Positions 1 through 64,000 of a stretch of DNA of 64,000 nucleotides are shown one piece after another (positions within the stretch are counted from its first letter, which is position 1; the number at the start of each line of letters is the position of its first letter). The DNA comes from Spirochaetota bacterium (GTDB lineage: Bacteria; Spirochaetota; Spirochaetia; Treponematales; UBA12059): NCBI GenBank assembly GCA_029547205.1, contig JAKPPT010000072.1:186001-250000 (forward strand). Reading direction: 5' to 3'. Both the position numbers and the translations under genes were made by a program. Under the pieces are notes generated by a model. It was not told where the DNA came from. It searched no databases and saw nothing but the letters and a program-made list of their open reading frames with translations.

Positions 1-87
1 TTTGGGAAATATGGCAAGACGATAGGTTTTGTAACCCTTGTCATTGCCATTGTGCATTTTCTGATTCCTCAAGTTGTTTTACTGTGA
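1..87 (+). CDS. C-terminal end of an unidentified membrane protein (partial)
   Basis: An open frame enters at base 1 and stops at TGA 85-87, giving the last 28 residues of a protein whose start lies outside the window. The final 19 residues are hydrophobic (VTLVIAIVHFLIPQVVLL) and look like a closing membrane segment. The stop overlaps the ATG of the Nudix gene (TGATG), so the two are probably co-transcribed. There is too little protein to name a family. Confidence 0.55.
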   Translation, partial: FGKYGKTIGFVTLVIAIVHFLIPQVVLL

Positions 88-497
88 TGAGCTATTCTTC
101 AGTTGCGGGAATTGCACGGAAAGGCAATTTGATACTGGTAGCATTGCGACTTCCTCCCGGTGAAATGAGCTATACATGGGAATTCCCGGGTGGAAAAGTA
201 GAAGCTGGTGAACAGGATGCAGACGCTCTTATAAGAGAATTTGATGAGGAATTTGGTATAACTATAACAGTTGCTGCTTTTATTGGAAAAAGCACATTTA
301 TTCATCATGAAAAACAGTATGAACTTCATGCATATGAGGTGCAATTGCAGAGTGAAAACTTTCAATTACGATTTCACTCTCACATTAAATGGCTTACACT
401 TGATGAGATTGAAAAGCTGCAATTAGCAGATTCTGATAGAGCTTTGATCCCGGCAATCCGTTCCTATCTTTATAACATTAATGCAGCTAACTGTTAA
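87..497 (+). CDS. Nudix hydrolase (MutT-like)
   Basis: Small hydrolase of the Nudix family, which cleaves nucleoside diphosphates linked to another group; MutT-type members remove oxidised nucleotides such as 8-oxo-dGTP. The full Nudix box Gx5Ex7REUxEExGU is present around residues 36-58 (GGKVEAGE...REFDEEFGI), with all catalytic glutamates. At 136 residues it is the usual length for a single-domain MutT. The start is ATG 87, overlapping the upstream stop; a GTG one codon earlier (84) is also possible. Its stop overlaps the stop of convergent xseB. The substrate cannot be told from sequence. Confidence 0.85.
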   Translation: MSYSSVAGIARKGNLILVALRLPPGEMSYTWEFPGGKVEAGEQDADALIREFDEEFGITITVAAFIGKSTFIHHEKQYELHAYEVQLQSENFQLRFHSHIKWLTLDEIEKLQLADSDRALIPAIRSYLYNINAANC

Positions 498-724
498 TCT
501 TCAGTAGTATCGTCAGTATCAAAATCTTGAAATTCTGGGTTATCACTTTCATTCATAAGTATTTGTACTTTTGTTTCTATTTTACGAAGATCTCTGTCGA
601 GGGTTTTGCTTAACTTCATGCCTTCTTCGAATAATTTGATTGCTTCGTCAAGTGGAATATCTTCGTTTCTAAGTTTATCAGCAATGGATTCAAGTTCTTC
701 TAGCCGTTCTTCAATCTTTTTCAT
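494..724 (-). CDS. xseB: Exodeoxyribonuclease VII small subunit
   Basis: 76-residue acidic, helical protein beginning MKKIEERLEELESIADKLR and containing the family signature LDEAIKLFEEGMKLS. XseB forms multimers with XseA and makes up exonuclease VII, which degrades single-stranded DNA from both ends in the cytoplasm. I chose the internal ATG at 722-724 because the six residues upstream (MQRRRL) are not part of the family N-terminus. It overlaps the end of xseA by 14 bases, the usual operon arrangement. It converges with the Nudix gene, sharing bases at the stops. The acidic C-terminal tail (DFDTDDTTED) is not conserved in the family. Confidence 0.88.
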   Translation of the reverse strand: MKKIEERLEELESIADKLRNEDIPLDEAIKLFEEGMKLSKTLDRDLRKIETKVQILMNESDNPEFQDFDTDDTTED

Positions 725-1913
725 AAGACGTCTCCTCTGCACATGCAGTAATTACACCATCGTGAAATTGTAATTCCAAAATATCATGCGGTTTGATTTC
801 TTTAGCACTCGTTACTGGGGTTTTTGTTTTCTTATGTTTTATAATTGCATATCCTCGAGAGAGAATAAGTTCTGGATTAGCAGATTCAATAACTGCTACT
901 GCAGTCTTAAATCGACCAATAGTGTTACTATAGATTGTCTCAATAGAATGCAGGCAGACTGTAGTAGCATAATCAAGTCTCTGGCTGTAGGCTTCATATA
1001 AACGCAATATTCTCAGTTTCATGGTTTCTGCATTTGCTTTATCAAAACTTCTGCGTAATGCCTGGATTTTTGAGTTTATTGCTGTTATGCAGGTATATCG
1101 AGCATTATTTAGTCTCTCAAGTATCGATGCAGTACTTGTAGAAACTAGTTCTGCGGCAGCAGTGGGAGTAGGGGCACGAAGATCTGCAGCAAAGTCACAT
1201 AATGTCCAGTCTGTTTCATGACCAACAGCGCTGATGATGGGCAATGAAGATGCAGCAACGGTTTTTACAAGCGCTTCATTGGAAAAAGCACTGAGATCTT
1301 CAGAGGAACCTCCGCCTCGTGCTAATATTATCACATCACCAAGCTTGTGTTTATTTGCATAGTGGATTTTTTGAATAATTTCATCCGGAGCTTCTGTTCC
1401 TTGCATTCTTGCAGGCAATATGCGGATAAGGCAGTGGGGGGCACGCCGCTGTAATGTATTAATAACATCATGAACAGCAGCACCTCTCGGTGATGTGATT
1501 ACAACGACTGATGTCGGAAATTCAGGAATAGGCTTTTTTTTATCAAGATCAAATAATCCTTCTGCAGCTAGTTTCTTTTTTAGTTCTAGAAATTCGTTTT
1601 GTAACGAGCCTATACCATATTGTACTAAACTATCAATAATGAGCTGGTATTGACCTCTCTGTTCATAAACAGAAATTGTTCCAGTGGCAATGACCTTAAG
1701 TCCATCGTGTGGATTAAATTGTATAGAGAAAAGACGATTTCGAAACATAACAGCCTGGAGGAGTGCTTTATCATCTTTCAATGAACAGTACGCATGTCCA
1801 GAAGGTGAAATTTTCCAGTTTGAGATTTCTCCTATAACACTAATTTTTTGGTATTTTGTTTCCAGCAAATTGCGAATCTCAACTGTTAATTCAGAGACTG
1901 TAATGGGATTCAT
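711..1913 (-). CDS. xseA: Exodeoxyribonuclease VII large subunit
   Basis: Catalytic subunit of exonuclease VII, about 400 residues. The N-terminal OB-fold has the typical opening VSELTVEIRNLLE and GEISNWKISPSGHAYCSLKD. The central catalytic domain carries ITSPRGAAVHDVINTLQRR, ILARGGGSSEDLSAF and SAVGHETDWTLCDFAADLRAPTPTAAAE, all hallmark blocks of XseA. The start was set at ATG 1911-1913 (MNPITVSELT); an upstream in-frame ATG at 1952 would add a hydrophobic leader that is unusual for the family. No Shine-Dalgarno sequence is seen before 1913. It is followed by overlapping xseB. Confidence 0.92.
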   Translation of the reverse strand: MNPITVSELTVEIRNLLETKYQKISVIGEISNWKISPSGHAYCSLKDDKALLQAVMFRNRLFSIQFNPHDGLKVIATGTISVYEQRGQYQLIIDSLVQYGIGSLQNEFLELKKKLAAEGLFDLDKKKPIPEFPTSVVVITSPRGAAVHDVINTLQRRAPHCLIRILPARMQGTEAPDEIIQKIHYANKHKLGDVIILARGGGSSEDLSAFSNEALVKTVAASSLPIISAVGHETDWTLCDFAADLRAPTPTAAAELVSTSTASILERLNNARYTCITAINSKIQALRRSFDKANAETMKLRILRLYEAYSQRLDYATTVCLHSIETIYSNTIGRFKTAVAVIESANPELILSRGYAIIKHKKTKTPVTSAKEIKPHDILELQFHDGVITACAEETSYEKD

Positions 1914-2022
1914 AAATAATAAAATACTAAATGAACCATAAAAAAAAATCAATTAATAGACTCGTATTTATATATAAAATATGCTAAACTGAATACGATA
2001 TGGCATCAGGTGGATACCCAGT

Positions 2023-2832
2023 ATGATAAAAAAGCTGATTGTTAGATTGATACTACTACTAATAGTTTCTCTTATAGTTTTTTTCTTTGGCTGGATTAAC
2101 TGGCGAATTCAGCCCGGTTGCTTTGCAATTTATATTTCAAAAACATCAGGTATACAACATACAGTCATTAAGCCCGGTGATTTTGTCTGGAAACTTGAAG
2201 CGCTGCTTCCGACTAATGTAAAACTATTACAGTTCAAACCACTTATGTATACAGACTCATTTGAACTTACAGGAACATTACCCTCCGCAGAAGCTTACAA
2301 GGCTTTTATTGGAGGCAATCCGGATTTTTCATGGAAACTGAGTGTATCCTGTTCGATCAGTTACAATTATGATAGTTTACCAGAGCTCTATGAAAATGCT
2401 GGAATAAGTTCTTCTGAACAACTGGAAGAACTACTAAAACAGCAATCACCGTTGATTATGCAAACAATACAGGAGCAATTGTTTATTCTCACTCCTATGG
2501 ATGTCACTGGTATGCTTCAGGGGGAGTATACTGTAAAAATAAGAGAAATACTGAGCAAAAAATTTCCAGATCTTTATATTTCAAATATATCCGTAAAATT
2601 TATACAGCTACCTGATATTTCTACCTATACAGTTGCAGCAAATCTATATGAAAATTATATTGAAAAATTTCAAAAAGCATTGGAACCAGCATTACTTGTA
2701 GCTGCTTCAAAAGCAGTACAGGAACAGGTAGAACTTGAGCAATTAAGAAAATATGGTGAACTATTTAAGCAGTATCCTGAACTAATCCAGTATATGGCAA
2801 TTAAAGCTGGAATATATCTGCAGAAACCATAA
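2023..2832 (+). CDS. Membrane-anchored SPFH/band-7-like protein of unknown function
   Basis: 269 residues. Residues 5-25 form one strongly hydrophobic anchor (LIVRLILLLIVSLIVFFFG), followed by a presumably periplasmic domain starting IQPGCFAIYISKTSG...KPGDFVWKL, which resembles the opening of SPFH/band-7 domains. The C-terminal third is helical and charged (KALEPALLVAASKAVQEQVELEQL), like the coiled region after an SPFH domain. The resemblance is inferred from pattern only; I see no decisive motif. A GGTGGA lies about 9 bases upstream of the ATG. It sits between divergent xseA and the HIT gene. Confidence 0.6.
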   Translation: MIKKLIVRLILLLIVSLIVFFFGWINWRIQPGCFAIYISKTSGIQHTVIKPGDFVWKLEALLPTNVKLLQFKPLMYTDSFELTGTLPSAEAYKAFIGGNPDFSWKLSVSCSISYNYDSLPELYENAGISSSEQLEELLKQQSPLIMQTIQEQLFILTPMDVTGMLQGEYTVKIREILSKKFPDLYISNISVKFIQLPDISTYTVAANLYENYIEKFQKALEPALLVAASKAVQEQVELEQLRKYGELFKQYPELIQYMAIKAGIYLQKP

Positions 2833-2843
2833 GAGCTTTGTAT

Positions 2844-3344
2844 ATGAAATATTTTTTTAATTTTGAAAAATTGGGTTATTGCAAAAACAAAAAAAATGAT
2901 GGATGTATACTTTGCAAGATAGCAGCAAAAGATCAATCAATTGAATCGCTAATTGTCTATGAAAATGAGCAGTTTATTGTATCGCTTAATTTATACCCGT
3001 ATAATCCAGCGCATTGTCTTATTTTTCCAAAACGTCATGTTGTCGATATTAGAGCACTACAGCCAGAAGAAGTTTATACATTGCACACACTCGAAACTAT
3101 GATGATTTCAGTGCTTGAAGTACAGTATAATCCTGCTGGTTTTAATATTGGTTTTAATATGGGATTAGCTGCTGGTGCAAGCATTGAACATCTTCATTTG
3201 CATATTATTCCACGGTATCCAAATGAAATCGGCATAGCTGAATTACTGGCAGGTAAACGTGTTCTCGTTCAAGATTTAAAACAAACACAGGAACAGCTCA
3301 TTGCCGCATGTAATGAATATTGTAAGTGCAATAAACTGGTATGA
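2844..3344 (+). CDS. HIT family nucleotide hydrolase/phosphorylase
   Basis: Histidine-triad protein of about 166 residues. The triad HLHLHIIPR is near residue 125, preceded by GFNIGFNMGLAAGASIEHL, which is close to AP4A phosphorylase/FHIT-like members that act on dinucleoside polyphosphates or adenylylated products. An N-terminal CILCKI pair of cysteines may bind zinc, as in several bacterial HIT proteins. The ATG at 2844 is preferred over an in-frame TTG at 2838. It lies 11 bases after the SPFH-like gene, so it is likely co-transcribed. Confidence 0.88.
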   Translation: MKYFFNFEKLGYCKNKKNDGCILCKIAAKDQSIESLIVYENEQFIVSLNLYPYNPAHCLIFPKRHVVDIRALQPEEVYTLHTLETMMISVLEVQYNPAGFNIGFNMGLAAGASIEHLHLHIIPRYPNEIGIAELLAGKRVLVQDLKQTQEQLIAACNEYCKCNKLV

Positions 3345-3381
3345 AATACGATCCGGGATTAGAAATTATATACAAAAGTAC

Positions 3382-3411
3382 TTGACGCAAACTTACGATT
3401 TTGATTATAGT
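3382..3411 (+). promoter_or_regulatory. Sigma-70 promoter for the tRNA pair
   Basis: TTGACG at 3382-3387 and TATAGT at 3406-3411 with an 18-base spacer, placed about 14 bases before tRNA-Thr. It probably transcribes both tRNAs. Confidence 0.7.
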
Positions 3412-3424
3412 ACAACTACTTCAA

Positions 3425-3497
3425 GCCATCTTAGCTCAGCTGGCAGAGCGCGTGACTTGTAATCTCGAGGTCTCCGGTTCGATCCCGGGAGATGGCT
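3425..3497 (+). tRNA. tRNA-Thr (anticodon TGT)
   Basis: A 73-base cloverleaf. Acceptor arms GCCATCT/AGATGGC pair fully, the D-arm is GCTC...GAGC, the anticodon loop CTTGTAA gives TGT (Thr), and the T-arm is TCCGG TTCGATC CCGGG. The anticodon stem CGTGA/TCTCG has one T-T mismatch (positions 29-41). CCA is not encoded. The discriminator base is T. Confidence 0.93.
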
Positions 3498-3523
3498 TAT
3501 TATGGCTCAGTAAGAGCTACATT

Positions 3524-3605
3524 GGAGAGATTCCCGAGTGGTCAAAGGGGGCAGACTGTAAATCTGTTGGCTTAGCCTTCGAAGGTTCAAATCCTTCTCT
3601 CTCCA
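3524..3605 (+). tRNA. tRNA-Tyr (anticodon GTA)
   Basis: An 82-base type II tRNA with a long variable arm. Acceptor GGAGAGA/TCTCTCC, anticodon stem GCAGA/TCTGT-type with loop CTGTAAA (GTA, Tyr), T-arm GAAGG TTCAAAT CCTTC, discriminator A. CCA is not encoded. It lies 26 bases after tRNA-Thr, probably in the same transcript. Confidence 0.93.
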
Positions 3606-3680
3606 GAATTAACTGGATATGAGAAATATGGCGCCTGGTATCAGGTGCCATATTATTTTTTAGCGAATAAATTTGATAGA

Positions 3681-4172
3681 ATGAAAGCAGATTTTTGGAA
3701 TGAAGGATTACAGTTTACCTGTCAGCGTTGTTCTCGATGTTGCAGGCATGATCCGGGAGTTGTATTTCTTTCTGCATTCGAAATAATTACTATAGCCAGG
3801 CATTTGTCATGTTCGGTAAAAGCATTTTTAAATCAATATTGTAGACCAATTTATAATGCTTCTGGATATAGAGTCAGTTTACAAGAAAAACAAAATTTTG
3901 ATTGTATTTTCTGGGAATCTGGTACAGGATGTAGTATATATACAGTAAGGCCTATACAATGCTCTACTTTCCCATTTTGGGAAACACTGTTACGCAATAA
4001 AATAATATGGGATGAAGAGGCAAAATATTGTCCTGGTATTAACAAAGGTATACTGCATGATGCTTCTCACATACAAAAGTGTTTGGATGAAAGAAACCAG
4101 TATCCAATTTTACAGTTTTCATACTCCGTACTATGGGAAACATTAGATGAAAATTCAATTTTGGGGAACTAG
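3681..4172 (+). CDS. YkgJ-family cysteine-cluster protein
   Basis: About 163 residues. It has the CxxC cluster of the YkgJ/UPF0153 family (putative zinc- or iron-chelating): TCQRCSRCCRHDPG near the N-terminus, then CIFW, and GCSIYTVRPIQCSTFPFW, the usual second half of the motif. The biochemical role of the family is not settled. I placed the start at ATG 3681 (MKADFWNEGLQFTC) because the upstream extension from a GTG at 3645 runs close to the tRNA and is not family-like. The last 26 bases overlap the next gene in another frame, showing a shared transcript. Confidence 0.8.
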   Translation: MKADFWNEGLQFTCQRCSRCCRHDPGVVFLSAFEIITIARHLSCSVKAFLNQYCRPIYNASGYRVSLQEKQNFDCIFWESGTGCSIYTVRPIQCSTFPFWETLLRNKIIWDEEAKYCPGINKGILHDASHIQKCLDERNQYPILQFSYSVLWETLDENSILGN

Positions 4173-5082
4173 AGGTTCTTTACCCACACCACTTACTAAT
4201 CAGGATTTACAGAACAAAATTGCAGCTATCATTCAGCTTATTCAAGCTGATGATATAATTAATCAAGACGCTAAGCAGCGATTTATTTCCAGATTACCTG
4301 AACAACTCGTTTCCAGTATTGGTGGGAATAGTGCTTGCATTTCGATTGCCAATGGAGACACTCACATCATTTTTGATGCAGGCACCGGTATTCAGCAATT
4401 AGGACGTACTCTCATTAAGAATAGTGTTAGTAAAACGCTGCATATTTTTTTCTCTCATTTTCATTGGGATCATATACAGGGATTGCCTTTTTTTGCACCT
4501 GCTTTTAATAAAGATTTTAACATTACTTTTTATAGTCCAGTTCCTGAGTTTGAATCGTACATACGTGATCAGATGCGGTATCCTTATTTCCCTATAACAA
4601 TGGATAATATGCTTGCTCAGCTTAATTTTGTCGTACTATCGCATGGATATATTGCATTACCTAACATGTTGATTTATGCTCGAAGCATGAATCATCCAGG
4701 CGGTTGCTATAGCTATAGAATACAGACGGAAAATAAAGTAGTGATTTATTCTACAGACACAGAACTTTCACAAGCAGATTTTGAGAAAACAAAAGACAAT
4801 ATACAATACTTTAACAATGCAGATATGCTTATTATTGATGCCCAATATACGTTAGGTGAAGCTCTTGAAAAACAGTATTGGGGACACACATCCTATAGTT
4901 TGGCAATAGATTTTGCTACAACATGGAATATAAAAAAGCTGGTGCTTTTTCATCATGAACCAACATATTCAGATAAACAAATATATAAAAATTATAATTC
5001 AGCAAAATGGTACAAAGATCATATTGGTAATACACAATTAGAACTATTTTTGGCAAAGGATGGATTGGTATTTGAACTCTGA
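4147..5082 (+). CDS. Metallo-beta-lactamase fold hydrolase (PhnP/RNase Z-like)
   Basis: 311 residues, starting MKIQFWGTRGSLPTP, the opening of the MBL subgroup that also includes PhnP-like phosphodiesterases. Metal ligands are visible: HFHWDH near residue 107, NHPGG near 183, STDTE near 202, and a late histidine in LVFHHEPTYSD. The histidines and aspartates for two metals appear complete, so it is probably an active hydrolase, perhaps a phosphodiesterase; the substrate is unknown. An N-terminal insertion of about 45 residues after the first strand is longer than in PhnP. The start overlaps the YkgJ-like gene, and it is followed closely by a small gene. Confidence 0.82.
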   Translation: MKIQFWGTRGSLPTPLTNQDLQNKIAAIIQLIQADDIINQDAKQRFISRLPEQLVSSIGGNSACISIANGDTHIIFDAGTGIQQLGRTLIKNSVSKTLHIFFSHFHWDHIQGLPFFAPAFNKDFNITFYSPVPEFESYIRDQMRYPYFPITMDNMLAQLNFVVLSHGYIALPNMLIYARSMNHPGGCYSYRIQTENKVVIYSTDTELSQADFEKTKDNIQYFNNADMLIIDAQYTLGEALEKQYWGHTSYSLAIDFATTWNIKKLVLFHHEPTYSDKQIYKNYNSAKWYKDHIGNTQLELFLAKDGLVFEL

Positions 5083-5083
5083 T

Positions 5084-5302
5084 ATGCAAAAACAATTTTC
5101 TTTGGAAATTACTCCAGAAGAGGCAATGTACTTATATTGTCTCCTAAAAAATCATGCATCGTGGGATGATTCATTAGCATATGCTCTGCATAAAAAAATT
5201 GAAACTATTATTTATAATTCATATTCTATTCAAGAACTAGAAGCCTATCTTGATAGATATACAGCAATATGTAAGGATGTTGAAATAAATGAAAAAAAAT
5301 AA
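5084..5302 (+). CDS. Small hypothetical protein
   Basis: 72 residues from ATG 5084 (MQKQFSLEITPEEAMYLY), rich in leucine and acidic residues, predicted mostly helical, with no cysteine or nucleotide-binding motif. I do not recognise a family. The ATG overlaps the stop of the preceding MBL gene (TGATATG) and its end overlaps the start of mltG, so it is translated within an operon. The placement next to mltG hints at envelope work but proves nothing. Confidence 0.6.
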   Translation: MQKQFSLEITPEEAMYLYCLLKNHASWDDSLAYALHKKIETIIYNSYSIQELEAYLDRYTAICKDVEINEKK

Positions 5303-6344
5303 AAATCCCCGAGGTATACTCAATTCAATTTTCACAACAATTATATTCGTTTTTGTGCTTATTGGCGCATTGTTTGTCGGATTGCTTTTTTTGATTCAAT
5401 ATTTTGATGCTCCAACTGCTCCAGAAATGCACAAAGAAATACTATTTTCTGTTGAAAGTGGTGAATCGGGTGCAAGTGTAACAAGAAGATTGTATGATGC
5501 AAATCTTATTCGCTCTCCTTATTTTTTTAAATTGCTGCTAAAATTTAAAAATGCAGAAAATGCAATTAAAATAGGAACCTATAAATTTTCAACAGAAATG
5601 AAAAGTTCGGAAATCCTTTCTGTATTACTCGAAGGAAAGGAATTGTTATTGAGAGTTCAGATACCTGAAGGATCATCAACTTCAAAAATTGCTTTACTAT
5701 TACAGGAACAAAAAATTATTTCTGCTGATGATTTTTTACGTACAGTATCTGACCCTGCAGTAGCTAAAGAATTTGATATTCCAGCGAATTCCTTAACTGG
5801 ATATCTCTTTCCTGATACATACTATTTCCCGTTAAATAGTTCATCCAAACTGGTTATAGAAACAATGGTGAATAATTTTAAAATAAAGCTGCGAGAACTC
5901 ATTCCCCAAGCACAATTTTTGACTCCAGAAGAATTACATGAACGCGTTATCTTAGCGAGCATAGTTGAACGCGAATATCGAAAACCTGAAGAAGCGCCAT
6001 TAATTGCAGGTGTTTTTATGAACCGTTTAAAAATTAGAATGCCACTTCAGTCCTGTGCAACAGTCGTATATATTATTACTGAAGAACTTCATAAAAAACA
6101 TCCTACAAGACTTTTTGAGACAGATTTACAATTAAAAAGTCCTTATAACACATATCTAAATCCTGGCTTACCTCCTGGTCCAATTTGTAATCCAGGTGTA
6201 ATTGCTCTCCAGGCTGCGATTACTCCAGAACCAAGCAGGTATCTCTATTTCAGACTTGTAAATGAAAAAGATGGAAAACATTATTTTTCTGAGACTTATG
6301 ATGAACACATTAGAGCCGCACAGCTTTTTACAAAGGGACAATGA
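5289..6344 (+). CDS. mltG: Endolytic murein transglycosylase MltG
   Basis: 351-residue inner-membrane protein that cleaves nascent glycan strands and helps end peptidoglycan chains. There is an N-terminal membrane segment (residues ~14-38), then a LysM-like region, then the YceG catalytic domain. The catalytic glutamate lies in LASIVEREYRKPEEAP (near residue 226). Later blocks SPYNTYLNPGLPPGPICNPG and AAITPEPSRYLYF are family hallmarks. The block usually read as LQTDPTVxYG is altered to LQSCATVVYII. Length is normal. The end overlaps dnaG (ATGA). Confidence 0.93.
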   Translation: MKKNKNPRGILNSIFTTIIFVFVLIGALFVGLLFLIQYFDAPTAPEMHKEILFSVESGESGASVTRRLYDANLIRSPYFFKLLLKFKNAENAIKIGTYKFSTEMKSSEILSVLLEGKELLLRVQIPEGSSTSKIALLLQEQKIISADDFLRTVSDPAVAKEFDIPANSLTGYLFPDTYYFPLNSSSKLVIETMVNNFKIKLRELIPQAQFLTPEELHERVILASIVEREYRKPEEAPLIAGVFMNRLKIRMPLQSCATVVYIITEELHKKHPTRLFETDLQLKSPYNTYLNPGLPPGPICNPGVIALQAAITPEPSRYLYFRLVNEKDGKHYFSETYDEHIRAAQLFTKGQ

Positions 6345-8131
6345 GCAAGCGAATTCCTGAAGAGTTTATACAACAGCTTATCTCCGATGCTGATATCGTA
6401 GATATTATTAGCGACTATGTTTCACTCTCGAGGCGAGGCAGCCGCTATGTGGGATTATGTCCATTTCATCATGAAAAAACACCATCATTTAGTGTACAGC
6501 AAGATAAAAATTTTTTTTATTGTTTTGGGTGTAAAAAAGGTGGAGATGTTATTACCTTTTTAAAAGAAATTGAACACTGTGACTATATCGATGCAATTCA
6601 AATTCTTGCAAAAAAGTTGAATCGGACAATTCCCTATGAACAGTCATCTGGAATGAATGCTGAGGATGAACATGAAAATCATAACTCTTTATATGAAATT
6701 TATGCACGTTTAACTGAAACATTTAACTATTGTTTACATAAGACTAATGAAGGTTTACAAGCTTACAACTATCTCATACAGAGAGGCTTAACTCCTGAAC
6801 TCATTGATAAATTTAAACTGGGGTATGCTCCAGCACAGCGAAATTGGCTCTATAATAAACTCAAAAGTAAATCATATTCACCAGATTTTTTAAAACAAAC
6901 GGGATTGTTTTCAAAGACATATCCAGACATAAGCATCTTTTCTGGACGAGTGATGTTTCCAATCTTTAATCGTCTTGGAAATGTTGTTGCTTTTGGAGCA
7001 CGCTTACTGAGCGGTACAGGGCCAAAATATATTAATTCCCCGGAGACTGCAATTTATCATAAGAGCAAAGTATTGTATGGATTACATCAGTCATTACAAA
7101 CCATCAAGGAAACTGGTTCGGTTATAATTGTTGAAGGCTATATGGATGTGTTAGCCTGGCATCAGGTAGGTGTTACCAATGCAGTCGCTCCTTTAGGTAC
7201 TTCTCTAACTGAGGATCATGTTCGTATGCTATCAAAATTAGCAAAGGAAATAATTCTCAATTTTGATGCTGATAGAGCTGGGAAACAGGCAACCAATCGG
7301 GCTATAGAATTACTTTTAGCTCACAATTGCACAATAAAGGTACTTTCGAATAAAGATTCAAAAGATGCTGCTGAAATTTTACAAAAAAATGGACCTGAGG
7401 ATTTGCAAAATCTTTTAAAATTTAGTATAACTATACAAGAATATATAATGGAAGAGCTGTATAGTCTAAAGACCTCAAGTTTCGAATCAGCATTGTCTTT
7501 ACTGTTCTCATTCATGCTTGCTGCAGGTACTCATGTGCAGAGGGATCAACTTGCTCAAATTGGAGCACAGGTACTCAATGTGGAAAAGCAAGCACTCCTT
7601 GCTGATTATCAAAAGGGAAATTTGTTACATAAGCCTACTGTACGTTCTGATAATTTATCAGTAGTATCAGCTAAACAACAAATAGCACCAGAAGTAAAAG
7701 CAGATTTAATTCTACTTGCACAGCTTGCAAGTGATGTTGAGCAGTTTAAATTTGCTCGTAGTGAAATTCATCCTATAGATTTTGAAAATGAGCATGTTCG
7801 TTCAATTTTTATAGTTCTTGAGGAGTTATTTAGAAAAGATACATTTACCATTCCTGCATTGTTACATGAGGTTGAAGGTAATCCATTAAAAGATATTTTT
7901 ATTGAATACATCACAAAAAATGTATTTCCTGAAAATATCAGACAGGTCATTGGAGATGCAATTAATAATAAAAAAATAAGAGTACTTGAAAGGCAGCGAG
8001 CAGAAATAACAAGAAAAATAAATGAATTGCAAAAAAATACTAATGTTCTCGATTATTCAATAAACGATTTACTGTGTGAACAGATGTTTTTAACCAATGA
8101 AATTAAACGGTTAAGGGAGAAACAATCATGA
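6341..8131 (+). CDS. dnaG: DNA primase
   Basis: 596-residue primase that makes RNA primers at the replication fork. The N-terminal CHC2 zinc finger is complete ([11 protein letters not shown]...YCFGCKKGG, residues ~41-66). The catalytic core and Toprim domain show [29 protein letters not shown], and [14 protein letters not shown] with [11 protein letters not shown]. The C-terminal region is helical and would bind DnaB. It overlaps both neighbours by 4 bases (mltG and rpoD), forming the classical macromolecular-synthesis pairing of primase with the major sigma factor. Confidence 0.96.
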
Positions 8132-9867
8132 TTGATCTAGAGCAGGATCCCAACATTCAGAAACTTCTTGAATTTGCAAAAGAGAAAAAATCAATTTCCT
8201 TTGATGAGCTAAGTGAAATTATACCGGATTATTACCTCCAAAATGATAAGTTTGACTTTATACTTTCATTGTTGGAACAAAATAATATTTCTTTTGAAGA
8301 AGAACCAATAAAAATAGATGTTGACGAAGAAGCAATCAAAGAACTGGAAAAAAGCACTGAACCTAAAACAAAAAAACAAATTCTTGCAAATGACAAAGAA
8401 AGTCTTGTAGATGATCCAATACGACTGTATTTACATGATATTGGTAAAGAAAACCTGCTAACTGCAGAAGAAGAGGTTATTCTTTCAAAGCAGATGGAAG
8501 AAGGGGAAGAAATCATTAAAGAAATTATTAAAAAGTGCGGTATTTTGATTCCCGAATTCTATCAGATTGCACAAAAAGCAAAACGAGAAGTAGGAAGCCA
8601 GCAACGAAAAGAAAACTCGGAAAAAATAGCAGAACGACGCAGGCTCAATCAGTACTACCGTGAAGTTTTACGAGACACCCAGGCTAATTTAAAAACATAT
8701 ATTGATATCAAGAAAAAGGTTTTTTCAAGAGGGCAGCATTGGTCTGAAAATCAAGAACTCAATGCTTTACGATGCGAACTCATCAGTAAATTGGGTAACA
8801 CCGAGCTTCATCCAGAAGAAATAAACCTCTTTTCTGAGCGATTTGTTGTTTCTGCAAAAAAAATAAAAAGAATTATGAAAGAACAAAAACAGCTTCAAAA
8901 AATGCTCAAAGTTTCAAACAATCAAGAATTGCGGCTGCTGGGACGAAATCTCACAATAAAGGATAGACGCTTAACAATTGAACAGGATCTCTGCTTAAGT
9001 GCAGAAGAAATTAAAGAAAAAATAAAAGAAATACAGGTAGCTCAGCGCAGGCTTCATGAATTTGAATTCCAATTTGAGGCTAGCTGCAGTGAAATCATGA
9101 AAATGGCAAAAGAAATAAACCGTGGAAGAATTATGCTTAAAAATGCAAAAGATAAGCTCATTAAGGCAAATCTGCGGTTGGTTGTTTCAATTGCTAAAAA
9201 ATATACCAATCGAGGTTTGCATTTCTTTGATCTAGTACAAGAGGGAAACATTGGCTTAATTAAAGCTGTAGAAAAGTTTGAGTATCGCAAAGGATACAAA
9301 TTTTCAACATATGCTACCTGGTGGATTAGACAGGCTATCACACGATCGATTAGTGATCAGGCAAGGACAATTCGTGTACCGGTTCATATGATTGAACAGA
9401 TCAACAAGGTACTCAGAGAAGCAAAACAACTTACTCAGCGATTGAGCAGGGAACCAACAGATGAGGAAATTGCAGAACAGCTTGGATGGCCGGTAAGTAG
9501 AGTTAAGAGCGTTAAAAATGTTGCTCGAGAACCAATCAGCCTTGAAACTCCTCTTGGAGAAGATGAAGATTCTTTTCTTGGGGATATCATTGAAGATAAA
9601 GATGTCGAAAATCCTTCAATTCAGACCGATTATAAATTACTGCGTGAACAAATTCATCTTGTCTTATCAACACTTCCCCCGCGTGAACAGGAAGTTCTAC
9701 GAATGCGATTTGGTCTTGATGATGGGTACTCCCTGACACTTGAGGAAGTAGGTCTTTATTTTAATGTTACAAGAGAGCGTATCCGTCAGATTGAAGCAAA
9801 AGCATTGAAGAAATTACGCTTCTTTAAACGAAGTCAGCGTCTGCGTGATTATGTAGATCATTATTAA
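8128..9867 (+). CDS. rpoD: Primary sigma factor RpoD (sigma-70)
   Basis: 579-residue housekeeping sigma factor. An N-terminal acidic region 1.1 is followed by region 1.2 ([18 protein letters not shown]), a variable region of about 250 residues, region 2 ([30 protein letters not shown]), region 3 ([11 protein letters not shown]) and region 4 with the helix-turn-helix ([21 protein letters not shown]). The predicted recognition helices are canonical, consistent with the TTGACA/TATAAT-like promoters seen elsewhere in this window. The start overlaps the dnaG stop (ATGA). No strong terminator is seen in the 109 bases that follow. Confidence 0.96.
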
Positions 9868-9976
9868 TACTGTGTAATTGTATATACAGTTCAGCATTGA
9901 TTAAATGCTTACAGCATGTTATTATGCACTGCTTATTTAGTAGTATGCATGAAAAAGATTTAGATGGAGTGCTCAT

Positions 9977-10831
9977 ATGTTAATGGAAGAATTATTATCT
10001 AAATTAAATGAGTTTCAAAAGTTGCTCATTGAACGAGTTAATCTTGAACATGAGCTTGTAGAACTTCCAAAATCGCTCATTACACAAGAAGAAATTCTTA
10101 CACGAACTAAGAAAAACTATCAGGATAAAAAAGCTATTTTTGAACAACTTACAAAAAAAGTTAATGCACTCAGACAGGAACTTGATGAAACGATTATTAA
10201 AATAGAAAAACTTGAAAAAAATATGGATTTAATATCCAATCCTCGTGAATTTGAATTGCTTAATAAAGAAATAACTGATGCAACAATGAAAGAAAATCAG
10301 CTCAGAAAAGAGCTAAAAGCTGAAGAACAAAAATACGGAGAAGCAGAATCAGAAGTTCAAACAATTGAAAGCCTCATTCAACGTCAAGAAGAGGAAATAC
10401 AACAAAAGAAACAAAAGATTGCAAACGACGAAGCTGGTTTTAAGGCCCGTATTGCAGAACTTCAGATACTTGAAAAACAAACTACAAAAGATATTGATGT
10501 CGAAATCCTTTTTAAATTTGAAAGAATTGTTCGGTCAAAAGAAGGAATTGGTATCTTTCCAATAAGAAAAAATGTATGTACTGGTTGTTCAATGATTCTG
10601 CCACCTCAGTTTGTTAATGAAATACAGCAAAAGAATAAAATAATTTTCTGTCCTTACTGTTCGAGAGTACTTTTCTATGAAGAAGAAAAATCTGAACAAC
10701 CTGGTGCTGAAATTGAGTTTGGTATCCTTTCTGATCTTGAAGAACTACAAGATTTTGATGATTCAGGTGATTTAGATATTTCAGAAAACGACGATGATTA
10801 TAATGAAAATGATCTTGACGATGAAGAATAA
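9977..10831 (+). CDS. Coiled-coil protein with C4 zinc ribbon (CdsZ-like)
   Basis: 284 residues. Residues ~1-170 form a long charged coiled coil. A C4 zinc ribbon follows at about 196-235 (CTGCSMILP...IFCPYC), then a very acidic tail (DDYNENDLDDEE). This is the architecture of the C4-type zinc-ribbon/CdsZ family, widely found in bacteria; some members regulate translation, but the role here is not established. GGAG sits 8 bases before the ATG. The gene lies between rpoD and the RNase P RNA, as I recall for treponemes. Confidence 0.85.
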   Translation: MLMEELLSKLNEFQKLLIERVNLEHELVELPKSLITQEEILTRTKKNYQDKKAIFEQLTKKVNALRQELDETIIKIEKLEKNMDLISNPREFELLNKEITDATMKENQLRKELKAEEQKYGEAESEVQTIESLIQRQEEEIQQKKQKIANDEAGFKARIAELQILEKQTTKDIDVEILFKFERIVRSKEGIGIFPIRKNVCTGCSMILPPQFVNEIQQKNKIIFCPYCSRVLFYEEEKSEQPGAEIEFGILSDLEELQDFDDSGDLDISENDDDYNENDLDDEE

Positions 10832-11180
10832 GAGTGGGTGGATTATCGCTGTATAATTACATACAGAGGAAAGTCCGGTTTCAATAGAGCACAATGCCAG
10901 CTAACGGCTGGGCTTTTGGTATACAAAAGACAGATAGTGCAACAGAAAATATACCGCCGGAAACGGTAAGGGTGAAATGGCGAGGTAAGAGCTCACCGCA
11001 TATATGGTAACATATATGGCATGGCAAACCTCATTGTGAACAAGGTCAAGCAACAGGCGGCTGCTCGCCGATATACCTGTGGGTAGATCGCAAGACTATT
11101 CATGGCAACATGAATACCAGACAGATGATAGTCGCTGCAGGCAACTGCAGAACAAAAACCGGCTTACAGCCCACTCTTTT
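10831..11180 (+). ncRNA. rnpB: RNase P RNA (type A-like)
   Basis: Catalytic RNA that trims tRNA 5' leaders. The conserved core GAGGAAAGTCCGG is at about 10866-10878, and the downstream partner region ACAGACAGATGATAG-like plus CAGAACAAAAACCGGCTTACAG is at about 11118-11169. The terminal helix P1 is AGAGTGGG (10831-10838) with CCCACTCT (11170-11177), which fixes both ends. A T-run follows immediately. It begins at the very stop codon of the zinc-ribbon gene and ends 14-17 bases before the next start, so it is probably processed from a longer transcript. Confidence 0.92.
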
Positions 11181-11193
11181 TATAGGGACAACT

Positions 11194-12135
11194 GTGAGTA
11201 CTGATTTTTATGCTTATAAAGTAAAACCTTCTCGAAAACGGCTGAGAAAGTTGTTATTTTTTTTTGCAATAGCTGCAATCAGTTTTGGTGTAATTGCGGG
11301 TATTTTTAGTCTGTCGACATTTATTTCAAAAAAATCTCAGCAGACAATTTCTGTCATTACTTCATTATGGGAAAAGAAGGCTTATAGCGAAGTATTAGAG
11401 ACTACTACTGGACTATTAGTCAAAGACCCGCTCAACCCATTTTTACTTATGTATAATGGATTTGCCTCATTTTATTTAAGTATTCCAGAATATGATATAC
11501 AAAAAAAAGCGGTCTATATGCAAAATACGATTCGGACATTGCGAAAAATATTTTTAGCTGACAAGTTTCCATACTTAGCTGAAGTTTACTATATACTTGG
11601 GAAAGCATATTTTTTTACTGGACCATTTTATTACGATTTATCACTAAAATACCTTAATGAAGCGCTAGCGTTACAATTTAATTCACTTGATATTTATGAA
11701 TACCGTGGTTTGATACAAGCATATTACAAAAAATATAACGAAAGCATAGCCGATTACCTGCTTGTTTTAGATAAAAAGAACAATAGCCCGGAATTGCTTT
11801 ATGCAATAGCTCAATGCTATTTGAATCTCAATGATACTACAACAGCAGAAGAATACTTACTTAAAGCCGAAACGCAAACTACAGATGTTTTTTCACTAGA
11901 ACAAATTTATCTATCCTTAGCGGATATCTATTTACAAAAAAAGGATACTGAGAAATTTTTCACTATTATCGAAAAAATAAAAAAATCTAATCCGGAATCT
12001 GCAGAAGCATACTACAGAGAGGGATTGTATTACTCAATGCAAGGCGATATAATTCGAGCACGTGCTGCCTGGAGAAAAGCATTGAATCTTGATCCAATGC
12101 ACAAAGAAGCCAGACAAAAATTGGCTAATCGATAA
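11194..12135 (+). CDS. TPR-repeat membrane protein
   Basis: 313 residues from GTG 11194, with AGGG about 6 bases upstream. The frame is open further upstream to an ATG at 11110, but that stretch is RNase P RNA, so the GTG is the credible start. One transmembrane segment (residues ~20-45, [19 protein letters not shown]) anchors a periplasmic array of TPR-like helices, ending with [15 protein letters not shown] and [19 protein letters not shown]. Immediately upstream of mreB, so a part in cell shape or wall synthesis is a reasonable inference. Confidence 0.8.
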
Positions 12136-12158
12136 TCGTTCATAGTAGGGAAGGTAAT

Positions 12159-13208
12159 ATGGGCCGAAAAAGTTTTTTTGATAGATTTGTTCTCGATATT
12201 GGAATAGATCTTGGAACATGTAATACATTAATCTACGTTCGTGGCAAAGGAATTGTTGTAAATGAGCCTTCTGTCGTTGCTGTCGAACGCGGTACAAATA
12301 GAATTCTGGCGGTTGGAGCAGAAGCTAAAAGAATGCTCTGGAAAACTCCAGGAAATATAATGGCTATTAGACCTCTGCGTGATGGTGTTATTGCAGATCC
12401 TGATACTACTGAAAAAATGATAAAACATTTTATTCAAAAAGTTATACCTCGCAATCTTTTCATAAGACCACGCATGCTTATTGGTATTCCAACATGTATC
12501 ACTGTAGTAGAAAAACGAGCTGTCATCGATGCTGCTTATAAGGCAGGAGCCCGTGATGCAGATGTTATACCTGAATCATTAGCAGCTGCAATTGGTGCAG
12601 ATATTCCAATTCATGAACCTGCCGGTCATATGATTTGTGATATTGGAGGCGGTACAACAGAAATTTCAGTTATATCTTTAAAAGATCTTGTTGTTACGAA
12701 TGCAATACGAATTGGTGGTGATGAATTTGATGAAGCCATTATTAAACATATTCGAAATGAACATAATCTGATTATTGGTGAACAAACTGCTGAAAAACTC
12801 AAAATAGATATTGGTAATGCTGCACCAGAAAAAACTATCGAAAGAGTAGAAATAAAAGGAACCGATTCTATTACAGGACTTCCGCGTAGATTGGAAATTG
12901 ATTCTGAAGAAGTTCGTGAAGCCCTTAAAGAACCGGTTAAGCAAATAGTACAGGAAATTAAAAAAACATTAGGGCAAACACCTCCTGAGCTTGCTGCAGA
13001 TATTGTAGAGCGTGGAATCGTTATGGCTGGTGGTGGTTCTCTGCTCAAAGGTTTACCTAAGCTCATTGCAAAAGAGACAGGTGTGCCAGTATTTCTAGCA
13101 GAACGGCCACTCGAATGTGTAGCAATTGGTGCAGGAAAATATTTTGAAGCTATTCAGGATTTAGATGTAAGTTTTGGATCTAATTCAATGAACTATTCAG
13201 GCGAATGA
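12159..13208 (+). CDS. mreB: Rod-shape-determining actin homologue MreB
   Basis: 349-residue bacterial actin that forms membrane-bound filaments and guides wall synthesis. The nucleotide-binding blocks are all present: [19 protein letters not shown] (phosphate 1), [15 protein letters not shown] (phosphate 2), and [15 protein letters not shown] (adenosine). A good AAGGT lies before the ATG. It starts the mreBCD-mrdA-rodA run, and its stop overlaps mreC (ATGA). Confidence 0.97.
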
Positions 13209-14053
13209 GTGTACCAAAATATTCTCACAAAACACGAAATAGAATAGCAATACTATTTGCATTGCTATCATTCTTTTTGCTGCTAACATCATCACGAATG
13301 GTAGCTGGAATACCAGAACAGATTGGTCTTTCAATTATGTCTGTTTTGCAGCAAGTTTTTGATACGGTAGGAAATTTTTTCTCTTCCACGGTTACAAGTA
13401 TTACAGAGCTTCGTGAATTGCAAAAAAAATATCAAGATTTGCTCAAACGTACCGAACTATTAAAAGTTTATGAACGTGATTATGTACAATTAAAACGTGA
13501 AAATGAACTTTTAAAAGAACAACTTGGTCTTCTTGAAACTATACAATATGAAGCAATACCTGCAAGAATAATTGCTAAAGATCCCAACAATCAATTTTAT
13601 GCTATTATTCTCAACAAAGGTATTAAAGATGGCATTAAACGCAATATGGCTGTAATTGCTTATCAAAATGGAATAGAGGGTCTTGTTGGAAGAATAATTG
13701 AAGTTTCATCTCATGCATCGATTGTACTACCTATATTTGAAAGCTCTTCGTATATTGCTGCGCGATTAAGCACCTCACGATATGAAGGCTTAGTAAACGG
13801 GAGAGGTTCTGATACATCAAACCTAGTAATGCAATATGTTAGAAAAAGTGCTAAAAATGAAATTCAACTTGGTGATATAATAGTAACATCAGGTTTTCAA
13901 TCATTGTATCCACCTGAAATTGCTATAGGAAGAGTAAAGAAAATCGAAGAACCTAAATATGTTTCTTCTTTGGAGATTTCTGTTGAACCCATTTTGGATT
14001 TTTCCCGGATTGAATATGTTTTTATTCTCAAAGATGTTCCAAAAGAGAAATGA
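13205..14053 (+). CDS. mreC: Cell-shape protein MreC
   Basis: 282-residue periplasmic protein anchored by one N-terminal membrane segment (residues ~13-33), followed by a coiled coil (residues ~65-110) and a beta-rich domain with [22 protein letters not shown] and [20 protein letters not shown], typical MreC blocks. It bridges MreB/MreD and the PBP2-RodA synthase. It overlaps mreB by 4 bases; mreD follows 3 bases later. Confidence 0.95.
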
Positions 14054-14056
14054 ATT

Positions 14057-14557
14057 ATGATAACATCATATTTTATTAGTATAGTCATTTTATTAATTAT
14101 ATCTGTCTTAGAAAGTACATGGTTATCAGCTCTAACTATTTTCAGACCAGATATATCACTTTTAGTTTTGATATATATTTCATTTTATAGTAATTCTGCT
14201 CAGGGTATTGTTTCAGGTTTTTTTTCAGGTCTCATAATTGATGGAACAAGTTTAGCGCCATGGGGATATACTGCTTTCATGCGTACAATACTTGCATGGA
14301 TCTATTCAATTTTCTCTGGCAAATTGATTCTCGATAAAATATTTATTCCAATGTTAATGGGATTTACTGCTACAATAGCAAAATATATCATTATGTTGTT
14401 TTTATTTTTATTATTTAAAACTCCTTCTTTGCTATCATCAATCATCAATTATAATACCTTACTTGAAATAGGATTAAATTCTCTTGCTGCACCAATAGTA
14501 TTTTTTCTGCTTTCATTATTATTTAAGTTTATCAATCCCAAGAAGGAAAGACTTTGA
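14057..14557 (+). CDS. mreD: Cell-shape protein MreD
   Basis: 166-residue polytopic inner-membrane protein with five to six hydrophobic segments. It contains RPDISLLVLIYISFYSNSAQG and GFFSGLIIDGTSLAPWGYTAF, matching the (D/N)ll-rich MreD pattern. It works with MreC in the elongasome. Its small size and place between mreC and mrdA support the name. Its stop TGA overlaps the TTG start of the next gene. Confidence 0.92.
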   Translation: MITSYFISIVILLIISVLESTWLSALTIFRPDISLLVLIYISFYSNSAQGIVSGFFSGLIIDGTSLAPWGYTAFMRTILAWIYSIFSGKLILDKIFIPMLMGFTATIAKYIIMLFLFLLFKTPSLLSSIINYNTLLEIGLNSLAAPIVFFLLSLLFKFINPKKERL

Positions 14558-16425
14558 ATAGTACTGATAATTTACATGTACAGATTTCAGGAAAAACTAA
14601 AATCTTCATGCTAATTGCGTTTAGTATTTTCACAATATTTTCTTTATATTTATTTTATTTACAAGTCATTAAATTTAACGAATTTAGAAACAGAGCAAGT
14701 TCAATCCGATTACGTTCGGAAATATTACCTGCTCAACGAGGAACTATTTTTGATTCCTCTGGTTTAATTCCTTTAGTGTTAAACATTGATTCATTTGCGA
14801 TACAAATTATTCCTGCAGAAATTCCCAAAAAAGATTTTGATACAGTGTTTGCTAAATTAGCGGAAATCTTAAATATTTCAGTTGAGGAATTTTATAAAAA
14901 AGTTCCTCCATCATCATTCAATTCTTATCAACCCATTGAAATTGCTAGAAATGTTAAACAAAATACAATAGTCAAAATTGCAGAAAGAAAAGATGAGTTT
15001 CCCGGTATTTCATGGTATGTAAAACCATTTCGAAACTACCTCGAAACTGGTTCATTTTCACATATATTAGGATATGTAGGTGAAATTTCAAAAGAAGAAC
15101 TCAAACTATTATACAATCAAGGGTATCAAAATGGTGATATTATTGGAAAAGCGGGCTTAGAAAAACAATATGATAAAGAATTAAAAGGGAAAGATGGTCG
15201 GCTTTTTTATAACGTTGATGCAAAAGGCAGAAAAATTGATACATCTTCGCAAACATTTTTACCGCAATCTGGCAATAACTTAGTTTTAACTATAGATTAT
15301 AAAATACAAAAAGTTGCTGAAAAAGCTTTAGGCTCCCGGTACGGTTCAATAATTGTATTAAAACCAGCTACTGGCGAAGTTTTAGCAATGGTTTCCTATC
15401 CTTACTATAATGCAAATATATTATTGGAATCTGGCGGTAATAATTATTATATAGAGCTGCTCAATGATAAAAATAGTCCTCTCATAAACCGAACTATCCA
15501 ATCAAGTTATCCACCAGCATCAACCTTTAAGACTATCGCATCATTAGCAATTTTAGAAGAAAAGTTGCTTTCACCTGAAGAAAAGTTTTTATGTACTGGA
15601 AAAATAAGTTATGGTGAACGAGTATGGCGATGCTGGTTACGAGAACCTGGACACGGATGGCTTAATCTAAAAGGTGGCTTTGCTCAATCGTGCGATATTT
15701 ATTACTGGGAAGCATCAAAAAAAATAGGTGTAGCTCAATTTGCTACTTACCTTTCAACGTATGCATCGGAACTTGGATTTGGAAAATTATCACAAATTGA
15801 TTTACCTGGAGAAGTAACGGGGTTTGTTCCTTCTCAGTTATGGAAAGAAAAACGTCTCAATGAAAAATGGTCTGGTGGCGATACTTTTAACATGGTTATT
15901 GGCCAAGGTTTTACACTTGTAACGCCACTCCAGCTTGCAGATATGCTTGCAATGGTTGTAAATGAAGGAATTATCTATAAACCACATATCGTTAAAGAGA
16001 TTAGAGATGGTGAAACCAATGCAATTATTAAGAAAAATCTCCCTGAAATTTTTTTGAAATCTTCAATATCAAAAGAAACATTCAGGACGATGAAAGACTA
16101 CTTTTCTGCTGTTACAACAGAAGGAACGGCTCGATACGCTTTAAAAAATAAATATGTTAAAGTTGCTGGAAAAACCGGTACTGCTGAAGTAGGTTTGGCC
16201 GATAGATGGCATTGCTGGTTTATTGGTTATGGTCCTGCTGACTATAAAAATATCAATGACGTCATTATTGTTGTAGCTATGGTGGAAGCAACAAATCCAT
16301 GGGAATGGTGGGCTCCCTATGCTACCAATATTATTTTTAATTCAGTTTTTGGTGGCAAAACTTATGAAGAAACCCTAATGGAAATATATGTTCCAAAACA
16401 GAATTTTGGTATCAGGCAGGAATAA
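14554..16425 (+). CDS. mrdA: Penicillin-binding protein 2 (elongation transpeptidase)
   Basis: 623-residue class B PBP that cross-links peptidoglycan during elongation with RodA. Membrane anchor at residues ~17-38, PBP dimerisation domain (LPAQRGTIFDSSG, then GLEKQYDKELKGKDG), then the transpeptidase domain: SxxK as PASTFKTIAS (near residue 327), SCDIYYW as the SxD/N motif, and KTGTAEVG as the KTG box. The start is TTG at 14554, overlapping the mreD stop, with AAGGAA upstream. rodA begins right after the stop. Confidence 0.96.
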   Translation: MNSTDNLHVQISGKTKIFMLIAFSIFTIFSLYLFYLQVIKFNEFRNRASSIRLRSEILPAQRGTIFDSSGLIPLVLNIDSFAIQIIPAEIPKKDFDTVFAKLAEILNISVEEFYKKVPPSSFNSYQPIEIARNVKQNTIVKIAERKDEFPGISWYVKPFRNYLETGSFSHILGYVGEISKEELKLLYNQGYQNGDIIGKAGLEKQYDKELKGKDGRLFYNVDAKGRKIDTSSQTFLPQSGNNLVLTIDYKIQKVAEKALGSRYGSIIVLKPATGEVLAMVSYPYYNANILLESGGNNYYIELLNDKNSPLINRTIQSSYPPASTFKTIASLAILEEKLLSPEEKFLCTGKISYGERVWRCWLREPGHGWLNLKGGFAQSCDIYYWEASKKIGVAQFATYLSTYASELGFGKLSQIDLPGEVTGFVPSQLWKEKRLNEKWSGGDTFNMVIGQGFTLVTPLQLADMLAMVVNEGIIYKPHIVKEIRDGETNAIIKKNLPEIFLKSSISKETFRTMKDYFSAVTTEGTARYALKNKYVKVAGKTGTAEVGLADRWHCWFIGYGPADYKNINDVIIVVAMVEATNPWEWWAPYATNIIFNSVFGGKTYEETLMEIYVPKQNFGIRQE

Positions 16426-17739
16426 ATGAATATTCTAGCACGAATAAAACGAATTGATTGGTTAATTGTTATTTCAACTTTAATACTGGTAGTTCTTGGT
16501 ATTTTTGTTATTTATTCTGCAGGAATGTTGTTTACTGGTGAATTAGTATCCAATGAATATGTTAAACAGATTATTTGGGCAGTTATCGGCATTATCTGTA
16601 TGCTTGTTGTTGCAATGCTAGATACTAAAACATTAAAGGAATATTCATTCTGGATCTATTTAGCATCTATACTCATTTTAATTTATACACGAATGTTTGG
16701 GAAAGTTGTAAATGGCGCGAAATCCTGGATTGGAATTGGGAATTTTGGTATTCAGCCTTCAGAATTTGCAAAATTAGCAACGATTCTTTATTTATCAAAA
16801 TACTTATCGGAATTTACTAATTATACACAGAAATTGCGGACCTTTCTTATTTCTTTAGCTATTATTTTTGTCCCGGTACTTTTAATTTTAAGCCAACCTG
16901 ATTTAGGAACAGCATTAGTTTTTTTCCCTATCTATATTGCTCTAGCATTTGTTTATAATATAGAAAAAAAGTATTGGAGTTATTTTTTATTTATTTTATT
17001 GCTTGGTGGATTTTTTACAATATTGCCTATTTTTTCTGAAAAAATTCTAGGAGATTCTATCCCATTTTTACATATTTTTTATAAAACCGAATTAGTAAAA
17101 ATCTTGTTAATATCATTAGTTATTATAACACTTGTAGCTCTCAGTGGATATTATTTCACAAAAAGAAAATATTATCTTGGAATTGTTTACATTGTTTCGA
17201 TATTATTGTTTAGCACCAGTTTTGGCTATCTAGCAAATAAAGTATTAAAAAATTATCAAATAATGCGTCTTGCAGTTTTTTTGGATCCTCAAATTGACCC
17301 ATTAGGTTCTGGATGGAATATTATCCAATCCGTAACAGCTATTGGATCTGGTGGCTTTTTAGGAAAGGGTTACCTACAGGGTACTCAAAGTCACTATCGA
17401 TACTTACCTCAACAAAGTACAGATTTCATTTTTAGTATTCTAGCAGAAGAGTTTGGTTTTATTGGTTGTTTTATTATATTTATAATATTCTTTTTTATAA
17501 TTTACAGAATACTAAATTCTATGCGAAATACAAATGATACTTTTTCGCATGGAATTTTAAGTGGTATTGCAAGTATGATGTTATTTCATTTTGCAGTAAA
17601 TGTTGGTATGGCAATGGGCATTATGCCAATAACCGGAATTCCTCTATTATTCTTATCGTATGGAGGCTCCTCTCTGCTGAGCAGTTGTATTGGTATTGGA
17701 TTAGTACTGAGCGCTGGAATTCGACGAGAAAAACTATAA
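16426..17739 (+). CDS. rodA: Peptidoglycan glycosyltransferase RodA
   Basis: 437-residue SEDS-family polymerase of lipid II and partner of PBP2. Ten or more membrane segments. SEDS landmarks: GAKSWIGIGNFGIQPSEFAK, LSQPDLGTALVFFPI, QSVTAIGSGGFLGKGYLQG, LPQQSTDFIFSILAEEFGF and GIPLLFLSYGGSSLL. It is about 60 residues longer than E. coli RodA because of extra hydrophobic sequence in the middle (residues ~185-265). It starts directly at the base after the mrdA stop and overlaps the next gene by one base (TAATG). Confidence 0.95.
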   Translation: MNILARIKRIDWLIVISTLILVVLGIFVIYSAGMLFTGELVSNEYVKQIIWAVIGIICMLVVAMLDTKTLKEYSFWIYLASILILIYTRMFGKVVNGAKSWIGIGNFGIQPSEFAKLATILYLSKYLSEFTNYTQKLRTFLISLAIIFVPVLLILSQPDLGTALVFFPIYIALAFVYNIEKKYWSYFLFILLLGGFFTILPIFSEKILGDSIPFLHIFYKTELVKILLISLVIITLVALSGYYFTKRKYYLGIVYIVSILLFSTSFGYLANKVLKNYQIMRLAVFLDPQIDPLGSGWNIIQSVTAIGSGGFLGKGYLQGTQSHYRYLPQQSTDFIFSILAEEFGFIGCFIIFIIFFFIIYRILNSMRNTNDTFSHGILSGIASMMLFHFAVNVGMAMGIMPITGIPLLFLSYGGSSLLSSCIGIGLVLSAGIRREKL

Positions 17740-20159
17740 TGCAGTACCAGATAGATGATTTTCTCCCAGAACTACTTTCTGTAGAAAAACCTGTACGCTA
17801 TTTTGGAAATGAAAGTGGTACTATTATAAAAAAAACGTATTCACTGAGGTTTGTACTTTGTTATCCTGATATATATGAAATTGGAATGTGCAATAATGCC
17901 ATACGTATTTTATATTCAGAACTCAATGCAATTTCAAATATTATGTGTGATCGAGTTTTTACACCTAAGATTGATTTTGCAGAATTACTGAATAAAAAAC
18001 AAATACCACTTTTTGGTCTTGATTCACATGAATCAATAAAAAATGCTGATATTATTGGTTTTTCAATAGGTTATGAATTATTAGCTACAAATGTACTATT
18101 TACATTAGATCTTGCTCAAATACCAGTTAATAAAAATGAGCGCACAGAGGAAGATCCATTAATAATAGCAGGAGGACCAGGAATATCAAACCCTGAACCG
18201 TTTATTGATTTTTTTGATGGCATATGGATTGGAGAAGCGGAACCTGTTTTTTTTGATATTATAAAAATTATTGCTCAAAAGAAACAAGCAGGTGCTTCAA
18301 AAAGTGAACTCTTAGAAATATTAAAAAAATCAGAACATTTTTATGATGGCACAAACAAACATGTGATACGCAATATTTATGGAGATTTTGGAAAGATATA
18401 TCATAAAATTAATTTCCCAACACCGTGCATAAAACCTGTGCAAGAGCATGCTGTTGTTGAAATAATGAGAGGTTGTATTAATGGATGTAGATTTTGTCAG
18501 GCTGGATATATATACAGGCCTGCAAGACTTAAATTGCCTCAAAATATTATAAAAGAAATAGACGACAAAATTGCTGAAGGTTACACATCGATTTCATTAA
18601 GTTCACTTTCTTCAGGAGACTATCCCGGTATACTAGATTTATTGCAGCTACTTTCTGAAAAATATAGAGATAAACACATTTCATTCCAATTACCGTCATT
18701 AAAAATCGAATCATTTTCACTTGATATTCTTCAACATATTTCTGAACTAAAAAAGAGTGGTCTTACGTTTGCAGTAGAAACAGCAAACAGTGAATGGCAA
18801 AAGCAATTAAACAAAATTGTTGATGAAAATAAAGTTTATGAAATTTTAAAACAAGCAAAACACTATGGATTTCAAACTGCAAAATTTTATTTCATGATTG
18901 GTCTGCCTATTGATGGTACAGTATACGATGAAGCCGAAGCGATTATTCAATTCTTAAAAAGAATAGCTTCCTCGGTATCTATTGAAATTCATGTAACCAT
19001 TTCTGTTTTTGTTCCAAAGCCGCACACACCGTTTCAAGATGCCCCATTCTGTGAACCAGAAGAAGTTTTACGAGCAATTTACAAGATAAAAGATGCATTA
19101 AAACATATTAAACGCATAAAAATATCGTACCATGATCCATATATGGCTTTAGTAGAATATTCAATTGCACAAGGGAATCGTTCTACCACCGAGGTCATTA
19201 CTAAAGCATATCAAAACAAATGTGTTTTTGATGCCTGGGATGACAATTTTAAAAAAGAAATTTGGATGGATTTACTCAAGATAGTTTCTCCACGTAACGA
19301 AAAACCATGGAAAAATATTTCAATATTAGTTTCTCCAATATATATTAAGCATGAACAGCAAAAATCAAAACAGCATCAATGCACCCCATGTTGTACGACT
19401 CTGTGTAGAGAGCCCTGTGGTTCATGCACATCACACGCTAGAATTGATGATAGCGAAACAATACGACTCTCGATAAAAGAGATTTCTCAAACTGTTTCTG
19501 ATAATAAGCACTTTACACAAGATGTAGATAATAAAGAAAATCTAAAACATGCAGTTCTCATAAGATTTTCCAAAGTGAACACAGCCGCATTGCTGCCTCA
19601 TCATGATATTGTAAGGCATTTAGAAACAGCATTACGCCGTATTAATATTCCAATAGCTTACAGTCAAGGTTTTCATCCTATGCCACGTATCGAAATTACA
19701 GGGCCATTACCTTTAGGAATAGAATCGATTGATGAATATGCACTAATTTATTTACGAGAACAGGTCAGTAATATTGAATCCTTGTTTGCGATAAATGATT
19801 TACTTCCAAAATATCTTACTATCAGAGATTGCAAAATACTCGAATCTCAAGAACAAAATTATATTTCACTTGCTTCAATAGTGGATAATATGGTTTATAG
19901 AATTTCCTGTTTACATGATGAGCAAACTTGCTTTCAGGGAATACTCAATAATCTTGAAATCTATTGTCAAAAAAAATCAATTTATTTTGAAAAAGCAGCA
20001 TTGTATATTGATATTTTTACAAATCGTACAACAGAAAAGATTCAAACAATTATTGAAAATGTGTGTATGAATAATTGGAGAGCACTACCGATTAAAATTA
20101 CACGATTACAACAGTTTTCCAGCAAACATAATAATCTTTCACCGTTAGCAATTTATTAG
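17739..20159 (+). CDS. Radical SAM protein fused to DUF2344 (TIGR03960/TIGR03936 type)
   Basis: About 806 residues from ATG 17739. The N-terminal half resembles a B12-binding-like domain (YPDIYEIGMCNNAIRILYSELN) followed by a radical SAM core with the CxxxCxxC cluster ligands MRGCINGCRFCQAG (near residue 250). A cysteine-rich linker (HQCTPCCTTLCREPCGSC, near residue 550) precedes the C-terminal DUF2344 domain (IRFSKVNTAALLPHHDIV, IAYSQGFHPMPRIEI). In many bacteria these are two proteins; here they are one chain. The function of the family is unproven; it often lies near RNA-modification, rodA or ribosomal genes. It converges with rlmN. Confidence 0.88.
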   Translation: MQYQIDDFLPELLSVEKPVRYFGNESGTIIKKTYSLRFVLCYPDIYEIGMCNNAIRILYSELNAISNIMCDRVFTPKIDFAELLNKKQIPLFGLDSHESIKNADIIGFSIGYELLATNVLFTLDLAQIPVNKNERTEEDPLIIAGGPGISNPEPFIDFFDGIWIGEAEPVFFDIIKIIAQKKQAGASKSELLEILKKSEHFYDGTNKHVIRNIYGDFGKIYHKINFPTPCIKPVQEHAVVEIMRGCINGCRFCQAGYIYRPARLKLPQNIIKEIDDKIAEGYTSISLSSLSSGDYPGILDLLQLLSEKYRDKHISFQLPSLKIESFSLDILQHISELKKSGLTFAVETANSEWQKQLNKIVDENKVYEILKQAKHYGFQTAKFYFMIGLPIDGTVYDEAEAIIQFLKRIASSVSIEIHVTISVFVPKPHTPFQDAPFCEPEEVLRAIYKIKDALKHIKRIKISYHDPYMALVEYSIAQGNRSTTEVITKAYQNKCVFDAWDDNFKKEIWMDLLKIVSPRNEKPWKNISILVSPIYIKHEQQKSKQHQCTPCCTTLCREPCGSCTSHARIDDSETIRLSIKEISQTVSDNKHFTQDVDNKENLKHAVLIRFSKVNTAALLPHHDIVRHLETALRRINIPIAYSQGFHPMPRIEITGPLPLGIESIDEYALIYLREQVSNIESLFAINDLLPKYLTIRDCKILESQEQNYISLASIVDNMVYRISCLHDEQTCFQGILNNLEIYCQKKSIYFEKAALYIDIFTNRTTEKIQTIIENVCMNNWRALPIKITRLQQFSSKHNNLSPLAIY

Positions 20160-20172
20160 TAGATGTGCATGT

Positions 20173-21213
20173 TTATTCCTGTTTGATTCTACCTAACTGA
20201 CCACATGCTCCATTTATACCACGGCCACGTTTTGCTCGTTGAACTACATTAATATTATGCTGTTTTAATATAGTAATAAAATCTGTAAGTTCTTTTGAAG
20301 AAGGTGTTTTATAGGGTAATTCATCGACATGATTCCATGCAATGAGATTAACTTGCACTTGTAAACCTTTAATCCATGCAACCAATTTATATGCGCATTC
20401 AGGTGTAGTATTAATTCCACTGAGCATTGGCAGTTCTAGAGTTATTCTTTCACCTGTTTTTTCTTGATAGGTGAGTAAGGCCTGTTTAAGTGTATATAAA
20501 TTCCATGTTTGATTTATTGGCATCAATTGTGAACGTATAGTATCATCAGCTACTGTTAATGAAACAGCTAAACGTACATCGATATGTTGTTCAGCAAGCT
20601 CAAGAATGCCAGGAACAATACCACATGTTGAAATTGTTATTTTTCGTTTTGATATCTGTAATCCATCGTGAGCTGTAAAAATTGAAATTGCTTTAATCAC
20701 GTTAGGAAGATTTAAAAGCGGTTCTCCCATACCCATAAATACAATATTGTTAGGTTTTCCAAAATTATTCATAAGATGGTAGTATTGCTCAATAATTTCG
20801 TACGATTCCAGGTTACGTAAAAAGCCTAGTGTTCCTGTTTTGCAAAATGCACAGTGCATACCACAACCAGCTTGCGTAGAAAGGCAGGCAGTTTTTCTAC
20901 CTTGAGTATCAACGAGTAGTACCGATTCAATAAGTGTTCCATCATAAAGTTTTATTTGTAGTTTTGCAGAACCATCCTGTTTATCAATAAACGTGTTTGC
21001 AACGGTAGATGTGTATAGTGAAGGAAACCGCTCAGCGAGAGATTGTCGTAGCGATGCAGGTAGATCTGTCATATCATGAAACGACTGTGCGCCAATGCTT
21101 ATCCATTTAAAAATTTGTTTCCCTCTGAAGCTCATATCTATCTGTAATTCATTTACAAGTTCAGAGGGAAATAGGTGCACTAATGCATGAGGAACGTTAT
21201 AAGTCTCTATCAT
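20173..21213 (-). CDS. rlmN: 23S rRNA (adenine-2503-C2)/tRNA methyltransferase RlmN
   Basis: 346-residue radical SAM enzyme that methylates A2503 of 23S rRNA and A37 of some tRNAs. N-terminal helical domain (FRGKQIFKWISIGAQSFHDM), cluster ligands CGMHCAFCKTGTLGF (residues ~117-131), VFMGMGEPLLNLPNVI, and the C-terminal catalytic cysteine region RGRGINGACGQL. The length is normal. The start (ATG 21211-21213) lies inside the 3' end of the upstream TPR gene, overlapping by 17 bases, so the two are co-transcribed on the minus strand. Confidence 0.95.
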   Translation of the reverse strand: MIETYNVPHALVHLFPSELVNELQIDMSFRGKQIFKWISIGAQSFHDMTDLPASLRQSLAERFPSLYTSTVANTFIDKQDGSAKLQIKLYDGTLIESVLLVDTQGRKTACLSTQAGCGMHCAFCKTGTLGFLRNLESYEIIEQYYHLMNNFGKPNNIVFMGMGEPLLNLPNVIKAISIFTAHDGLQISKRKITISTCGIVPGILELAEQHIDVRLAVSLTVADDTIRSQLMPINQTWNLYTLKQALLTYQEKTGERITLELPMLSGINTTPECAYKLVAWIKGLQVQVNLIAWNHVDELPYKTPSSKELTDFITILKQHNINVVQRAKRGRGINGACGQLGRIKQE

Positions 21214-22375
21214 CAGAGTCGAATGAATTCGGCGAATTGATACGATTAATTAATTCCTGAACATGAGCATTGCGAATACCTTGTTTTTGAAAGTCCATTA
21301 GAACTTCAATGGCTTTATATTTATCGTTAATAGCAAGATAGCACTGAGCAAGCTCAATGTATAAGCGATAATTTTTTAAGTCATATTCAATTAATTTTTT
21401 CAAAGACTCAATTGCATCATTAATTTTGCCCTGTAAACGAGCAACGGTTGCTTTCCCCATGACTGCATACAAATCAAATTCGATATCAAGTGCTTTTTGA
21501 TAGTATTCTAGTGCGGTATCATAGTCACCCATATTTCTATAGGCATCACCTGCTCGTGTAATAATTACTTTATTTTTGGGATCAATATCAAGAATTAGAT
21601 TCCAATAACGCAAGGATTCTGCTGGTTTATTGATACCTCGATAGCAATCTGCAAGGCCGAATAATGCATAAAAATTGCGAGGATCACGCTGCAATACTTT
21701 TTCAAAATATGGAATACCCATATCGAATTGCTTGAGCTTTCGGTAGCAATTGCCGATTGAAGTCAAAACCCTAATGTCAACATTCTCACCCTGAATTTGA
21801 ACCATGCGAGCCCAATAGTGCAGAGCGTCTCGATATTCCTTAAAATCATAATGCAGGTGTCCTAACCCAATCAGTGCATAGGGATTATCTGCTTCCATTT
21901 CAAGTACGCGCAAGTATATTGCCTTTGATTTGCGGAATTCTCGTACCTTTCGGTATGCATCGGCTATTCGAGTGAGTACCGTAATATTTTTGTTGTCATG
22001 TAAAAGATACTGTTCCCAAATTTCTATTGCTTTTTGGTACTGATTTAATGCTTTATAGCAATCAGCAAGACCAAAAAGTGCATAGTTGTTACCTGGATGA
22101 TAAATAAGGCACTTTTTGTAGTATTCAACAGCTTCTCTAAAAGCATTTCGTTTTCGCGCAGCATCTCCAAGTCCAACTAACGCATAGTTGTTTTCAGGAT
22201 CCTGATCAACAATTTGTTTGAAAAATGTCTCTGCCTCTGAAATTTGGTTTTCTTTTAGCAATGCATAGCCTTTTTTTGATAATTCAGCTATTTCATTTAC
22301 TTGAGAATTCTCTTCTGGTTGTGAGTCGTCAAAAGAATTCTCGAATGGTAGTGGTGGTTGGTTAAAATCAGCCAT
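21197..22375 (-). CDS. TPR-repeat protein
   Basis: 392 residues made of about nine tandem TPR repeats, each with the pattern NNYALxGLGDAxRxxxxYxxAIxxYxxxL (for example ALFGLADCYKALNQYQKAIE and ALFGLADCYRGINKPAESL). No signal peptide, so cytoplasmic. Two starts are possible; ATG 22373-22375 has GGGAAG at a good distance, whereas the ATG at 22384 would have it too close. It overlaps the upstream small gene by 8 bases. A scaffold or adaptor is likely; the partner is unknown. Confidence 0.85.
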   Translation of the reverse strand: MADFNQPPLPFENSFDDSQPEENSQVNEIAELSKKGYALLKENQISEAETFFKQIVDQDPENNYALVGLGDAARKRNAFREAVEYYKKCLIYHPGNNYALFGLADCYKALNQYQKAIEIWEQYLLHDNKNITVLTRIADAYRKVREFRKSKAIYLRVLEMEADNPYALIGLGHLHYDFKEYRDALHYWARMVQIQGENVDIRVLTSIGNCYRKLKQFDMGIPYFEKVLQRDPRNFYALFGLADCYRGINKPAESLRYWNLILDIDPKNKVIITRAGDAYRNMGDYDTALEYYQKALDIEFDLYAVMGKATVARLQGKINDAIESLKKLIEYDLKNYRLYIELAQCYLAINDKYKAIEVLMDFQKQGIRNAHVQELINRINSPNSFDSDDRDL

Positions 22376-22748
22376 TTGATTCATCTTCCCTTTTTAATAG
22401 AGTTTTTATAGCCTCTGCAGCTATTTTTGCCAATGCTTGAGTTTTTGCATCATCATGAGCCAATTTGAACATCTTTAAAGCTTCAATAGGTTGCTCATGT
22501 TGTAAATAGTACTCGCCAATTCTAATTAGACCATCAGAATAACCGGTTGTCTGGTAAATTCTTCGGGCAAGCTCTATTTTACCCTCATTATAAAATATAT
22601 TTCCTTTTCTATTCAACTGGGCTTTGTCTGCAGGAGAAAGTTCTTTATTAGGATAATCAGTTTGTTTTAATAAAGCATCATCGGAAAATTTTGAAAAAAC
22701 ATCAGAGACAACTTCATGCTTGGAATTATTTTTATCACTTTTACTCAT
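22368..22748 (-). CDS. Small helical/TPR-like protein
   Basis: 126 residues. The first 45 are polar and probably disordered; the rest forms helices with a TPR-like pattern (NRKGNIFYNEGKIELARRIY, GLIRIGEYYLQHEQPIEALK). No known enzyme motif. The stop overlaps the start of the TPR protein, so the two are translationally coupled and probably act together. Confidence 0.7.
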   Translation of the reverse strand: MSKSDKNNSKHEVVSDVFSKFSDDALLKQTDYPNKELSPADKAQLNRKGNIFYNEGKIELARRIYQTTGYSDGLIRIGEYYLQHEQPIEALKMFKLAHDDAKTQALAKIAAEAIKTLLKREDESNG

Positions 22749-22787
22749 AACTTAAATATATACATTTTTTAGAAAAAGCTCAAGCAA

Positions 22788-23333
22788 CTATATTCTCTGA
22801 TAAATGTTTATGCAGGATCTACCATATTTACGAGTGGTGAGCAATTTTAAACCAGTCACATTGTCCAATAACGTATCTTCTTGTGGAAAATGAAACACAA
22901 GTCTTCCATTTGTTGTGAGCAGATTTGATTGTGCGATTGAACTTAATAATTCATTTTTAAATTTATACGGAAACGGTGGATCCATAAAAATAAGATTGAA
23001 CGATTCTGATGCGCGTTTTATAAAAACTTCTGCTGGAATTGCTAACGCTTTAAGAGAAACACCTAGAAGCATGGCATTTTTTTTTAATGCTGCTATTTTT
23101 GCTTTATCTTTTTCGATACAGAGTGCAGATAATGCACCTCTGCTCAGTGCTTCAAATGAAAAAATCCCAGAGCCAGCAAAAATATCTGCAATATATGATC
23201 CGGTAATATCTCCCAGGATAGAAAACACTGACTCGCGCATCCTGTCCATTGGAGGACGAATTTCCAATGAACCCTCAGCAAAACGAATAATTCTGCCCTT
23301 AAGTTCACCTCCGGTTATTCGTAACGTACCCAT
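22788..23333 (-). CDS. rsmD: 16S rRNA (guanine-966-N2)-methyltransferase RsmD
   Basis: 181 residues. Opens MGTLRITGGELKGRIIRF and has RPPMDRMRESVFSIL, IADIFAGSGIFSFEALSRGA (SAM binding) and the catalytic FMDPPFPYK, all RsmD hallmarks. It methylates G966 in the 30S subunit. The ATG overlaps the smpB stop by one base (TAATG on the minus strand). Confidence 0.93.
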   Translation of the reverse strand: MGTLRITGGELKGRIIRFAEGSLEIRPPMDRMRESVFSILGDITGSYIADIFAGSGIFSFEALSRGALSALCIEKDKAKIAALKKNAMLLGVSLKALAIPAEVFIKRASESFNLIFMDPPFPYKFKNELLSSIAQSNLLTTNGRLVFHFPQEDTLLDNVTGLKLLTTRKYGRSCINIYQRI

Positions 23334-23785
23334 TAACGATTTCTTTCCCTTAATTCACGTGCAATATCTCGTTCTATATCTTTATTTTTTAATGTTTCGC
23401 GTTTATCATGGAGTTTTTTTCCTTTGCAGAGTCCTAAAGTCACCTTAATTTTATGATTGGTATAATGAAAATCAATGGGAATGAGGGTAATTCCTTTTTC
23501 ATCAACTTTTCGTTTAAGTCGTTTTAATTCTTGTTTGTGCAATAGTAATTTTTTTAATCTATTAGGATCATGTGAGAAAATCGAACTATATTTGTATTCA
23601 CTTATGTGGACATTATACAGGAAAAGCTCATTGTTCTTAAAAGCAGCGAAACCATCATTAAACGATATCATTCCTGCTCGTATAGCTTTTACTTCTGAAC
23701 CGGTAAGAACTATACCAGCTTCGATGGATTCTTCGATAAAATAATTAAAATGAACTTTTCTGTTTACAGCAAATACCATACTCAT
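23333..23785 (-). CDS. smpB: SsrA-binding protein SmpB
   Basis: About 150 residues. SmpB delivers tmRNA to stalled ribosomes. Typical blocks: NRKVHFNYFIEESIEAGIVL, TGSEVKAIRAG, DGFAAFKNNELFLYNVHI, and the C-terminal tail KGKKLHDKRETLKNKDIERD. The start was set at ATG 23783-23785 because GAGG lies 6 bases upstream; the frame is open further upstream to 23827 without a ribosome site. tmRNA itself is not in this window. Confidence 0.94.
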   Translation of the reverse strand: MSMVFAVNRKVHFNYFIEESIEAGIVLTGSEVKAIRAGMISFNDGFAAFKNNELFLYNVHISEYKYSSIFSHDPNRLKKLLLHKQELKRLKRKVDEKGITLIPIDFHYTNHKIKVTLGLCKGKKLHDKRETLKNKDIERDIARELRERNR

Positions 23786-23860
23786 TAAAAACCTCAACCT
23801 ATCTGTATAGGTTTCTAAGAATATCATATATTAAAGTAAAATATCCATAGCATATTTTGC

Positions 23861-23889
23861 TTGTAAAAAAATTAAATACATCATACAAT
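23861..23889 (+). promoter_or_regulatory. Promoter directly abutting lepB
   Basis: TTGTAA at 23861-23866 and TACAAT at 23884-23889 with a 17-base spacer. The expected transcription start (about 23896) is one or two bases before the ATG at 23898, so the mRNA would have practically no leader. No Shine-Dalgarno sequence is present. Confidence 0.5.
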
Positions 23890-23897
23890 ATCGTTTT

Positions 23898-24623
23898 ATG
23901 AAGCATTTTGAGTCATATAGCGTAAAATTACAACGACGAAAAAAGATTTTTTCCTTTCTACAATACATTCTTATTGTTTTTCTATCGTTTGAATTATTTA
24001 TAAATGATTTTGCTCGACCATATAAAATAACTAATGATTCAATGTCGCCCAATTTACTTGAAAATTATCATGTAATTACATCACCATTGGTATATGGGAT
24101 AAAAGCTCCGTTTTCAAATAAAAAACTAATAACCTTTGCTTTACCTAAACGTGGGGATATTGTCACTATATCCCAAAGTAGTAAAACACCATCTGTCTTT
24201 TTGCAATGTCTCAATGCAATAGTCAGATTTTTTACGCTACAGCAATGTCAGATTTTTGATGCATATACAGACAACACAGGTGTTCTGGTTCGTAGAATTG
24301 TAGGAATACCTGGAGATACAATTTATATGGACAAGTATTTGATTTACAATAAAAATCAAAAATCTTATCATTTTTTAAGTGAATTTGAGGTATCTTCAGA
24401 AACATATGATCTTGTAACACAGTCTCATGAGTTGTGGCCTGATTCTTTACCATTCTCTTCAAAGTTTGAAGCAATTACTTTAGGTGAAAATCAATATTTT
24501 GTATTAAGTGATAATCGGACCAGGATAAATGATTCTCGATACTGGGGTGTTATAAGCTTAGATAATATAATTGCTAAAGTAATACTTGTATATTGGCCTT
24601 TTCAAAAATTTCAAAAATTATAA
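23898..24623 (+). CDS. lepB: Signal peptidase I-like protein with Lys-to-Arg change
   Basis: 241 residues, S26 family. A membrane segment at residues ~20-38 is followed by the Ser box NDSMSPNLL (nucleophile Ser ~49), the strand LPKRGDIVTI, the block LVRRIVGIPGDTIYMD, and the C-terminal ENQYFVLSDNRTRINDSRYWG. The catalytic base in signal peptidase I is the lysine of the KR pair in the third block; here both are arginine (GTTCGTAGA). That makes classical Ser-Lys catalysis doubtful. The gene may encode a variant or non-peptidase member, with a normal copy elsewhere. Predicted leaderless. Confidence 0.8.
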   Translation: MKHFESYSVKLQRRKKIFSFLQYILIVFLSFELFINDFARPYKITNDSMSPNLLENYHVITSPLVYGIKAPFSNKKLITFALPKRGDIVTISQSSKTPSVFLQCLNAIVRFFTLQQCQIFDAYTDNTGVLVRRIVGIPGDTIYMDKYLIYNKNQKSYHFLSEFEVSSETYDLVTQSHELWPDSLPFSSKFEAITLGENQYFVLSDNRTRINDSRYWGVISLDNIIAKVILVYWPFQKFQKL

Positions 24624-24633
24624 TATTTACAGT

Positions 24634-25761
24634 ATGAATATTAACCATCTATATATTCATGTCCCATTTTGCAAGTCCAAATGTTCTTACTGTGCATTTT
24701 ACTCGATTATAGATTCATCATTACAAAACAAATGGTGTAGTGCAATTATCAATCAATTTAATTATTTTTCAACTTTATATGAAATTACAAAACTTAAAAC
24801 ATTGTATATTGGAGGTGGCTCTCCTTCAGCATTAGATCCAGAAATTCTTATTTCTATATTGTGTTATTTTAATGATTTTTGTGCGTCAGATACAGAGTTT
24901 ACTATTGAACTAAATCCTGCTGATTTAAGCGATGAATTAGTACATCTGCTTAAAGATTCTTCGATAAATCGAGTAAGTATAGGCATTGAAAGCTTTAATG
25001 ATACCGTAAGAAATGCTGTTAAGAGGCGAGGTACTAGCAGTGAAATTCTAAAAGCTATTAAAATGCTGAAGCATCAAACATCATTTGCCATTGCATGTGA
25101 TCTCATGTATGGGTTACCGTTACAGACAAAAGATATTGTGCAAGATGATATTAAAAAATTAATAGAATACCATCCAGATCATATATCATACTATGAACTC
25201 ACTGTAGAAGATACATCGGCACTAGCACGTGAATTGAATCACAAAACTGTATCATTACCAGCATATGATGTGAATGAAAGTTCCTGGGAAATAATTTTAA
25301 CAAGTTTATTCGATGCTGGTTATGAACGGTATGAAGTTTCAAATTGGGCATACCAAAAAAACTACTGCTATCATAATATTAATTATTGGGAAATGGGATC
25401 GTGGCTCGGATTAGGTCCATCAGCAGTATCAAATATTGATGGCTTTGGTTCATATACTCGGATTACTACTGTCTCAAATATATATGCATATCTGTCCAAT
25501 ATATTAGATTTGTCTACTGACTATATCGCTGGAAAAACTGCTGTTATTGAATACTGCATGATGCATTTACGAAAAAAAAATGGATTTTCAACTAGGGATT
25601 TTTATCAGCGGTTTTCTACTCAATTTCATCATATACCCGAATGGTTGTGTAATCAATTTCCTTTGTATCTTATGAATGAGAACAATCGTATTACAGTACA
25701 TGATACTGGTTTAGATCACCTTAATTATATTATTGTAAAGTTGATGAACTATTTGGAGTAA
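24634..25761 (+). CDS. hemW: Radical SAM HemW-like coproporphyrinogen III oxidase-like protein
   Basis: About 375 residues from ATG 24634 (MNINHLYIHVPFCKSKCSYC). The cluster motif is CKSKCSYCAFYS, and the family blocks LYIGGGSPSALDPEIL, ELNPADLSDELV, RVSIGIESFND, CDLMYGLPLQT and the C-terminal HemW domain are all present. HemW is a haem chaperone rather than an oxidase, but its role in organisms with little haem is unclear. It starts 11 bases after lepB; pdxY follows after 5 bases. Confidence 0.88.
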   Translation: MNINHLYIHVPFCKSKCSYCAFYSIIDSSLQNKWCSAIINQFNYFSTLYEITKLKTLYIGGGSPSALDPEILISILCYFNDFCASDTEFTIELNPADLSDELVHLLKDSSINRVSIGIESFNDTVRNAVKRRGTSSEILKAIKMLKHQTSFAIACDLMYGLPLQTKDIVQDDIKKLIEYHPDHISYYELTVEDTSALARELNHKTVSLPAYDVNESSWEIILTSLFDAGYERYEVSNWAYQKNYCYHNINYWEMGSWLGLGPSAVSNIDGFGSYTRITTVSNIYAYLSNILDLSTDYIAGKTAVIEYCMMHLRKKNGFSTRDFYQRFSTQFHHIPEWLCNQFPLYLMNENNRITVHDTGLDHLNYIIVKLMNYLE

Positions 25762-25766
25762 TGTAG

Positions 25767-26618
25767 ATGAAGCATATTATCTCTATTCAATCCTCTGTCG
25801 CATATGGCTATGTTGGTAACCGTACTGCTGTTTTTGCACTTGAAACGATTGGGATTCCTGTAATTCAAATCAATACCGTTCAATTTTCAACACATACAGG
25901 GTATAGTGGATATGCTGGAGAAATTTTTTCTGCCAGTCATATCAATTCGCTGCTTACCTCGCTTGAGAATTCCGGTTTAACGGGCAAGAGTCAAGCATTA
26001 TTATCGGGTTATATAGGGAATAGAGAAACAGGTGAAACAATTCTTGAACATGTAAAAAGACTTAAAGCAAGCAATCCTAATTTTATATACTGCTGTGATC
26101 CTGTAATGGGCGATACACCACATGGCTTGTATGTAAAGCAAGAAATTGCTGACTTTTTCTTGCATAATGCTCTTTTTGAAGCTGATATTCTCATTCCTAA
26201 TCATTTTGAAGCATGCTATCTATCGGGAATTGCTATTGAATCGGAAAAGAGCGCCAGAAGAGCTGTAGAATCACTCCATGCAAAAGGTTGCAAAATTGTA
26301 CTCATTACGAGTTATAAAACAGCTAGTGATAAAACAATTGGATTTTTTTTAAGTACTGGAAACAAATGCGCAATTCTAGAAACGCCACGTTTATATTTTG
26401 CCAATACCCCAAAGGGAACAGGTGACTTAGTATCTTCATTATTTTTAGGAAATTATTTATTAAATAATGATATTGAATATAGTCTTGAACTGACTGCAAA
26501 TGCTGTATATGAAATACTTTTGCTAACCCAGTCACAGCATGACACAGAACTTTCTCTTGTACAGGGGAGGGATATGCTTATCAATCCTACAATACAGTTT
26601 GCTGTTCGTACATTGTAA
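25767..26618 (+). CDS. pdxY: Pyridoxal kinase
   Basis: 283-residue ribokinase-fold kinase that phosphorylates pyridoxal for vitamin B6 salvage. Typical sequence: SIQSSVAYGYVGNRTAVFAL, VNTVQFSTHTGY-type (INTVQFSTHTGYSGYAG), YCCDPVMGD, LIPNHFEACYLSG and the active-site loop TPKGTGDLVSSLFLG. Length is normal. It lies 5 bases after hemW, in the same operon. Confidence 0.93.
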   Translation: MKHIISIQSSVAYGYVGNRTAVFALETIGIPVIQINTVQFSTHTGYSGYAGEIFSASHINSLLTSLENSGLTGKSQALLSGYIGNRETGETILEHVKRLKASNPNFIYCCDPVMGDTPHGLYVKQEIADFFLHNALFEADILIPNHFEACYLSGIAIESEKSARRAVESLHAKGCKIVLITSYKTASDKTIGFFLSTGNKCAILETPRLYFANTPKGTGDLVSSLFLGNYLLNNDIEYSLELTANAVYEILLLTQSQHDTELSLVQGRDMLINPTIQFAVRTL

Positions 26619-26635
26619 TATTGGTTTTTTATAAT

Positions 26636-26662
26636 AAAAAAGCTCCGGTTATTACCGGAGCT
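26636..26662 (-). terminator. Rho-independent terminator of the DUF2147 gene
   Basis: A perfect 9-base stem AGCTCCGGT (26641-26649) / ACCGGAGCT (26654-26662) with loop TATT. A-run 26636-26640 on the plus strand reads as a T-run on the minus strand, so it ends the minus-strand gene; it may also stop convergent pdxY transcripts less efficiently. Confidence 0.85.
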
Positions 26663-26677
26663 CACATTCACTGTAAA

Positions 26678-27208
26678 TTATTTTTTCTTTGGCGTTGGAA
26701 CAGATGGAATAAAACTTGCTGGATCTGGTAATTTAAATGGGAGCTCACTGGGCTCGGCTTTATGCCAGGTCTGGTTTCTACCAAGGAGACCACCAGTTCC
26801 ACGGAGAGAACCGCGCACAATAAGCTTGTTGCCATCTCGTTTTACAGAACAATCATAAACTTTTCCATCTTTTGGATCTGTAATTGAACCTTTCCATTCC
26901 TTACCCTTGTCTACTAATTCATATAAGAAATCAAGACCGCAGGTATAGGGATCTCCGACATATTTATCTGCTTTGAACTTCTTGATTTCCAGAGAATCTT
27001 CTAATTCTCCAGTTGTTTCACTGATCAGTGCAACAATTCTCCCATACACTTTACCCTGATACATATAAATCATTACATATGAGCGTGGTTTTCCTGTTTC
27101 ATCATCAACAGTTTTCCAAAGCCCTAAAATATTGTCTGCTGCCCAAAGCTGAACTGCCAGCATAACAAGTGCTGAAATTAACAGCAGCTTATAAGCTGAT
27201 TTCCGCAT
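26678..27208 (-). CDS. Exported DUF2147 protein
   Basis: 176 residues with a clear signal peptide (residues 1-23, KLLLISALVMLAVQLWA, cleavage after AWA-like LWAAD). The mature part begins NILGLWKTVDDETGKPRSYV and has YDCSVKRDGNKLIVRGSLRG and LGRNQTWHK, the lipocalin-like DUF2147 pattern. Function unknown, periplasmic or outer-membrane associated. A strong GGGGGA precedes the ATG. Monocistronic, with its own terminator. Confidence 0.88.
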   Translation of the reverse strand: MRKSAYKLLLISALVMLAVQLWAADNILGLWKTVDDETGKPRSYVMIYMYQGKVYGRIVALISETTGELEDSLEIKKFKADKYVGDPYTCGLDFLYELVDKGKEWKGSITDPKDGKVYDCSVKRDGNKLIVRGSLRGTGGLLGRNQTWHKAEPSELPFKLPDPASFIPSVPTPKKK

Positions 27209-27325
27209 AAATCTTCCCCCTTACTAGCGAAAAATAGAGTATAGTGAATCAACGATTCCTATTATACTTGTTTTTACTATATGAAAATAAAAAAGTCAAA
27301 TTAAATTTGTTTATTACATGATGGT

Positions 27326-27934
27326 TTAGTCAATGAAAAGATCATATTTACCAGAATCAGGTTTGATTGTTTTTTTACGAAAACCAAGATTATACAATTT
27401 TTCAACGCCTATAGTGGTCGGTGGGCCGTGTCCAGGAAGTATAATACACATATCATTTTGATTGAGAATTTTTTCAGAAATGTTCTCTTTTAAAAGTGTT
27501 AAACTGTATTGGCTCAGTGTTGATCCAATAAATCCAGCCTGTATTGTATCACCAGTGAATAATAAGTTATTTGTATAATAAACAAGAGAATCTGGAGAAT
27601 GTCCGGGTATTGAAAAAGCTTTAATGTTAAAACCACACAAAAAAAATTCATCATTATCATTTACTTGAATTGATTGAATTGTTTCATCAATTAATGAGCT
27701 AGCATAAATTTTCACTGGATAGATTTTTATAAGTGTTTTTAAACCTTGTATATGATGCTTATGATTATGAGTTATTAAAACGCCGGTAATTGAATAATTA
27801 TACTTTTCAATAAAATTAAGGAGATTCGTATCAAATTCCGCGGGATCGATGATACTGGCTTCTTTTGTTTCGTCATTTGCTAGTAGATATACATTTGAGA
27901 ATCCATATAATGAATAATGAAAATAGAGTTTCAT
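27326..27934 (-). CDS. MBL-fold hydrolase with altered metal motif (glyoxalase II-like)
   Basis: 202 residues with the glyoxalase-II-like layout YLLANDETKEASIIDPAEFD, LITHNHKHHIQG, ALFTGDT-type (LLFTGDTIQAG) and ILPGHGPPTTIG. The usual HxHxDH metal/catalytic motif reads HNHKHH, so the aspartate that bridges metal 2 and acts in catalysis is a histidine. The other ligands (IPGHSPDS, GDT, GHG) are kept. It may bind metal differently or have another activity. The ATG overlaps the stop of the pentapeptide gene. Confidence 0.8.
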   Translation of the reverse strand: MKLYFHYSLYGFSNVYLLANDETKEASIIDPAEFDTNLLNFIEKYNYSITGVLITHNHKHHIQGLKTLIKIYPVKIYASSLIDETIQSIQVNDNDEFFLCGFNIKAFSIPGHSPDSLVYYTNNLLFTGDTIQAGFIGSTLSQYSLTLLKENISEKILNQNDMCIILPGHGPPTTIGVEKLYNLGFRKKTIKPDSGKYDLFID

Positions 27935-28530
27935 AGTCTAAAATGTTCAATCTCTGTATATGCTTCATGCACATTGGAAAACTTCCAATTGACATTTTCT
28001 TCCTTTATTTCAATGAGAAATGTTCGTTTTAAATTACAATCGATAAAATCAGTATTGGAAAATTCAGAAAAAACGAAATGAGAATTATAAAAACTAGAAT
28101 GATTAAATGTACAGCTTTTTGTTTTAATCCCGTTAAAATTATCATGAATTAACTCTGATTCTTCAAATGAGGAATTAACTATTGATGACCCGCCAAACGA
28201 AGAAAATTGTATATTCGTTTTTGAAAAATCACATGAATCAAGAAGCGCAAAATCAAAAAAACACAATCGCATGAGTGATAGCGTGAAACATGTATTTTTC
28301 CATAATGATTTTTGGAAATTACAACCATAGAATTGTTTTTGAGAAAAGTCACAGCCACTGTAGCGCAAATTAGCACCATTAATATCTTTGATTACAGAAT
28401 TTTTCAAAATATAATCAATGATGAGTTTTTGCGTTGTTTCAATATCAGGGTCATGATGAGCACAGTATTTACTATAACTCAGTGAAGGCTCTTTGCATCC
28501 TTCATGAATACAAGGTTCCGTAAAAAACAT
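27931..28530 (-). CDS. Pentapeptide-repeat protein with N-terminal zinc-like motif
   Basis: 199 residues. The N-terminus has a possible zinc knuckle (PCIHEGCKEPSLSYSKYCAHH). From residue ~50 a right-handed beta-helix of pentapeptide-like repeats follows (ANLRYSGCDFSQKQFYGCNF, SCDFSKTNIQFSSFGGSSI, SNTDFIDCNLKRTF). Such proteins act as scaffolds or nucleic-acid mimics; no specific role can be assigned. It overlaps the MBL gene by 4 bases (ATGA), a two-gene operon. Confidence 0.82.
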   Translation of the reverse strand: MFFTEPCIHEGCKEPSLSYSKYCAHHDPDIETTQKLIIDYILKNSVIKDINGANLRYSGCDFSQKQFYGCNFQKSLWKNTCFTLSLMRLCFFDFALLDSCDFSKTNIQFSSFGGSSIVNSSFEESELIHDNFNGIKTKSCTFNHSSFYNSHFVFSEFSNTDFIDCNLKRTFLIEIKEENVNWKFSNVHEAYTEIEHFRL

Positions 28531-28545
28531 ACTATTGTTCTTAGA

Positions 28546-28575
28546 ATTATACTATGTAATAAGTTGAAAATGCAA
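28546..28575 (-). promoter_or_regulatory. Promoter of the pentapeptide-MBL operon
   Basis: On the minus strand TTGCAT (28575-28570) and TATAAT (28551-28546) are separated by 18 bases. The start would lie about 9 bases before the ATG at 28530. Confidence 0.6.
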
Positions 28576-28596
28576 TGCTTGTTGCACACTATTGCC

Positions 28597-28626
28597 TTGA
28601 CAGGACTTGCTATCTCAACTTATTAT
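28597..28626 (+). promoter_or_regulatory. Promoter abutting metG
   Basis: A perfect TTGACA at 28597-28602 and TATTAT at 28621-28626 (18-base spacer). The -10 box ends only 7 bases before the metG ATG (28634), so the transcript would be leaderless. No Shine-Dalgarno sequence is present. Confidence 0.6.
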
Positions 28627-28633
28627 TCCACCT

Positions 28634-30847
28634 ATGAAACGACGATTAGTAACAAGCGCTTTGCCATATGTGAACAATGTTCCTCATCTCGGAAATCTCA
28701 TTCAAGTATTATCGGCTGATGTTTTTGCACGAGCATGCAGACTAATGGGGTACGACACACTGTATATCTGTGGTACTGATGAATACGGTACTGCAACTGA
28801 AACAAAGGCTCAGGAGGAAGGTGTTAGCCCTGCTGAACTCTGTGCAAAATTTCATGCTATACACAAGCAAGTATATGAGTGGTTTGAAATAGATTTTGAT
28901 AAGTTTGGAAGAACTTCAAGTCCTGAACAAACAAGTATTGTACAGGAGATTTTTTGCGAACTTGATAAAAATGGATACATTACTGAACAAGAAATTGAAC
29001 AATTATTTTGCGAATCCTGCAGTAGGTTTTTAGCTGATCGATATGTTCGTGGAATCTGTCCACATTGTGGCTATCAGGATGCGCGAGGTGATCAATGCGA
29101 AAATTGCGGTAAATTATTGGATCCAACAGATCTTAAGGAACCTCGATGCTCAACATGCGGTAATAAACCACGGATAAAAGCAACTAAACATCTATACATT
29201 GATTTACCTGCAATTCGCCCTAAACTGGAAGCATGGATGAAAAAAGCCAGCACCGACGGATTCTGGGCAAACAATGCAATACAGATGACACAGGCCTGGA
29301 TACGAGATGGCTTAAAGCCTCGTGCAATAACACGAGATCTCAAATGGGGTATACCCGTTCCAAAGCCAGGATACGAAAATAAAGTTTTTTATGTTTGGTT
29401 TGATGCACCGATTGGTTACATTAGCATAACTGCTGCTCTTGCAAAAGAAAAAGGATTTGATTACAAAACCTGGTGGCAAAATCCCGATAATGTTGAATTA
29501 TTCCAATTCATCGGCAAAGACAATATTCCGTTTCATACAGTTATTTTCCCCAGCACGTTACTTGGAAGCGGACAAAATTGGACGATGCTGTATCATATGT
29601 CCAGCACAGAATACCTTAATTATGAAGCTGGAAAGTTCTCCAAGAGTAAAGGCATTGGTGTATTTGGTACTGATGCTATTGAATCTGGAATACCTGCAGA
29701 TATCTGGCGTTTTTATATTTTTTACAATCGTCCAGAGAAAAGTGATTTTACCTTTACATGGACTGATTTTCTTGAAAAGGTTAACGGAGAGCTTATTGGT
29801 AACCTGGGTAATCTAATAAATAGAACACTTACTTTTATTTCAAAATTTTACAAAGGGAAACTGCCGCAGGGTACTCCAGATACAGCTTTTTGGAATGAAA
29901 TTAATAAACTGGAAACCGGTATTCGTGAAAAACTAGATAAAGCCGAGCTTCGTGATGCTTTCCGTGATGCTTTTTTAATTGCCGATATTGCAAATAAACG
30001 TTTCCATGCAACTGAGCCATGGAAAGCACGAACAGAAAACCCTGAAATTGCCCATAGTTTGCTGTACGATTTAACATATGTACTGCGTGACCTGGCGATA
30101 ATTCTGTATCCCTATATGCCAAAAGCCATGGAAACGCTTGCAGGTTTTTTAGGGTTATCATTTACCGGAGAAAACAAGCTAACATGGGAAAATATTGGGC
30201 ATCTCAGTGGTATTGATGCTGTTGTAAATCCAGGCATCTTATTTCAGAAGCTTGACTCCGATTTTATTATGGCACTCAAAGAAAAATATTCTGGGACTCA
30301 AGCAGAGCGAATGGAAGATCGCAACAAGCAACAACAGGCGGTAGCACCCGCTCAAAAGTTTGCTGAAACTGTTGACTTGAGAGTTGCAAAGATAATTGCT
30401 ATTGAAAAACATCCAAAAGCTGACAAACTGTATATCGAAACTCTCGATGACGGAAGTGGAACACCGCGCACAATTGTATCGGGATTAGTTCCCTACTACA
30501 CAGAAGAAGAACTCCTCGGCAAACACATTATTATTGTTAACAATCTTCTTCCTGCCAAACTGCGTGGTGTTGAGAGTAAAGGCATGCTTCTGGCTGCTTC
30601 AACAAAAGGTGATGATGGAAAAGAAATCGTTGAAGTTCTAGAAGCACCACAGTGCAGTCCAGGAACAAAAATAACACTTCAAGGAACTGTATCACCAATC
30701 ACATACCCTGAAATTTCGATAGATACGTTCTTTGCAGTACCAATAGCTGTAGCAAATCATCTTGTAATGGTAGATAACACACCGATTGTAGATGAAAATG
30801 GTACACCTATAAAAACCAGTCGTGTTGTTCAAGGTACTGTTGGTTAA
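28634..30847 (+). CDS. metG: Methionyl-tRNA synthetase
   Basis: 737-residue class I synthetase from ATG 28634 (MKRRLVTSALPYVNNVPHLG, HIGH-type signature VNNVPHLGNL). It has a double zinc knuckle (CESC...CPHC and CENC...CSTC, residues ~125-180), the KFSKSKG signature for ATP (near residue 335), and a C-terminal tRNA-binding Trbp111-like domain (TVDLRVAKIIAIEKHPKADKL) after residue ~590. This is the long two-knuckle form. It has its own promoter just before the start codon. Confidence 0.96.
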   Translation: MKRRLVTSALPYVNNVPHLGNLIQVLSADVFARACRLMGYDTLYICGTDEYGTATETKAQEEGVSPAELCAKFHAIHKQVYEWFEIDFDKFGRTSSPEQTSIVQEIFCELDKNGYITEQEIEQLFCESCSRFLADRYVRGICPHCGYQDARGDQCENCGKLLDPTDLKEPRCSTCGNKPRIKATKHLYIDLPAIRPKLEAWMKKASTDGFWANNAIQMTQAWIRDGLKPRAITRDLKWGIPVPKPGYENKVFYVWFDAPIGYISITAALAKEKGFDYKTWWQNPDNVELFQFIGKDNIPFHTVIFPSTLLGSGQNWTMLYHMSSTEYLNYEAGKFSKSKGIGVFGTDAIESGIPADIWRFYIFYNRPEKSDFTFTWTDFLEKVNGELIGNLGNLINRTLTFISKFYKGKLPQGTPDTAFWNEINKLETGIREKLDKAELRDAFRDAFLIADIANKRFHATEPWKARTENPEIAHSLLYDLTYVLRDLAIILYPYMPKAMETLAGFLGLSFTGENKLTWENIGHLSGIDAVVNPGILFQKLDSDFIMALKEKYSGTQAERMEDRNKQQQAVAPAQKFAETVDLRVAKIIAIEKHPKADKLYIETLDDGSGTPRTIVSGLVPYYTEEELLGKHIIIVNNLLPAKLRGVESKGMLLAASTKGDDGKEIVEVLEAPQCSPGTKITLQGTVSPITYPEISIDTFFAVPIAVANHLVMVDNTPIVDENGTPIKTSRVVQGTVG

Positions 30848-30889
30848 CAATTATTGACTATGGCAAAACCGTGAGCAAGGAACTGTACC

Positions 30890-31975
30890 GTGCTTGATAA
30901 TCTTTTTATTGATAACACCTCAGTATCGTTTCATCAGACATGGTGGTGGGCACATATTAAACAAAAATTTGGGTGGGAAATTATTTCCTCCACCTTTGAA
31001 GGTAAAGAAATTCTGGTATATGTGAGAAAATTTGCTCGGAGCTTTTCGCTTGCGTATGTACCATATCCAGTTGTTCATGCACAAGACGCTCATGACTATT
31101 TTGCTAAGCTTGCAGAATTTGTCCAATCAGTAAAGCATTTATTGCCAAAGCAATGTTTATGTGTTCGTGTTGATACTGCAATTTTTTCCAATCATGTACT
31201 AAACCACAATGAAATGGAAAACTGTATTGCAGCAATACACAGTCATCAGAGCTATAAGGGACAGAATGTACAGCCCCCAGATACGGTATTGATTAATCTC
31301 GAACAATCTGAAGAAGAGCTATTACAAGCAATGAAGCCAAAGTGGCGTTACAATATAAAATTAGCATCAAAGAAACAGCTAGTGGTTAAGGAAAGTACTG
31401 GCGATGATTTTGAAATTTTCTGGAATCTCTATCTAGAAACCGCAAAACGTGATGCAATTGCTATTCATCAAAAAGAATACTACGAATCAGTCTTTCAGAA
31501 CCCTGTCTCACAGCAAGGAACACAACCGCTGGTAAAATTATGGACTGCATGGTTTCAAGAAAAGCCGATCGCTGCAATTATTACCGTATACTATCAAAAG
31601 CGAGCAACATATTTGTATGGAGCATCAAGCAATGAACATAGAAATCTCATGGCTCCCTATTTGTTGCAATGGTCTGCCATGCAGGATGCAAAACGACATG
31701 GATGCGAGTGGTATGATCTATATGGAATACCTCCTGATGATAATCCAGAACATCCTATGGCTGGTTTATATCGATTTAAAACAGGTTTTGGCGGAGAGAT
31801 ACGCCATTACCTGGGATGTATTGATTTCCCGATGCATAGGATACCATACCATCTGTTTACTATAGCAGAACGTTTACGGTTATGGTGGTATAAATCATGC
31901 AAAAAGAAAATCAAAAAAATAATGATGCAAAATCACAAAAATCTTACGGAGCATGAAAATCCCGAAACCAAATAA
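30890..31975 (+). CDS. FemAB-like peptidyltransferase (GNAT fold)
   Basis: 361 residues. Similar to FemX/lipid II:glycine glycyltransferases, which add amino acids from aminoacyl-tRNA to the wall peptide. Blocks: WRYNIKLASKKQLVV, YLYGASSNEHRNLMAPYLLQW, and the C-terminal YRFKTGFGGEIRHYLGCIDFP. The start is GTG 30890 with AAGGA upstream. It follows metG by 42 bases and may share transcripts. Substrate amino acid not predictable; the C-terminus is lysine-rich. Confidence 0.8.
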   Translation: MLDNLFIDNTSVSFHQTWWWAHIKQKFGWEIISSTFEGKEILVYVRKFARSFSLAYVPYPVVHAQDAHDYFAKLAEFVQSVKHLLPKQCLCVRVDTAIFSNHVLNHNEMENCIAAIHSHQSYKGQNVQPPDTVLINLEQSEEELLQAMKPKWRYNIKLASKKQLVVKESTGDDFEIFWNLYLETAKRDAIAIHQKEYYESVFQNPVSQQGTQPLVKLWTAWFQEKPIAAIITVYYQKRATYLYGASSNEHRNLMAPYLLQWSAMQDAKRHGCEWYDLYGIPPDDNPEHPMAGLYRFKTGFGGEIRHYLGCIDFPMHRIPYHLFTIAERLRLWWYKSCKKKIKKIMMQNHKNLTEHENPETK

Positions 31976-31992
31976 ATTGGGTTTCATGCTCC
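31948..31992. terminator. Long inverted repeat between convergent genes
   Basis: GGAGCATGAAA (31948-31958) and TTTCATGCTCC (31982-31992) form a perfect 11-base stem with a 23-base loop. The left arm is inside the 3' end of the FemAB-like gene, and the structure sits between two convergent genes. No strong T-run on either strand, so termination is inferred. Confidence 0.6.
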
Positions 31993-32009
31993 TTGCAAAA
32001 AATCTTCCA

Positions 32010-33662
32010 TTAAGCTTCCATGTGTACCAGTAGATATTCCCAGAATTCGGGCGGATACAGCTCTGGTTTTTCAGGAACATTCTTTTGCTGTTCTTCATAT
32101 TCACGTTTGCGTGTCTCGCGGAGGAATTTATCAGCAACCTGTGGAAAAAGCTCTAAAAGCAATTGTTCTTTTTCATTAACTGCAAGTGGTACATTTCCAT
32201 ATTCTGGAAGAATAGGATTAGGTTGTGGTTTATACTTTGAAACATCGTACGGTATTGGTTCTCGTGTTCCAGCAATTTTCTCTCGGAAAGCAGGATCAAT
32301 TGGCCATGGGGTTTTTCCATACGAACCCTTTACGAGTTCAAGGAAATTTTTCGAAACGTTAGAATACATTGGTTTTCCCTGCGTTTTATCAACAACACAG
32401 TTTACTGCCTGAACACCAACTATCTGACTTGTCGGTGTTACAAGGGGGGGTATACCTGAATCCAACCGTACCTGCGGAACCATTTCGAGCACTTCTCGTG
32501 TATGCTTTTCAAGTTTGAGATCCTTAAGCTGTGCAAGCATGTTGGTATACATGCCGCCAGGTATCTGCGCTTTCTGTACGATTTTATTAGGCTCAGGATA
32601 GTTAAATGCTTTTTCAATCTTTTGGCAGTACTCCAATACCTTTGCTGTTTTATGTTTTTGTGCAGATTCAACTGCTGCTGTAAAGAGAGTATATAGCTCG
32701 TTATCTGGTTTAAATGTAGCTATATCAATTTCTGGAGGAAGTAATTTATACTCATCATATTTTTCAAGCTCTTTTCGTATGGTTCGTAACTTTGCGTTAA
32801 TCTGTGCAACTGTAGGTTTGTTTATGCCAGTATCGATATCTAATAAATCAGCAAATATTTGTATGATTTCATAACCTGGTGCTGCAGGTCCTCCTGAAAA
32901 ATTGAGTACTGCGGTATCTACAATATCAACATTGTTAATAATAGCCATTAATAAACTTGCTGTACCAAAACCCGGTGTACAATGAGTATGCAGATTAATA
33001 GGGACACCAATTTCATTTTTTAATGCCTGTATGAGTTTATCACTCGTTTCTGGATCAATAAGACCCGCCATATCTTTTATGGTTATAATATCAGCACCAG
33101 CCTTTTCCAGTTCTTTAGCCTTTTCTACAAAATATTTTATAGTAAATAATTTTTGAGGTAATCGTTTACCCTGTATGTGTGCACGCACCCGGCTGGATAA
33201 TGAAAAATGCGGATCGACAGTGTAGCAAACGGCACAGTCAGCGATTCCTCCATATTTCTTTACAAAATCAATGGAAGAACGCATATTTTCTATATCATTA
33301 AGCGCATCAAAAATGCGCATAATATCAATACCGCTTTCAATTGCATGTTTAATAAAACCTTCGATAACTGTATCGGGATAGGGTGTATAACCAAATAAAT
33401 TACGGCCTCGAGAGAGTGCAGTAAGTTTAGATTTTTTTTGAACACCATCACGAATCATTTCAAGACGTTGCCAGGGGTTTTCTCCTAAATACCTCATTAT
33501 TGAATCTGGGACTGCGCCTCCCCAGACTTCAAGTGCATAAAAATTTGCTTCTTTGTATAAAGGCAGGAGTTGTTCAACCTGACTTGCATTCATACGAGTT
33601 GCAAATTGTGATTGCTGACCATCTCGTAAAGTAACATCTCGAATTTTTAGTATTTGTTTCAT
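32010..33662 (-). CDS. Carboxyltransferase of the 5S/PycB/OadA family, without biotin domain
   Basis: 550 residues. The HMGL-like TIM barrel opens KIRDVTLRDGQQSQFATRMN and contains RIFDALNDIENMRSSIDF, ADIITIKDMAGLIDPETSDK (carbamylated-lysine region) and NLHTHCTPGFGTASLLMAI (metal histidines). A PycB/OadA-type conserved carboxylase domain follows. It lacks the C-terminal biotin domain, so it needs the separate carrier encoded at 42303. It is either the alpha subunit of oxaloacetate decarboxylase, a pyruvate carboxylase B subunit, or transcarboxylase 5S. The ATG at 33660-33662 has GGAG 6 bases upstream. Divergent from korDABC. Confidence 0.85.
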   Translation of the reverse strand: MKQILKIRDVTLRDGQQSQFATRMNASQVEQLLPLYKEANFYALEVWGGAVPDSIMRYLGENPWQRLEMIRDGVQKKSKLTALSRGRNLFGYTPYPDTVIEGFIKHAIESGIDIMRIFDALNDIENMRSSIDFVKKYGGIADCAVCYTVDPHFSLSSRVRAHIQGKRLPQKLFTIKYFVEKAKELEKAGADIITIKDMAGLIDPETSDKLIQALKNEIGVPINLHTHCTPGFGTASLLMAIINNVDIVDTAVLNFSGGPAAPGYEIIQIFADLLDIDTGINKPTVAQINAKLRTIRKELEKYDEYKLLPPEIDIATFKPDNELYTLFTAAVESAQKHKTAKVLEYCQKIEKAFNYPEPNKIVQKAQIPGGMYTNMLAQLKDLKLEKHTREVLEMVPQVRLDSGIPPLVTPTSQIVGVQAVNCVVDKTQGKPMYSNVSKNFLELVKGSYGKTPWPIDPAFREKIAGTREPIPYDVSKYKPQPNPILPEYGNVPLAVNEKEQLLLELFPQVADKFLRETRKREYEEQQKNVPEKPELYPPEFWEYLLVHMEA

Positions 33663-33741
33663 AATCTGCTCCATCGCAATAAACTAGCAAGAACGCTGCT
33701 AAAATTTTTCTCATTACGAATATAATATTTTTATTAAATTA

Positions 33742-33751
33742 TTACTAGTAA
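33742..33751. promoter_or_regulatory. Palindrome TTACTAGTAA (copy 1)
   Basis: A perfect 10-base palindrome in the divergent region between the 5S-like gene and kor, about 80 bases upstream of the 5S-like start. A near-identical copy lies at 33855-33864. Possible operator. Confidence 0.35.
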
Positions 33752-33827
33752 GCAATGCCGGTGTTTTATATAATAAAATATATTAAAAAATAAACCAAAT
33801 ATTTTGAAATATAAAACAGATGTAGCT

Positions 33828-33856
33828 TTGACAAATATTGTAAGAGAGATTATGCT
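33828..33856 (+). promoter_or_regulatory. Promoter of the kor operon
   Basis: Perfect TTGACA at 33828-33833, a 17-base spacer, then TATGCT at 33851-33856. The predicted start is about 33863, giving a leader of roughly 50 bases before korD. Confidence 0.75.
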
Positions 33857-33889
33857 ACTAGTAACTTGGAAACGTTTTACTGTTTCCAA
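33855..33889 (+). promoter_or_regulatory. Operator-like palindrome (copy 2) and leader hairpin of kor
   Basis: CTACTAGTAA (33855-33864) matches the upstream palindrome in nine of ten bases and overlaps the end of the -10 box and the start site, a repressor-like position. It is followed by an 8-base inverted repeat TTGGAAAC (33866-33873) / GTTTCCAA (33882-33889) in the 5' leader, about 22 bases before the korD ATG. The binding protein is unknown. Confidence 0.45.
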
Positions 33890-33911
33890 AAACTTTATAA
33901 AGGGGTTAAGT

Positions 33912-34184
33912 ATGGAATCCCAGAAAAAGCAATTCAAACATACGATACGAGAGAATTGGTGCAAAGGGTGTAACATCTGCGTTGCTTTTTGTCCTAAAAA
34001 GGTACTTGAACTGCGAAACGGTAAGGTATTTGCTGCGCGCCCAGAAGATTGTATTGGATGCAAGCTCTGTGAACTTCGCTGTCCAGATTTTGTTATCGAC
34101 ATTGAAGAAATCGATGCAACAATAAAAAAAGTAACTGATGCAAATCAAGTTGACTATTGTTTACCTCCGGAGGCTCATCAATGA
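33912..34184 (+). CDS. korD: 2-Oxoacid:ferredoxin oxidoreductase, ferredoxin-like delta subunit
   Basis: 90 residues from ATG 33912, with AGGGG 7 bases upstream. Two 4Fe-4S motifs: WCKGCNICVAFCPKKVL and CIGCKLCELRCPDFVI. This subunit passes electrons from the TPP centre to ferredoxin. It is the first gene of korDABC, and its stop overlaps the korA ATG. The open frame extends upstream to 33804, but that part contains the promoter. Confidence 0.9.
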   Translation: MESQKKQFKHTIRENWCKGCNICVAFCPKKVLELRNGKVFAARPEDCIGCKLCELRCPDFVIDIEEIDATIKKVTDANQVDYCLPPEAHQ

Positions 34185-35317
34185 ATACAGCAAAATTAAT
34201 GCAGGGAAACGAAGCCTGTACCATAGGTGCACTGACTGCAGGTCTCAATTTTTATGCTGGTTATCCCATCACACCTTCAACTGAAATAGCAGAACTCTGT
34301 TCAGAAGAACTTCCAAAAATTGGTGGTAAATTTATACAAATGGAAGATGAAATTGCTTCTATGGCAGCAATCATCGGCGCATCGCTAGCTGGTTGCAAAG
34401 CAATGACTGCAACGAGCGGTCCTGGATTTTCACTCATGCAGGAAAATATTGGATACGCGGCAATTGCAGAAATACCTGTTGTTATTATTAATGTGCAGCG
34501 GGTTGGTCCTTCAACCGGAATGCCTACTTCACCTGCGCAAGGTGATGTGATGCAAGCACGATGGGGCACGCATGGCGATCATCCCATTGTTGTTTTAGCA
34601 CCTGGCAATGTTCGTGAATGCTTTGATTTAACTATCAGAGCTTTTAATATTGCAGAAAAGTATCGTGTGCCGGTAATTGTTTTAACCGACGAGGTTATCG
34701 GACATATGCGGGAAAAAGTGGTACTCCCCGATATATCAAAGCTAAAAATTGAAAATAGAATACGTCCTAAATCAAAAAATGATTATAAACCTTTTGAAGG
34801 AGATGCAGAAACACTAGTTCCTCCTATGGCTGATTTTGGTACAGGATACCGGTATCATGTTACTGGATTATCTCATGATGTTACTGGATTTCCAACCAAT
34901 AAAGGTGAAATTGCTGGGAAACAACTCGAAAGACTATTAAAGAAAATTGAACGTGCAGAACCAGAATTACGCGATTATTTCACAGAATCAACAGACGACT
35001 GTGAAATACTTGTTGTCTCCTTTGGTTCGAGTGCAATGTCATCGCTCTCAGCGGTACGAAAAGCCCGTTCACAGGGCATCAAAGTTGGATTGTTCCGTCC
35101 AAAAACAATCTGGCCATTCCCCGTTGAGCCGCTTAAGGCAATAGCAGAAAAAACTACAACGATAATCGTACCAGAAATGAATGCTGGTCAGCTTATTTAT
35201 GAAATTGAACGTATTGCTGGCTGTAACAAACATGTAATGGGAATTCATAAGCTTAACGGAGAACTATTCAAACCTGATGAAATTTATAATGCCATTGTAC
35301 AAGGAGCACGCAAATGA
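34181..35317 (+). CDS. korA: 2-Oxoglutarate:ferredoxin oxidoreductase alpha subunit
   Basis: 378 residues. Pyrimidine-binding domain beginning LMQGNEACTIGALTAGLNFYAGYPITPSTEI-type, with AIIGASLAGCKAMTATSGPGF and GPSTGMPTSPAQGDVMQ. The complex oxidatively decarboxylates a 2-oxoacid to acyl-CoA and reduces ferredoxin. The presence of methylmalonyl-CoA mutase next door points to 2-oxoglutarate to succinyl-CoA, but a branched-chain (Vor) enzyme has the same subunits. The ATG at 34181 overlaps the korD stop. Confidence 0.88.
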   Translation: MNTAKLMQGNEACTIGALTAGLNFYAGYPITPSTEIAELCSEELPKIGGKFIQMEDEIASMAAIIGASLAGCKAMTATSGPGFSLMQENIGYAAIAEIPVVIINVQRVGPSTGMPTSPAQGDVMQARWGTHGDHPIVVLAPGNVRECFDLTIRAFNIAEKYRVPVIVLTDEVIGHMREKVVLPDISKLKIENRIRPKSKNDYKPFEGDAETLVPPMADFGTGYRYHVTGLSHDVTGFPTNKGEIAGKQLERLLKKIERAEPELRDYFTESTDDCEILVVSFGSSAMSSLSAVRKARSQGIKVGLFRPKTIWPFPVEPLKAIAEKTTTIIVPEMNAGQLIYEIERIAGCNKHVMGIHKLNGELFKPDEIYNAIVQGARK

Positions 35318-36174
35318 ATACAGCTCTTGAATATTTGCGAGAAAATAGGCTGCCTCACATCTGGTGCCCTGGATGTGGTCATGGAACAATTATGGGAGCA
35401 GTAGTTCGTGCAATTGCACGACTTAATTTTGATAAAAATAAAGTTGTAATTGTATCAGGAATTGGCTGTTCAAGCCGTGCTCCCGGATATATGGATTTTG
35501 ACACCTTGCATACAACACACGGAAGAGCATTGGCATTTGCAACTGGTATCAAACATGCTCGCCCAGACCTTAAAGTTATTGTTATGACTGGTGATGGAGA
35601 TGCAACTGCAATTGGTGGTAATCATTTTATTCATGCTGCACGAAGAAACATTGGCATTACCACTATTGTTATGAACAATAACATTTATGGCATGACGAGT
35701 GGTCAGGTTTCGCCAATGACTCCAAAGGGTGCTCTTGGAACTACAGCACCGTATGGAAATATTGATCGCAGTTTTGACCTGGTACAACTTGCTCAAGCTT
35801 CTGGAGCTACCTATGTGGGAAGAGCTACAACCTATCATGTTCCGCTTTTAATTGATCTTATCGAACACGCTCTGCAAAATGACGGTTTTTCTGTTGTGGA
35901 AGCAATGACTCCATGCCCAACATATTTTGGCAGAAAGAACAAAATGGGTGGTGCTGTTGAACTCTTAACGATGCTTAAAGACAATGCAGTCAATATCAAA
36001 GCAGCTTCAGCGCTTTCAGAGGAAAAGCTTAAGGGGAAATTTTTAATCGGTGAATTTGTTAATAAATCAGAACCAGAATTTACAAACGAATATGCAAAAA
36101 TGGTTGAGCAAGTTCAGAGAAAATTTGACACCTTTCAGGGAGGGTTACGAGAATGCGAACAGAATTCAGATTAA
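35314..36174 (+). CDS. korB: 2-Oxoglutarate:ferredoxin oxidoreductase beta subunit (TPP-binding)
   Basis: 286 residues. The TPP-binding block is MTGDGDATAIGGNHFIHAAR followed by NNIYGMTSGQVSPMTPKG, and the N-terminus has HIWCPGCGHGTIMGA, both typical of KorB. Overlaps korA by 4 bases (ATGA) and korC by 22. No 4Fe-4S motif of its own beyond the conserved cysteines of the beta subunit. Confidence 0.92.
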   Translation: MNTALEYLRENRLPHIWCPGCGHGTIMGAVVRAIARLNFDKNKVVIVSGIGCSSRAPGYMDFDTLHTTHGRALAFATGIKHARPDLKVIVMTGDGDATAIGGNHFIHAARRNIGITTIVMNNNIYGMTSGQVSPMTPKGALGTTAPYGNIDRSFDLVQLAQASGATYVGRATTYHVPLLIDLIEHALQNDGFSVVEAMTPCPTYFGRKNKMGGAVELLTMLKDNAVNIKAASALSEEKLKGKFLIGEFVNKSEPEFTNEYAKMVEQVQRKFDTFQGGLRECEQNSD

Positions 36175-36683
36175 GCGGTTCAGGAGGACAGGGGCTACTG
36201 CTTGCAGGTATTGTACTGGCTGAAGCAGCGATTCTTGATGATAAAAATGCAGTGCAAACACAGAGTTATGGTCCAGAAGCTCGTGGAGGTGCATCAAAAG
36301 CTGAAGTAGTTATCTCAGATGAAGATATTGATTATCCAAAAGCACAGGATCCTGATTTTTTATTAGCACTCACCACTGAAGCCTTCAAAACATACGGCTC
36401 TGTTATGAAGAAAGGTACAATTGTTATTGATGCACATATTACCGATACAATCGAAACAAAGGCTACCATTGTAAAGATACCCATTTTGGAAACAGCTTCA
36501 AAAGAATTAGGAAAAGCTGTTGTTGCAAACGCTGTTGCATTAGGAGCGTTGGCAGGCATTTCTGGCATTGTTCCGCTTGATAAACTCGAAAACGCAATTG
36601 TAAATCGAGTACCAAAAGGAACCGAAGATCTTAATCTGCGTGCTGTACGCAAAGGCTTTGAGTTAGCAAAGCAGGCTCGGTAA
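36153..36683 (+). CDS. korC: 2-Oxoglutarate:ferredoxin oxidoreductase gamma subunit
   Basis: 176 residues. RLSGSGGQGLLLAGIVLAEA and the block TQSYGPEARGGASKAEVVIS are the standard gamma-subunit signatures. Normal length. It closes the kor set and is separated from the mutase genes by a 64-base gap with a hairpin. Confidence 0.92.
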   Translation: MRTEFRLSGSGGQGLLLAGIVLAEAAILDDKNAVQTQSYGPEARGGASKAEVVISDEDIDYPKAQDPDFLLALTTEAFKTYGSVMKKGTIVIDAHITDTIETKATIVKIPILETASKELGKAVVANAVALGALAGISGIVPLDKLENAIVNRVPKGTEDLNLRAVRKGFELAKQAR

Positions 36684-36697
36684 GTGCGATCAGTATA

Positions 36698-36718
36698 ATG
36701 AATGACGGTGTCATTCAT
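36698..36718 (+). promoter_or_regulatory. Intercistronic hairpin between korC and mutase
   Basis: ATGAATGAC (36698-36706) / GTCATTCAT (36710-36718) form a perfect 9-base stem with a 3-base loop. TATAAT at 36694-36699 touches it, but no matching -35 box is seen. There is no T-run, so it is more likely an mRNA-processing or protecting hairpin, or an operator, than a terminator. Confidence 0.5.
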
Positions 36719-36747
36719 GACCTTATAATTTGTAATGAGGGGGCGCT

Positions 36748-38415
36748 ATGTCCGATTCAAAAGAATTACAGGCAATGTTATCTGCATATGATGCAGAAGT
36801 TGAAAAATCACTTGCAAAATATCCTGAACGCAAAAAGCAATTTACAACAGGTTCCAATGCTCCAATTAAACGTTTATATACTCCAGTGGATATTGAAAAT
36901 TTAGACTATGCACGCGATCTTGGAGTGCCAGGTTCGTATCCATTTACACGCGGTGTTCAGAATACCATGTATCGCGGTAAGTTCTGGACGATGAGGCAGT
37001 ATGCCGGTTTTTCAACTGCAGAGGAATCTAACAAACGGTATAAGTATCTCTTAGAGCAGGGTACAACCGGTCTCTCTGTGGCCTTCGATCTTCCTACACA
37101 AATTGGTTACGATTCCGATCATCCGCTATCACAGGGTGAAGTTGGTAAAGTTGGTGTTGCGATTGACAGCCTTGCGGATATGGAAGTTCTCTTCGATGGA
37201 ATTCCGCTCGATAAAGTCTCAACATCAATGACAATCAATGCCCCTGCATCAGTACTGCTGGCAATGTATATTGCTGTTGCAGAGAAACAGGGAGTCTCTC
37301 CAGACAAGCTCAATGGTACAATCCAAAATGATATTCTTAAAGAATATGTTGCTCGCGGTACCTATATTTTCCCTCCAGAACCATCAATGCGGCTCATTAC
37401 AAATATCTTTGAGTACTGCTCAAAACATGTACCTAACTGGAATACAATTTCTATTTCCGGTTACCATATACGGGAAGCTGGCGCAACTGCTGCACAGGAA
37501 GTAGCATTTACACTGGCTGATGGCATTGCATATGTCGATGCTGCTATAAAAGCCGGTCTTGATGTCGATGAATTTGCCCCGCGTCTCTCTTTCTTCTTCA
37601 ATGCTCATAATGATCTTTTTGAAGAAGTAGCAAAATTTAGAGCAGCTCGACGGCTCTGGGCAAAAATCATGAAGGAACGGTTCAAGGCAAAAAATCCCAA
37701 AAGCTGGATGCTCCGATTCCATACTCAAACTGGCGGTTCAACACTTACTGCACAGCAGCCTGATAATAATATTGTTCGTGTTGCCATACAGGCACTAGCA
37801 GCTGTACTGGGTGGAACCCAATCGCTCCATACGAATTCACGTGATGAAGCACTTGCACTTCCTACAGAAGAATCTGTACGAATTGCGCTCCGCACACAGC
37901 AGATTATTGCATATGAATCAGGTGTAACAGAAACAATTGATCCGCTTGCAGGTTCTTACTATGTGGAAAGTCTTACCAATCGCATTGAAGATGAAGCTGC
38001 AGCATACATTCAAAAAATTGATGATCTCGGCGGCGCTGTAAAGGCAATTGAACAAGGATACATACAGCAAGAGATTCAGGATTCAGCATACGCATACCAG
38101 ATGGATGTTGAATCAAAAAATCGTGTTGTAGTTGGTATGAATATGTTCCAGATCGAAGAAGCTCCACCTAAGGGACTTCTCAAGGTTGATCCTAGTGTTG
38201 GTGAACGGCAGACAGCTAGACTTAAAGAACTCAAGAGTAAGCGTAATAATGATAGTGTTACAGCATCGCTTGCAGCATTAGAAAAAGCAGCAAAGGGTAC
38301 TGACAATCTCATGCCATTTATTCTTGATGCTGTAAAATCATATGCTACATTAGGTGAAATTTGCGATACGCTCCGGTCGGTATTTGGTGAATACCAGCAA
38401 AAAGTAATTCTTTAA
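36748..38415 (+). CDS. Methylmalonyl-CoA mutase, large (catalytic) subunit
   Basis: 555 residues, TIM-barrel subunit that interconverts succinyl-CoA and methylmalonyl-CoA with adenosylcobalamin. Blocks: [20 protein letters not shown] (contains the substrate tyrosine), [52 protein letters not shown] and [18 protein letters not shown]. The B12 domain is a separate protein (next gene), as in archaeal-type enzymes. The block near residue 250 reads [10 protein letters not shown] rather than HMQEAGA of the classical enzyme. A GAGGGGG site precedes the ATG. Confidence 0.93.
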
Positions 38416-38432
38416 GCATAAGGAGTTTGAAA

Positions 38433-38837
38433 ATGGCTAGAAAAATAAAGGTGTTAGTTGCAAAACCAGGTCTTGATGGTCATGACCGGGGAGCTAAGGT
38501 AATTGCACGTGCACTTCGTGATGCAGGAATGGAAGTGATTTATACAGGCCTCAGGCAGACTCCTGAACAGATTGTACAAACAGCGTTACAGGAAGATGTT
38601 GATGTAGTAGCAATGAGCATTCTATCCGGAGCACATAACCACCTTTTCCCCCGTGTGATGGAGCTCATGCGCCAGAATAAGCTTGATGATGTACTCGTTA
38701 TTGGCGGAGGGGTAATTCCCGAAGATGATATCCCTGGTCTAAAAGCTGCTGGAATTGCTGCAATATTTACTCCTGGTACTCCAACCAGTACAACAATCGA
38801 GTTTATTAAAGCAAATCTCAAACGTTCACTAGAATAG
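38433..38837 (+). CDS. Methylmalonyl-CoA mutase, cobalamin-binding subunit
   Basis: 134 residues. [20 protein letters not shown] contains the DxHxxG motif whose histidine ligates cobalt; [12 protein letters not shown] and [12 protein letters not shown] complete the B12 site. ATG 38433 is preferred (AAGGAG with 7-base spacing) over an in-frame TTG at 38427. It pairs with the large subunit immediately upstream. Confidence 0.93.
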
Positions 38838-38855
38838 TTGAAAGAATAGCTTGAT

Positions 38856-39929
38856 ATGGATGCAGTATCTGATAGCACAATTCAAGAAATTCTCAATGGC
38901 AACATGCGCACTATTGCAAGGCTCATTTCGTTAGTAGAACGAAATGCAAAAGAGCGAATTGAACTGATCAAAAAACTGCATCAATATTCAGGAAAAGCTC
39001 ATGTGCTTGGTATAACAGGTCCTCCTGGAGCAGGTAAGAGTACTGTAACCGACAAGCTTATTGGCGAATTTCGGAAACGGAATAAACGTGTAGCGGTCAT
39101 TGCAGTAGATCCATCAAGTCCCTTTACTGGAGGCGCTATCCTCGGTGATCGAATTCGCATGATGAATCATGCAACCGATCCCGATGTCTTTATCCGTAGT
39201 CTCGCTTCAAGGGGGCATCTTGGCGGTTTAGCGCAAGCATGTGGAGAAACGCTTCGTATACTCGATGCTGCTCAGTATGACATAATCATTATCGAGACCG
39301 TTGGTGTAGGGCAGAGTGAAGTTGAAATTGTACGGTATGCAGATACGATAGTGCTTGTAACGGTACCTGGCTTGGGTGATGACATTCAGGCAATCAAGGC
39401 TGGAATCATGGAAATTGGCGATATTTTCTGTGTTAACAAAGCTGATAAAGATGGAACCGAAAGAACCGTTCGTGAAATACGAGCCATGCTTGAAACTGCA
39501 ATCCTCAACAATGCACCCACACGATTTACCGAACTCTATGCCAGCTATTACAAAAATCATCAATCTGATAGTGCTGTTCAGCATTCATTTGCCGGCCATC
39601 ATGGTATTACAAATCTCCCAGGTCATGAGCTTCCTATACCTCTTCCTCCTGTTATTGCTACCGTTGCAGAAACTGGTAAAAACATACAGGAACTTGCTGA
39701 TGCTATTATACTGCATGGTACCATGCTCAAGGAAACAGGATTACTCGAACAGCGGAGAAATGAAAATTTACTCTGGGAAATCGAAAACATGGTACTGGAT
39801 ATGGTAACTGAAAAAATTAATTCAAGCGAATCACGAAATCAGCTTGAAAAGCTCGTTGCATCGGTTCAGTTACGAAAACTTGATACCTTTGAAGCTAGTA
39901 GAAAACTTTTTGAATATTTATTACACTAA
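38856..39929 (+). CDS. meaB: MeaB-type GTPase, mutase chaperone
   Basis: 357 residues. P-loop GITGPPGAGKSTVTDKL (near residue 50), VIAVDPSSPFTGGAILGDRI, VETVGVGQSEVEIV-type (IETVGVGQSEVEIV) and the guanine specificity NKAD. MeaB protects and reloads methylmalonyl-CoA mutase with adenosylcobalamin using GTP. Located 18 bases after the B12 subunit, exactly where its client is. Confidence 0.93.
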   Translation: MDAVSDSTIQEILNGNMRTIARLISLVERNAKERIELIKKLHQYSGKAHVLGITGPPGAGKSTVTDKLIGEFRKRNKRVAVIAVDPSSPFTGGAILGDRIRMMNHATDPDVFIRSLASRGHLGGLAQACGETLRILDAAQYDIIIIETVGVGQSEVEIVRYADTIVLVTVPGLGDDIQAIKAGIMEIGDIFCVNKADKDGTERTVREIRAMLETAILNNAPTRFTELYASYYKNHQSDSAVQHSFAGHHGITNLPGHELPIPLPPVIATVAETGKNIQELADAIILHGTMLKETGLLEQRRNENLLWEIENMVLDMVTEKINSSESRNQLEKLVASVQLRKLDTFEASRKLFEYLLH

Positions 39930-39959
39930 GCTGATACAATTTTACAAATGGAGGAATCT

Positions 39960-40361
39960 ATGACATCAAAAATTGATCATATTGGTATTGCTGTAGCCAA
40001 CCTTGATGAAGCGCTCAAGCTATATACCGAAGTCTTAGGGCTCACGGTTCATGGAACAGAAACAGTGGAAGAACAGAAAGTAAAAGTTGCATTTCTTCCT
40101 ATCGGTGACACAGAAGTAGAATTACTCGAATCTACAGATCCAGAAGGACCAATTGCAAAATTCATAGAAGCAAAGGGCCAGGGCATTCAGCATATTGCCT
40201 TTCGTGTCTCAAACATAGAAGAAGCACTTGAAGCGATGAAGGCAAAAGGTATACGCCGTATTGACGAGAAACCACGATATGGCGCAGGTGGTGCTAAAAT
40301 TGCTTTTTTACATCCAAAATCGACAAATGGTGTTCTCATAGAATTATGCGAACGAAATTAA
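39960..40361 (+). CDS. mce: Methylmalonyl-CoA epimerase
   Basis: 133 residues, vicinal-oxygen-chelate fold: [40 protein letters not shown], and GIQHIAFRV, with HxxxA and C-terminal LIELCE supplying metal ligands. It converts (R)- and (S)-methylmalonyl-CoA. GGAGG with 5-base spacing picks ATG 39960 over ATG 39948. Confidence 0.93.
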
Positions 40362-40391
40362 TACAGCAAGTAGTATTATGGAGTTACAGGT

Positions 40392-41936
40392 ATGGAAGAA
40401 AAACTTAAACAATTAGCGGGCAAACGAGAAAAAATTCTTGCAGGAGGCGGCCCGAAACGTGTCGCTGCCCAGCATGAAAAGGGCAAAATGACAGCACGGG
40501 AACGAATTGAAGCCTTCCTCGATCCAGGCTCTTTTACTGAACTTGATACGTTTGTTGAGCACCGGGCAACAGACCTCGGTATGGATGCAGTTGAAGCACC
40601 AGGCGAAGGTGTTGTTACAGGTTATGGGACTGTCTTTGGACGTACGGTTACCGTATTTGCTCAGGATTTCACGGTAGTTGGTGGTTCACTTGGTGAAATG
40701 CATGCTGCAAAAATCTGTAAAGTAATGGACCTCGCTATGAAATTGGGATGCCCCTGTATTGGAATCAATGATTCAGGCGGCGCACGTATCCAAGAAGGTG
40801 TAGATGCCCTCAAAGGATATGGTGAAATTTTTTATCGAAACACACTTGCCTCGGGCGTAATACCACAAATTTCAATCATCATGGGTCCTTGCGCTGGTGG
40901 TGCAGTGTATTCACCGGCTTTAACAGATTTCACCGTGATGGTGGATAAAACTGCAAATATGTTTATTACAGGTCCTCAAGTAATCAAGGCTGTTACAAGG
41001 GAAGATGTCAGCGCAGAAGCTCTCGGTGGAGCGCTCGTACACAGTGAAGTTTCTGGTTGTGCAAGTCTCATGTTTTCCAATGAGCAGGAGACTTTTCAGG
41101 CAGTCCGCAAACTCTTATCCTATCTGCCTCAAAACAATCTTGAAGAACCTCCGGTAGCTGCAACACAGGATGCAGTAAACAAACGAATCCAGGGACTTGC
41201 CGATCTCATACCCGATTCTCCCAATAAACCGTATGACATGCGTGACATTATTCGAAATGTTTTTGATGATGGGGATTTTTTTGAGATTCAGCCGCTCTAC
41301 GCCCAGAATATCATTACCTGTTTTGCACGTATTGGTGGAAAAACAGTAGGAATCATAGCGAATCAACCTAAAATCATGGCTGGTGTGCTGGACATCAATG
41401 CTTCTGATAAGGCTGCACGGTTTATTAGGTTTTGTGATGCTTTCAATATTCCTCTCATTACGTTTACTGATACATCGGGATACTTGCCTGGTGTAGGGCA
41501 GGAACATGGTGGTGTTATTCGTCACGGTGCTAAACTTCTCTATGCCTACTCTGAAGCAACTGTTCCCAAAATTACTGTAATTGTACGAAAAGTATATGGT
41601 GGCGCATATATTGCTATGTGCTCGCGCCATCTTGGTGCAGACATTGTGTTTGCATGGCCAAGCGCAGAGATTGCTGTAATGGGGCCCGATGGAGCTGCAA
41701 ATATTATCTTCAAAAAGGAAATCGAAGAATCACAAGCACCTGAAGAAACACGAAAACAAAAAATTGAAGAGTATAAAGCAAATTTTGCAAATCCCTATAA
41801 GGCAGCTATGCGTGGCTATGTTGATGATGTTATTGATCCAGCTGATACGAGAATCAAACTTGCAAATGCTTTGTCCGTACTAGCTTCAAAACGTGAATCT
41901 CGTCCTGAAAAGAAACATGGCAATATGCCGGTATAA
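40392..41936 (+). CDS. mmdA: Methylmalonyl-CoA decarboxylase/carboxyltransferase alpha subunit (12S type)
   Basis: 514 residues with two crotonase-like carboxyltransferase halves: KMTARERIEAFLDPGSFTEL, INDSGGARIQEGVDALKGYG, IMGPCAGGAVYSPALTDF, VTREDVSAEALGGALVHS, and in the second half TDTSGYLPGVGQEHGG, GGAYIAMCSRHLGAD. It transfers CO2 from methylmalonyl-CoA to biotin (reverse in carboxylases). With an OadB-like pump and no biotin carboxylase nearby, decarboxylation to propionyl-CoA is the likely direction. Confidence 0.93.
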   Translation: MEEKLKQLAGKREKILAGGGPKRVAAQHEKGKMTARERIEAFLDPGSFTELDTFVEHRATDLGMDAVEAPGEGVVTGYGTVFGRTVTVFAQDFTVVGGSLGEMHAAKICKVMDLAMKLGCPCIGINDSGGARIQEGVDALKGYGEIFYRNTLASGVIPQISIIMGPCAGGAVYSPALTDFTVMVDKTANMFITGPQVIKAVTREDVSAEALGGALVHSEVSGCASLMFSNEQETFQAVRKLLSYLPQNNLEEPPVAATQDAVNKRIQGLADLIPDSPNKPYDMRDIIRNVFDDGDFFEIQPLYAQNIITCFARIGGKTVGIIANQPKIMAGVLDINASDKAARFIRFCDAFNIPLITFTDTSGYLPGVGQEHGGVIRHGAKLLYAYSEATVPKITVIVRKVYGGAYIAMCSRHLGADIVFAWPSAEIAVMGPDGAANIIFKKEIEESQAPEETRKQKIEEYKANFANPYKAAMRGYVDDVIDPADTRIKLANALSVLASKRESRPEKKHGNMPV

Positions 41937-41947
41937 AAGGAGTTCAC

Positions 41948-42268
41948 ATGATATCAGCCTGGACAGTTTTAATAATTGGGATAGGTACAGTTTTTTTAGG
42001 ATTAATTTTTATAATTGTACTGATTGTACTATTACGATCGCTGCTATCACCTAAAAAAGTCCGCTCAGCAGAATCTTCACAAGCAGTAAAGACAAATAGT
42101 ACAGAAATTTCCAGTGAACTAGTTGCAGTCATTAGCGCAGCAATTGCAGCAATGATGAATACTTCTGTGCATAATATTTATATTGCAAGCATCCAAAAAG
42201 CAGATACTCCAGCATGGGCGCTTGCTGAACGTTTTTCGCGAAAATCAAAGGGCACGTTATTGCGATAA
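41948..42268 (+). CDS. OadG-like small subunit of the sodium-pumping decarboxylase
   Basis: 106 residues. One N-terminal membrane segment (residues ~4-30), then a polar linker, then SSELVAVISAAIAAMMN, which resembles the C-terminal block of OadG/MmdD gamma/delta subunits that tether the complex. AAGGAG precedes the ATG by 7 bases. It lies between mmdA and the biotin carrier. Confidence 0.82.
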   Translation: MISAWTVLIIGIGTVFLGLIFIIVLIVLLRSLLSPKKVRSAESSQAVKTNSTEISSELVAVISAAIAAMMNTSVHNIYIASIQKADTPAWALAERFSRKSKGTLLR

Positions 42269-42302
42269 GATTATAACACTTTACAATCTTAAGGAGAATA
42301 CA

Positions 42303-42674
42303 ATGAACAAAAAATTTAAGGTTACAGTTAATGGTCAAACATACGATGTTGTTGTTGAAGAAATTGGTGGTATGCCACAAGCTCCATCAGCTGCTGTCCA
42401 AACTGCTACCGTAGCTGCTGCAACCGTATCGCCAGCAGCGCCAGTAGAGGGGAGTGCAGGACCCGGATCAATCAAGGCACCAATGCCAGGAACGATTCTT
42501 GCTGTTAAAGTAACAAAAGGTCAGTCGGTTAAGCGCGGTGATGTACTGTGCATTCTCGAAGCAATGAAAATGGAGAATGAAATTACTGCTCCAAATGATG
42601 GTGTAGTTGAGCATATTCGTGTCCAAGCAGGTACCACTGTTAATACTGGTGATCCGCTCATTGATCTCGCATAG
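42303..42674 (+). CDS. Biotin carboxyl carrier protein
   Basis: 123 residues from ATG 42303 (AAGGAG upstream). N-terminal short domain, Ala/Pro-rich linker, then the lipoyl-like domain [16 protein letters not shown]...[10 protein letters not shown], with the biotinylated lysine at about residue 89. It should serve both MmdA and the 5S-like carboxyltransferase, because neither has its own biotin domain. Confidence 0.94.
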
Positions 42675-42682
42675 AGGATTCT

Positions 42683-43852
42683 ATGATAGATAAAATTATT
42701 GATTTTATTAATTCATCGGGATTTGCTGGTTTCTTCAACAGCACAATGATGATTTCGATATTTGGTCTACAAATACCTGGAGAGCTTATCATGCTCTTTG
42801 TTGCATGTTTGCTCTTATATCTTGGTATTGTAAAAAAGTTTGAACCGCTCCTACTTATTCCCATTGCGTTTGGTATGCTTCTTGTTAACCTTCCTTTAAG
42901 TCCTATTTTTTTGGAAGGAAAAAATGGAGAACCCGGCGGATTAATCTATTACCTTTACTATGGTGTAAAATTAGGAATTTACCCTCCACTCATATTTCTT
43001 GGTGTTGGGGCAATGACAGATTTCGGTCCGCTCATTGCTGACCCCAAGAGTTTACTGTTGGGTGCTGCTGCACAATTCGGAATTTTCATACCGTTTATAG
43101 TAGCTCACTATATAGGTTTTGATCTTAAGTCTTCTGCCTGTATAGGAATAATTGGCGGTGCTGATGGTCCAACTGCAATTTACCTGACTAGTAAGCTCAA
43201 CTCAGATTTACTAGGTCCAATTTCTATAGCAGCATATTCCTATATGGCTCTCGTTCCAATTATTCAACCTCCAATTATGAAATTGCTCACAACAAAAAAG
43301 GAGCGCATGATTGTTATGCAGCAGCTGCGGGAAGTTAGTAAAGCAGAAAAAATAGTTTTTCCAATTGCAGTAACCATTCTTGTTGGTCTCATTGTTCCCA
43401 GTGCCATCCCGCTTATTGGTGCACTCATGCTTGGTAATCTCTTTAGAGAATCGGGAGTTACTGGACGGTTATCTGATACTGCACAAAATGCACTCATCAA
43501 CATACTCACCATATTTTTAGGTACATCTATTGGAGCAACAGCTACTGCAGCAAAATTCTTACAACCGCAAACACTCATGATTATAGGCTTAGGCCTTTTT
43601 GCTTTTGCTTGTGGAACTGCCATGGGTGTTATTTTTGGCAAAATTATGAATTGGATTTCAGGCGGAAAAATTAATCCGCTTATAGGTTCAGCTGGTGTTT
43701 CTGCAGTTCCAATGGCAGCTCGTGTATCACAAGTTGTCGGACAAAAGGAAAATCCGTCGAATTATCTTTTAATGCATGCGATGGGACCAAACGTTGCCGG
43801 TGTAATCGGCAGTGCCGTCGCTGCTGGTGTCATGTTGAGTTTGTTAGGATAA
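42683..43852 (+). CDS. Sodium-pump beta subunit (OadB/MmdB-like)
   Basis: 389 residues, polytopic inner-membrane carboxybiotin decarboxylase that exports Na+. Diagnostic blocks: [53 protein letters not shown], and [20 protein letters not shown] with [19 protein letters not shown]. The GGADGPT loop includes the conserved Asp essential for pumping in OadB. It starts 8 bases after the biotin carrier and closes the island before a terminator. Confidence 0.94.
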
Positions 43853-43903
43853 CACGCTTCAATACTGTAAGAAATAGATCCTGAATGTATGAATGATTAC
43901 CCA

Positions 43904-43930
43904 AAGGGCTGCTCTTTATGAGCAGCCCTT
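43904..43930. terminator. Bidirectional terminator
   Basis: Perfect 11-base stem AAGGGCTGCTC (43904-43914) / GAGCAGCCCTT (43920-43930) with loop TTTAT, between the stop of the OadB-like gene and the stop of the convergent thioesterase. T-runs are short on both sides. Confidence 0.8.
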
Positions 43931-43933
43931 CAT

Positions 43934-44419
43934 TTAATTAGATGTATAAAAAGCATCAATACCTGGATATGAAAATTTCTTCTGTGCAATATGTTCAGGC
44001 ACTATAAAGTATCGTGCATGTGACTCACTACAGAGCTTACCTGAACCATCAAATAATTCAGTGTGCATAGTGGCAAAATTACCTTCTTGCGATACAAGTT
44101 TTGAAACAAGTTTTATTGAACCTTTGCTTATTAGAACCGGATTTTTATATACAATTGATAAATCAGCTGTGTATCCAGCAGTTTTTAATTTAACAAATAC
44201 TACCCAGCTTGCAATTTCATCATGTAATGTAGCTTGTATACCTCCGTGCAATACACCTAAAAATCCTGAAAAGTGATTTTTAGGATTCCAAAAGCTGATA
44301 ATTGAATCTCCATCTTCAAAAAATTCCATTGCAAGACCATACTCGTTATTAGGACTGCAACCAAAACAAGAATAGCCTGGTAAGTTAACAAATGGATTTT
44401 TTATCGGAATCATACTCAT
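43934..44419 (-). CDS. Hotdog-fold thioesterase (PaaI-like)
   Basis: 161 residues. YSCFGCSPNNEYGLAMEF is the usual opening of this group, followed by the catalytic helix LGVLHGGIQATLHDEIASW. It probably hydrolyses an acyl-CoA or related thioester in the cytoplasm; the substrate is unknown. GAGG lies 8 bases before the ATG. It sits beside the propionyl-CoA island, so an acyl-CoA substrate from that pathway is conceivable but unproven. Confidence 0.85.
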   Translation of the reverse strand: MSMIPIKNPFVNLPGYSCFGCSPNNEYGLAMEFFEDGDSIISFWNPKNHFSGFLGVLHGGIQATLHDEIASWVVFVKLKTAGYTADLSIVYKNPVLISKGSIKLVSKLVSQEGNFATMHTELFDGSGKLCSESHARYFIVPEHIAQKKFSYPGIDAFYTSN

Positions 44420-44484
44420 ACATTATCCTCATATATCATATATATAAATATTATTAATAACTATATCATAGTTTGAAGAAAAAA

Positions 44485-45459
44485 TTAATGCTGTATTATG
44501 GCATTAATCTGACTTCGCTGAAATTGGCAATACGTTTCTAAGTATTCGATTTGTGTTTCGAGTAATGGTGCAAATAGTACGTGAGGAAGTTCAGAAAAAA
44601 TCGTGTCAAAATTGACTATTTTCCACGCATGCAAAAAGTAATAAGGAATCTTTGCACATGAACCATATTTTTTGTCACCTGCTAACGGATGTCCATATGC
44701 ACTGCATTGTGCACGTATTTGATGCGTAAAGCCTGTTATTAATTGAATTTGGGCTAGTGTAAACTGTTCGTTTATGAGCAATGGCTGTATTTTGAGTAAC
44801 GCTTTACTGCATGATTTTGGTTTTTCAATGTGTACAGTAGTTATTTTTTTGAGTTTATCCCGCATTACATAGTGCTCTAATACAACTTCATGCTGTATAG
44901 TTCCTTCTAAAACAGCTAAATAATATTTCTCCAATTGTTTATCATGGAAAGCTTTTGAGCTTTTCTGAGCACCACTGAGCGATAGGGCGATTATTAGCAA
45001 ACCGGAGGTATTTCTATCAAGTCTGTGTACTGGAGCTGGAGTAAACGAAAGTGAATTATTTGGTAACATACTCTTAATAGTTTGAGCTATACTATGAGGA
45101 CCATGTACATCAATTGCACGTGGTTTATTAATTATCACTACATCAGGAGTGGTATATAAAAATGAAAGCGGAGCTGAACCAAAAGACTTTATTGTCACTA
45201 CGTTATCTAAATTCTTACATGTATATTTATTTATACCTTCAACAGGTAAAGGCTCAGTGAGTACTACTTCCAGTGTATCATTTTTTAAAACAATTGTATT
45301 TGTTTTACATTTTTTTCCATTGATTTTTATATTACCAGTGCGAATGAGCTTATAAATATAGCTCAAAGAATAAGTTGGAAATAACTTTCGGACAATCCGA
45401 TCTACTCTTCTTCCATTATCATTATCTCCAGCCAAAAATTTATATACATGCTTATTCAT
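44485..45459 (-). CDS. RluC/RluD-family pseudouridine synthase
   Basis: 324 residues. N-terminal S4 RNA-binding domain (RVDRIVRKLFPTYSLSYIYK) then the catalytic domain with HRLDRNTSGLLIIALS (Asp nucleophile near residue 145) and FTHQIRAQCSAYGHPLAGDKKYG. These enzymes modify uridines of 23S rRNA. Which sites are modified cannot be said. Starts divergently from the DUF212 gene, about 50 bases away. Confidence 0.92.
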   Translation of the reverse strand: MNKHVYKFLAGDNDNGRRVDRIVRKLFPTYSLSYIYKLIRTGNIKINGKKCKTNTIVLKNDTLEVVLTEPLPVEGINKYTCKNLDNVVTIKSFGSAPLSFLYTTPDVVIINKPRAIDVHGPHSIAQTIKSMLPNNSLSFTPAPVHRLDRNTSGLLIIALSLSGAQKSSKAFHDKQLEKYYLAVLEGTIQHEVVLEHYVMRDKLKKITTVHIEKPKSCSKALLKIQPLLINEQFTLAQIQLITGFTHQIRAQCSAYGHPLAGDKKYGSCAKIPYYFLHAWKIVNFDTIFSELPHVLFAPLLETQIEYLETYCQFQRSQINAIIQH

Positions 45460-45510
45460 TGTATGCTATACTTCCTATACTCTATACATTACCATAAATC
45501 AGGATTTTGT

Positions 45511-45996
45511 GTGTATCATATTTCGCGATTTTCATTAGACTTATTAAAATTACTCAGAAATCCAGTGTTTCAATCAGCCATTTTTAGCTGGTTTCTTGCT
45601 CAATTTGTTAAAACTTTTATTCGATTACTAAAAAAACCATTGCCACCTATCAAAGACATTATTGCTTTATTATTTTGGAAAACTGGTGGTATGCCATCGA
45701 GTCACAGTGCTCTAACGGTAAGTATAACTACTGCTTTTGCTATAATGCGGGGTATTACAAGCGATATTTTTATATTATCTTTTTTTGTCACTATGGTCAT
45801 TATACGTGATGCGCTTGGGGTTCGACGTGTCGCAGGGCTTCTGGCTAAAAGCTACAATATTTTTGCCAGTGATGTTACAAAAAAAATGAATGTACGGTAT
45901 ATCCCTGTAAAAGAAATTCATGGACATAAAGTACCTCAAGTCATTGTTGGTAGTTTGTTAGGATTATTTATTGCAATTGCGGTTTGTACATTATGA
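45511..45996 (+). CDS. DUF212 membrane protein (divergent PAP2-like, YuiD family)
   Basis: 161 residues from GTG 45511, with AGGA six bases upstream. Family blocks: NPVFQSAIFSWFLAQFVKTF, FWKTGGMPSSHSALTVSITT (the PSSHS motif shared with acid phosphatases), RDALGVRRVAG, and EIHGHKVPQVIVGSLLG. Four membrane segments. It may act on a lipid phosphate, but activity is unproven. Its stop overlaps the next start (ATGA), so it heads the Rnf-like operon. Confidence 0.83.
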   Translation: MYHISRFSLDLLKLLRNPVFQSAIFSWFLAQFVKTFIRLLKKPLPPIKDIIALLFWKTGGMPSSHSALTVSITTAFAIMRGITSDIFILSFFVTMVIIRDALGVRRVAGLLAKSYNIFASDVTKKMNVRYIPVKEIHGHKVPQVIVGSLLGLFIAIAVCTL

Positions 45997-47372
45997 CAGT
46001 ATCAAAAACAAATACCATAAAAAAATTACTAAATAAAAAAGTTTCTGTATTGTTGATACTGCCATTATTTATTTTATTTATTTCCACACTGCTACAATTC
46101 TTTACTGCAACGAAAGTGACGAGTGCATACGTAGTAAATTTTACGACTGAATCACAGGCACTAGAATTTTGTAAACAATTTCCAAATAATCAAGAACTCA
46201 TAACACCTTACAATTTAGAAATACCAATTTCAAATTTTCATGAAATTACAGCAGATACGCTCGATCATATTCGTAAACGTTTAATCGATAATGATTTACG
46301 GAGCACAACTTTACTCAAAAAACTAATGGATTTTTTTTATTTATCCGCAAATGAGAATCAATTCTCAATACGGTTATATGCAAAGACTAAAATAGCTGAC
46401 AGGTTACTACGTAACAAACTCCAAAAAGAACAAATACATTTTTCTAAAATACCCATACATACTACTAGCAGCAATAACTGGATTGTTATTTTCCTTTTTA
46501 TTGTTGCAGGTATCATTATAATAAATATACAATCATCTTATAGTAAAAAACTTGTCACTATTTTATTTTTCCCATGGTTTATTTTCATGTTTATTTCTTC
46601 ATCGGCGATTTTTACTTACTCAGTACTCATTTTATTGCTTACATCAATGAATAGTATTGTTCTTTACTATGATAAAATAATAGTAAAGAATAAATTACAT
46701 TTGTTCCCATTTCTGGAACTGATTCTTGGAATAATCCTTTCTTTTGCTCTAATTGTTACTTCATGGGAATTAATCATATATTATTCAGTGTGTATGTTGA
46801 GTACATATGCTCTCTATACACTCGAAAATCGTGCACAAAAGAAAAAGGAGCACCGGATCCCTTTTTTTGTAAAAATTGTTCCTGAACAACCTCGATGGTT
46901 ACTATATAACAAAGTTGTGGTATTAACTACGGGATTAATTCTAATAGCATTTTCAAATTTGTTCTCCAACAATCATGCTCTTATTTCGTTATCAGAACAT
47001 GACTATGATATGCACATACAAAAGCAATATTTGAGTATATATGGTTCTATTTATAATGCTCCGTCAAAACCAAGTATTAGTGTCAGTAATGATACGCTTC
47101 AGCTTATTTATTCAGACCCCTTGGATGATGCAAACACAAAGAATAAGAATAGAGAAAACATTGGTTTCAATCAATATTTTACACAGCTAAGTAGTTCGCA
47201 GCCATTACTCAATGCATATTCATTACTTCTATTTGGAATTATTTGTATATGTATACTGTTAGATGTTCTTTTTAGTGCTGGTAAAAAAATCCAAAAATTG
47301 ATATATTTCAAAAACTCTGTTAAGAAATTGCCAGATGGCATAACTATTACAATTACGGATGCTAGCATATGA
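45993..47372 (+). CDS. Unknown membrane protein of the Rnf-like operon
   Basis: 459 residues, no family recognised. Membrane segment at residues ~17-37, then a periplasmic domain of about 125 residues (AYVVNFTTESQALEFCKQF), then about six membrane segments (residues ~165-290), a second outer domain (~330-410) and a last membrane segment (LLLFGIICICILLDVLF). No cofactor motif is seen. It overlaps DUF212 and rnfC by 4 bases on each side, so it belongs to the same transcript and probably the same complex. Possible stand-in for a lost subunit. Confidence 0.75.
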   Translation: MTVSKTNTIKKLLNKKVSVLLILPLFILFISTLLQFFTATKVTSAYVVNFTTESQALEFCKQFPNNQELITPYNLEIPISNFHEITADTLDHIRKRLIDNDLRSTTLLKKLMDFFYLSANENQFSIRLYAKTKIADRLLRNKLQKEQIHFSKIPIHTTSSNNWIVIFLFIVAGIIIINIQSSYSKKLVTILFFPWFIFMFISSSAIFTYSVLILLLTSMNSIVLYYDKIIVKNKLHLFPFLELILGIILSFALIVTSWELIIYYSVCMLSTYALYTLENRAQKKKEHRIPFFVKIVPEQPRWLLYNKVVVLTTGLILIAFSNLFSNNHALISLSEHDYDMHIQKQYLSIYGSIYNAPSKPSISVSNDTLQLIYSDPLDDANTKNKNRENIGFNQYFTQLSSSQPLLNAYSLLLFGIICICILLDVLFSAGKKIQKLIYFKNSVKKLPDGITITITDASI

Positions 47373-48652
47373 AATATACTGTACCTTCATTTCATGGTGG
47401 TATTGAAATAAAAAAAGAAACCAATAGCACTAGTGCAGAAATAATTCAAACATATATTCCTAATTATGCACTACTTGTACTGAAAACATATGAAAACCAA
47501 CCTGATTTTAGAATTGTAGTATATGAGGGACAAGAAATTGCAGAAGGGCAGGTTGTTGCACAGAGTAATACTGGATATAAAATTCATGCACCAATACCGT
47601 GTGTATTGCATAAAATTGTCCAGGTTGTTACACCTATGGGATACATTTCCCAGGCACTTGTTATTAAACTGAGCGGTTACTTTACTCTATCACTTAATAG
47701 CTCTGAACGTTACCACTGGCGATCATTAAATAGTAACGATATACGCTTTCTTTTAAATGAAAAGGGTGTTATTTGTTCCATTTCAGGGAAACCTTTGACT
47801 GAAGAATTAGCCCAAAATTCATCTGCTGATATTCTTGTAATCAATACACTTATTCAAGATATGAATTGTCACGGTGAAAATCTATTATTTGAAAATACAA
47901 AAACTAAAATTCTCGAAGCTGCTGCAATCTTGCATAAAATTTTTAATTTTTCATCTATAATTATTGCAACACATTTTGAATATGAATTTACTAATACTGA
48001 AATAAAAATTATTGAAGAGCTAAAAATACCAATTAATTTTCGATTGTTCCCTCTAAAATACCCGCAAGCTGATAATCACTTAATCGAAAAAACTTTATTA
48101 AAAACGTATCCAAAAAACGAAGCTCATAAAATATTAACACTAGAAACAAGAACGCTGATTGCAGTATATGATGCAGTAGTTAAAAATAAACCTTTTATTG
48201 AACAATATGTTTTTGTTGGCGGAAACTGTCTTAAAACTTCAGCATTATTAAAAGCAAAAATTGGAACGCCTATTGGATCGCTAATTGAAGAACTTGGCGG
48301 TTTTATCATGAAACCAGATATTATTGCAATAAATAATGTACTGAAAGGTCAAAAAACACTTGATCTGGATACACCAGTCACAAAAAATATGCATGCTATT
48401 ATTGCATTGAATAATACACTCTGGCAGCATCAATCATCTTCAATCTGTACAACATGTGGTACCTGTATTGATGTATGTCCCTGCTTATGTAATCCAATGG
48501 AAATGTATAAAAATCAAATGTATAATATACAATTCAAAAACACTAGAAAGTACTTTGAAAAATGTATTGCATGCGGGCTATGCACATATGTATGTCCTGG
48601 TTATATAAAACTACAAGATTTATTTTTAAAAGCAAAGCGAGATTTATTATGA
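47369..48652 (+). CDS. rnfC: RnfC-like subunit with altered flavin/nucleotide loop
   Basis: 427 residues. Opens MKYTVPSFHGGIEIKKETN (RnfC-type FHGGI) and has IYEGQxVAEGQVVAQ-like biotinyl-lipoyl fold sequence, a Rossmann-like middle, and two C-terminal 4Fe-4S motifs, CTTCGTCIDVCPCLCNP and CIACGLCTYVCPGYI. In normal RnfC and NuoF the block GIVGxGGAGFPTxxK binds FMN and NADH; here the same position (residues ~130-145) reads KGVICSISGKPLTEEL, without the glycine cluster. So electron entry from NADH looks lost while the ferredoxin-like clusters stay. Overlaps both neighbours by 4 bases. Confidence 0.85.
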   Translation: MKYTVPSFHGGIEIKKETNSTSAEIIQTYIPNYALLVLKTYENQPDFRIVVYEGQEIAEGQVVAQSNTGYKIHAPIPCVLHKIVQVVTPMGYISQALVIKLSGYFTLSLNSSERYHWRSLNSNDIRFLLNEKGVICSISGKPLTEELAQNSSADILVINTLIQDMNCHGENLLFENTKTKILEAAAILHKIFNFSSIIIATHFEYEFTNTEIKIIEELKIPINFRLFPLKYPQADNHLIEKTLLKTYPKNEAHKILTLETRTLIAVYDAVVKNKPFIEQYVFVGGNCLKTSALLKAKIGTPIGSLIEELGGFIMKPDIIAINNVLKGQKTLDLDTPVTKNMHAIIALNNTLWQHQSSSICTTCGTCIDVCPCLCNPMEMYKNQMYNIQFKNTRKYFEKCIACGLCTYVCPGYIKLQDLFLKAKRDLL

Positions 48653-49728
48653 TTCAACCAGTTTCAGCACCTTTTGTACACCATTGGAATACAGCGAAAT
48701 TTAATGAAAGGATTTTAAGTATCATATTATTACTTGTAATAGTGTGGGCAACATGTATTCATGGTTTTAACGTTTTACTTATTTGTCTTTTCGGTTTTTT
48801 GGGTGCTACAATAGCATGGCTGATTAGAAAATATTTATTCAAAACTACAGGCACACCACTTGAATATATGATTCCTGGATTATTGTTAGTATTGATTTTC
48901 CCAATAACCATACCTTTGTTTATTCCATTTATTACCATGTTTTTTACTTACTTTATTTTTTTTATAGTTTTTGGAGGAAAAGAAAATAATTATTTGAATA
49001 TTCCTGCATTTGGAGCCTTATTTGCTTATATGGCATGGCCAGGGTATTTTACATATTTTTTCAACAATACTGAAAAATTAGTAGATGGTATTACAAAAGC
49101 ATCATCGATTTCAATTCTGAAATCGTACGCAACTAATCATGCTATACAAAAAAGCAGCTTTATTTTATTACAGGAAGCAGGTGTTTCGATATCATCAATT
49201 GACAAATCAATTACAGATTTTCTTAATACTGTTTTTTTTAATGAATTTAATAGTAGTCTTCCGTATGGATTTTTTGATTTTTTGTTTGGGTTTAAGAGCA
49301 TAACAATTATTGAATCAGGAATATTCATTCTTTTTATCGGTTTGATTATTCTATTTGCAATTTCATATTATAAATATATTACTGCTTTTACTGCAGCTTT
49401 TATTTATCTATTGCTTGTATGGATATTTGGAATAGGTCTTAATAACGAAGAACTGTTTCATGGAGATATTTTATTTTCAATGGTAAATTTTGGCACAATG
49501 ATTGCTTTGTTTTATTACAATGTTTTCCCGGAAAACAATTGTGTTAAAAAAATAAGTCAAATAATTTTAGGAATTATTACTGGATTTTTTTCATATATAT
49601 GTCTACGGTTTATTAAATCTACCGAAGGCATGTTTCTAGTGTTGTGTTCAATTAATATTCTGGTTATTTTCGCAAAGAACTTCCAGATAACTACTACATC
49701 AGAACAGAGGACTATGTCAAATGAATAA
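48649..49728 (+). CDS. rnfD: RnfD-like membrane subunit with degenerate flavin site
   Basis: 359 residues with eight to nine membrane segments. Recognisable RnfD/NqrB blocks: N-terminal SAPFVHHW (canonical SSPH region), NIPAFGALFAYMAWPGYFT (FNPA region) and the C-terminal HGDILFSMVNFGTMIALFYY. The flavin-attachment motif SGAT appears as DGITKASSISIL, keeping Asp, Thr and Ser but with Lys for Gly; the ATDPVTSP block is replaced by FYYNVFPEN. Covalent FMN is therefore doubtful. Start ATG 48649 overlaps rnfC stop. Confidence 0.8.
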   Translation: MIQPVSAPFVHHWNTAKFNERILSIILLLVIVWATCIHGFNVLLICLFGFLGATIAWLIRKYLFKTTGTPLEYMIPGLLLVLIFPITIPLFIPFITMFFTYFIFFIVFGGKENNYLNIPAFGALFAYMAWPGYFTYFFNNTEKLVDGITKASSISILKSYATNHAIQKSSFILLQEAGVSISSIDKSITDFLNTVFFNEFNSSLPYGFFDFLFGFKSITIIESGIFILFIGLIILFAISYYKYITAFTAAFIYLLLVWIFGIGLNNEELFHGDILFSMVNFGTMIALFYYNVFPENNCVKKISQIILGIITGFFSYICLRFIKSTEGMFLVLCSINILVIFAKNFQITTTSEQRTMSNE

Positions 49729-50086
49729 AAACATACTGTTTTTTTTATTCATGGCAATTTTATTGTTATTTTCGATATATTTTACATATTTTAGTGAACA
49801 TTTTTCTAAAAAAACAGTAATATTAGAAAATAATTTAGATTCTTCTTTTCAGATTACTCCCTATGATCCGTTTTCCTATTCAACTTTCCTTAATTTGACC
49901 AATACAAGTAGTGATACAATGATTTTATTCTCAAAAGATTATCAGAGCGGAATATTGTTTTTTAAAAAGAATTATAAGCTTGAGAACATATATGTATTGC
50001 ATAATATGGCAACTTTTTTTGTTGATTCTATTGATATAAATGTATTAAAAACTGAACAAAGCCAGCTCTATAAACTAATTAAATAA
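49721..50086 (+). CDS. Short RnfG-position protein without flavin motif
   Basis: 121 residues, one N-terminal membrane segment (residues ~5-24) and a small outer domain. It occupies the rnfG position between rnfD and rnfE but is about 60% of normal RnfG length. Where RnfG would have D(A/S)(I/V)(S/T)GATxTS, the closest stretch reads VDSIDINVLKTEQS, with the SGAT core missing. Identity as RnfG rests on position, topology and this weak trace only. Overlaps rnfD by 8 bases. Confidence 0.55.
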   Translation: MNKNILFFLFMAILLLFSIYFTYFSEHFSKKTVILENNLDSSFQITPYDPFSYSTFLNLTNTSSDTMILFSKDYQSGILFFKKNYKLENIYVLHNMATFFVDSIDINVLKTEQSQLYKLIK

Positions 50087-50099
50087 TGGAGAAATTGCA

Positions 50100-50705
50100 A
50101 TGTTGAATGAAAATAGTGTTAACCATAATAGATATAATCAAATTGATAAACTGGTAATTTTTAATTTACCATTATTTATTCTTTCATCACATATTATACT
50201 GGCTTTAATTTTTTCTGCTGTTTTTATACTCAGCTTTTTATGCTTGTTTCTTATTTCGCATATGATAAATCGAGCGAATACAAATCAATTCTTATTCTTT
50301 AGTGCTAAATTACTCATTCTCTCAGCTTTAAATGCAATTATTCAGTCTGTGATTTTAATAATTGACCCTTATCTTTACACTTTATATTCTATGCATATCT
50401 CATTTATTCAATTTTTACCATTTTTGTTAGAATTAGCAACACAAGATGAAATTTGGTCTCATAGTAATGAAATAGTAATAAAGACTATTATTCTACCTGT
50501 ACTGTCAATACTATTTGCCTTTTTTCGAGAAAGTATTACATATGGAACAATTGAATTTACTGTAAAAAATTACCAAACACTCAAACCGGTCACTTTTTAT
50601 GCTGGGTTTTCTCCGTGGTTTGCCTTTCTCTGTATTGCATTTAGTCTAATTTTGATTAATGTAGCTAGAACAAAATTAGGTGGAAAGAGAGGCTCTCATG
50701 ATTAA
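50100..50705 (+). CDS. rnfE: RnfE-like membrane subunit lacking the cysteine motifs
   Basis: 201 residues with about six membrane segments. Its place before the rnfA homologue and its topology fit RnfE/NqrD. Canonical RnfE has GLCP in helix 1 and a second NC-type cysteine motif in helix 4, which hold a membrane-buried iron centre; the matching places here read NLPLFILSSH and MHISFIQFLPFL, with no cysteine. GGAG precedes the ATG by 8 bases. Its end overlaps rnfA. Confidence 0.65.
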   Translation: MLNENSVNHNRYNQIDKLVIFNLPLFILSSHIILALIFSAVFILSFLCLFLISHMINRANTNQFLFFSAKLLILSALNAIIQSVILIIDPYLYTLYSMHISFIQFLPFLLELATQDEIWSHSNEIVIKTIILPVLSILFAFFRESITYGTIEFTVKNYQTLKPVTFYAGFSPWFAFLCIAFSLILINVARTKLGGKRGSHD

Positions 50706-51246
50706 TATTAGTATGATCGCTGAGCTTTTTCATTTTAATCCCTTATTATTTTTTGGATTATATTTCACGTTACCTGTAGCAATTTTGAAAAAGAATAGTA
50801 TTAGGCTTTTAATTATGTCGAGTATTATCTCATGTATTATGAACATTTTCTGGATTTATATTGCTATCCCGCTTAATGTGAGGCCATTGTATATAGTTGT
50901 CTTTGTTATTATATATCTTCTCGTTAAATTTTTATCAGATAAATTAGATTTTTCAGAGGGACAGACAAAACAAGAATATTTAATTTTTGAAATACCTTTT
51001 TTATTTATACTATCTGCCTTATCATTACAAACAACACTTCAATCATTCTTACTAATTTTTATTTCGATTATTGGTAATATTGTGCTATACCTTTTACTAT
51101 TTATATTAACAGAAAAAATGGTAGCTATTTTCAGCACTTCAAAAATTGAAATATCAGCATATGGACTGCCGATCCGCCTAATCGTTATTGCGTTTTGGTG
51201 CATGCTTTTTATTAATTTTGGAAATATTTTATTGAATATTCCATAA
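50698..51246 (+). CDS. rnfA: RnfA-like membrane subunit lacking the cysteine motifs
   Basis: 182 residues, six membrane segments. Alignable with RnfA by pattern: FNPLLFFGLYFTLPVAILKK corresponds to LxRFLGICPFLGVSKK, YLIFEIPFLFILSALSL to YLPLITTNCAVLGVAL, and SAYGLPIRLIVIAFWCMLFI to the closing FKGxPIALITAGLMSLAF block. Both conserved cysteines are replaced (Thr/Tyr region and Glu-Ile). Start ATG 50698 with AGAGAGG upstream, overlapping rnfE by 8 bases. Last gene of the operon; no rnfB follows. Confidence 0.7.
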   Translation: MINISMIAELFHFNPLLFFGLYFTLPVAILKKNSIRLLIMSSIISCIMNIFWIYIAIPLNVRPLYIVVFVIIYLLVKFLSDKLDFSEGQTKQEYLIFEIPFLFILSALSLQTTLQSFLLIFISIIGNIVLYLLLFILTEKMVAIFSTSKIEISAYGLPIRLIVIAFWCMLFINFGNILLNIP

Positions 51247-51287
51247 ATGTGTTTATACTAGAATAAAAGTATTAGGGAGCTGAAAAG

Positions 51288-53096
51288 ATGCACACCCATA
51301 AAATATTACTTATCTGTTATAATCATCTCCCAGAACATGTTTCAGTTTCTGAATTTGAAGAAAAGTATCAGTACTGTTATAGACCGTTTCTTTCTGTTTT
51401 AAATAAATTCCCGGAAATACCTGTTTCCCTTTATTTTTCTGGAACACTCTTAAAAATGCTAGAATTAAAACATCCGGAATTTCTTTTACTACTCAATGAA
51501 ATGATTTCAAAAAAACAGGTCGAATTGTTAGGTGGCGCATTTAATTATTCAATTCTGCCATTGCAAACAAATCATGAGCGGATTGCAACATCTGAAATGC
51601 TAACAAATTATATACGAAAAAAATTTAGTAAACGGCCTCGAGGGTTTTTACTCCCTGAATTTTTGTGGTCAAATTCTCTTATTGCAACATTAGTTAATGC
51701 TGGTTTTGAGTATACATTTATTGAACAAACAAAATCTGATTATTGTGAAATACAAAATCCGTTATGTTTTACTGAAGAAAATTATAAGCCACTTAAAATA
51801 TTTAGAACAGTGAATGCATCAAATTTTGACAATTTGCTTCCAAATGAAATCATTATGCAAATTGATGAGGTGTCAAAACATTCACATGAATTGCATTCAT
51901 ATAGCATTGCTATAAAAGGAGAATCTTTCAAAGATTTATGTATTACAAGAAAGTTTGAATCTCCAGATTATATGATGGAAAAATTATTTTCCTGGTTTCG
52001 AAAAAATATTTTAGAATACGAGCCTATTTTGCCATCAAAATTTAATAAGCTTTATGGTAATGCAATATCAAGAACATACTTTAAAGATTATTTCCCTGAA
52101 TCTCTCACAACCGTATTTAGCACACTAAAGGCCAATAATAAGAATAAAAAAGCTTTTCCAGAATTATTTGTTGAAATAAAAGAATTAGAAAATTACTATG
52201 CTAAAATAAATTTTGTAAGATTATTGCTTAAAAATGAGATACGAGGCGATAAAGAGCGTAAACGTGCTGGTACTGATATGCTTTCGTTTGCATTTGGTTC
52301 AGATATGTTTAATACGAAAATAGGATTTATTAATCGCGAATGCAGAAAAAAAGCATGGTATTTTCTCATAGAAGCAGAAAAATGCACTAATGGGAAAAAG
52401 CATGCAAAGTCGCTTATTCTTGAACAGGATTATAACCTTGACAATCTTCCTGAAATAATAATTAGATATAAAACCTATGACTGCATTCTTAATCCGCATG
52501 CTGGAACAGTAACTGAATTTGATTATTTCCCGCTATCATACAATATCTGCAGCATTATTGTTCCAGTAGGTGATCGAGCAGAGCTGTTTGAGGATTACTT
52601 ACACACAGGCGCTACAGCAAAAAGTATCACTTATGCTCAGCATACAATTGATCATGAACGTACACTAATCAGACTGTATGCAATAACTGAAATGCTGCAA
52701 ATAGAAAAGATCATATGTTTTACCGCATCATCAATTCTAATTGATTACCAATTTACTAATACTACCGAAAAAGAGTTATCATGTACATTTAAAACAGTAC
52801 TCAATCTCGCTATTGATTTTGAATTGGCTGATATTGAATCGGAAGATATAAATAAGAAAGACGAGACTCTTTCAAAAGATTTTTGCAAAAAGGCAATTAG
52901 TGCTGTAAAGAATCAAGAAATACTGTTACCGTTTTCATGTGGTTCTTCAATTCCATGCGTTTTTAAAACATATCCAATACTATATCAAGTTGATAAAAAA
53001 GAGTTATATCGACAGGGAACTAAACTTGAATGTGACTGGACACTATCAATTAAAGCCCAAAATCAGATAACGGTACATTTTGCTTTTCTATTTTAA
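51288..53096 (+). CDS. GH57-family-like protein with altered active site
   Basis: 602 residues. Overall layout matches GH57 4-alpha-glucanotransferases/amylases: N-terminal catalytic-like domain, central DUF1925-like and C-terminal DUF1926-like domains (ILNPHAGTVTEFDYFPLSYN). The nucleophile region is RPRGFLLPEFLWSNSL (Glu kept). The acid/base block DDGEKFG reads AIKGESFKDL, so the catalytic Asp is gone, and the N-terminal HQPxGN block reads YNHLPEHV. The W-H of the DUF1925 block is SFAFG. Likely a carbohydrate-binding or inactive member. GGGAG upstream of the ATG. Confidence 0.72.
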   Translation: MHTHKILLICYNHLPEHVSVSEFEEKYQYCYRPFLSVLNKFPEIPVSLYFSGTLLKMLELKHPEFLLLLNEMISKKQVELLGGAFNYSILPLQTNHERIATSEMLTNYIRKKFSKRPRGFLLPEFLWSNSLIATLVNAGFEYTFIEQTKSDYCEIQNPLCFTEENYKPLKIFRTVNASNFDNLLPNEIIMQIDEVSKHSHELHSYSIAIKGESFKDLCITRKFESPDYMMEKLFSWFRKNILEYEPILPSKFNKLYGNAISRTYFKDYFPESLTTVFSTLKANNKNKKAFPELFVEIKELENYYAKINFVRLLLKNEIRGDKERKRAGTDMLSFAFGSDMFNTKIGFINRECRKKAWYFLIEAEKCTNGKKHAKSLILEQDYNLDNLPEIIIRYKTYDCILNPHAGTVTEFDYFPLSYNICSIIVPVGDRAELFEDYLHTGATAKSITYAQHTIDHERTLIRLYAITEMLQIEKIICFTASSILIDYQFTNTTEKELSCTFKTVLNLAIDFELADIESEDINKKDETLSKDFCKKAISAVKNQEILLPFSCGSSIPCVFKTYPILYQVDKKELYRQGTKLECDWTLSIKAQNQITVHFAFLF

Positions 53097-53122
53097 ATAC
53101 TAATACAGTTTTGGGGGATACT

Positions 53123-54565
53123 TTGAATAGTTTTTCAACATTATCGAAACAAAAATTAATACATATGATTGGAATAAAAGGGACAGGAATGTGTGCTCTG
53201 GCAGAGTTCTTGCATCATGAAGGTTTTACAATTTCTGGCTCAGATACATCAGAAACATTTTATACTGATAGAATTTTGCAAAAAATAGGTATCATTCCAA
53301 AACTATTCTCAGAAGATAATATTACCGAATCGATACAGCTCATTATTTATTCCGCAGCATACGGTGACAACAATCCAGAAATAAAAAAAGCTAAACAATT
53401 AAATATTCCGATGAAATCATATCCTGAAATGCTTGGATTGCTTTCAAAGAACCGTATCAGCGCAGCTATTTGCGGTGTGCATGGAAAAACTACAACAACA
53501 GGTATGACAGGAACAATCGCAAAAGCTTTAGACTTACCAGCTGCAGTAATTGCTGGAAGCGCAATAACTGCGTTCGATAATTCATCAATTTTGTATAACG
53601 GAGAAAAATATCTAATCGCAGAAACATGTGAGTATCGCAGACATTTTCTCAATTATGCTCCAGCTGTAATTTTGCTTACAAGTGTAGAGTCAGATCATCA
53701 AGATTACTATCCTGATTATGCATCTATTCGGGATGCATTTATAGAATTCTGCAACACGCTTCCCGATAATGGGACACTCATTTACTGCAAAGATGATCCA
53801 GGAGCATCTGAAGTTGCAGATAAGGTTCATACGATTCGTTCTGATATCCGTATGATTTCGTATGGCTTATCACGCGATGCTGATATTTCGGCTTATAATT
53901 TGTACACTGATCAGCAAAAACAATTTTTTTCTATATTAGCTATTGATGGGCAGCAATTTTCCTTATCTATTCCAGGTATTCATTCAGTTGTCAATGCACT
54001 AGGGGCACTCGTACTTACGAGTACCCTGTATGAAATGGAACACATGCAAAAACCATCACAAAAAAATTATGAAAAAGCAGCACATGCTCTAGCTTGCTTT
54101 TCAGGAGCTAAGCGAAGATCTGAATACATTGGGACATGGAACGGCATCAGTATTTACGATGATTATGGCCATCATCCTACAGCAATTTATAAAACCATAA
54201 AAGGATTTAAAAATTTTTTCCCTGAAAACAGAATCATTGTAGATTTTATGTCACACACATATTCAAGAACCAAAGCACTCTTTAATGAATTTGCACATGC
54301 TTTCAGCGATGCTGATGTTGTTATCATGCATAAAATCTATGCATCAGCACGTGAGCAAGCTGATCCAGAAGTAAGCGGTGAATTATTAGCCCAGGCAATT
54401 CGCACTACAGGAAAGACAGTTTATTATTTTGAAGAACCGCTTGATGCAGTTCCATTTTTGCATTCATTTTTAAAACCAAACGATATCATAATTACTATGG
54501 GAGCAGGAAACAATTGGCAGATTGGTCCTGCATTGTTAGAACAGTGGAGCAAAAGCAATGAATAG
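53123..54565 (+). CDS. murC: UDP-N-acetylmuramate-L-alanine ligase
   Basis: 480 residues. Mur ligase with MIGIKGTGMCALAEFLHHEGF, GVHGKTTTTGMTGTIAKAL (ATP loop), IYDDYGHHPTAIYKTI, and DFMSHTYSRTKALFNEFAHAF with HKIYASAREQ. It joins L-alanine to UDP-MurNAc, the first peptide step of peptidoglycan. Start TTG 53123 has GGGGG with 5-base spacing; a TTG at 53111 in frame is less likely. Overlaps yicC by 8 bases. Confidence 0.9.
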   Translation: MNSFSTLSKQKLIHMIGIKGTGMCALAEFLHHEGFTISGSDTSETFYTDRILQKIGIIPKLFSEDNITESIQLIIYSAAYGDNNPEIKKAKQLNIPMKSYPEMLGLLSKNRISAAICGVHGKTTTTGMTGTIAKALDLPAAVIAGSAITAFDNSSILYNGEKYLIAETCEYRRHFLNYAPAVILLTSVESDHQDYYPDYASIRDAFIEFCNTLPDNGTLIYCKDDPGASEVADKVHTIRSDIRMISYGLSRDADISAYNLYTDQQKQFFSILAIDGQQFSLSIPGIHSVVNALGALVLTSTLYEMEHMQKPSQKNYEKAAHALACFSGAKRRSEYIGTWNGISIYDDYGHHPTAIYKTIKGFKNFFPENRIIVDFMSHTYSRTKALFNEFAHAFSDADVVIMHKIYASAREQADPEVSGELLAQAIRTTGKTVYYFEEPLDAVPFLHSFLKPNDIIITMGAGNNWQIGPALLEQWSKSNE

Positions 54566-55421
54566 TATGACCGGATTTAGCCAAATTTTAACATCGGTAG
54601 CAAATATACATTACTGCATAGCAATCAAATCGATAAATTCTCGTTTTTTAGATATTTCGATACAAGTACCTGGCATTTTATTGCAGTATGAATCACAAAT
54701 GAGAGAAACACTCTTACAGTATTTTACACGTGGAAAAATCGATGTAACAATTTTCCAAAAAAGTGGTAAAGCTGCTAGTTCACTATTTAAAAATGAAACA
54801 TACTTACAACAAATGTATGCAGAATTTCAAAATTTTGCTAAAAAAGTAAAATTACATAAAAAAATGCAGTTGCGAGATTTTTTTAATTTTATTGAACTAT
54901 ATGAAAAATCTGATGATATCGATCCAAAAACCGTTTGGGATTCACTAGAATCTGCTTTTAGGGAATGTGTTGAAAAAGTACTTTTAGAAAGACAAAAAGA
55001 AGGTACTGCGACACAAAAAGATATAGAGAGCAAGCTTCAAATTCTCGAACAATCAATTATTTCAATTGAAGAGCACTCTCATAGTATCGAAAGCACTATA
55101 ACAGAATCCTTAAAGAAAAAGTTTAAAGAGGTAATGGGAAATACAATCGATGAAAATAGAGTGTTATCAGAAATCGCAGCATACCTTGCAAAATATACTA
55201 TAAATGAAGAAATAATTCGATTTAAAACCCATTTAATAAATTTTAAGCAGACAATGTCTGAATCTCCATGCGGTAAAAAGCTTGATTTTATCAGTCAAGA
55301 ACTGAATAGAGAAGCAAATACAATTGCTTCTAAAGTGCTCATTCCAGAAATAAGCACACAAGTGATTTTGATAAAACAGGCAATAGAAGATATTCGCGAA
55401 CAAATTCGAAATATTGAATGA
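54558..55421 (+). CDS. yicC: YicC-like endoribonuclease
   Basis: 287 residues. N-terminal MNSMTGFSQILTS is the YicC hallmark, with INSRFLDISIQVPG and VEARSV-like charged helices; the C-terminal DUF1732 part reads CGKKLDFISQELNREANTIASK. YicC proteins are small-RNA-directed endonucleases. Length normal. Overlaps murC by 8 bases and the next gene's upstream reading area. Confidence 0.9.
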   Translation: MNSMTGFSQILTSVANIHYCIAIKSINSRFLDISIQVPGILLQYESQMRETLLQYFTRGKIDVTIFQKSGKAASSLFKNETYLQQMYAEFQNFAKKVKLHKKMQLRDFFNFIELYEKSDDIDPKTVWDSLESAFRECVEKVLLERQKEGTATQKDIESKLQILEQSIISIEEHSHSIESTITESLKKKFKEVMGNTIDENRVLSEIAAYLAKYTINEEIIRFKTHLINFKQTMSESPCGKKLDFISQELNREANTIASKVLIPEISTQVILIKQAIEDIREQIRNIE

Positions 55422-55434
55422 GAGGCGCTTTGTA

Positions 55435-55992
55435 ATGGATAAACCTGTTCACATTATTGCAATTTCAGGAAAAAGTGGATGTGGCAATACTTCTGTTTCA
55501 AGGATTGTGGCACAAAAACTAAATTTTAAATTTATTAATTTTACATTACGAAATCTTGCTCAAGAATTACATATGTCATTACCAGAACTTCTTGAAAAAG
55601 CCAAAAAAGATTTTAGCTTTGATATACAGCTTGATAATAAACAAAAACAATTAGCCCATGAAGGTAATTCGGTAATTGGCTCGCGGCTTGCAGTGTGGCT
55701 CTTTCCGGATGCACTATTGCGTGTCTATCTGTATGCAGATTTAGAAACACGGGCTCAAAGAATATTTAAACGTGAGAAAACAGATAATTTTGAAAAAATA
55801 TTACAGGAAACAAATGAGCGAGATATAAACGACTACGAACGGTTCAAACAAATATATAGTATCGATAACAACCATTACGAATTTGTTGATTTAATAATCA
55901 ATACTACATACTATGAACCTGAAACAATTGCAGACATTATTGTTTCTGCTTATTATATTGCAACTGGTACAAAACAAGGAGATATATCATGA
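55435..55992 (+). CDS. Cytidylate-kinase-like protein without Walker lysine
   Basis: 185 residues from ATG 55435. The P-loop position reads IAISGKSGCGNTSVSRIV, where the usual Lys of GxGKS/T is Asn. Archaeal cytidylate kinases also lack this lysine (GSGTTT), so activity is not excluded. Later blocks include LVIGSRLAVWLFPDA-type (VIGSRLAVWLFPDALLRVYL) and RAQRIFKREK with a late DYERFKQIYSID. Likely a (d)CMP-kinase-like NTP kinase. Overlaps the SDR gene by 4 bases. Confidence 0.7.
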   Translation: MDKPVHIIAISGKSGCGNTSVSRIVAQKLNFKFINFTLRNLAQELHMSLPELLEKAKKDFSFDIQLDNKQKQLAHEGNSVIGSRLAVWLFPDALLRVYLYADLETRAQRIFKREKTDNFEKILQETNERDINDYERFKQIYSIDNNHYEFVDLIINTTYYEPETIADIIVSAYYIATGTKQGDIS

Positions 55993-56819
55993 AACAAAAA
56001 GTGACGCAAAAACTCAACGTGCTAATAACTGGTGCATCGAGCGGCATTGGTAATATGACTGCAGTATATTTTGCAAAAAAGGGTCATACTGTTTTTGGTA
56101 CAAGCAGAAATCCCGAAAAAATAGATAAAAAAGCTGATGAGCTTTTTTCGTATATAAGAATGGATGTTACAGATGACGCCTCAGTCAATGAAACAATTCA
56201 AACATTACTGCAAAAAATTGAAAAAATCGATATTGTAATTTGCAATGCAGGTATGGGTATTTCAGGTCCGATAGAAACAACACCTATCGAATATATTGAA
56301 AAACAAATCAACACTAATTTTTGGGGTACGCTACGTGTATTGCGTTCAGTACTTCCTGGTATGCGAGAAAAAGGTGGAAAAATTTTTATCATTGGATCGA
56401 TGGCTGGTCGTGCTGGTATACCGTTTCAAGGATACTATGCTGCATCGAAATTTGCTCTTGAAGGTTTAGTAGAATCACTACGGTATGAACTTATGGGTTT
56501 CCCGGTTCAGGTGGCAATTATAGAGCCTGGAGATTTTAGAACAGGGTTCACAGGGTCTCGACTAAAATTTGAGGACGAACGAGATCCTTACTTTAAAAAA
56601 TGCAAACAAGCTGTTGCTATTATGGAAAACGATGAGCAACATGGTGCAAATCCAATTGTGCTTGCTCAGTTACTGTATAAATTGGCACTCAGTAATCGAA
56701 AACTTAAAGTTCGATATTCTGTTGGCATGTTGTTTCAGCGGTTTGCTATGTTTTTAAAGCGAATACTTCCTTGTAACTTGTATGAGTATTTGTTTAGTAA
56801 ATACTATAAAGTATCTTAA
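55989..56819 (+). CDS. Short-chain dehydrogenase/reductase
   Basis: 276 residues, classical SDR. NAD(P) loop TGASSGIGNMTAVYF, NAGMG, catalytic IIGSMAGRAG (Ser) and YYAASKFALEG (Tyr-Lys), then PGDFRTGFTGSR. The substrate is unknown. The ATG overlaps the upstream stop and the end overlaps the convergent gene by 4 bases. Confidence 0.9.
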   Translation: MKQKVTQKLNVLITGASSGIGNMTAVYFAKKGHTVFGTSRNPEKIDKKADELFSYIRMDVTDDASVNETIQTLLQKIEKIDIVICNAGMGISGPIETTPIEYIEKQINTNFWGTLRVLRSVLPGMREKGGKIFIIGSMAGRAGIPFQGYYAASKFALEGLVESLRYELMGFPVQVAIIEPGDFRTGFTGSRLKFEDERDPYFKKCKQAVAIMENDEQHGANPIVLAQLLYKLALSNRKLKVRYSVGMLFQRFAMFLKRILPCNLYEYLFSKYYKVS

Positions 56820-58093
56820 TTGTTACCTGTAGTGGAAGATTGTTCTCGAAGCAGTTTCACAAGATAGCTTATCCAAATATCCGCTTCTTGAGGAAAAACC
56901 TCATATGCTACTACCGCATCCAGTAATGCGTCTTGATACTTACCTAATAATGCATATGCTTGAGCTCTATACAATAGTGCGCAAGCTTTTATTTTAGTTG
57001 AACGAGGAATTGCAATAAATTGAGTTATTTCTTCAACTACTGTTGCATATTGTTTAGCAGGGAAATACGTCTCAGCAATTTTAGAGAGAATAAGTGTTTC
57101 ATTATATACATCTTGACCAAGCTTTTGATGGACAAATGAAATCTCAGGAACTATAATTCCTGAACTACTTACATATTTTTTATAAACAAAAGAGATATTT
57201 TTTTGCGCAGTTTCGGAAAATACAAATGATTCAATTCTCTGTGAAGGAAGAAAAATATTTGCAGATTGTAAAATGGGCAGTGGAGCATATCGCGGGGTAT
57301 TGAGTGAAATAGTATTTTGTGCGGAAAAGGGTAGTGCAACCGCAACATTTGAAGTATTTTTGCCATTAATAAACGTAATATTCATAGAGCTAATTTCAGA
57401 TTCTGTAACTAAACACCAATAGTATTGAATACCCGGAAATGGATTGTCTTCTATTCTAAGCTCATATGACGATTTTGATGCATTGATATCAAATGCTTTT
57501 ATTTGCACAGCTTCAAGAATACTTAAAGTGTTTACAAAAGGTTTTTGCGAACGGTACAGATACACTTTACCTGCATAGTTCGATATAGAGCATTGAATGC
57601 TGACAACTTTTTCCATACTGGATACTCTAAAATTTTTAACTATCTCACCAGAAGAAATTGTTGTTTGAACTTGCGCTGTTTGAACTGCAGTATCAAGTTT
57701 AACAGGTACTAAGGTATAGTTTTGCAAGGGAATAAAAATCTCAATGATTTGTTTTTGTGCTGTTACTGGCAATATAAAATAGTAATACAAATTATTATCA
57801 GTTACTCTATAAGAAAATTTTTGAACTCCGCTAGAAACAGTTCCCAGTAATTCAGCTTGTTTATAATTTGAGATACCTGGTAATTGTAATGAACGATAGA
57901 TATTATAGCTGCCAAAATGATCTGGACTGTCCTGCCAGGTGATAATAATTGTCGATTCCTGAAAACCAACACGTATATTTGTTGGGTATGGAGCATATAC
58001 TATTTCGTTTTCATTATTAGCAGAAGTTTGAGCAAGCAAAAAAACACTTACTACAAGAAATCCTGCAAATAGACCAATACGCTGATGTGTCAT
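56816..58093 (-). CDS. Secreted fibronectin-III/TPR-like protein
   Basis: 425 residues from ATG 58091-58093 (MTHQRIGLFAGFLVVSVFLL), with a signal peptide cleaved near AQTSAN. A fibronectin-III-like module comes next (PTNIRVGFQESTIIITWQDS ... YNIYRSLQLPG), then two more beta-rich repeats (residues ~130-330), and a C-terminal TPR-like helical part (ALLYRAQAYALLGKYQDALLDA). No cysteines form an obvious lipobox. It is probably an exported scaffold, of unknown role. Convergent with the SDR gene. Confidence 0.7.
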   Translation of the reverse strand: MTHQRIGLFAGFLVVSVFLLAQTSANNENEIVYAPYPTNIRVGFQESTIIITWQDSPDHFGSYNIYRSLQLPGISNYKQAELLGTVSSGVQKFSYRVTDNNLYYYFILPVTAQKQIIEIFIPLQNYTLVPVKLDTAVQTAQVQTTISSGEIVKNFRVSSMEKVVSIQCSISNYAGKVYLYRSQKPFVNTLSILEAVQIKAFDINASKSSYELRIEDNPFPGIQYYWCLVTESEISSMNITFINGKNTSNVAVALPFSAQNTISLNTPRYAPLPILQSANIFLPSQRIESFVFSETAQKNISFVYKKYVSSSGIIVPEISFVHQKLGQDVYNETLILSKIAETYFPAKQYATVVEEITQFIAIPRSTKIKACALLYRAQAYALLGKYQDALLDAVVAYEVFPQEADIWISYLVKLLREQSSTTGNN

Positions 58094-58154
58094 AGTTATA
58101 TTTTCGGTACTATCGTGTAGCAAATAAACAGGTTTTGTTCAAAGATGTACTATC

Positions 58155-58183
58155 TTTACATATTTATTCCTTTATTATAGTAT
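58155..58183 (+). promoter_or_regulatory. Promoter abutting the cas2-like gene
   Basis: TTTACA at 58155-58160 and TAGTAT at 58178-58183 with a 17-base spacer. The -10 box ends 6 bases before the GTG at 58190, so the transcript would have no leader; no Shine-Dalgarno sequence is visible. Confidence 0.4.
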
Positions 58184-58189
58184 TTAATT

Positions 58190-58471
58190 GTGTTTGTTTC
58201 GATAGTATGTGATTTTGGTAATGAAGATTCTCGCGATCAAGTATATGCACTGCTCATGCAATATGGTTTTGAAAAAGTTCAGCGTGCATGTTTTGAATCT
58301 GCAAATGTATCTGAAAAAATGCTTCAACAATTAAAACGTGATATAGATAAGGTTACGGATTATTACGATACAATTAGATTGTACCAATTTCCTGTTGAAA
58401 ACAAACTTGCAATATCAATTTTAAAAGAAAATAAATGGAAACGTATTATCATACGTCCGCCCGCACAATAA
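58190..58471 (+). CDS. Orphan Cas2-like/VapD-like protein
   Basis: 93 residues from GTG 58190. MFVSIVCDFGNEDSRDQVYA is Cas2-like: a beta strand ending in the conserved Asp (VCDF, where Cas2 has YDI/YDV), then LLMQYGFEKVQRACFES, and a second strand region TIRLYQFP. Cas2 and the related VapD toxins are ferredoxin-fold nucleases or integrase partners. No CRISPR array, cas1 or other cas gene is in the window. So it is a stand-alone Cas2-fold protein, possibly an RNase or toxin-like protein. It lies just before prfB. Confidence 0.65.
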   Translation: MFVSIVCDFGNEDSRDQVYALLMQYGFEKVQRACFESANVSEKMLQQLKRDIDKVTDYYDTIRLYQFPVENKLAISILKENKWKRIIIRPPAQ

Positions 58472-58529
58472 ATTCTTAATTCAAGTTTTAATTTGCACGA
58501 TTACAGTAATTGTCAGGAGGTTCTATTCG

Positions 58530-59676
58530 ATGCTTGAAGATTTAGTTAATCCTATAAAAGACCTAAAAAATGAAATCGAAACAATTTGGGGGCATCTTTG
58601 ACCTCGCCAGTATTACTGAGAGAATAGCTCAAAAAGAACAACAAACCCTTGAACCTGGATTCTGGCAAAATCAAAAGGTTTCACAAGCGGTAATGACAGA
58701 AATTAAAATGCTAAAAAACCGTGTTGAAACATGGTCATCACTTATAAAACAAATTCAGAATCTTGACGAAATTCTTTCGTTGGCAATTGAAGAAAATGAA
58801 GCTTCACTTGAAGGCGAGATTGCATCAACATATAATTCAATTAAAGATTCATTTGAAAAAGCACTAACGCTAGAATTATTAACTGGAGAAGCAGATAAAT
58901 CCAGTGCATATGTCAGTATTCATGCCGGTTCGGGTGGAACCGAAGCTTGTGACTGGGCCAGTATGCTGTTTCGCATGTATTCACGATGGGCAGAACGCAA
59001 AGGATTCTCTGTTGAAATCATCGACATGCTTGAAGCTGAAGGCGGTATAAAAAGTGTCACAATGCAGATTGATGGCATATATGCATATGGCTATCTTAAA
59101 TCTGAATCGGGAGTTCACAGATTAGTGCGGATTAGCCCATTTGATGCTAATGCTCGACGGCACACCAGTTTCGCAAGCGTATCCGTGCTACCTGTTCTTG
59201 ATGATACCATCGAAGTGATTATCAAACCAGAAGATATTCGTATTGATACCTATCGGGCTGGTGGCGCGGGTGGACAGAAAGTTAATAAAACGGATAGTGC
59301 TGTGCGAATCACACATTTACCGACAAATATCGTGGTAACATGCCAGAATGAACGAAGCCAGTATAAAAATAAAGATGTCGCTATGTCTGTATTAAAAAGC
59401 CGTTTGTATGAACTCTATCAAAAAGAAAAAGAAAAAGAAAACGCAAAATATGTTGGAGAAAAGAAGGAAAATACATGGGGTTCTCAAATTCGTTCCTATG
59501 TGTTTCAACCATACACATTAGTTAAAGACCATCGTACAAAGTATTCATCTGGAAATATACAGGCCGTAATGGATGGTGATATAGATGGTTTTATAGAAGC
59601 ATACCTTCATTTCATGTGGAAAGGCGGTACTGCTTCTATCAGTGAAAGTGATGATGATATTCCTGACGAAAATTAA
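58530..59676 (+). CDS. prfB: Peptide chain release factor 2, with programmed +1 frameshift
   Basis: RF2 ends translation at UGA and UAA. Frame 0 starts at ATG 58530 (AGGAGG 10 bases upstream) and runs 23 codons to an in-frame TGA at 58599-58601, inside GGGGGCATCTTTGAC: a Shine-Dalgarno-like GGGGG, then CTT TGA C. Ribosomes slip +1 at CTT and continue from GAC (58600) to 59676, giving about 381 residues. The body has the RF2-specific SPF (RISPFDANARRHTSF) and the catalytic GGQ (GGAGGQKVNKTDSA). The same frameshift autoregulates RF2 in many bacteria, so this is a working gene. Confidence 0.96.
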
Positions 59677-61084
59677 ATCTGCACCCGTGCAGACTTACAT
59701 CAGTATTTTCTTCATCGTATTATTTTCTCAGCTTAACGCTCAGGAAAATCAAAGTATCAATCTTCAGTTAGGGGTCGTAGCGTTACAGTCAGATTCGATT
59801 ACTAATGAAAATCCAGCAGCTTTTATTTCTACTAAGCTGCTCGAAAATCTTGCTTCCTGTTTAATTTTTTCAATTGATAATCCAGAAATAATTAAAAACG
59901 TTATGACGCGTGAAATGAATAACAAAATTACAAATCTTCAAAAAGAACTCGGAGCATTAAAAGAAAAATTAGATATGACATCATTTATTATAGATAAAAA
60001 TAGAAAACAAAAAGCCTATCGAGATGCTCTGAAAGCATTACAACAGAAACAACAGGAGTATGAAAAATTACAAATCCAGAATGTGGTACCTACAACAAAG
60101 CAGCTAAAAATAAGTGTTGTACAAAAATTATATAATAATTCTATCAATAACCCTCTTATTTTTTGTGAGCAAAATAAACTTGATTTTCTTGTTTTTGGCA
60201 CGATACGAGTAATTGATACTCTGTTTTTGGTTTCAATAAAATTATATTCAGCAATTTCACAGGAAATTATTTATTCGACTACCATTGTGGGTAATAATAC
60301 TACAATAGCACAAAATGTATTCGACACAGCTCGTTCAATCGCAGAAACAGTTTTAGAAAAAAAATTATGTGTTATTAAATTTAATGGTAATCCTTCAACT
60401 GCATCGATTTATGTGAATGATGTAAAACTTGATTCAATGACCTATGTATGTTTGGATGCAGAGAAGCTTTCTATACAAATTACTGCTAGAGGCTATACAA
60501 AGCATGTTGATGAACTCTCACTTGTACAAGGAACAAGCTATTCATATTCTTTTGAACTTAAGCCAATTCCACTAAAAACCATTTCCATAATAACAGTTCC
60601 TGATAATGCTGATGTGTATGTAAATGCTATTCCTGCTGGCCAATCTCCTTTGCAATTGGAAGTAAATACTGATCAAGATATTGTTACTGTTGATAAAGAT
60701 GACTATACCCAGGTACAAGTTACATTAAATACTATCACTGATGAACTGGTTATTAATTTAGAAAAGAATAATGGAATGACATTTGAAGACACCTTTGAAC
60801 AAGCAAAAAGCCGTTTTTATAAATCGTTAGGCTGGTTTGTGCTTTCGCTTCCGCTTTCTACATTGAGTTATGGATCATTTATGTCCATATACCAAACAGA
60901 ACTTGAATTACAACAAAAGGTTCTTACTGGTCAAATCAGTGTAAGTGAAGCAATCTATGCTGAACAACAGCTTAATACACGATTCTGGCTATATCAGAGT
61001 GCATTTTGGGTTTCGCTTGCACTTAGTTCTGGACTAGGAATAAATACTATTATTAACTTAATTAGATATATTAGTACAATGTAG
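59654..61084 (+). CDS. Exported PEGA-domain protein
   Basis: About 476 residues. Signal peptide (TYISIFFIVLFSQLNAQ), an N-terminal domain of about 200 residues with a coiled stretch (KELGALKEKLDMTSFIID), then two PEGA-like beta domains near residues 245-385 (FNGNPSTASIYVNDVKLDS and SIITVPDNADVYVNAIPAG), and two hydrophobic segments near the C-terminus. Start uncertain: GTG 59642, ATG 59651 or ATG 59654; all overlap the end of prfB. PEGA proteins are often surface-associated; function here unknown. Confidence 0.72.
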   Translation: MIFLTKIKSAPVQTYISIFFIVLFSQLNAQENQSINLQLGVVALQSDSITNENPAAFISTKLLENLASCLIFSIDNPEIIKNVMTREMNNKITNLQKELGALKEKLDMTSFIIDKNRKQKAYRDALKALQQKQQEYEKLQIQNVVPTTKQLKISVVQKLYNNSINNPLIFCEQNKLDFLVFGTIRVIDTLFLVSIKLYSAISQEIIYSTTIVGNNTTIAQNVFDTARSIAETVLEKKLCVIKFNGNPSTASIYVNDVKLDSMTYVCLDAEKLSIQITARGYTKHVDELSLVQGTSYSYSFELKPIPLKTISIITVPDNADVYVNAIPAGQSPLQLEVNTDQDIVTVDKDDYTQVQVTLNTITDELVINLEKNNGMTFEDTFEQAKSRFYKSLGWFVLSLPLSTLSYGSFMSIYQTELELQQKVLTGQISVSEAIYAEQQLNTRFWLYQSAFWVSLALSSGLGINTIINLIRYISTM

Positions 61085-61094
61085 GTATAAAGAT

Positions 61095-61964
61095 ATGATG
61101 AAATTAGGAATTGCGTTAAAGAAACTATTTGGTTTGCAGCTTATTGATGAATCTTTCTGGGAAACACTGGAAGATACCCTGCTAGAAGGTGATGTAGGAC
61201 CAAAAACAGCAGCTGAGCTTGTACAAACCACTAAAAAAATTTGTCAAAGTAAGGGCATTGCTGATGGTAATAGAGCAAAAGAAGTATTCAGAAATGAATT
61301 ATTACAGATTTTTTCATCAGTACAGCCAGTTTACTGTAACGATCAAGCAGATCTTTCTGTAATACTCTTGCTTGGTGTTAATGGAGTTGGGAAAACAACA
61401 ACTGCGGCTAAATTAGCATATTGGTACAACAAAATGTTCCCCGATCGATCAGTACTGTTTGCAGCAGGTGATACCTTTCGTGCAGCAGCAATAGAACAGC
61501 TCGCAATACATGGTGATCGATTAGGTTTAAGAATCATCGCTCAACAACATGGTTCTGATCCTGGTGCAGTGATTTTTGATGCGCTTCAAGCTGCTAAAGC
61601 ATCAGGAACTCCACTTGTCATTGCGGATACAGCAGGTCGTATGCATACAAAACAGAATCTCATAAAAGAACTAGAGAAAATTGAAAAAATAATAAGAAAC
61701 GCAACTGATACTACAATTAAATATCTCGTACTGGATGCAACGACAGGAACTAATGCACTTCATCAAGCAGAGACATTTCATGAAGCAGTCAAGATTGATA
61801 GTATAATTCTTACAAAATTTGATTCAAGCGCGAAAGGTGGAATTCTTATTACCATAGCAAAGGAATTAAAATTAGCTCCTGCTTTCATTGGTATCGGAGA
61901 AAGATACGAAGACTTGCAAAAGTTTTCTGCTCAAGACTATATCAGGAAATTGCTTGATGAATAA
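61095..61964 (+). CDS. ftsY: Signal recognition particle receptor FtsY
   Basis: 289 residues, the NG domain only (no acidic N-terminal A domain). Helical N part (ESFWETLEDTLLEGDVGPKT), GTPase motifs LLLGVNGVGKTTTAAKLA, GDTFRAAAIEQL, DTAGRMHTKQNLIKEL, LTKFDSSAKGG and the closing FIGIGERYEDLQKFSAQDYI. It docks SRP-ribosome complexes at the membrane. Next gene overlaps the stop by 8 bases. Confidence 0.95.
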   Translation: MMKLGIALKKLFGLQLIDESFWETLEDTLLEGDVGPKTAAELVQTTKKICQSKGIADGNRAKEVFRNELLQIFSSVQPVYCNDQADLSVILLLGVNGVGKTTTAAKLAYWYNKMFPDRSVLFAAGDTFRAAAIEQLAIHGDRLGLRIIAQQHGSDPGAVIFDALQAAKASGTPLVIADTAGRMHTKQNLIKELEKIEKIIRNATDTTIKYLVLDATTGTNALHQAETFHEAVKIDSIILTKFDSSAKGGILITIAKELKLAPAFIGIGERYEDLQKFSAQDYIRKLLDE

Positions 61965-63021
61965 AAAAAAACTGATTTTAGTGTATTTCCTATGGTTATC
62001 AACGATTTTTATCAGTGCACAGACAATTGTATATTATAGTTCTGATGAAAATTATAGCATTCTTGAGACAATATCAGAAACAGAAATACAAAACTATGAT
62101 TATTATATCAAACTGATAAGCAATGCAGAGCGACAAGAATATATTTATTTTAATAAAGGTGAGATTCAAAAAAGAATAGTAGTTACCCAAACAGATGATG
62201 GTAAACAAGAGGAAGAATGGCAGGATGATCTCATGACAGCCCTCCGTATTTACAGGGGCCAGCAGCTTGTCAGTGAAAAGATATACAATACAACTGAAGC
62301 AGAATATATAACACATGATTATTTTTATAAAAATAATATCCTTGAGAAAATAGTTGTTACGCCACAGAACAAAAAATCTTATGAAATTATTTACATTTAC
62401 GATGCATCAAATAAAATTCGTGCACTGCTTATTCATGATAAAGTTATCAGCCTTTCACAATTTTCTGGAGCATCAATTTTTTCTAAATGGAATCAAACAA
62501 TTTTCTCAATAGAAGTATATACAGTGCAAATGCTCTTGCAATTTAGATTTGACTATGATGCAACAGGCAAATGTATTTTTGAAGAAGAACGATTGTATCA
62601 AAACAGTGTGCTAACTACTATTAAACAAAATAATTATAGCAATAATAATTACCGAACGGTTACCTATAGTAATTCACTCATACAGGAAGAGCAAACTTTT
62701 TCTCTTAACAAAAAAGAGTTACTGGAAACAATACAGTATGTGTACGATGAGCAGAACTTGCTTATCAAAAAAATCATTCTTTCAAAAAAAGAAACAACCG
62801 TATTTGAATATACATATGACAATAAAAAAGTCATCGGAGAAAAAAAATATAGCAACGGTATTTTAAAGCAAATTACTCGATGGATTTCAGATTCAATGTC
62901 TGTTGTGGAACTATATGAGAATGATGGAGTTATTATTAAAATTACCTATAACAATGGTAAAAAAGTTAAAGAGGAAGCCTGGCTCAATTCTAATAAAATA
63001 TATGAAAAGGATTATGAATGA
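61957..63021 (+). CDS. Exported protein with YD-like repeats
   Basis: 354 residues from ATG 61957, which overlaps ftsY by 8 bases. Signal peptide KLILVYFLWLSTIFISAQ. The mature protein is rich in Tyr, Lys and Glu with repeating short beta units (YDEQNLLIKKIILSK, YTYDNKKVIGEKKYSNGILK, YENDGVIIKITYNNGKKVK), similar in rhythm to MORN/YD-like repeats. No enzyme motif. Its stop overlaps the permease start (ATGA), which suggests work with that transporter. Confidence 0.7.
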   Translation: MNKKKLILVYFLWLSTIFISAQTIVYYSSDENYSILETISETEIQNYDYYIKLISNAERQEYIYFNKGEIQKRIVVTQTDDGKQEEEWQDDLMTALRIYRGQQLVSEKIYNTTEAEYITHDYFYKNNILEKIVVTPQNKKSYEIIYIYDASNKIRALLIHDKVISLSQFSGASIFSKWNQTIFSIEVYTVQMLLQFRFDYDATGKCIFEEERLYQNSVLTTIKQNNYSNNNYRTVTYSNSLIQEEQTFSLNKKELLETIQYVYDEQNLLIKKIILSKKETTVFEYTYDNKKVIGEKKYSNGILKQITRWISDSMSVVELYENDGVIIKITYNNGKKVKEEAWLNSNKIYEKDYE

Positions 63022-64000
63022 AAAAAGCTAATCTTTACTCATTCATATTATCACATTGGTTTAGTAGAAAAAAATCCTACTCGGGAAAAACATTGCAGAC
63101 TGCATTTTGGAGCATAGTAATAGGAACCATGGCGCTTACAGTCATCTTATCAGTAATGAATGGGTTTCAGCTTACATTTATCAACGCTATTTTACACTAT
63201 GATAGTTACCATATACAAATAAAAGGTTTTAATAATGAAATATTTACCTTTTTTAAAACAAACAAATATGTACAGCATGTTTTTGCTTTTTCTGAACAAA
63301 GTACTCTCATTATGATAAAAAATGCTCCTCCTGTACCAGTAAAATTGAAATACATTACAAAAGATACTGCTTATGAACTTGGGCTCTATAAAAACGGTCA
63401 GGAAGATACTTCTCAAATAGAAAATGGAAGTGTCATTATTGGCAGTGAATTAGCTCGAAAATTAAATCGTTCTACTTCGCAGAATATTCTTGTGTTGGAA
63501 TTTATAATTTCAGAAGAAGATGGTATTGTCCCAGACATAAAAACATTCACTATCGCAGGAAGCTTTACTACAGGACACCTTGATATTGATGAATCATTTG
63601 TTTTTGTACTAGTGAATCAGGAAACTTTACAAAACAGGAAAGATTTGCAAACAGGAATTATATTAAAAAACAAATACGATTTTACCACTGTCATTAATGC
63701 TATTCCCAAAAACCTCATACAACCACATGATATTGCAACCTGGAAAGATTACAATCGCTCATTTTTTAATGCATTACAACTTGAAAAGAATATGATGATT
63801 CTTCTTGTTAGTATTGTGTACTTAGTTGTTGCTATAAATATTTATTATGGTTTACGAAGAATTATAGTAGAAAAATACAATGATATTGCTCTTCTCAAGG
63901 CGGTTGGACTAACAGGATATGATATACAAAACATTGTGACTGTGATTGGGGCATTTTTGGGAGTTGTTGGGAGTATTCTTGGCATAAGTATTGGTGTTAT
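63018..64000 (+). CDS. LolC/LolE-type ABC transporter permease (partial, runs off the end)
   Basis: The frame starts at ATG 63018 (overlapping the previous stop) and is still open at base 64000, giving 327 residues. Membrane segment at residues ~33-55 (FWSIVIGTMALTVILSVMNG), a periplasmic domain of about 210 residues, then segments starting at ~258 (MMILLVSIVYLVVAINIYY) and the block ALLKAVGLTGYDIQNIV, typical of FtsX-like LolC/LolE permeases that extract lipoproteins from the inner membrane. The C-terminal part and the ATPase lie beyond the window. Confidence 0.85.
   Translation, partial: MKKANLYSFILSHWFSRKKSYSGKTLQTAFWSIVIGTMALTVILSVMNGFQLTFINAILHYDSYHIQIKGFNNEIFTFFKTNKYVQHVFAFSEQSTLIMIKNAPPVPVKLKYITKDTAYELGLYKNGQEDTSQIENGSVIIGSELARKLNRSTSQNILVLEFIISEEDGIVPDIKTFTIAGSFTTGHLDIDESFVFVLVNQETLQNRKDLQTGIILKNKYDFTTVINAIPKNLIQPHDIATWKDYNRSFFNALQLEKNMMILLVSIVYLVVAINIYYGLRRIIVEKYNDIALLKAVGLTGYDIQNIVTVIGAFLGVVGSILGISIGV

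Follow-up and report, generated by a model that had tools for sequence, protein, structure and literature searches.

Genomic Context of P459

The window is the whole stretch of spirochaete DNA that was analysed and is 64,000 nucleotides long. Gene P459 lies on the plus strand at 45993 to 47372 and encodes a polytopic membrane protein of 459 amino acids, with an ATG start and a TGA stop. A TTG at 45984 is an alternative start that would give 462 amino acids. Stop codons occur throughout the strand opposite the ORF. P459 overlaps the preceding DUF212 gene (end at 45996) and the following rnfC gene (start at 47369) by 4 bases each, as stated in the preliminary description. Its own genome contains a single copy.

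The neighbouring genes are all on the plus strand. The DUF212 (divergent PAP2) gene is located at 45448 to 45996 (Pfam, 4.1e-34). Downstream of P459 are genes encoding an RnfC-like protein (47369 to 48652; TIGR01945, 8.6e-51), an RnfD-like protein (48649 to 49728; Pfam NQR2_RnfD_RnfE, 2.2e-26) and a 121-amino-acid protein with one transmembrane helix (TM) which, by comparison with relatives, occupies the RnfG position (49721 to 50086). These are followed by RnfE-like (50100 to 50705) and RnfA-like (50698 to 51246; start in the ORF list GTG at 50680) genes, both identified by iterated profile. A GH57 family gene (51288 to 53096; Pfam, 4.3e-23) comes after the operon, and a GH57 gene was found in this position, behind RnfA or RnfB, in all 44 readable P459 loci. 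No RNA families were found in the region, and promoter-like sites were no more frequent there than in shuffled sequences. Further upstream, at 36748 to 43852, genes were named by sequence reading as methylmalonyl-CoA mutase, a cobalamin-binding subunit, a MeaB-like GTPase, an epimerase, a carboxyltransferase, a biotin carrier and a decarboxylase beta-like membrane protein. This suggests a sodium-pumping propionate pathway.

Cofactor residues were aligned for all Rnf subunits, with the ligand roles taken from PMC9588780. The RnfC-like protein retains both CxxCxxCxxxCP iron-sulfur (Fe-S) motifs, whereas its glycine-rich FMN/NADH loop and ECEPY motif are gone. Its eight Fe-S cysteines are invariant among 31 aligned relatives. 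The flavin-attachment motif of the RnfD-like protein is degenerate (VDGITKASSIS compared to SDATTTATPLT in the canonical copy) and the [ST]GA[TS] flavinylation motif is absent from the protein in the RnfG position. Both iron-ligand cysteines are replaced in the RnfE-like protein (by L and P) and in the RnfA-like protein (by T and Y). The altered cofactor sites reported in the preliminary description were therefore confirmed by alignment, except that RnfC keeps all eight of its Fe-S cysteines. The same description gave RnfB as missing. This is true of the window operon but not of the genome, as another contig (C149; L083, 1887 to 6891) carries a canonical rnfCDGEAB operon whose cofactor sites are intact.

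Identification and Distribution of the P459 Family

A PDB sequence search and Pfam and NCBIfam scans gave no match to P459, and a profile search of the PDB yielded nothing beyond membrane proteins at chance level, for example cytochrome b (E 0.028). When 59 relatives were scanned individually they had no Pfam or NCBIfam family in common, in agreement with the earlier view that the protein fits no known family. A single-sequence search of 59 related genomes with P459 returned three weak matches, compared to matches in 59 of 59 with RnfC as the query. By this measure P459 is fast-evolving. A hydrophobic protein of 365 to 539 amino acids precedes rnfC in all but two of the relatives' loci with sufficient upstream sequence. 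A family profile was built from 81 such syntenic proteins with the window P459 left out. This leave-one-out profile matched the window P459 at 4.4e-29 (94 bits), with the runner-up among the window ORFs at 0.012. Across 247 Spirochaetota genomes the profile matched 55, comprising 54 within the class of the window and one marginal match outside it. No match was found in the 12 non-spirochaete rnf loci checked or in certain families of the class that have rnfC (f13).

The gene order in the RnfC loci of the 59 relatives was DUF212-P459-RnfC-RnfD-small protein-RnfE-RnfA-GH57. The collection was scanned for RnfC using a subset of the alignment. A P459 homologue was found directly 5' of rnfC in 60 of the 63 spirochaete loci with sufficient upstream sequence, five further loci being too short to judge. 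The coupling to rnfC proposed earlier thus extends well beyond the window, which makes an unrelated household gene less likely. P459 is encoded within the rnf operon, as the subunits of the Rnf complex are. Of 57 P459 loci, 41 had DUF212 immediately 5' of P459, an arrangement also seen in the Borreliaceae described below. The linkage of P459 to rnfC held also where DUF212 was not adjacent.

P459 was absent from three readable loci (L106, L107 and L128). In one further genome (G176) the order was DUF212-P459-GH57 with no intervening rnf genes (L171, 6289 to 10407), and the sole RnfC match of that genome was elsewhere (C1:634427). Together with Treponema pallidum, these exceptions indicate that P459 and rnf are not strictly interdependent. 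The dN/dS of P459 in five species pairs was 0.10 to 0.39. The P459 family is thus real, undescribed, under selection and linked to rnf in spirochaetes.

Predicted Structure of P459

Modelled with AF2, the window protein had a pLDDT of 66. The model consisted of TM1, an outer alpha/beta domain at residues 44 to 155 (pLDDT about 90), six helices extending to residue 323, an outer stretch of poor model quality at approximately 335 to 400 and a last TM. The second outer domain as a whole is put at about 325 to 405. The model of a relative (L126) was better (pLDDT 83, pTM 0.83), particularly in the second outer domain, and showed TM1, an outer domain at 40 to 137, six TM, an outer domain at 333 to 456 and TM8. 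The two models bear out the approximately eight membrane segments and two sizeable outer domains described earlier. Conserved residues mapped to the outer domains (D97, F111, Y120, H376, Q380 and W424 in L126) and to one cytoplasmic loop (H290 and F293), with none in the membrane helices. This distribution is more in keeping with docking surfaces than with a path for transport.

A structure search had been proposed as a check. Foldseek with the window model gave no usable match, and RND proteins led the VIA results at Z 7 to 7.8, values which were not trusted alone. With L126 the top rows of Foldseek and VIA were nearly all RND proteins, but as evidence for the fold of one RND half (TM1, porter domain and TM2 to TM6) the scores (VIA Z up to 9.3, rmsd 4.5 to 7.5, Foldseek E 0.014 at best) were in a range that common arrangements also reach. 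Profile comparison gave no support for homology. The hhalign probabilities of P459 against spirochaete MMPL, SecD and SecF were 0.3 to 1.7%, compared to 97.7% for SecF-SecD and 93.9% for SecD-MMPL as positive controls. No RND Pfam family matched any of 59 P459 members. Approximately eight TM were present in both models, not the two-fold repeat of 12 TM found in RND proteins, and the core of TM4 had no conserved residue and hence no conserved charge for a proton relay. Membership of the RND superfamily is therefore not supported, and the modelled fold of P459 is best described as RND-like in layout.

RnfB and the History of the Operon

The order P459-rnfC-D-G-E-A-rnfB was found in 20 loci. Most of them have intact cofactor residues, namely the FMN/NADH loop of RnfC, the flavin motifs of RnfD and RnfG and the cysteines of RnfA and RnfE. 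P459 itself has four cysteines, no CxxCxxC motif and no NCBIfam match to RnfB. RnfB has Fe-S cysteine motifs and a single TM anchor, features that P459 does not share, and cysteines are few and variable across the P459 family. The suggestion that P459 might explain the altered cofactor sites was not supported, and the proposed check showed that P459 does not always occur with cofactor-less rnf genes, since it is found beside RnfB in 20 operons and most of these, the older state according to the RnfC tree, have their sites intact.

All RnfC sequences linked to P459, from the rnfB-containing operons through to those of the window, Treponema and Borrelia, formed one clade in the RnfC tree (SH-aLRT 99), and the canonical RnfC of the window's own genome was outside it. 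The rnfB-containing rows were basal, with the window, Treponema and Borrelia nested, although the tree is a quick one with long branches (window 1.63, Borrelia stem 3.7) and the precise placements are unsure. This topology places P459 in the operon first, with RnfB and the cofactors lost later. P459 is older than these losses. It is present in both redox-complete and redox-depleted operons, and is probably ancestral to the operon in a large part of the class Spirochaetia.

Treponema pallidum and Borreliaceae

Genome G032 is T. pallidum or a very close relative. Its RnfD spans 174174, the position given for tp0151 (PMC7162541), and tp0151 has been named rnfD (PMC11371664). The only Rnf cluster of this genome is on the reverse strand (L084, 3989 to 10571). 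It retains rnfCDGEA and has lost P459, and no RnfB was found in a search of the genome. In alignments the cofactor residues of RnfD, RnfE and RnfA are missing and the Fe-S motifs of RnfC are kept.

The genomes of family f7 are probably Borreliaceae, an assignment based partly on gene content. They contain the cluster DUF212-P459-RnfC/RnfD fusion-RnfA-prfB (L165 to L168, for example 7053 to 12969 in L167). The P459 profile matched at 7.7e-31 in L167 and 1e-31 in L168. The fusion protein is 772 amino acids long and combines the front domains of RnfC with RnfD. The Fe-S domain is deleted, with no CxxCxxC motif, and RnfA is without its cysteines. RnfB, RnfE and RnfG were sought in the Borreliaceae and none was found. 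Borrelia is reported to live without iron. The dN/dS values were 0.117 to 0.135 for P459, 0.14 to 0.16 for the fusion and 0.13 to 0.15 for RnfA, close to the 0.12 of prfB, which indicates selection on this redox-free remnant of the kind seen for ordinary functional genes. P459 has thus outlived the redox chemistry of the complex. We take prfB of this cluster to be BB0074. A lipobox is present in the Borrelia P459 proteins, and gene order and lipobox suggest that P459 corresponds to BB0071. In Table 2 of PMC6516651, bb0071 is entered as a putative lipoprotein, and its transposon mutant is given as one that larval ticks did not yield. A literature search for the Borrelia or treponeme P459 found nothing naming it except this one table row.

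Discussion

The reading favored here, with a probability of roughly 0.6, is that P459 is an undescribed ancestral accessory subunit of the Rnf operon, acting on a core of RnfC, RnfD and RnfA and later taking on a non-redox job. P459 would be an inner-membrane subunit that docks on this membrane core, with the two conserved outer domains and the one cytoplasmic loop as its probable binding surfaces, and would carry no redox centre itself. In the window, the treponemes and the Borreliaceae, RnfB and most or all of the flavin and iron sites have been lost, with P459 and the core still under selection. The redox-depleted complex would most likely perform non-redox work, for example by using an ion gradient to drive work in the periplasm or by opening an ion path, and P459 may be its periplasm-facing part. 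The nature of this work is the least certain step. Retention of P459 where the redox parts of Rnf are gone, apparently including the Lyme disease bacteria, suggests a non-redox job that has not been described. More tentatively, and at somewhat less than even odds, the Rnf redox pump may have a descendant that shed its redox chemistry stepwise to become a non-redox membrane machine with P459 as its near-constant partner, reduced in Borreliaceae to P459, the fusion and RnfA.

A role in assembling or maturing the Rnf membrane core, comparable to that of NqrM or RseC in function and not in sequence, and in place of a stable subunit, is unlikely but deserves some weight. It would fit the position of P459 in the same operon, RnfD and RnfA might be inserted with the help of its conserved outer domains, and the core survives without P459 in T. 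pallidum. However, P459 is kept in Borrelia, where there is no cofactor insertion left, and in G176, where no rnf genes are adjacent, and its few and variable cysteines give no signature of metal delivery. Less probable again is that P459 works independently of Rnf, as an RND-like transporter or envelope protein encoded in the same operon, perhaps acting with DUF212 on lipids. RND proteins do head the structure comparisons, the layout is that of an RND protein cut after TM8, DUF212 adjoins in 41 of the 57 loci and the G176 copy has no neighbouring rnf genes. These points are countered by the absence of profile similarity to MMPL, SecD and SecF and of RND Pfam matches, by the number of TM and the uncharged TM4, and by the persistence of the rnfC linkage where DUF212 is elsewhere.

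The two remaining explanations are very improbable. That the window cluster including P459 is a decaying, non-functional relic would account for the lost cofactor sites and the long branches in the RnfC tree, but its ORFs are intact, its gene order is fixed across the order, the eight RnfC cysteines are invariant and the dN/dS of P459 is that of a gene under selection. The least probable is that P459 takes the place of RnfB in electron input and accounts for the altered cofactor sites. The absence of RnfB from the window operon and the overlap with rnfC speak for it. Against this, RnfB is present alongside P459 in 20 operons, the window P459 has no Fe-S motif, and P459 is kept in Borrelia where the Fe-S domain of RnfC is deleted.

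If the proposed reading is correct, a redox pump that converts energy has become a device without redox function in a single bacterial class, and because the intermediates are still alive the steps of this conversion are testable. Two pathogens, T. pallidum and Borrelia, are concerned. Borrelia would keep an unannotated, cofactor-free version of the Rnf complex, and a gene whose mutant was lost in ticks would have its first family context.

Comparison to known systems places P459 as follows. It resembles the RND superfamily (SecDF, MmpL, NPC1 and AcrB) in the succession of TM1, outer alpha/beta domain, TM2 to TM7, second outer domain and TM8, and differs in having 8 TM compared to 12, in lacking profile or Pfam similarity and in a TM4 with no conserved charge. 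A noncanonical RNF generating an ion gradient from flavodoxin has been proposed in T. pallidum (PMC7512555). The rnf cluster of T. pallidum belongs to the clade of P459 operons but is without P459, RnfB and the cofactor residues of RnfD, RnfE and RnfA. On the strength of the alignments, the missing RnfB and residues question this redox-pump model, though they do not disprove it. The known Rnf complex (RnfABCDGE, PMC9588780) has six subunits and no partner with 8 TM, and the window version differs further in lacking RnfB, the RnfG flavin motif, the iron cysteines of RnfA and RnfE and the FMN/NADH loop of RnfC. The neighbours of P459 are nevertheless homologues of RnfC, RnfD, RnfE and RnfA in the canonical order, accompanied in some operons by RnfB.
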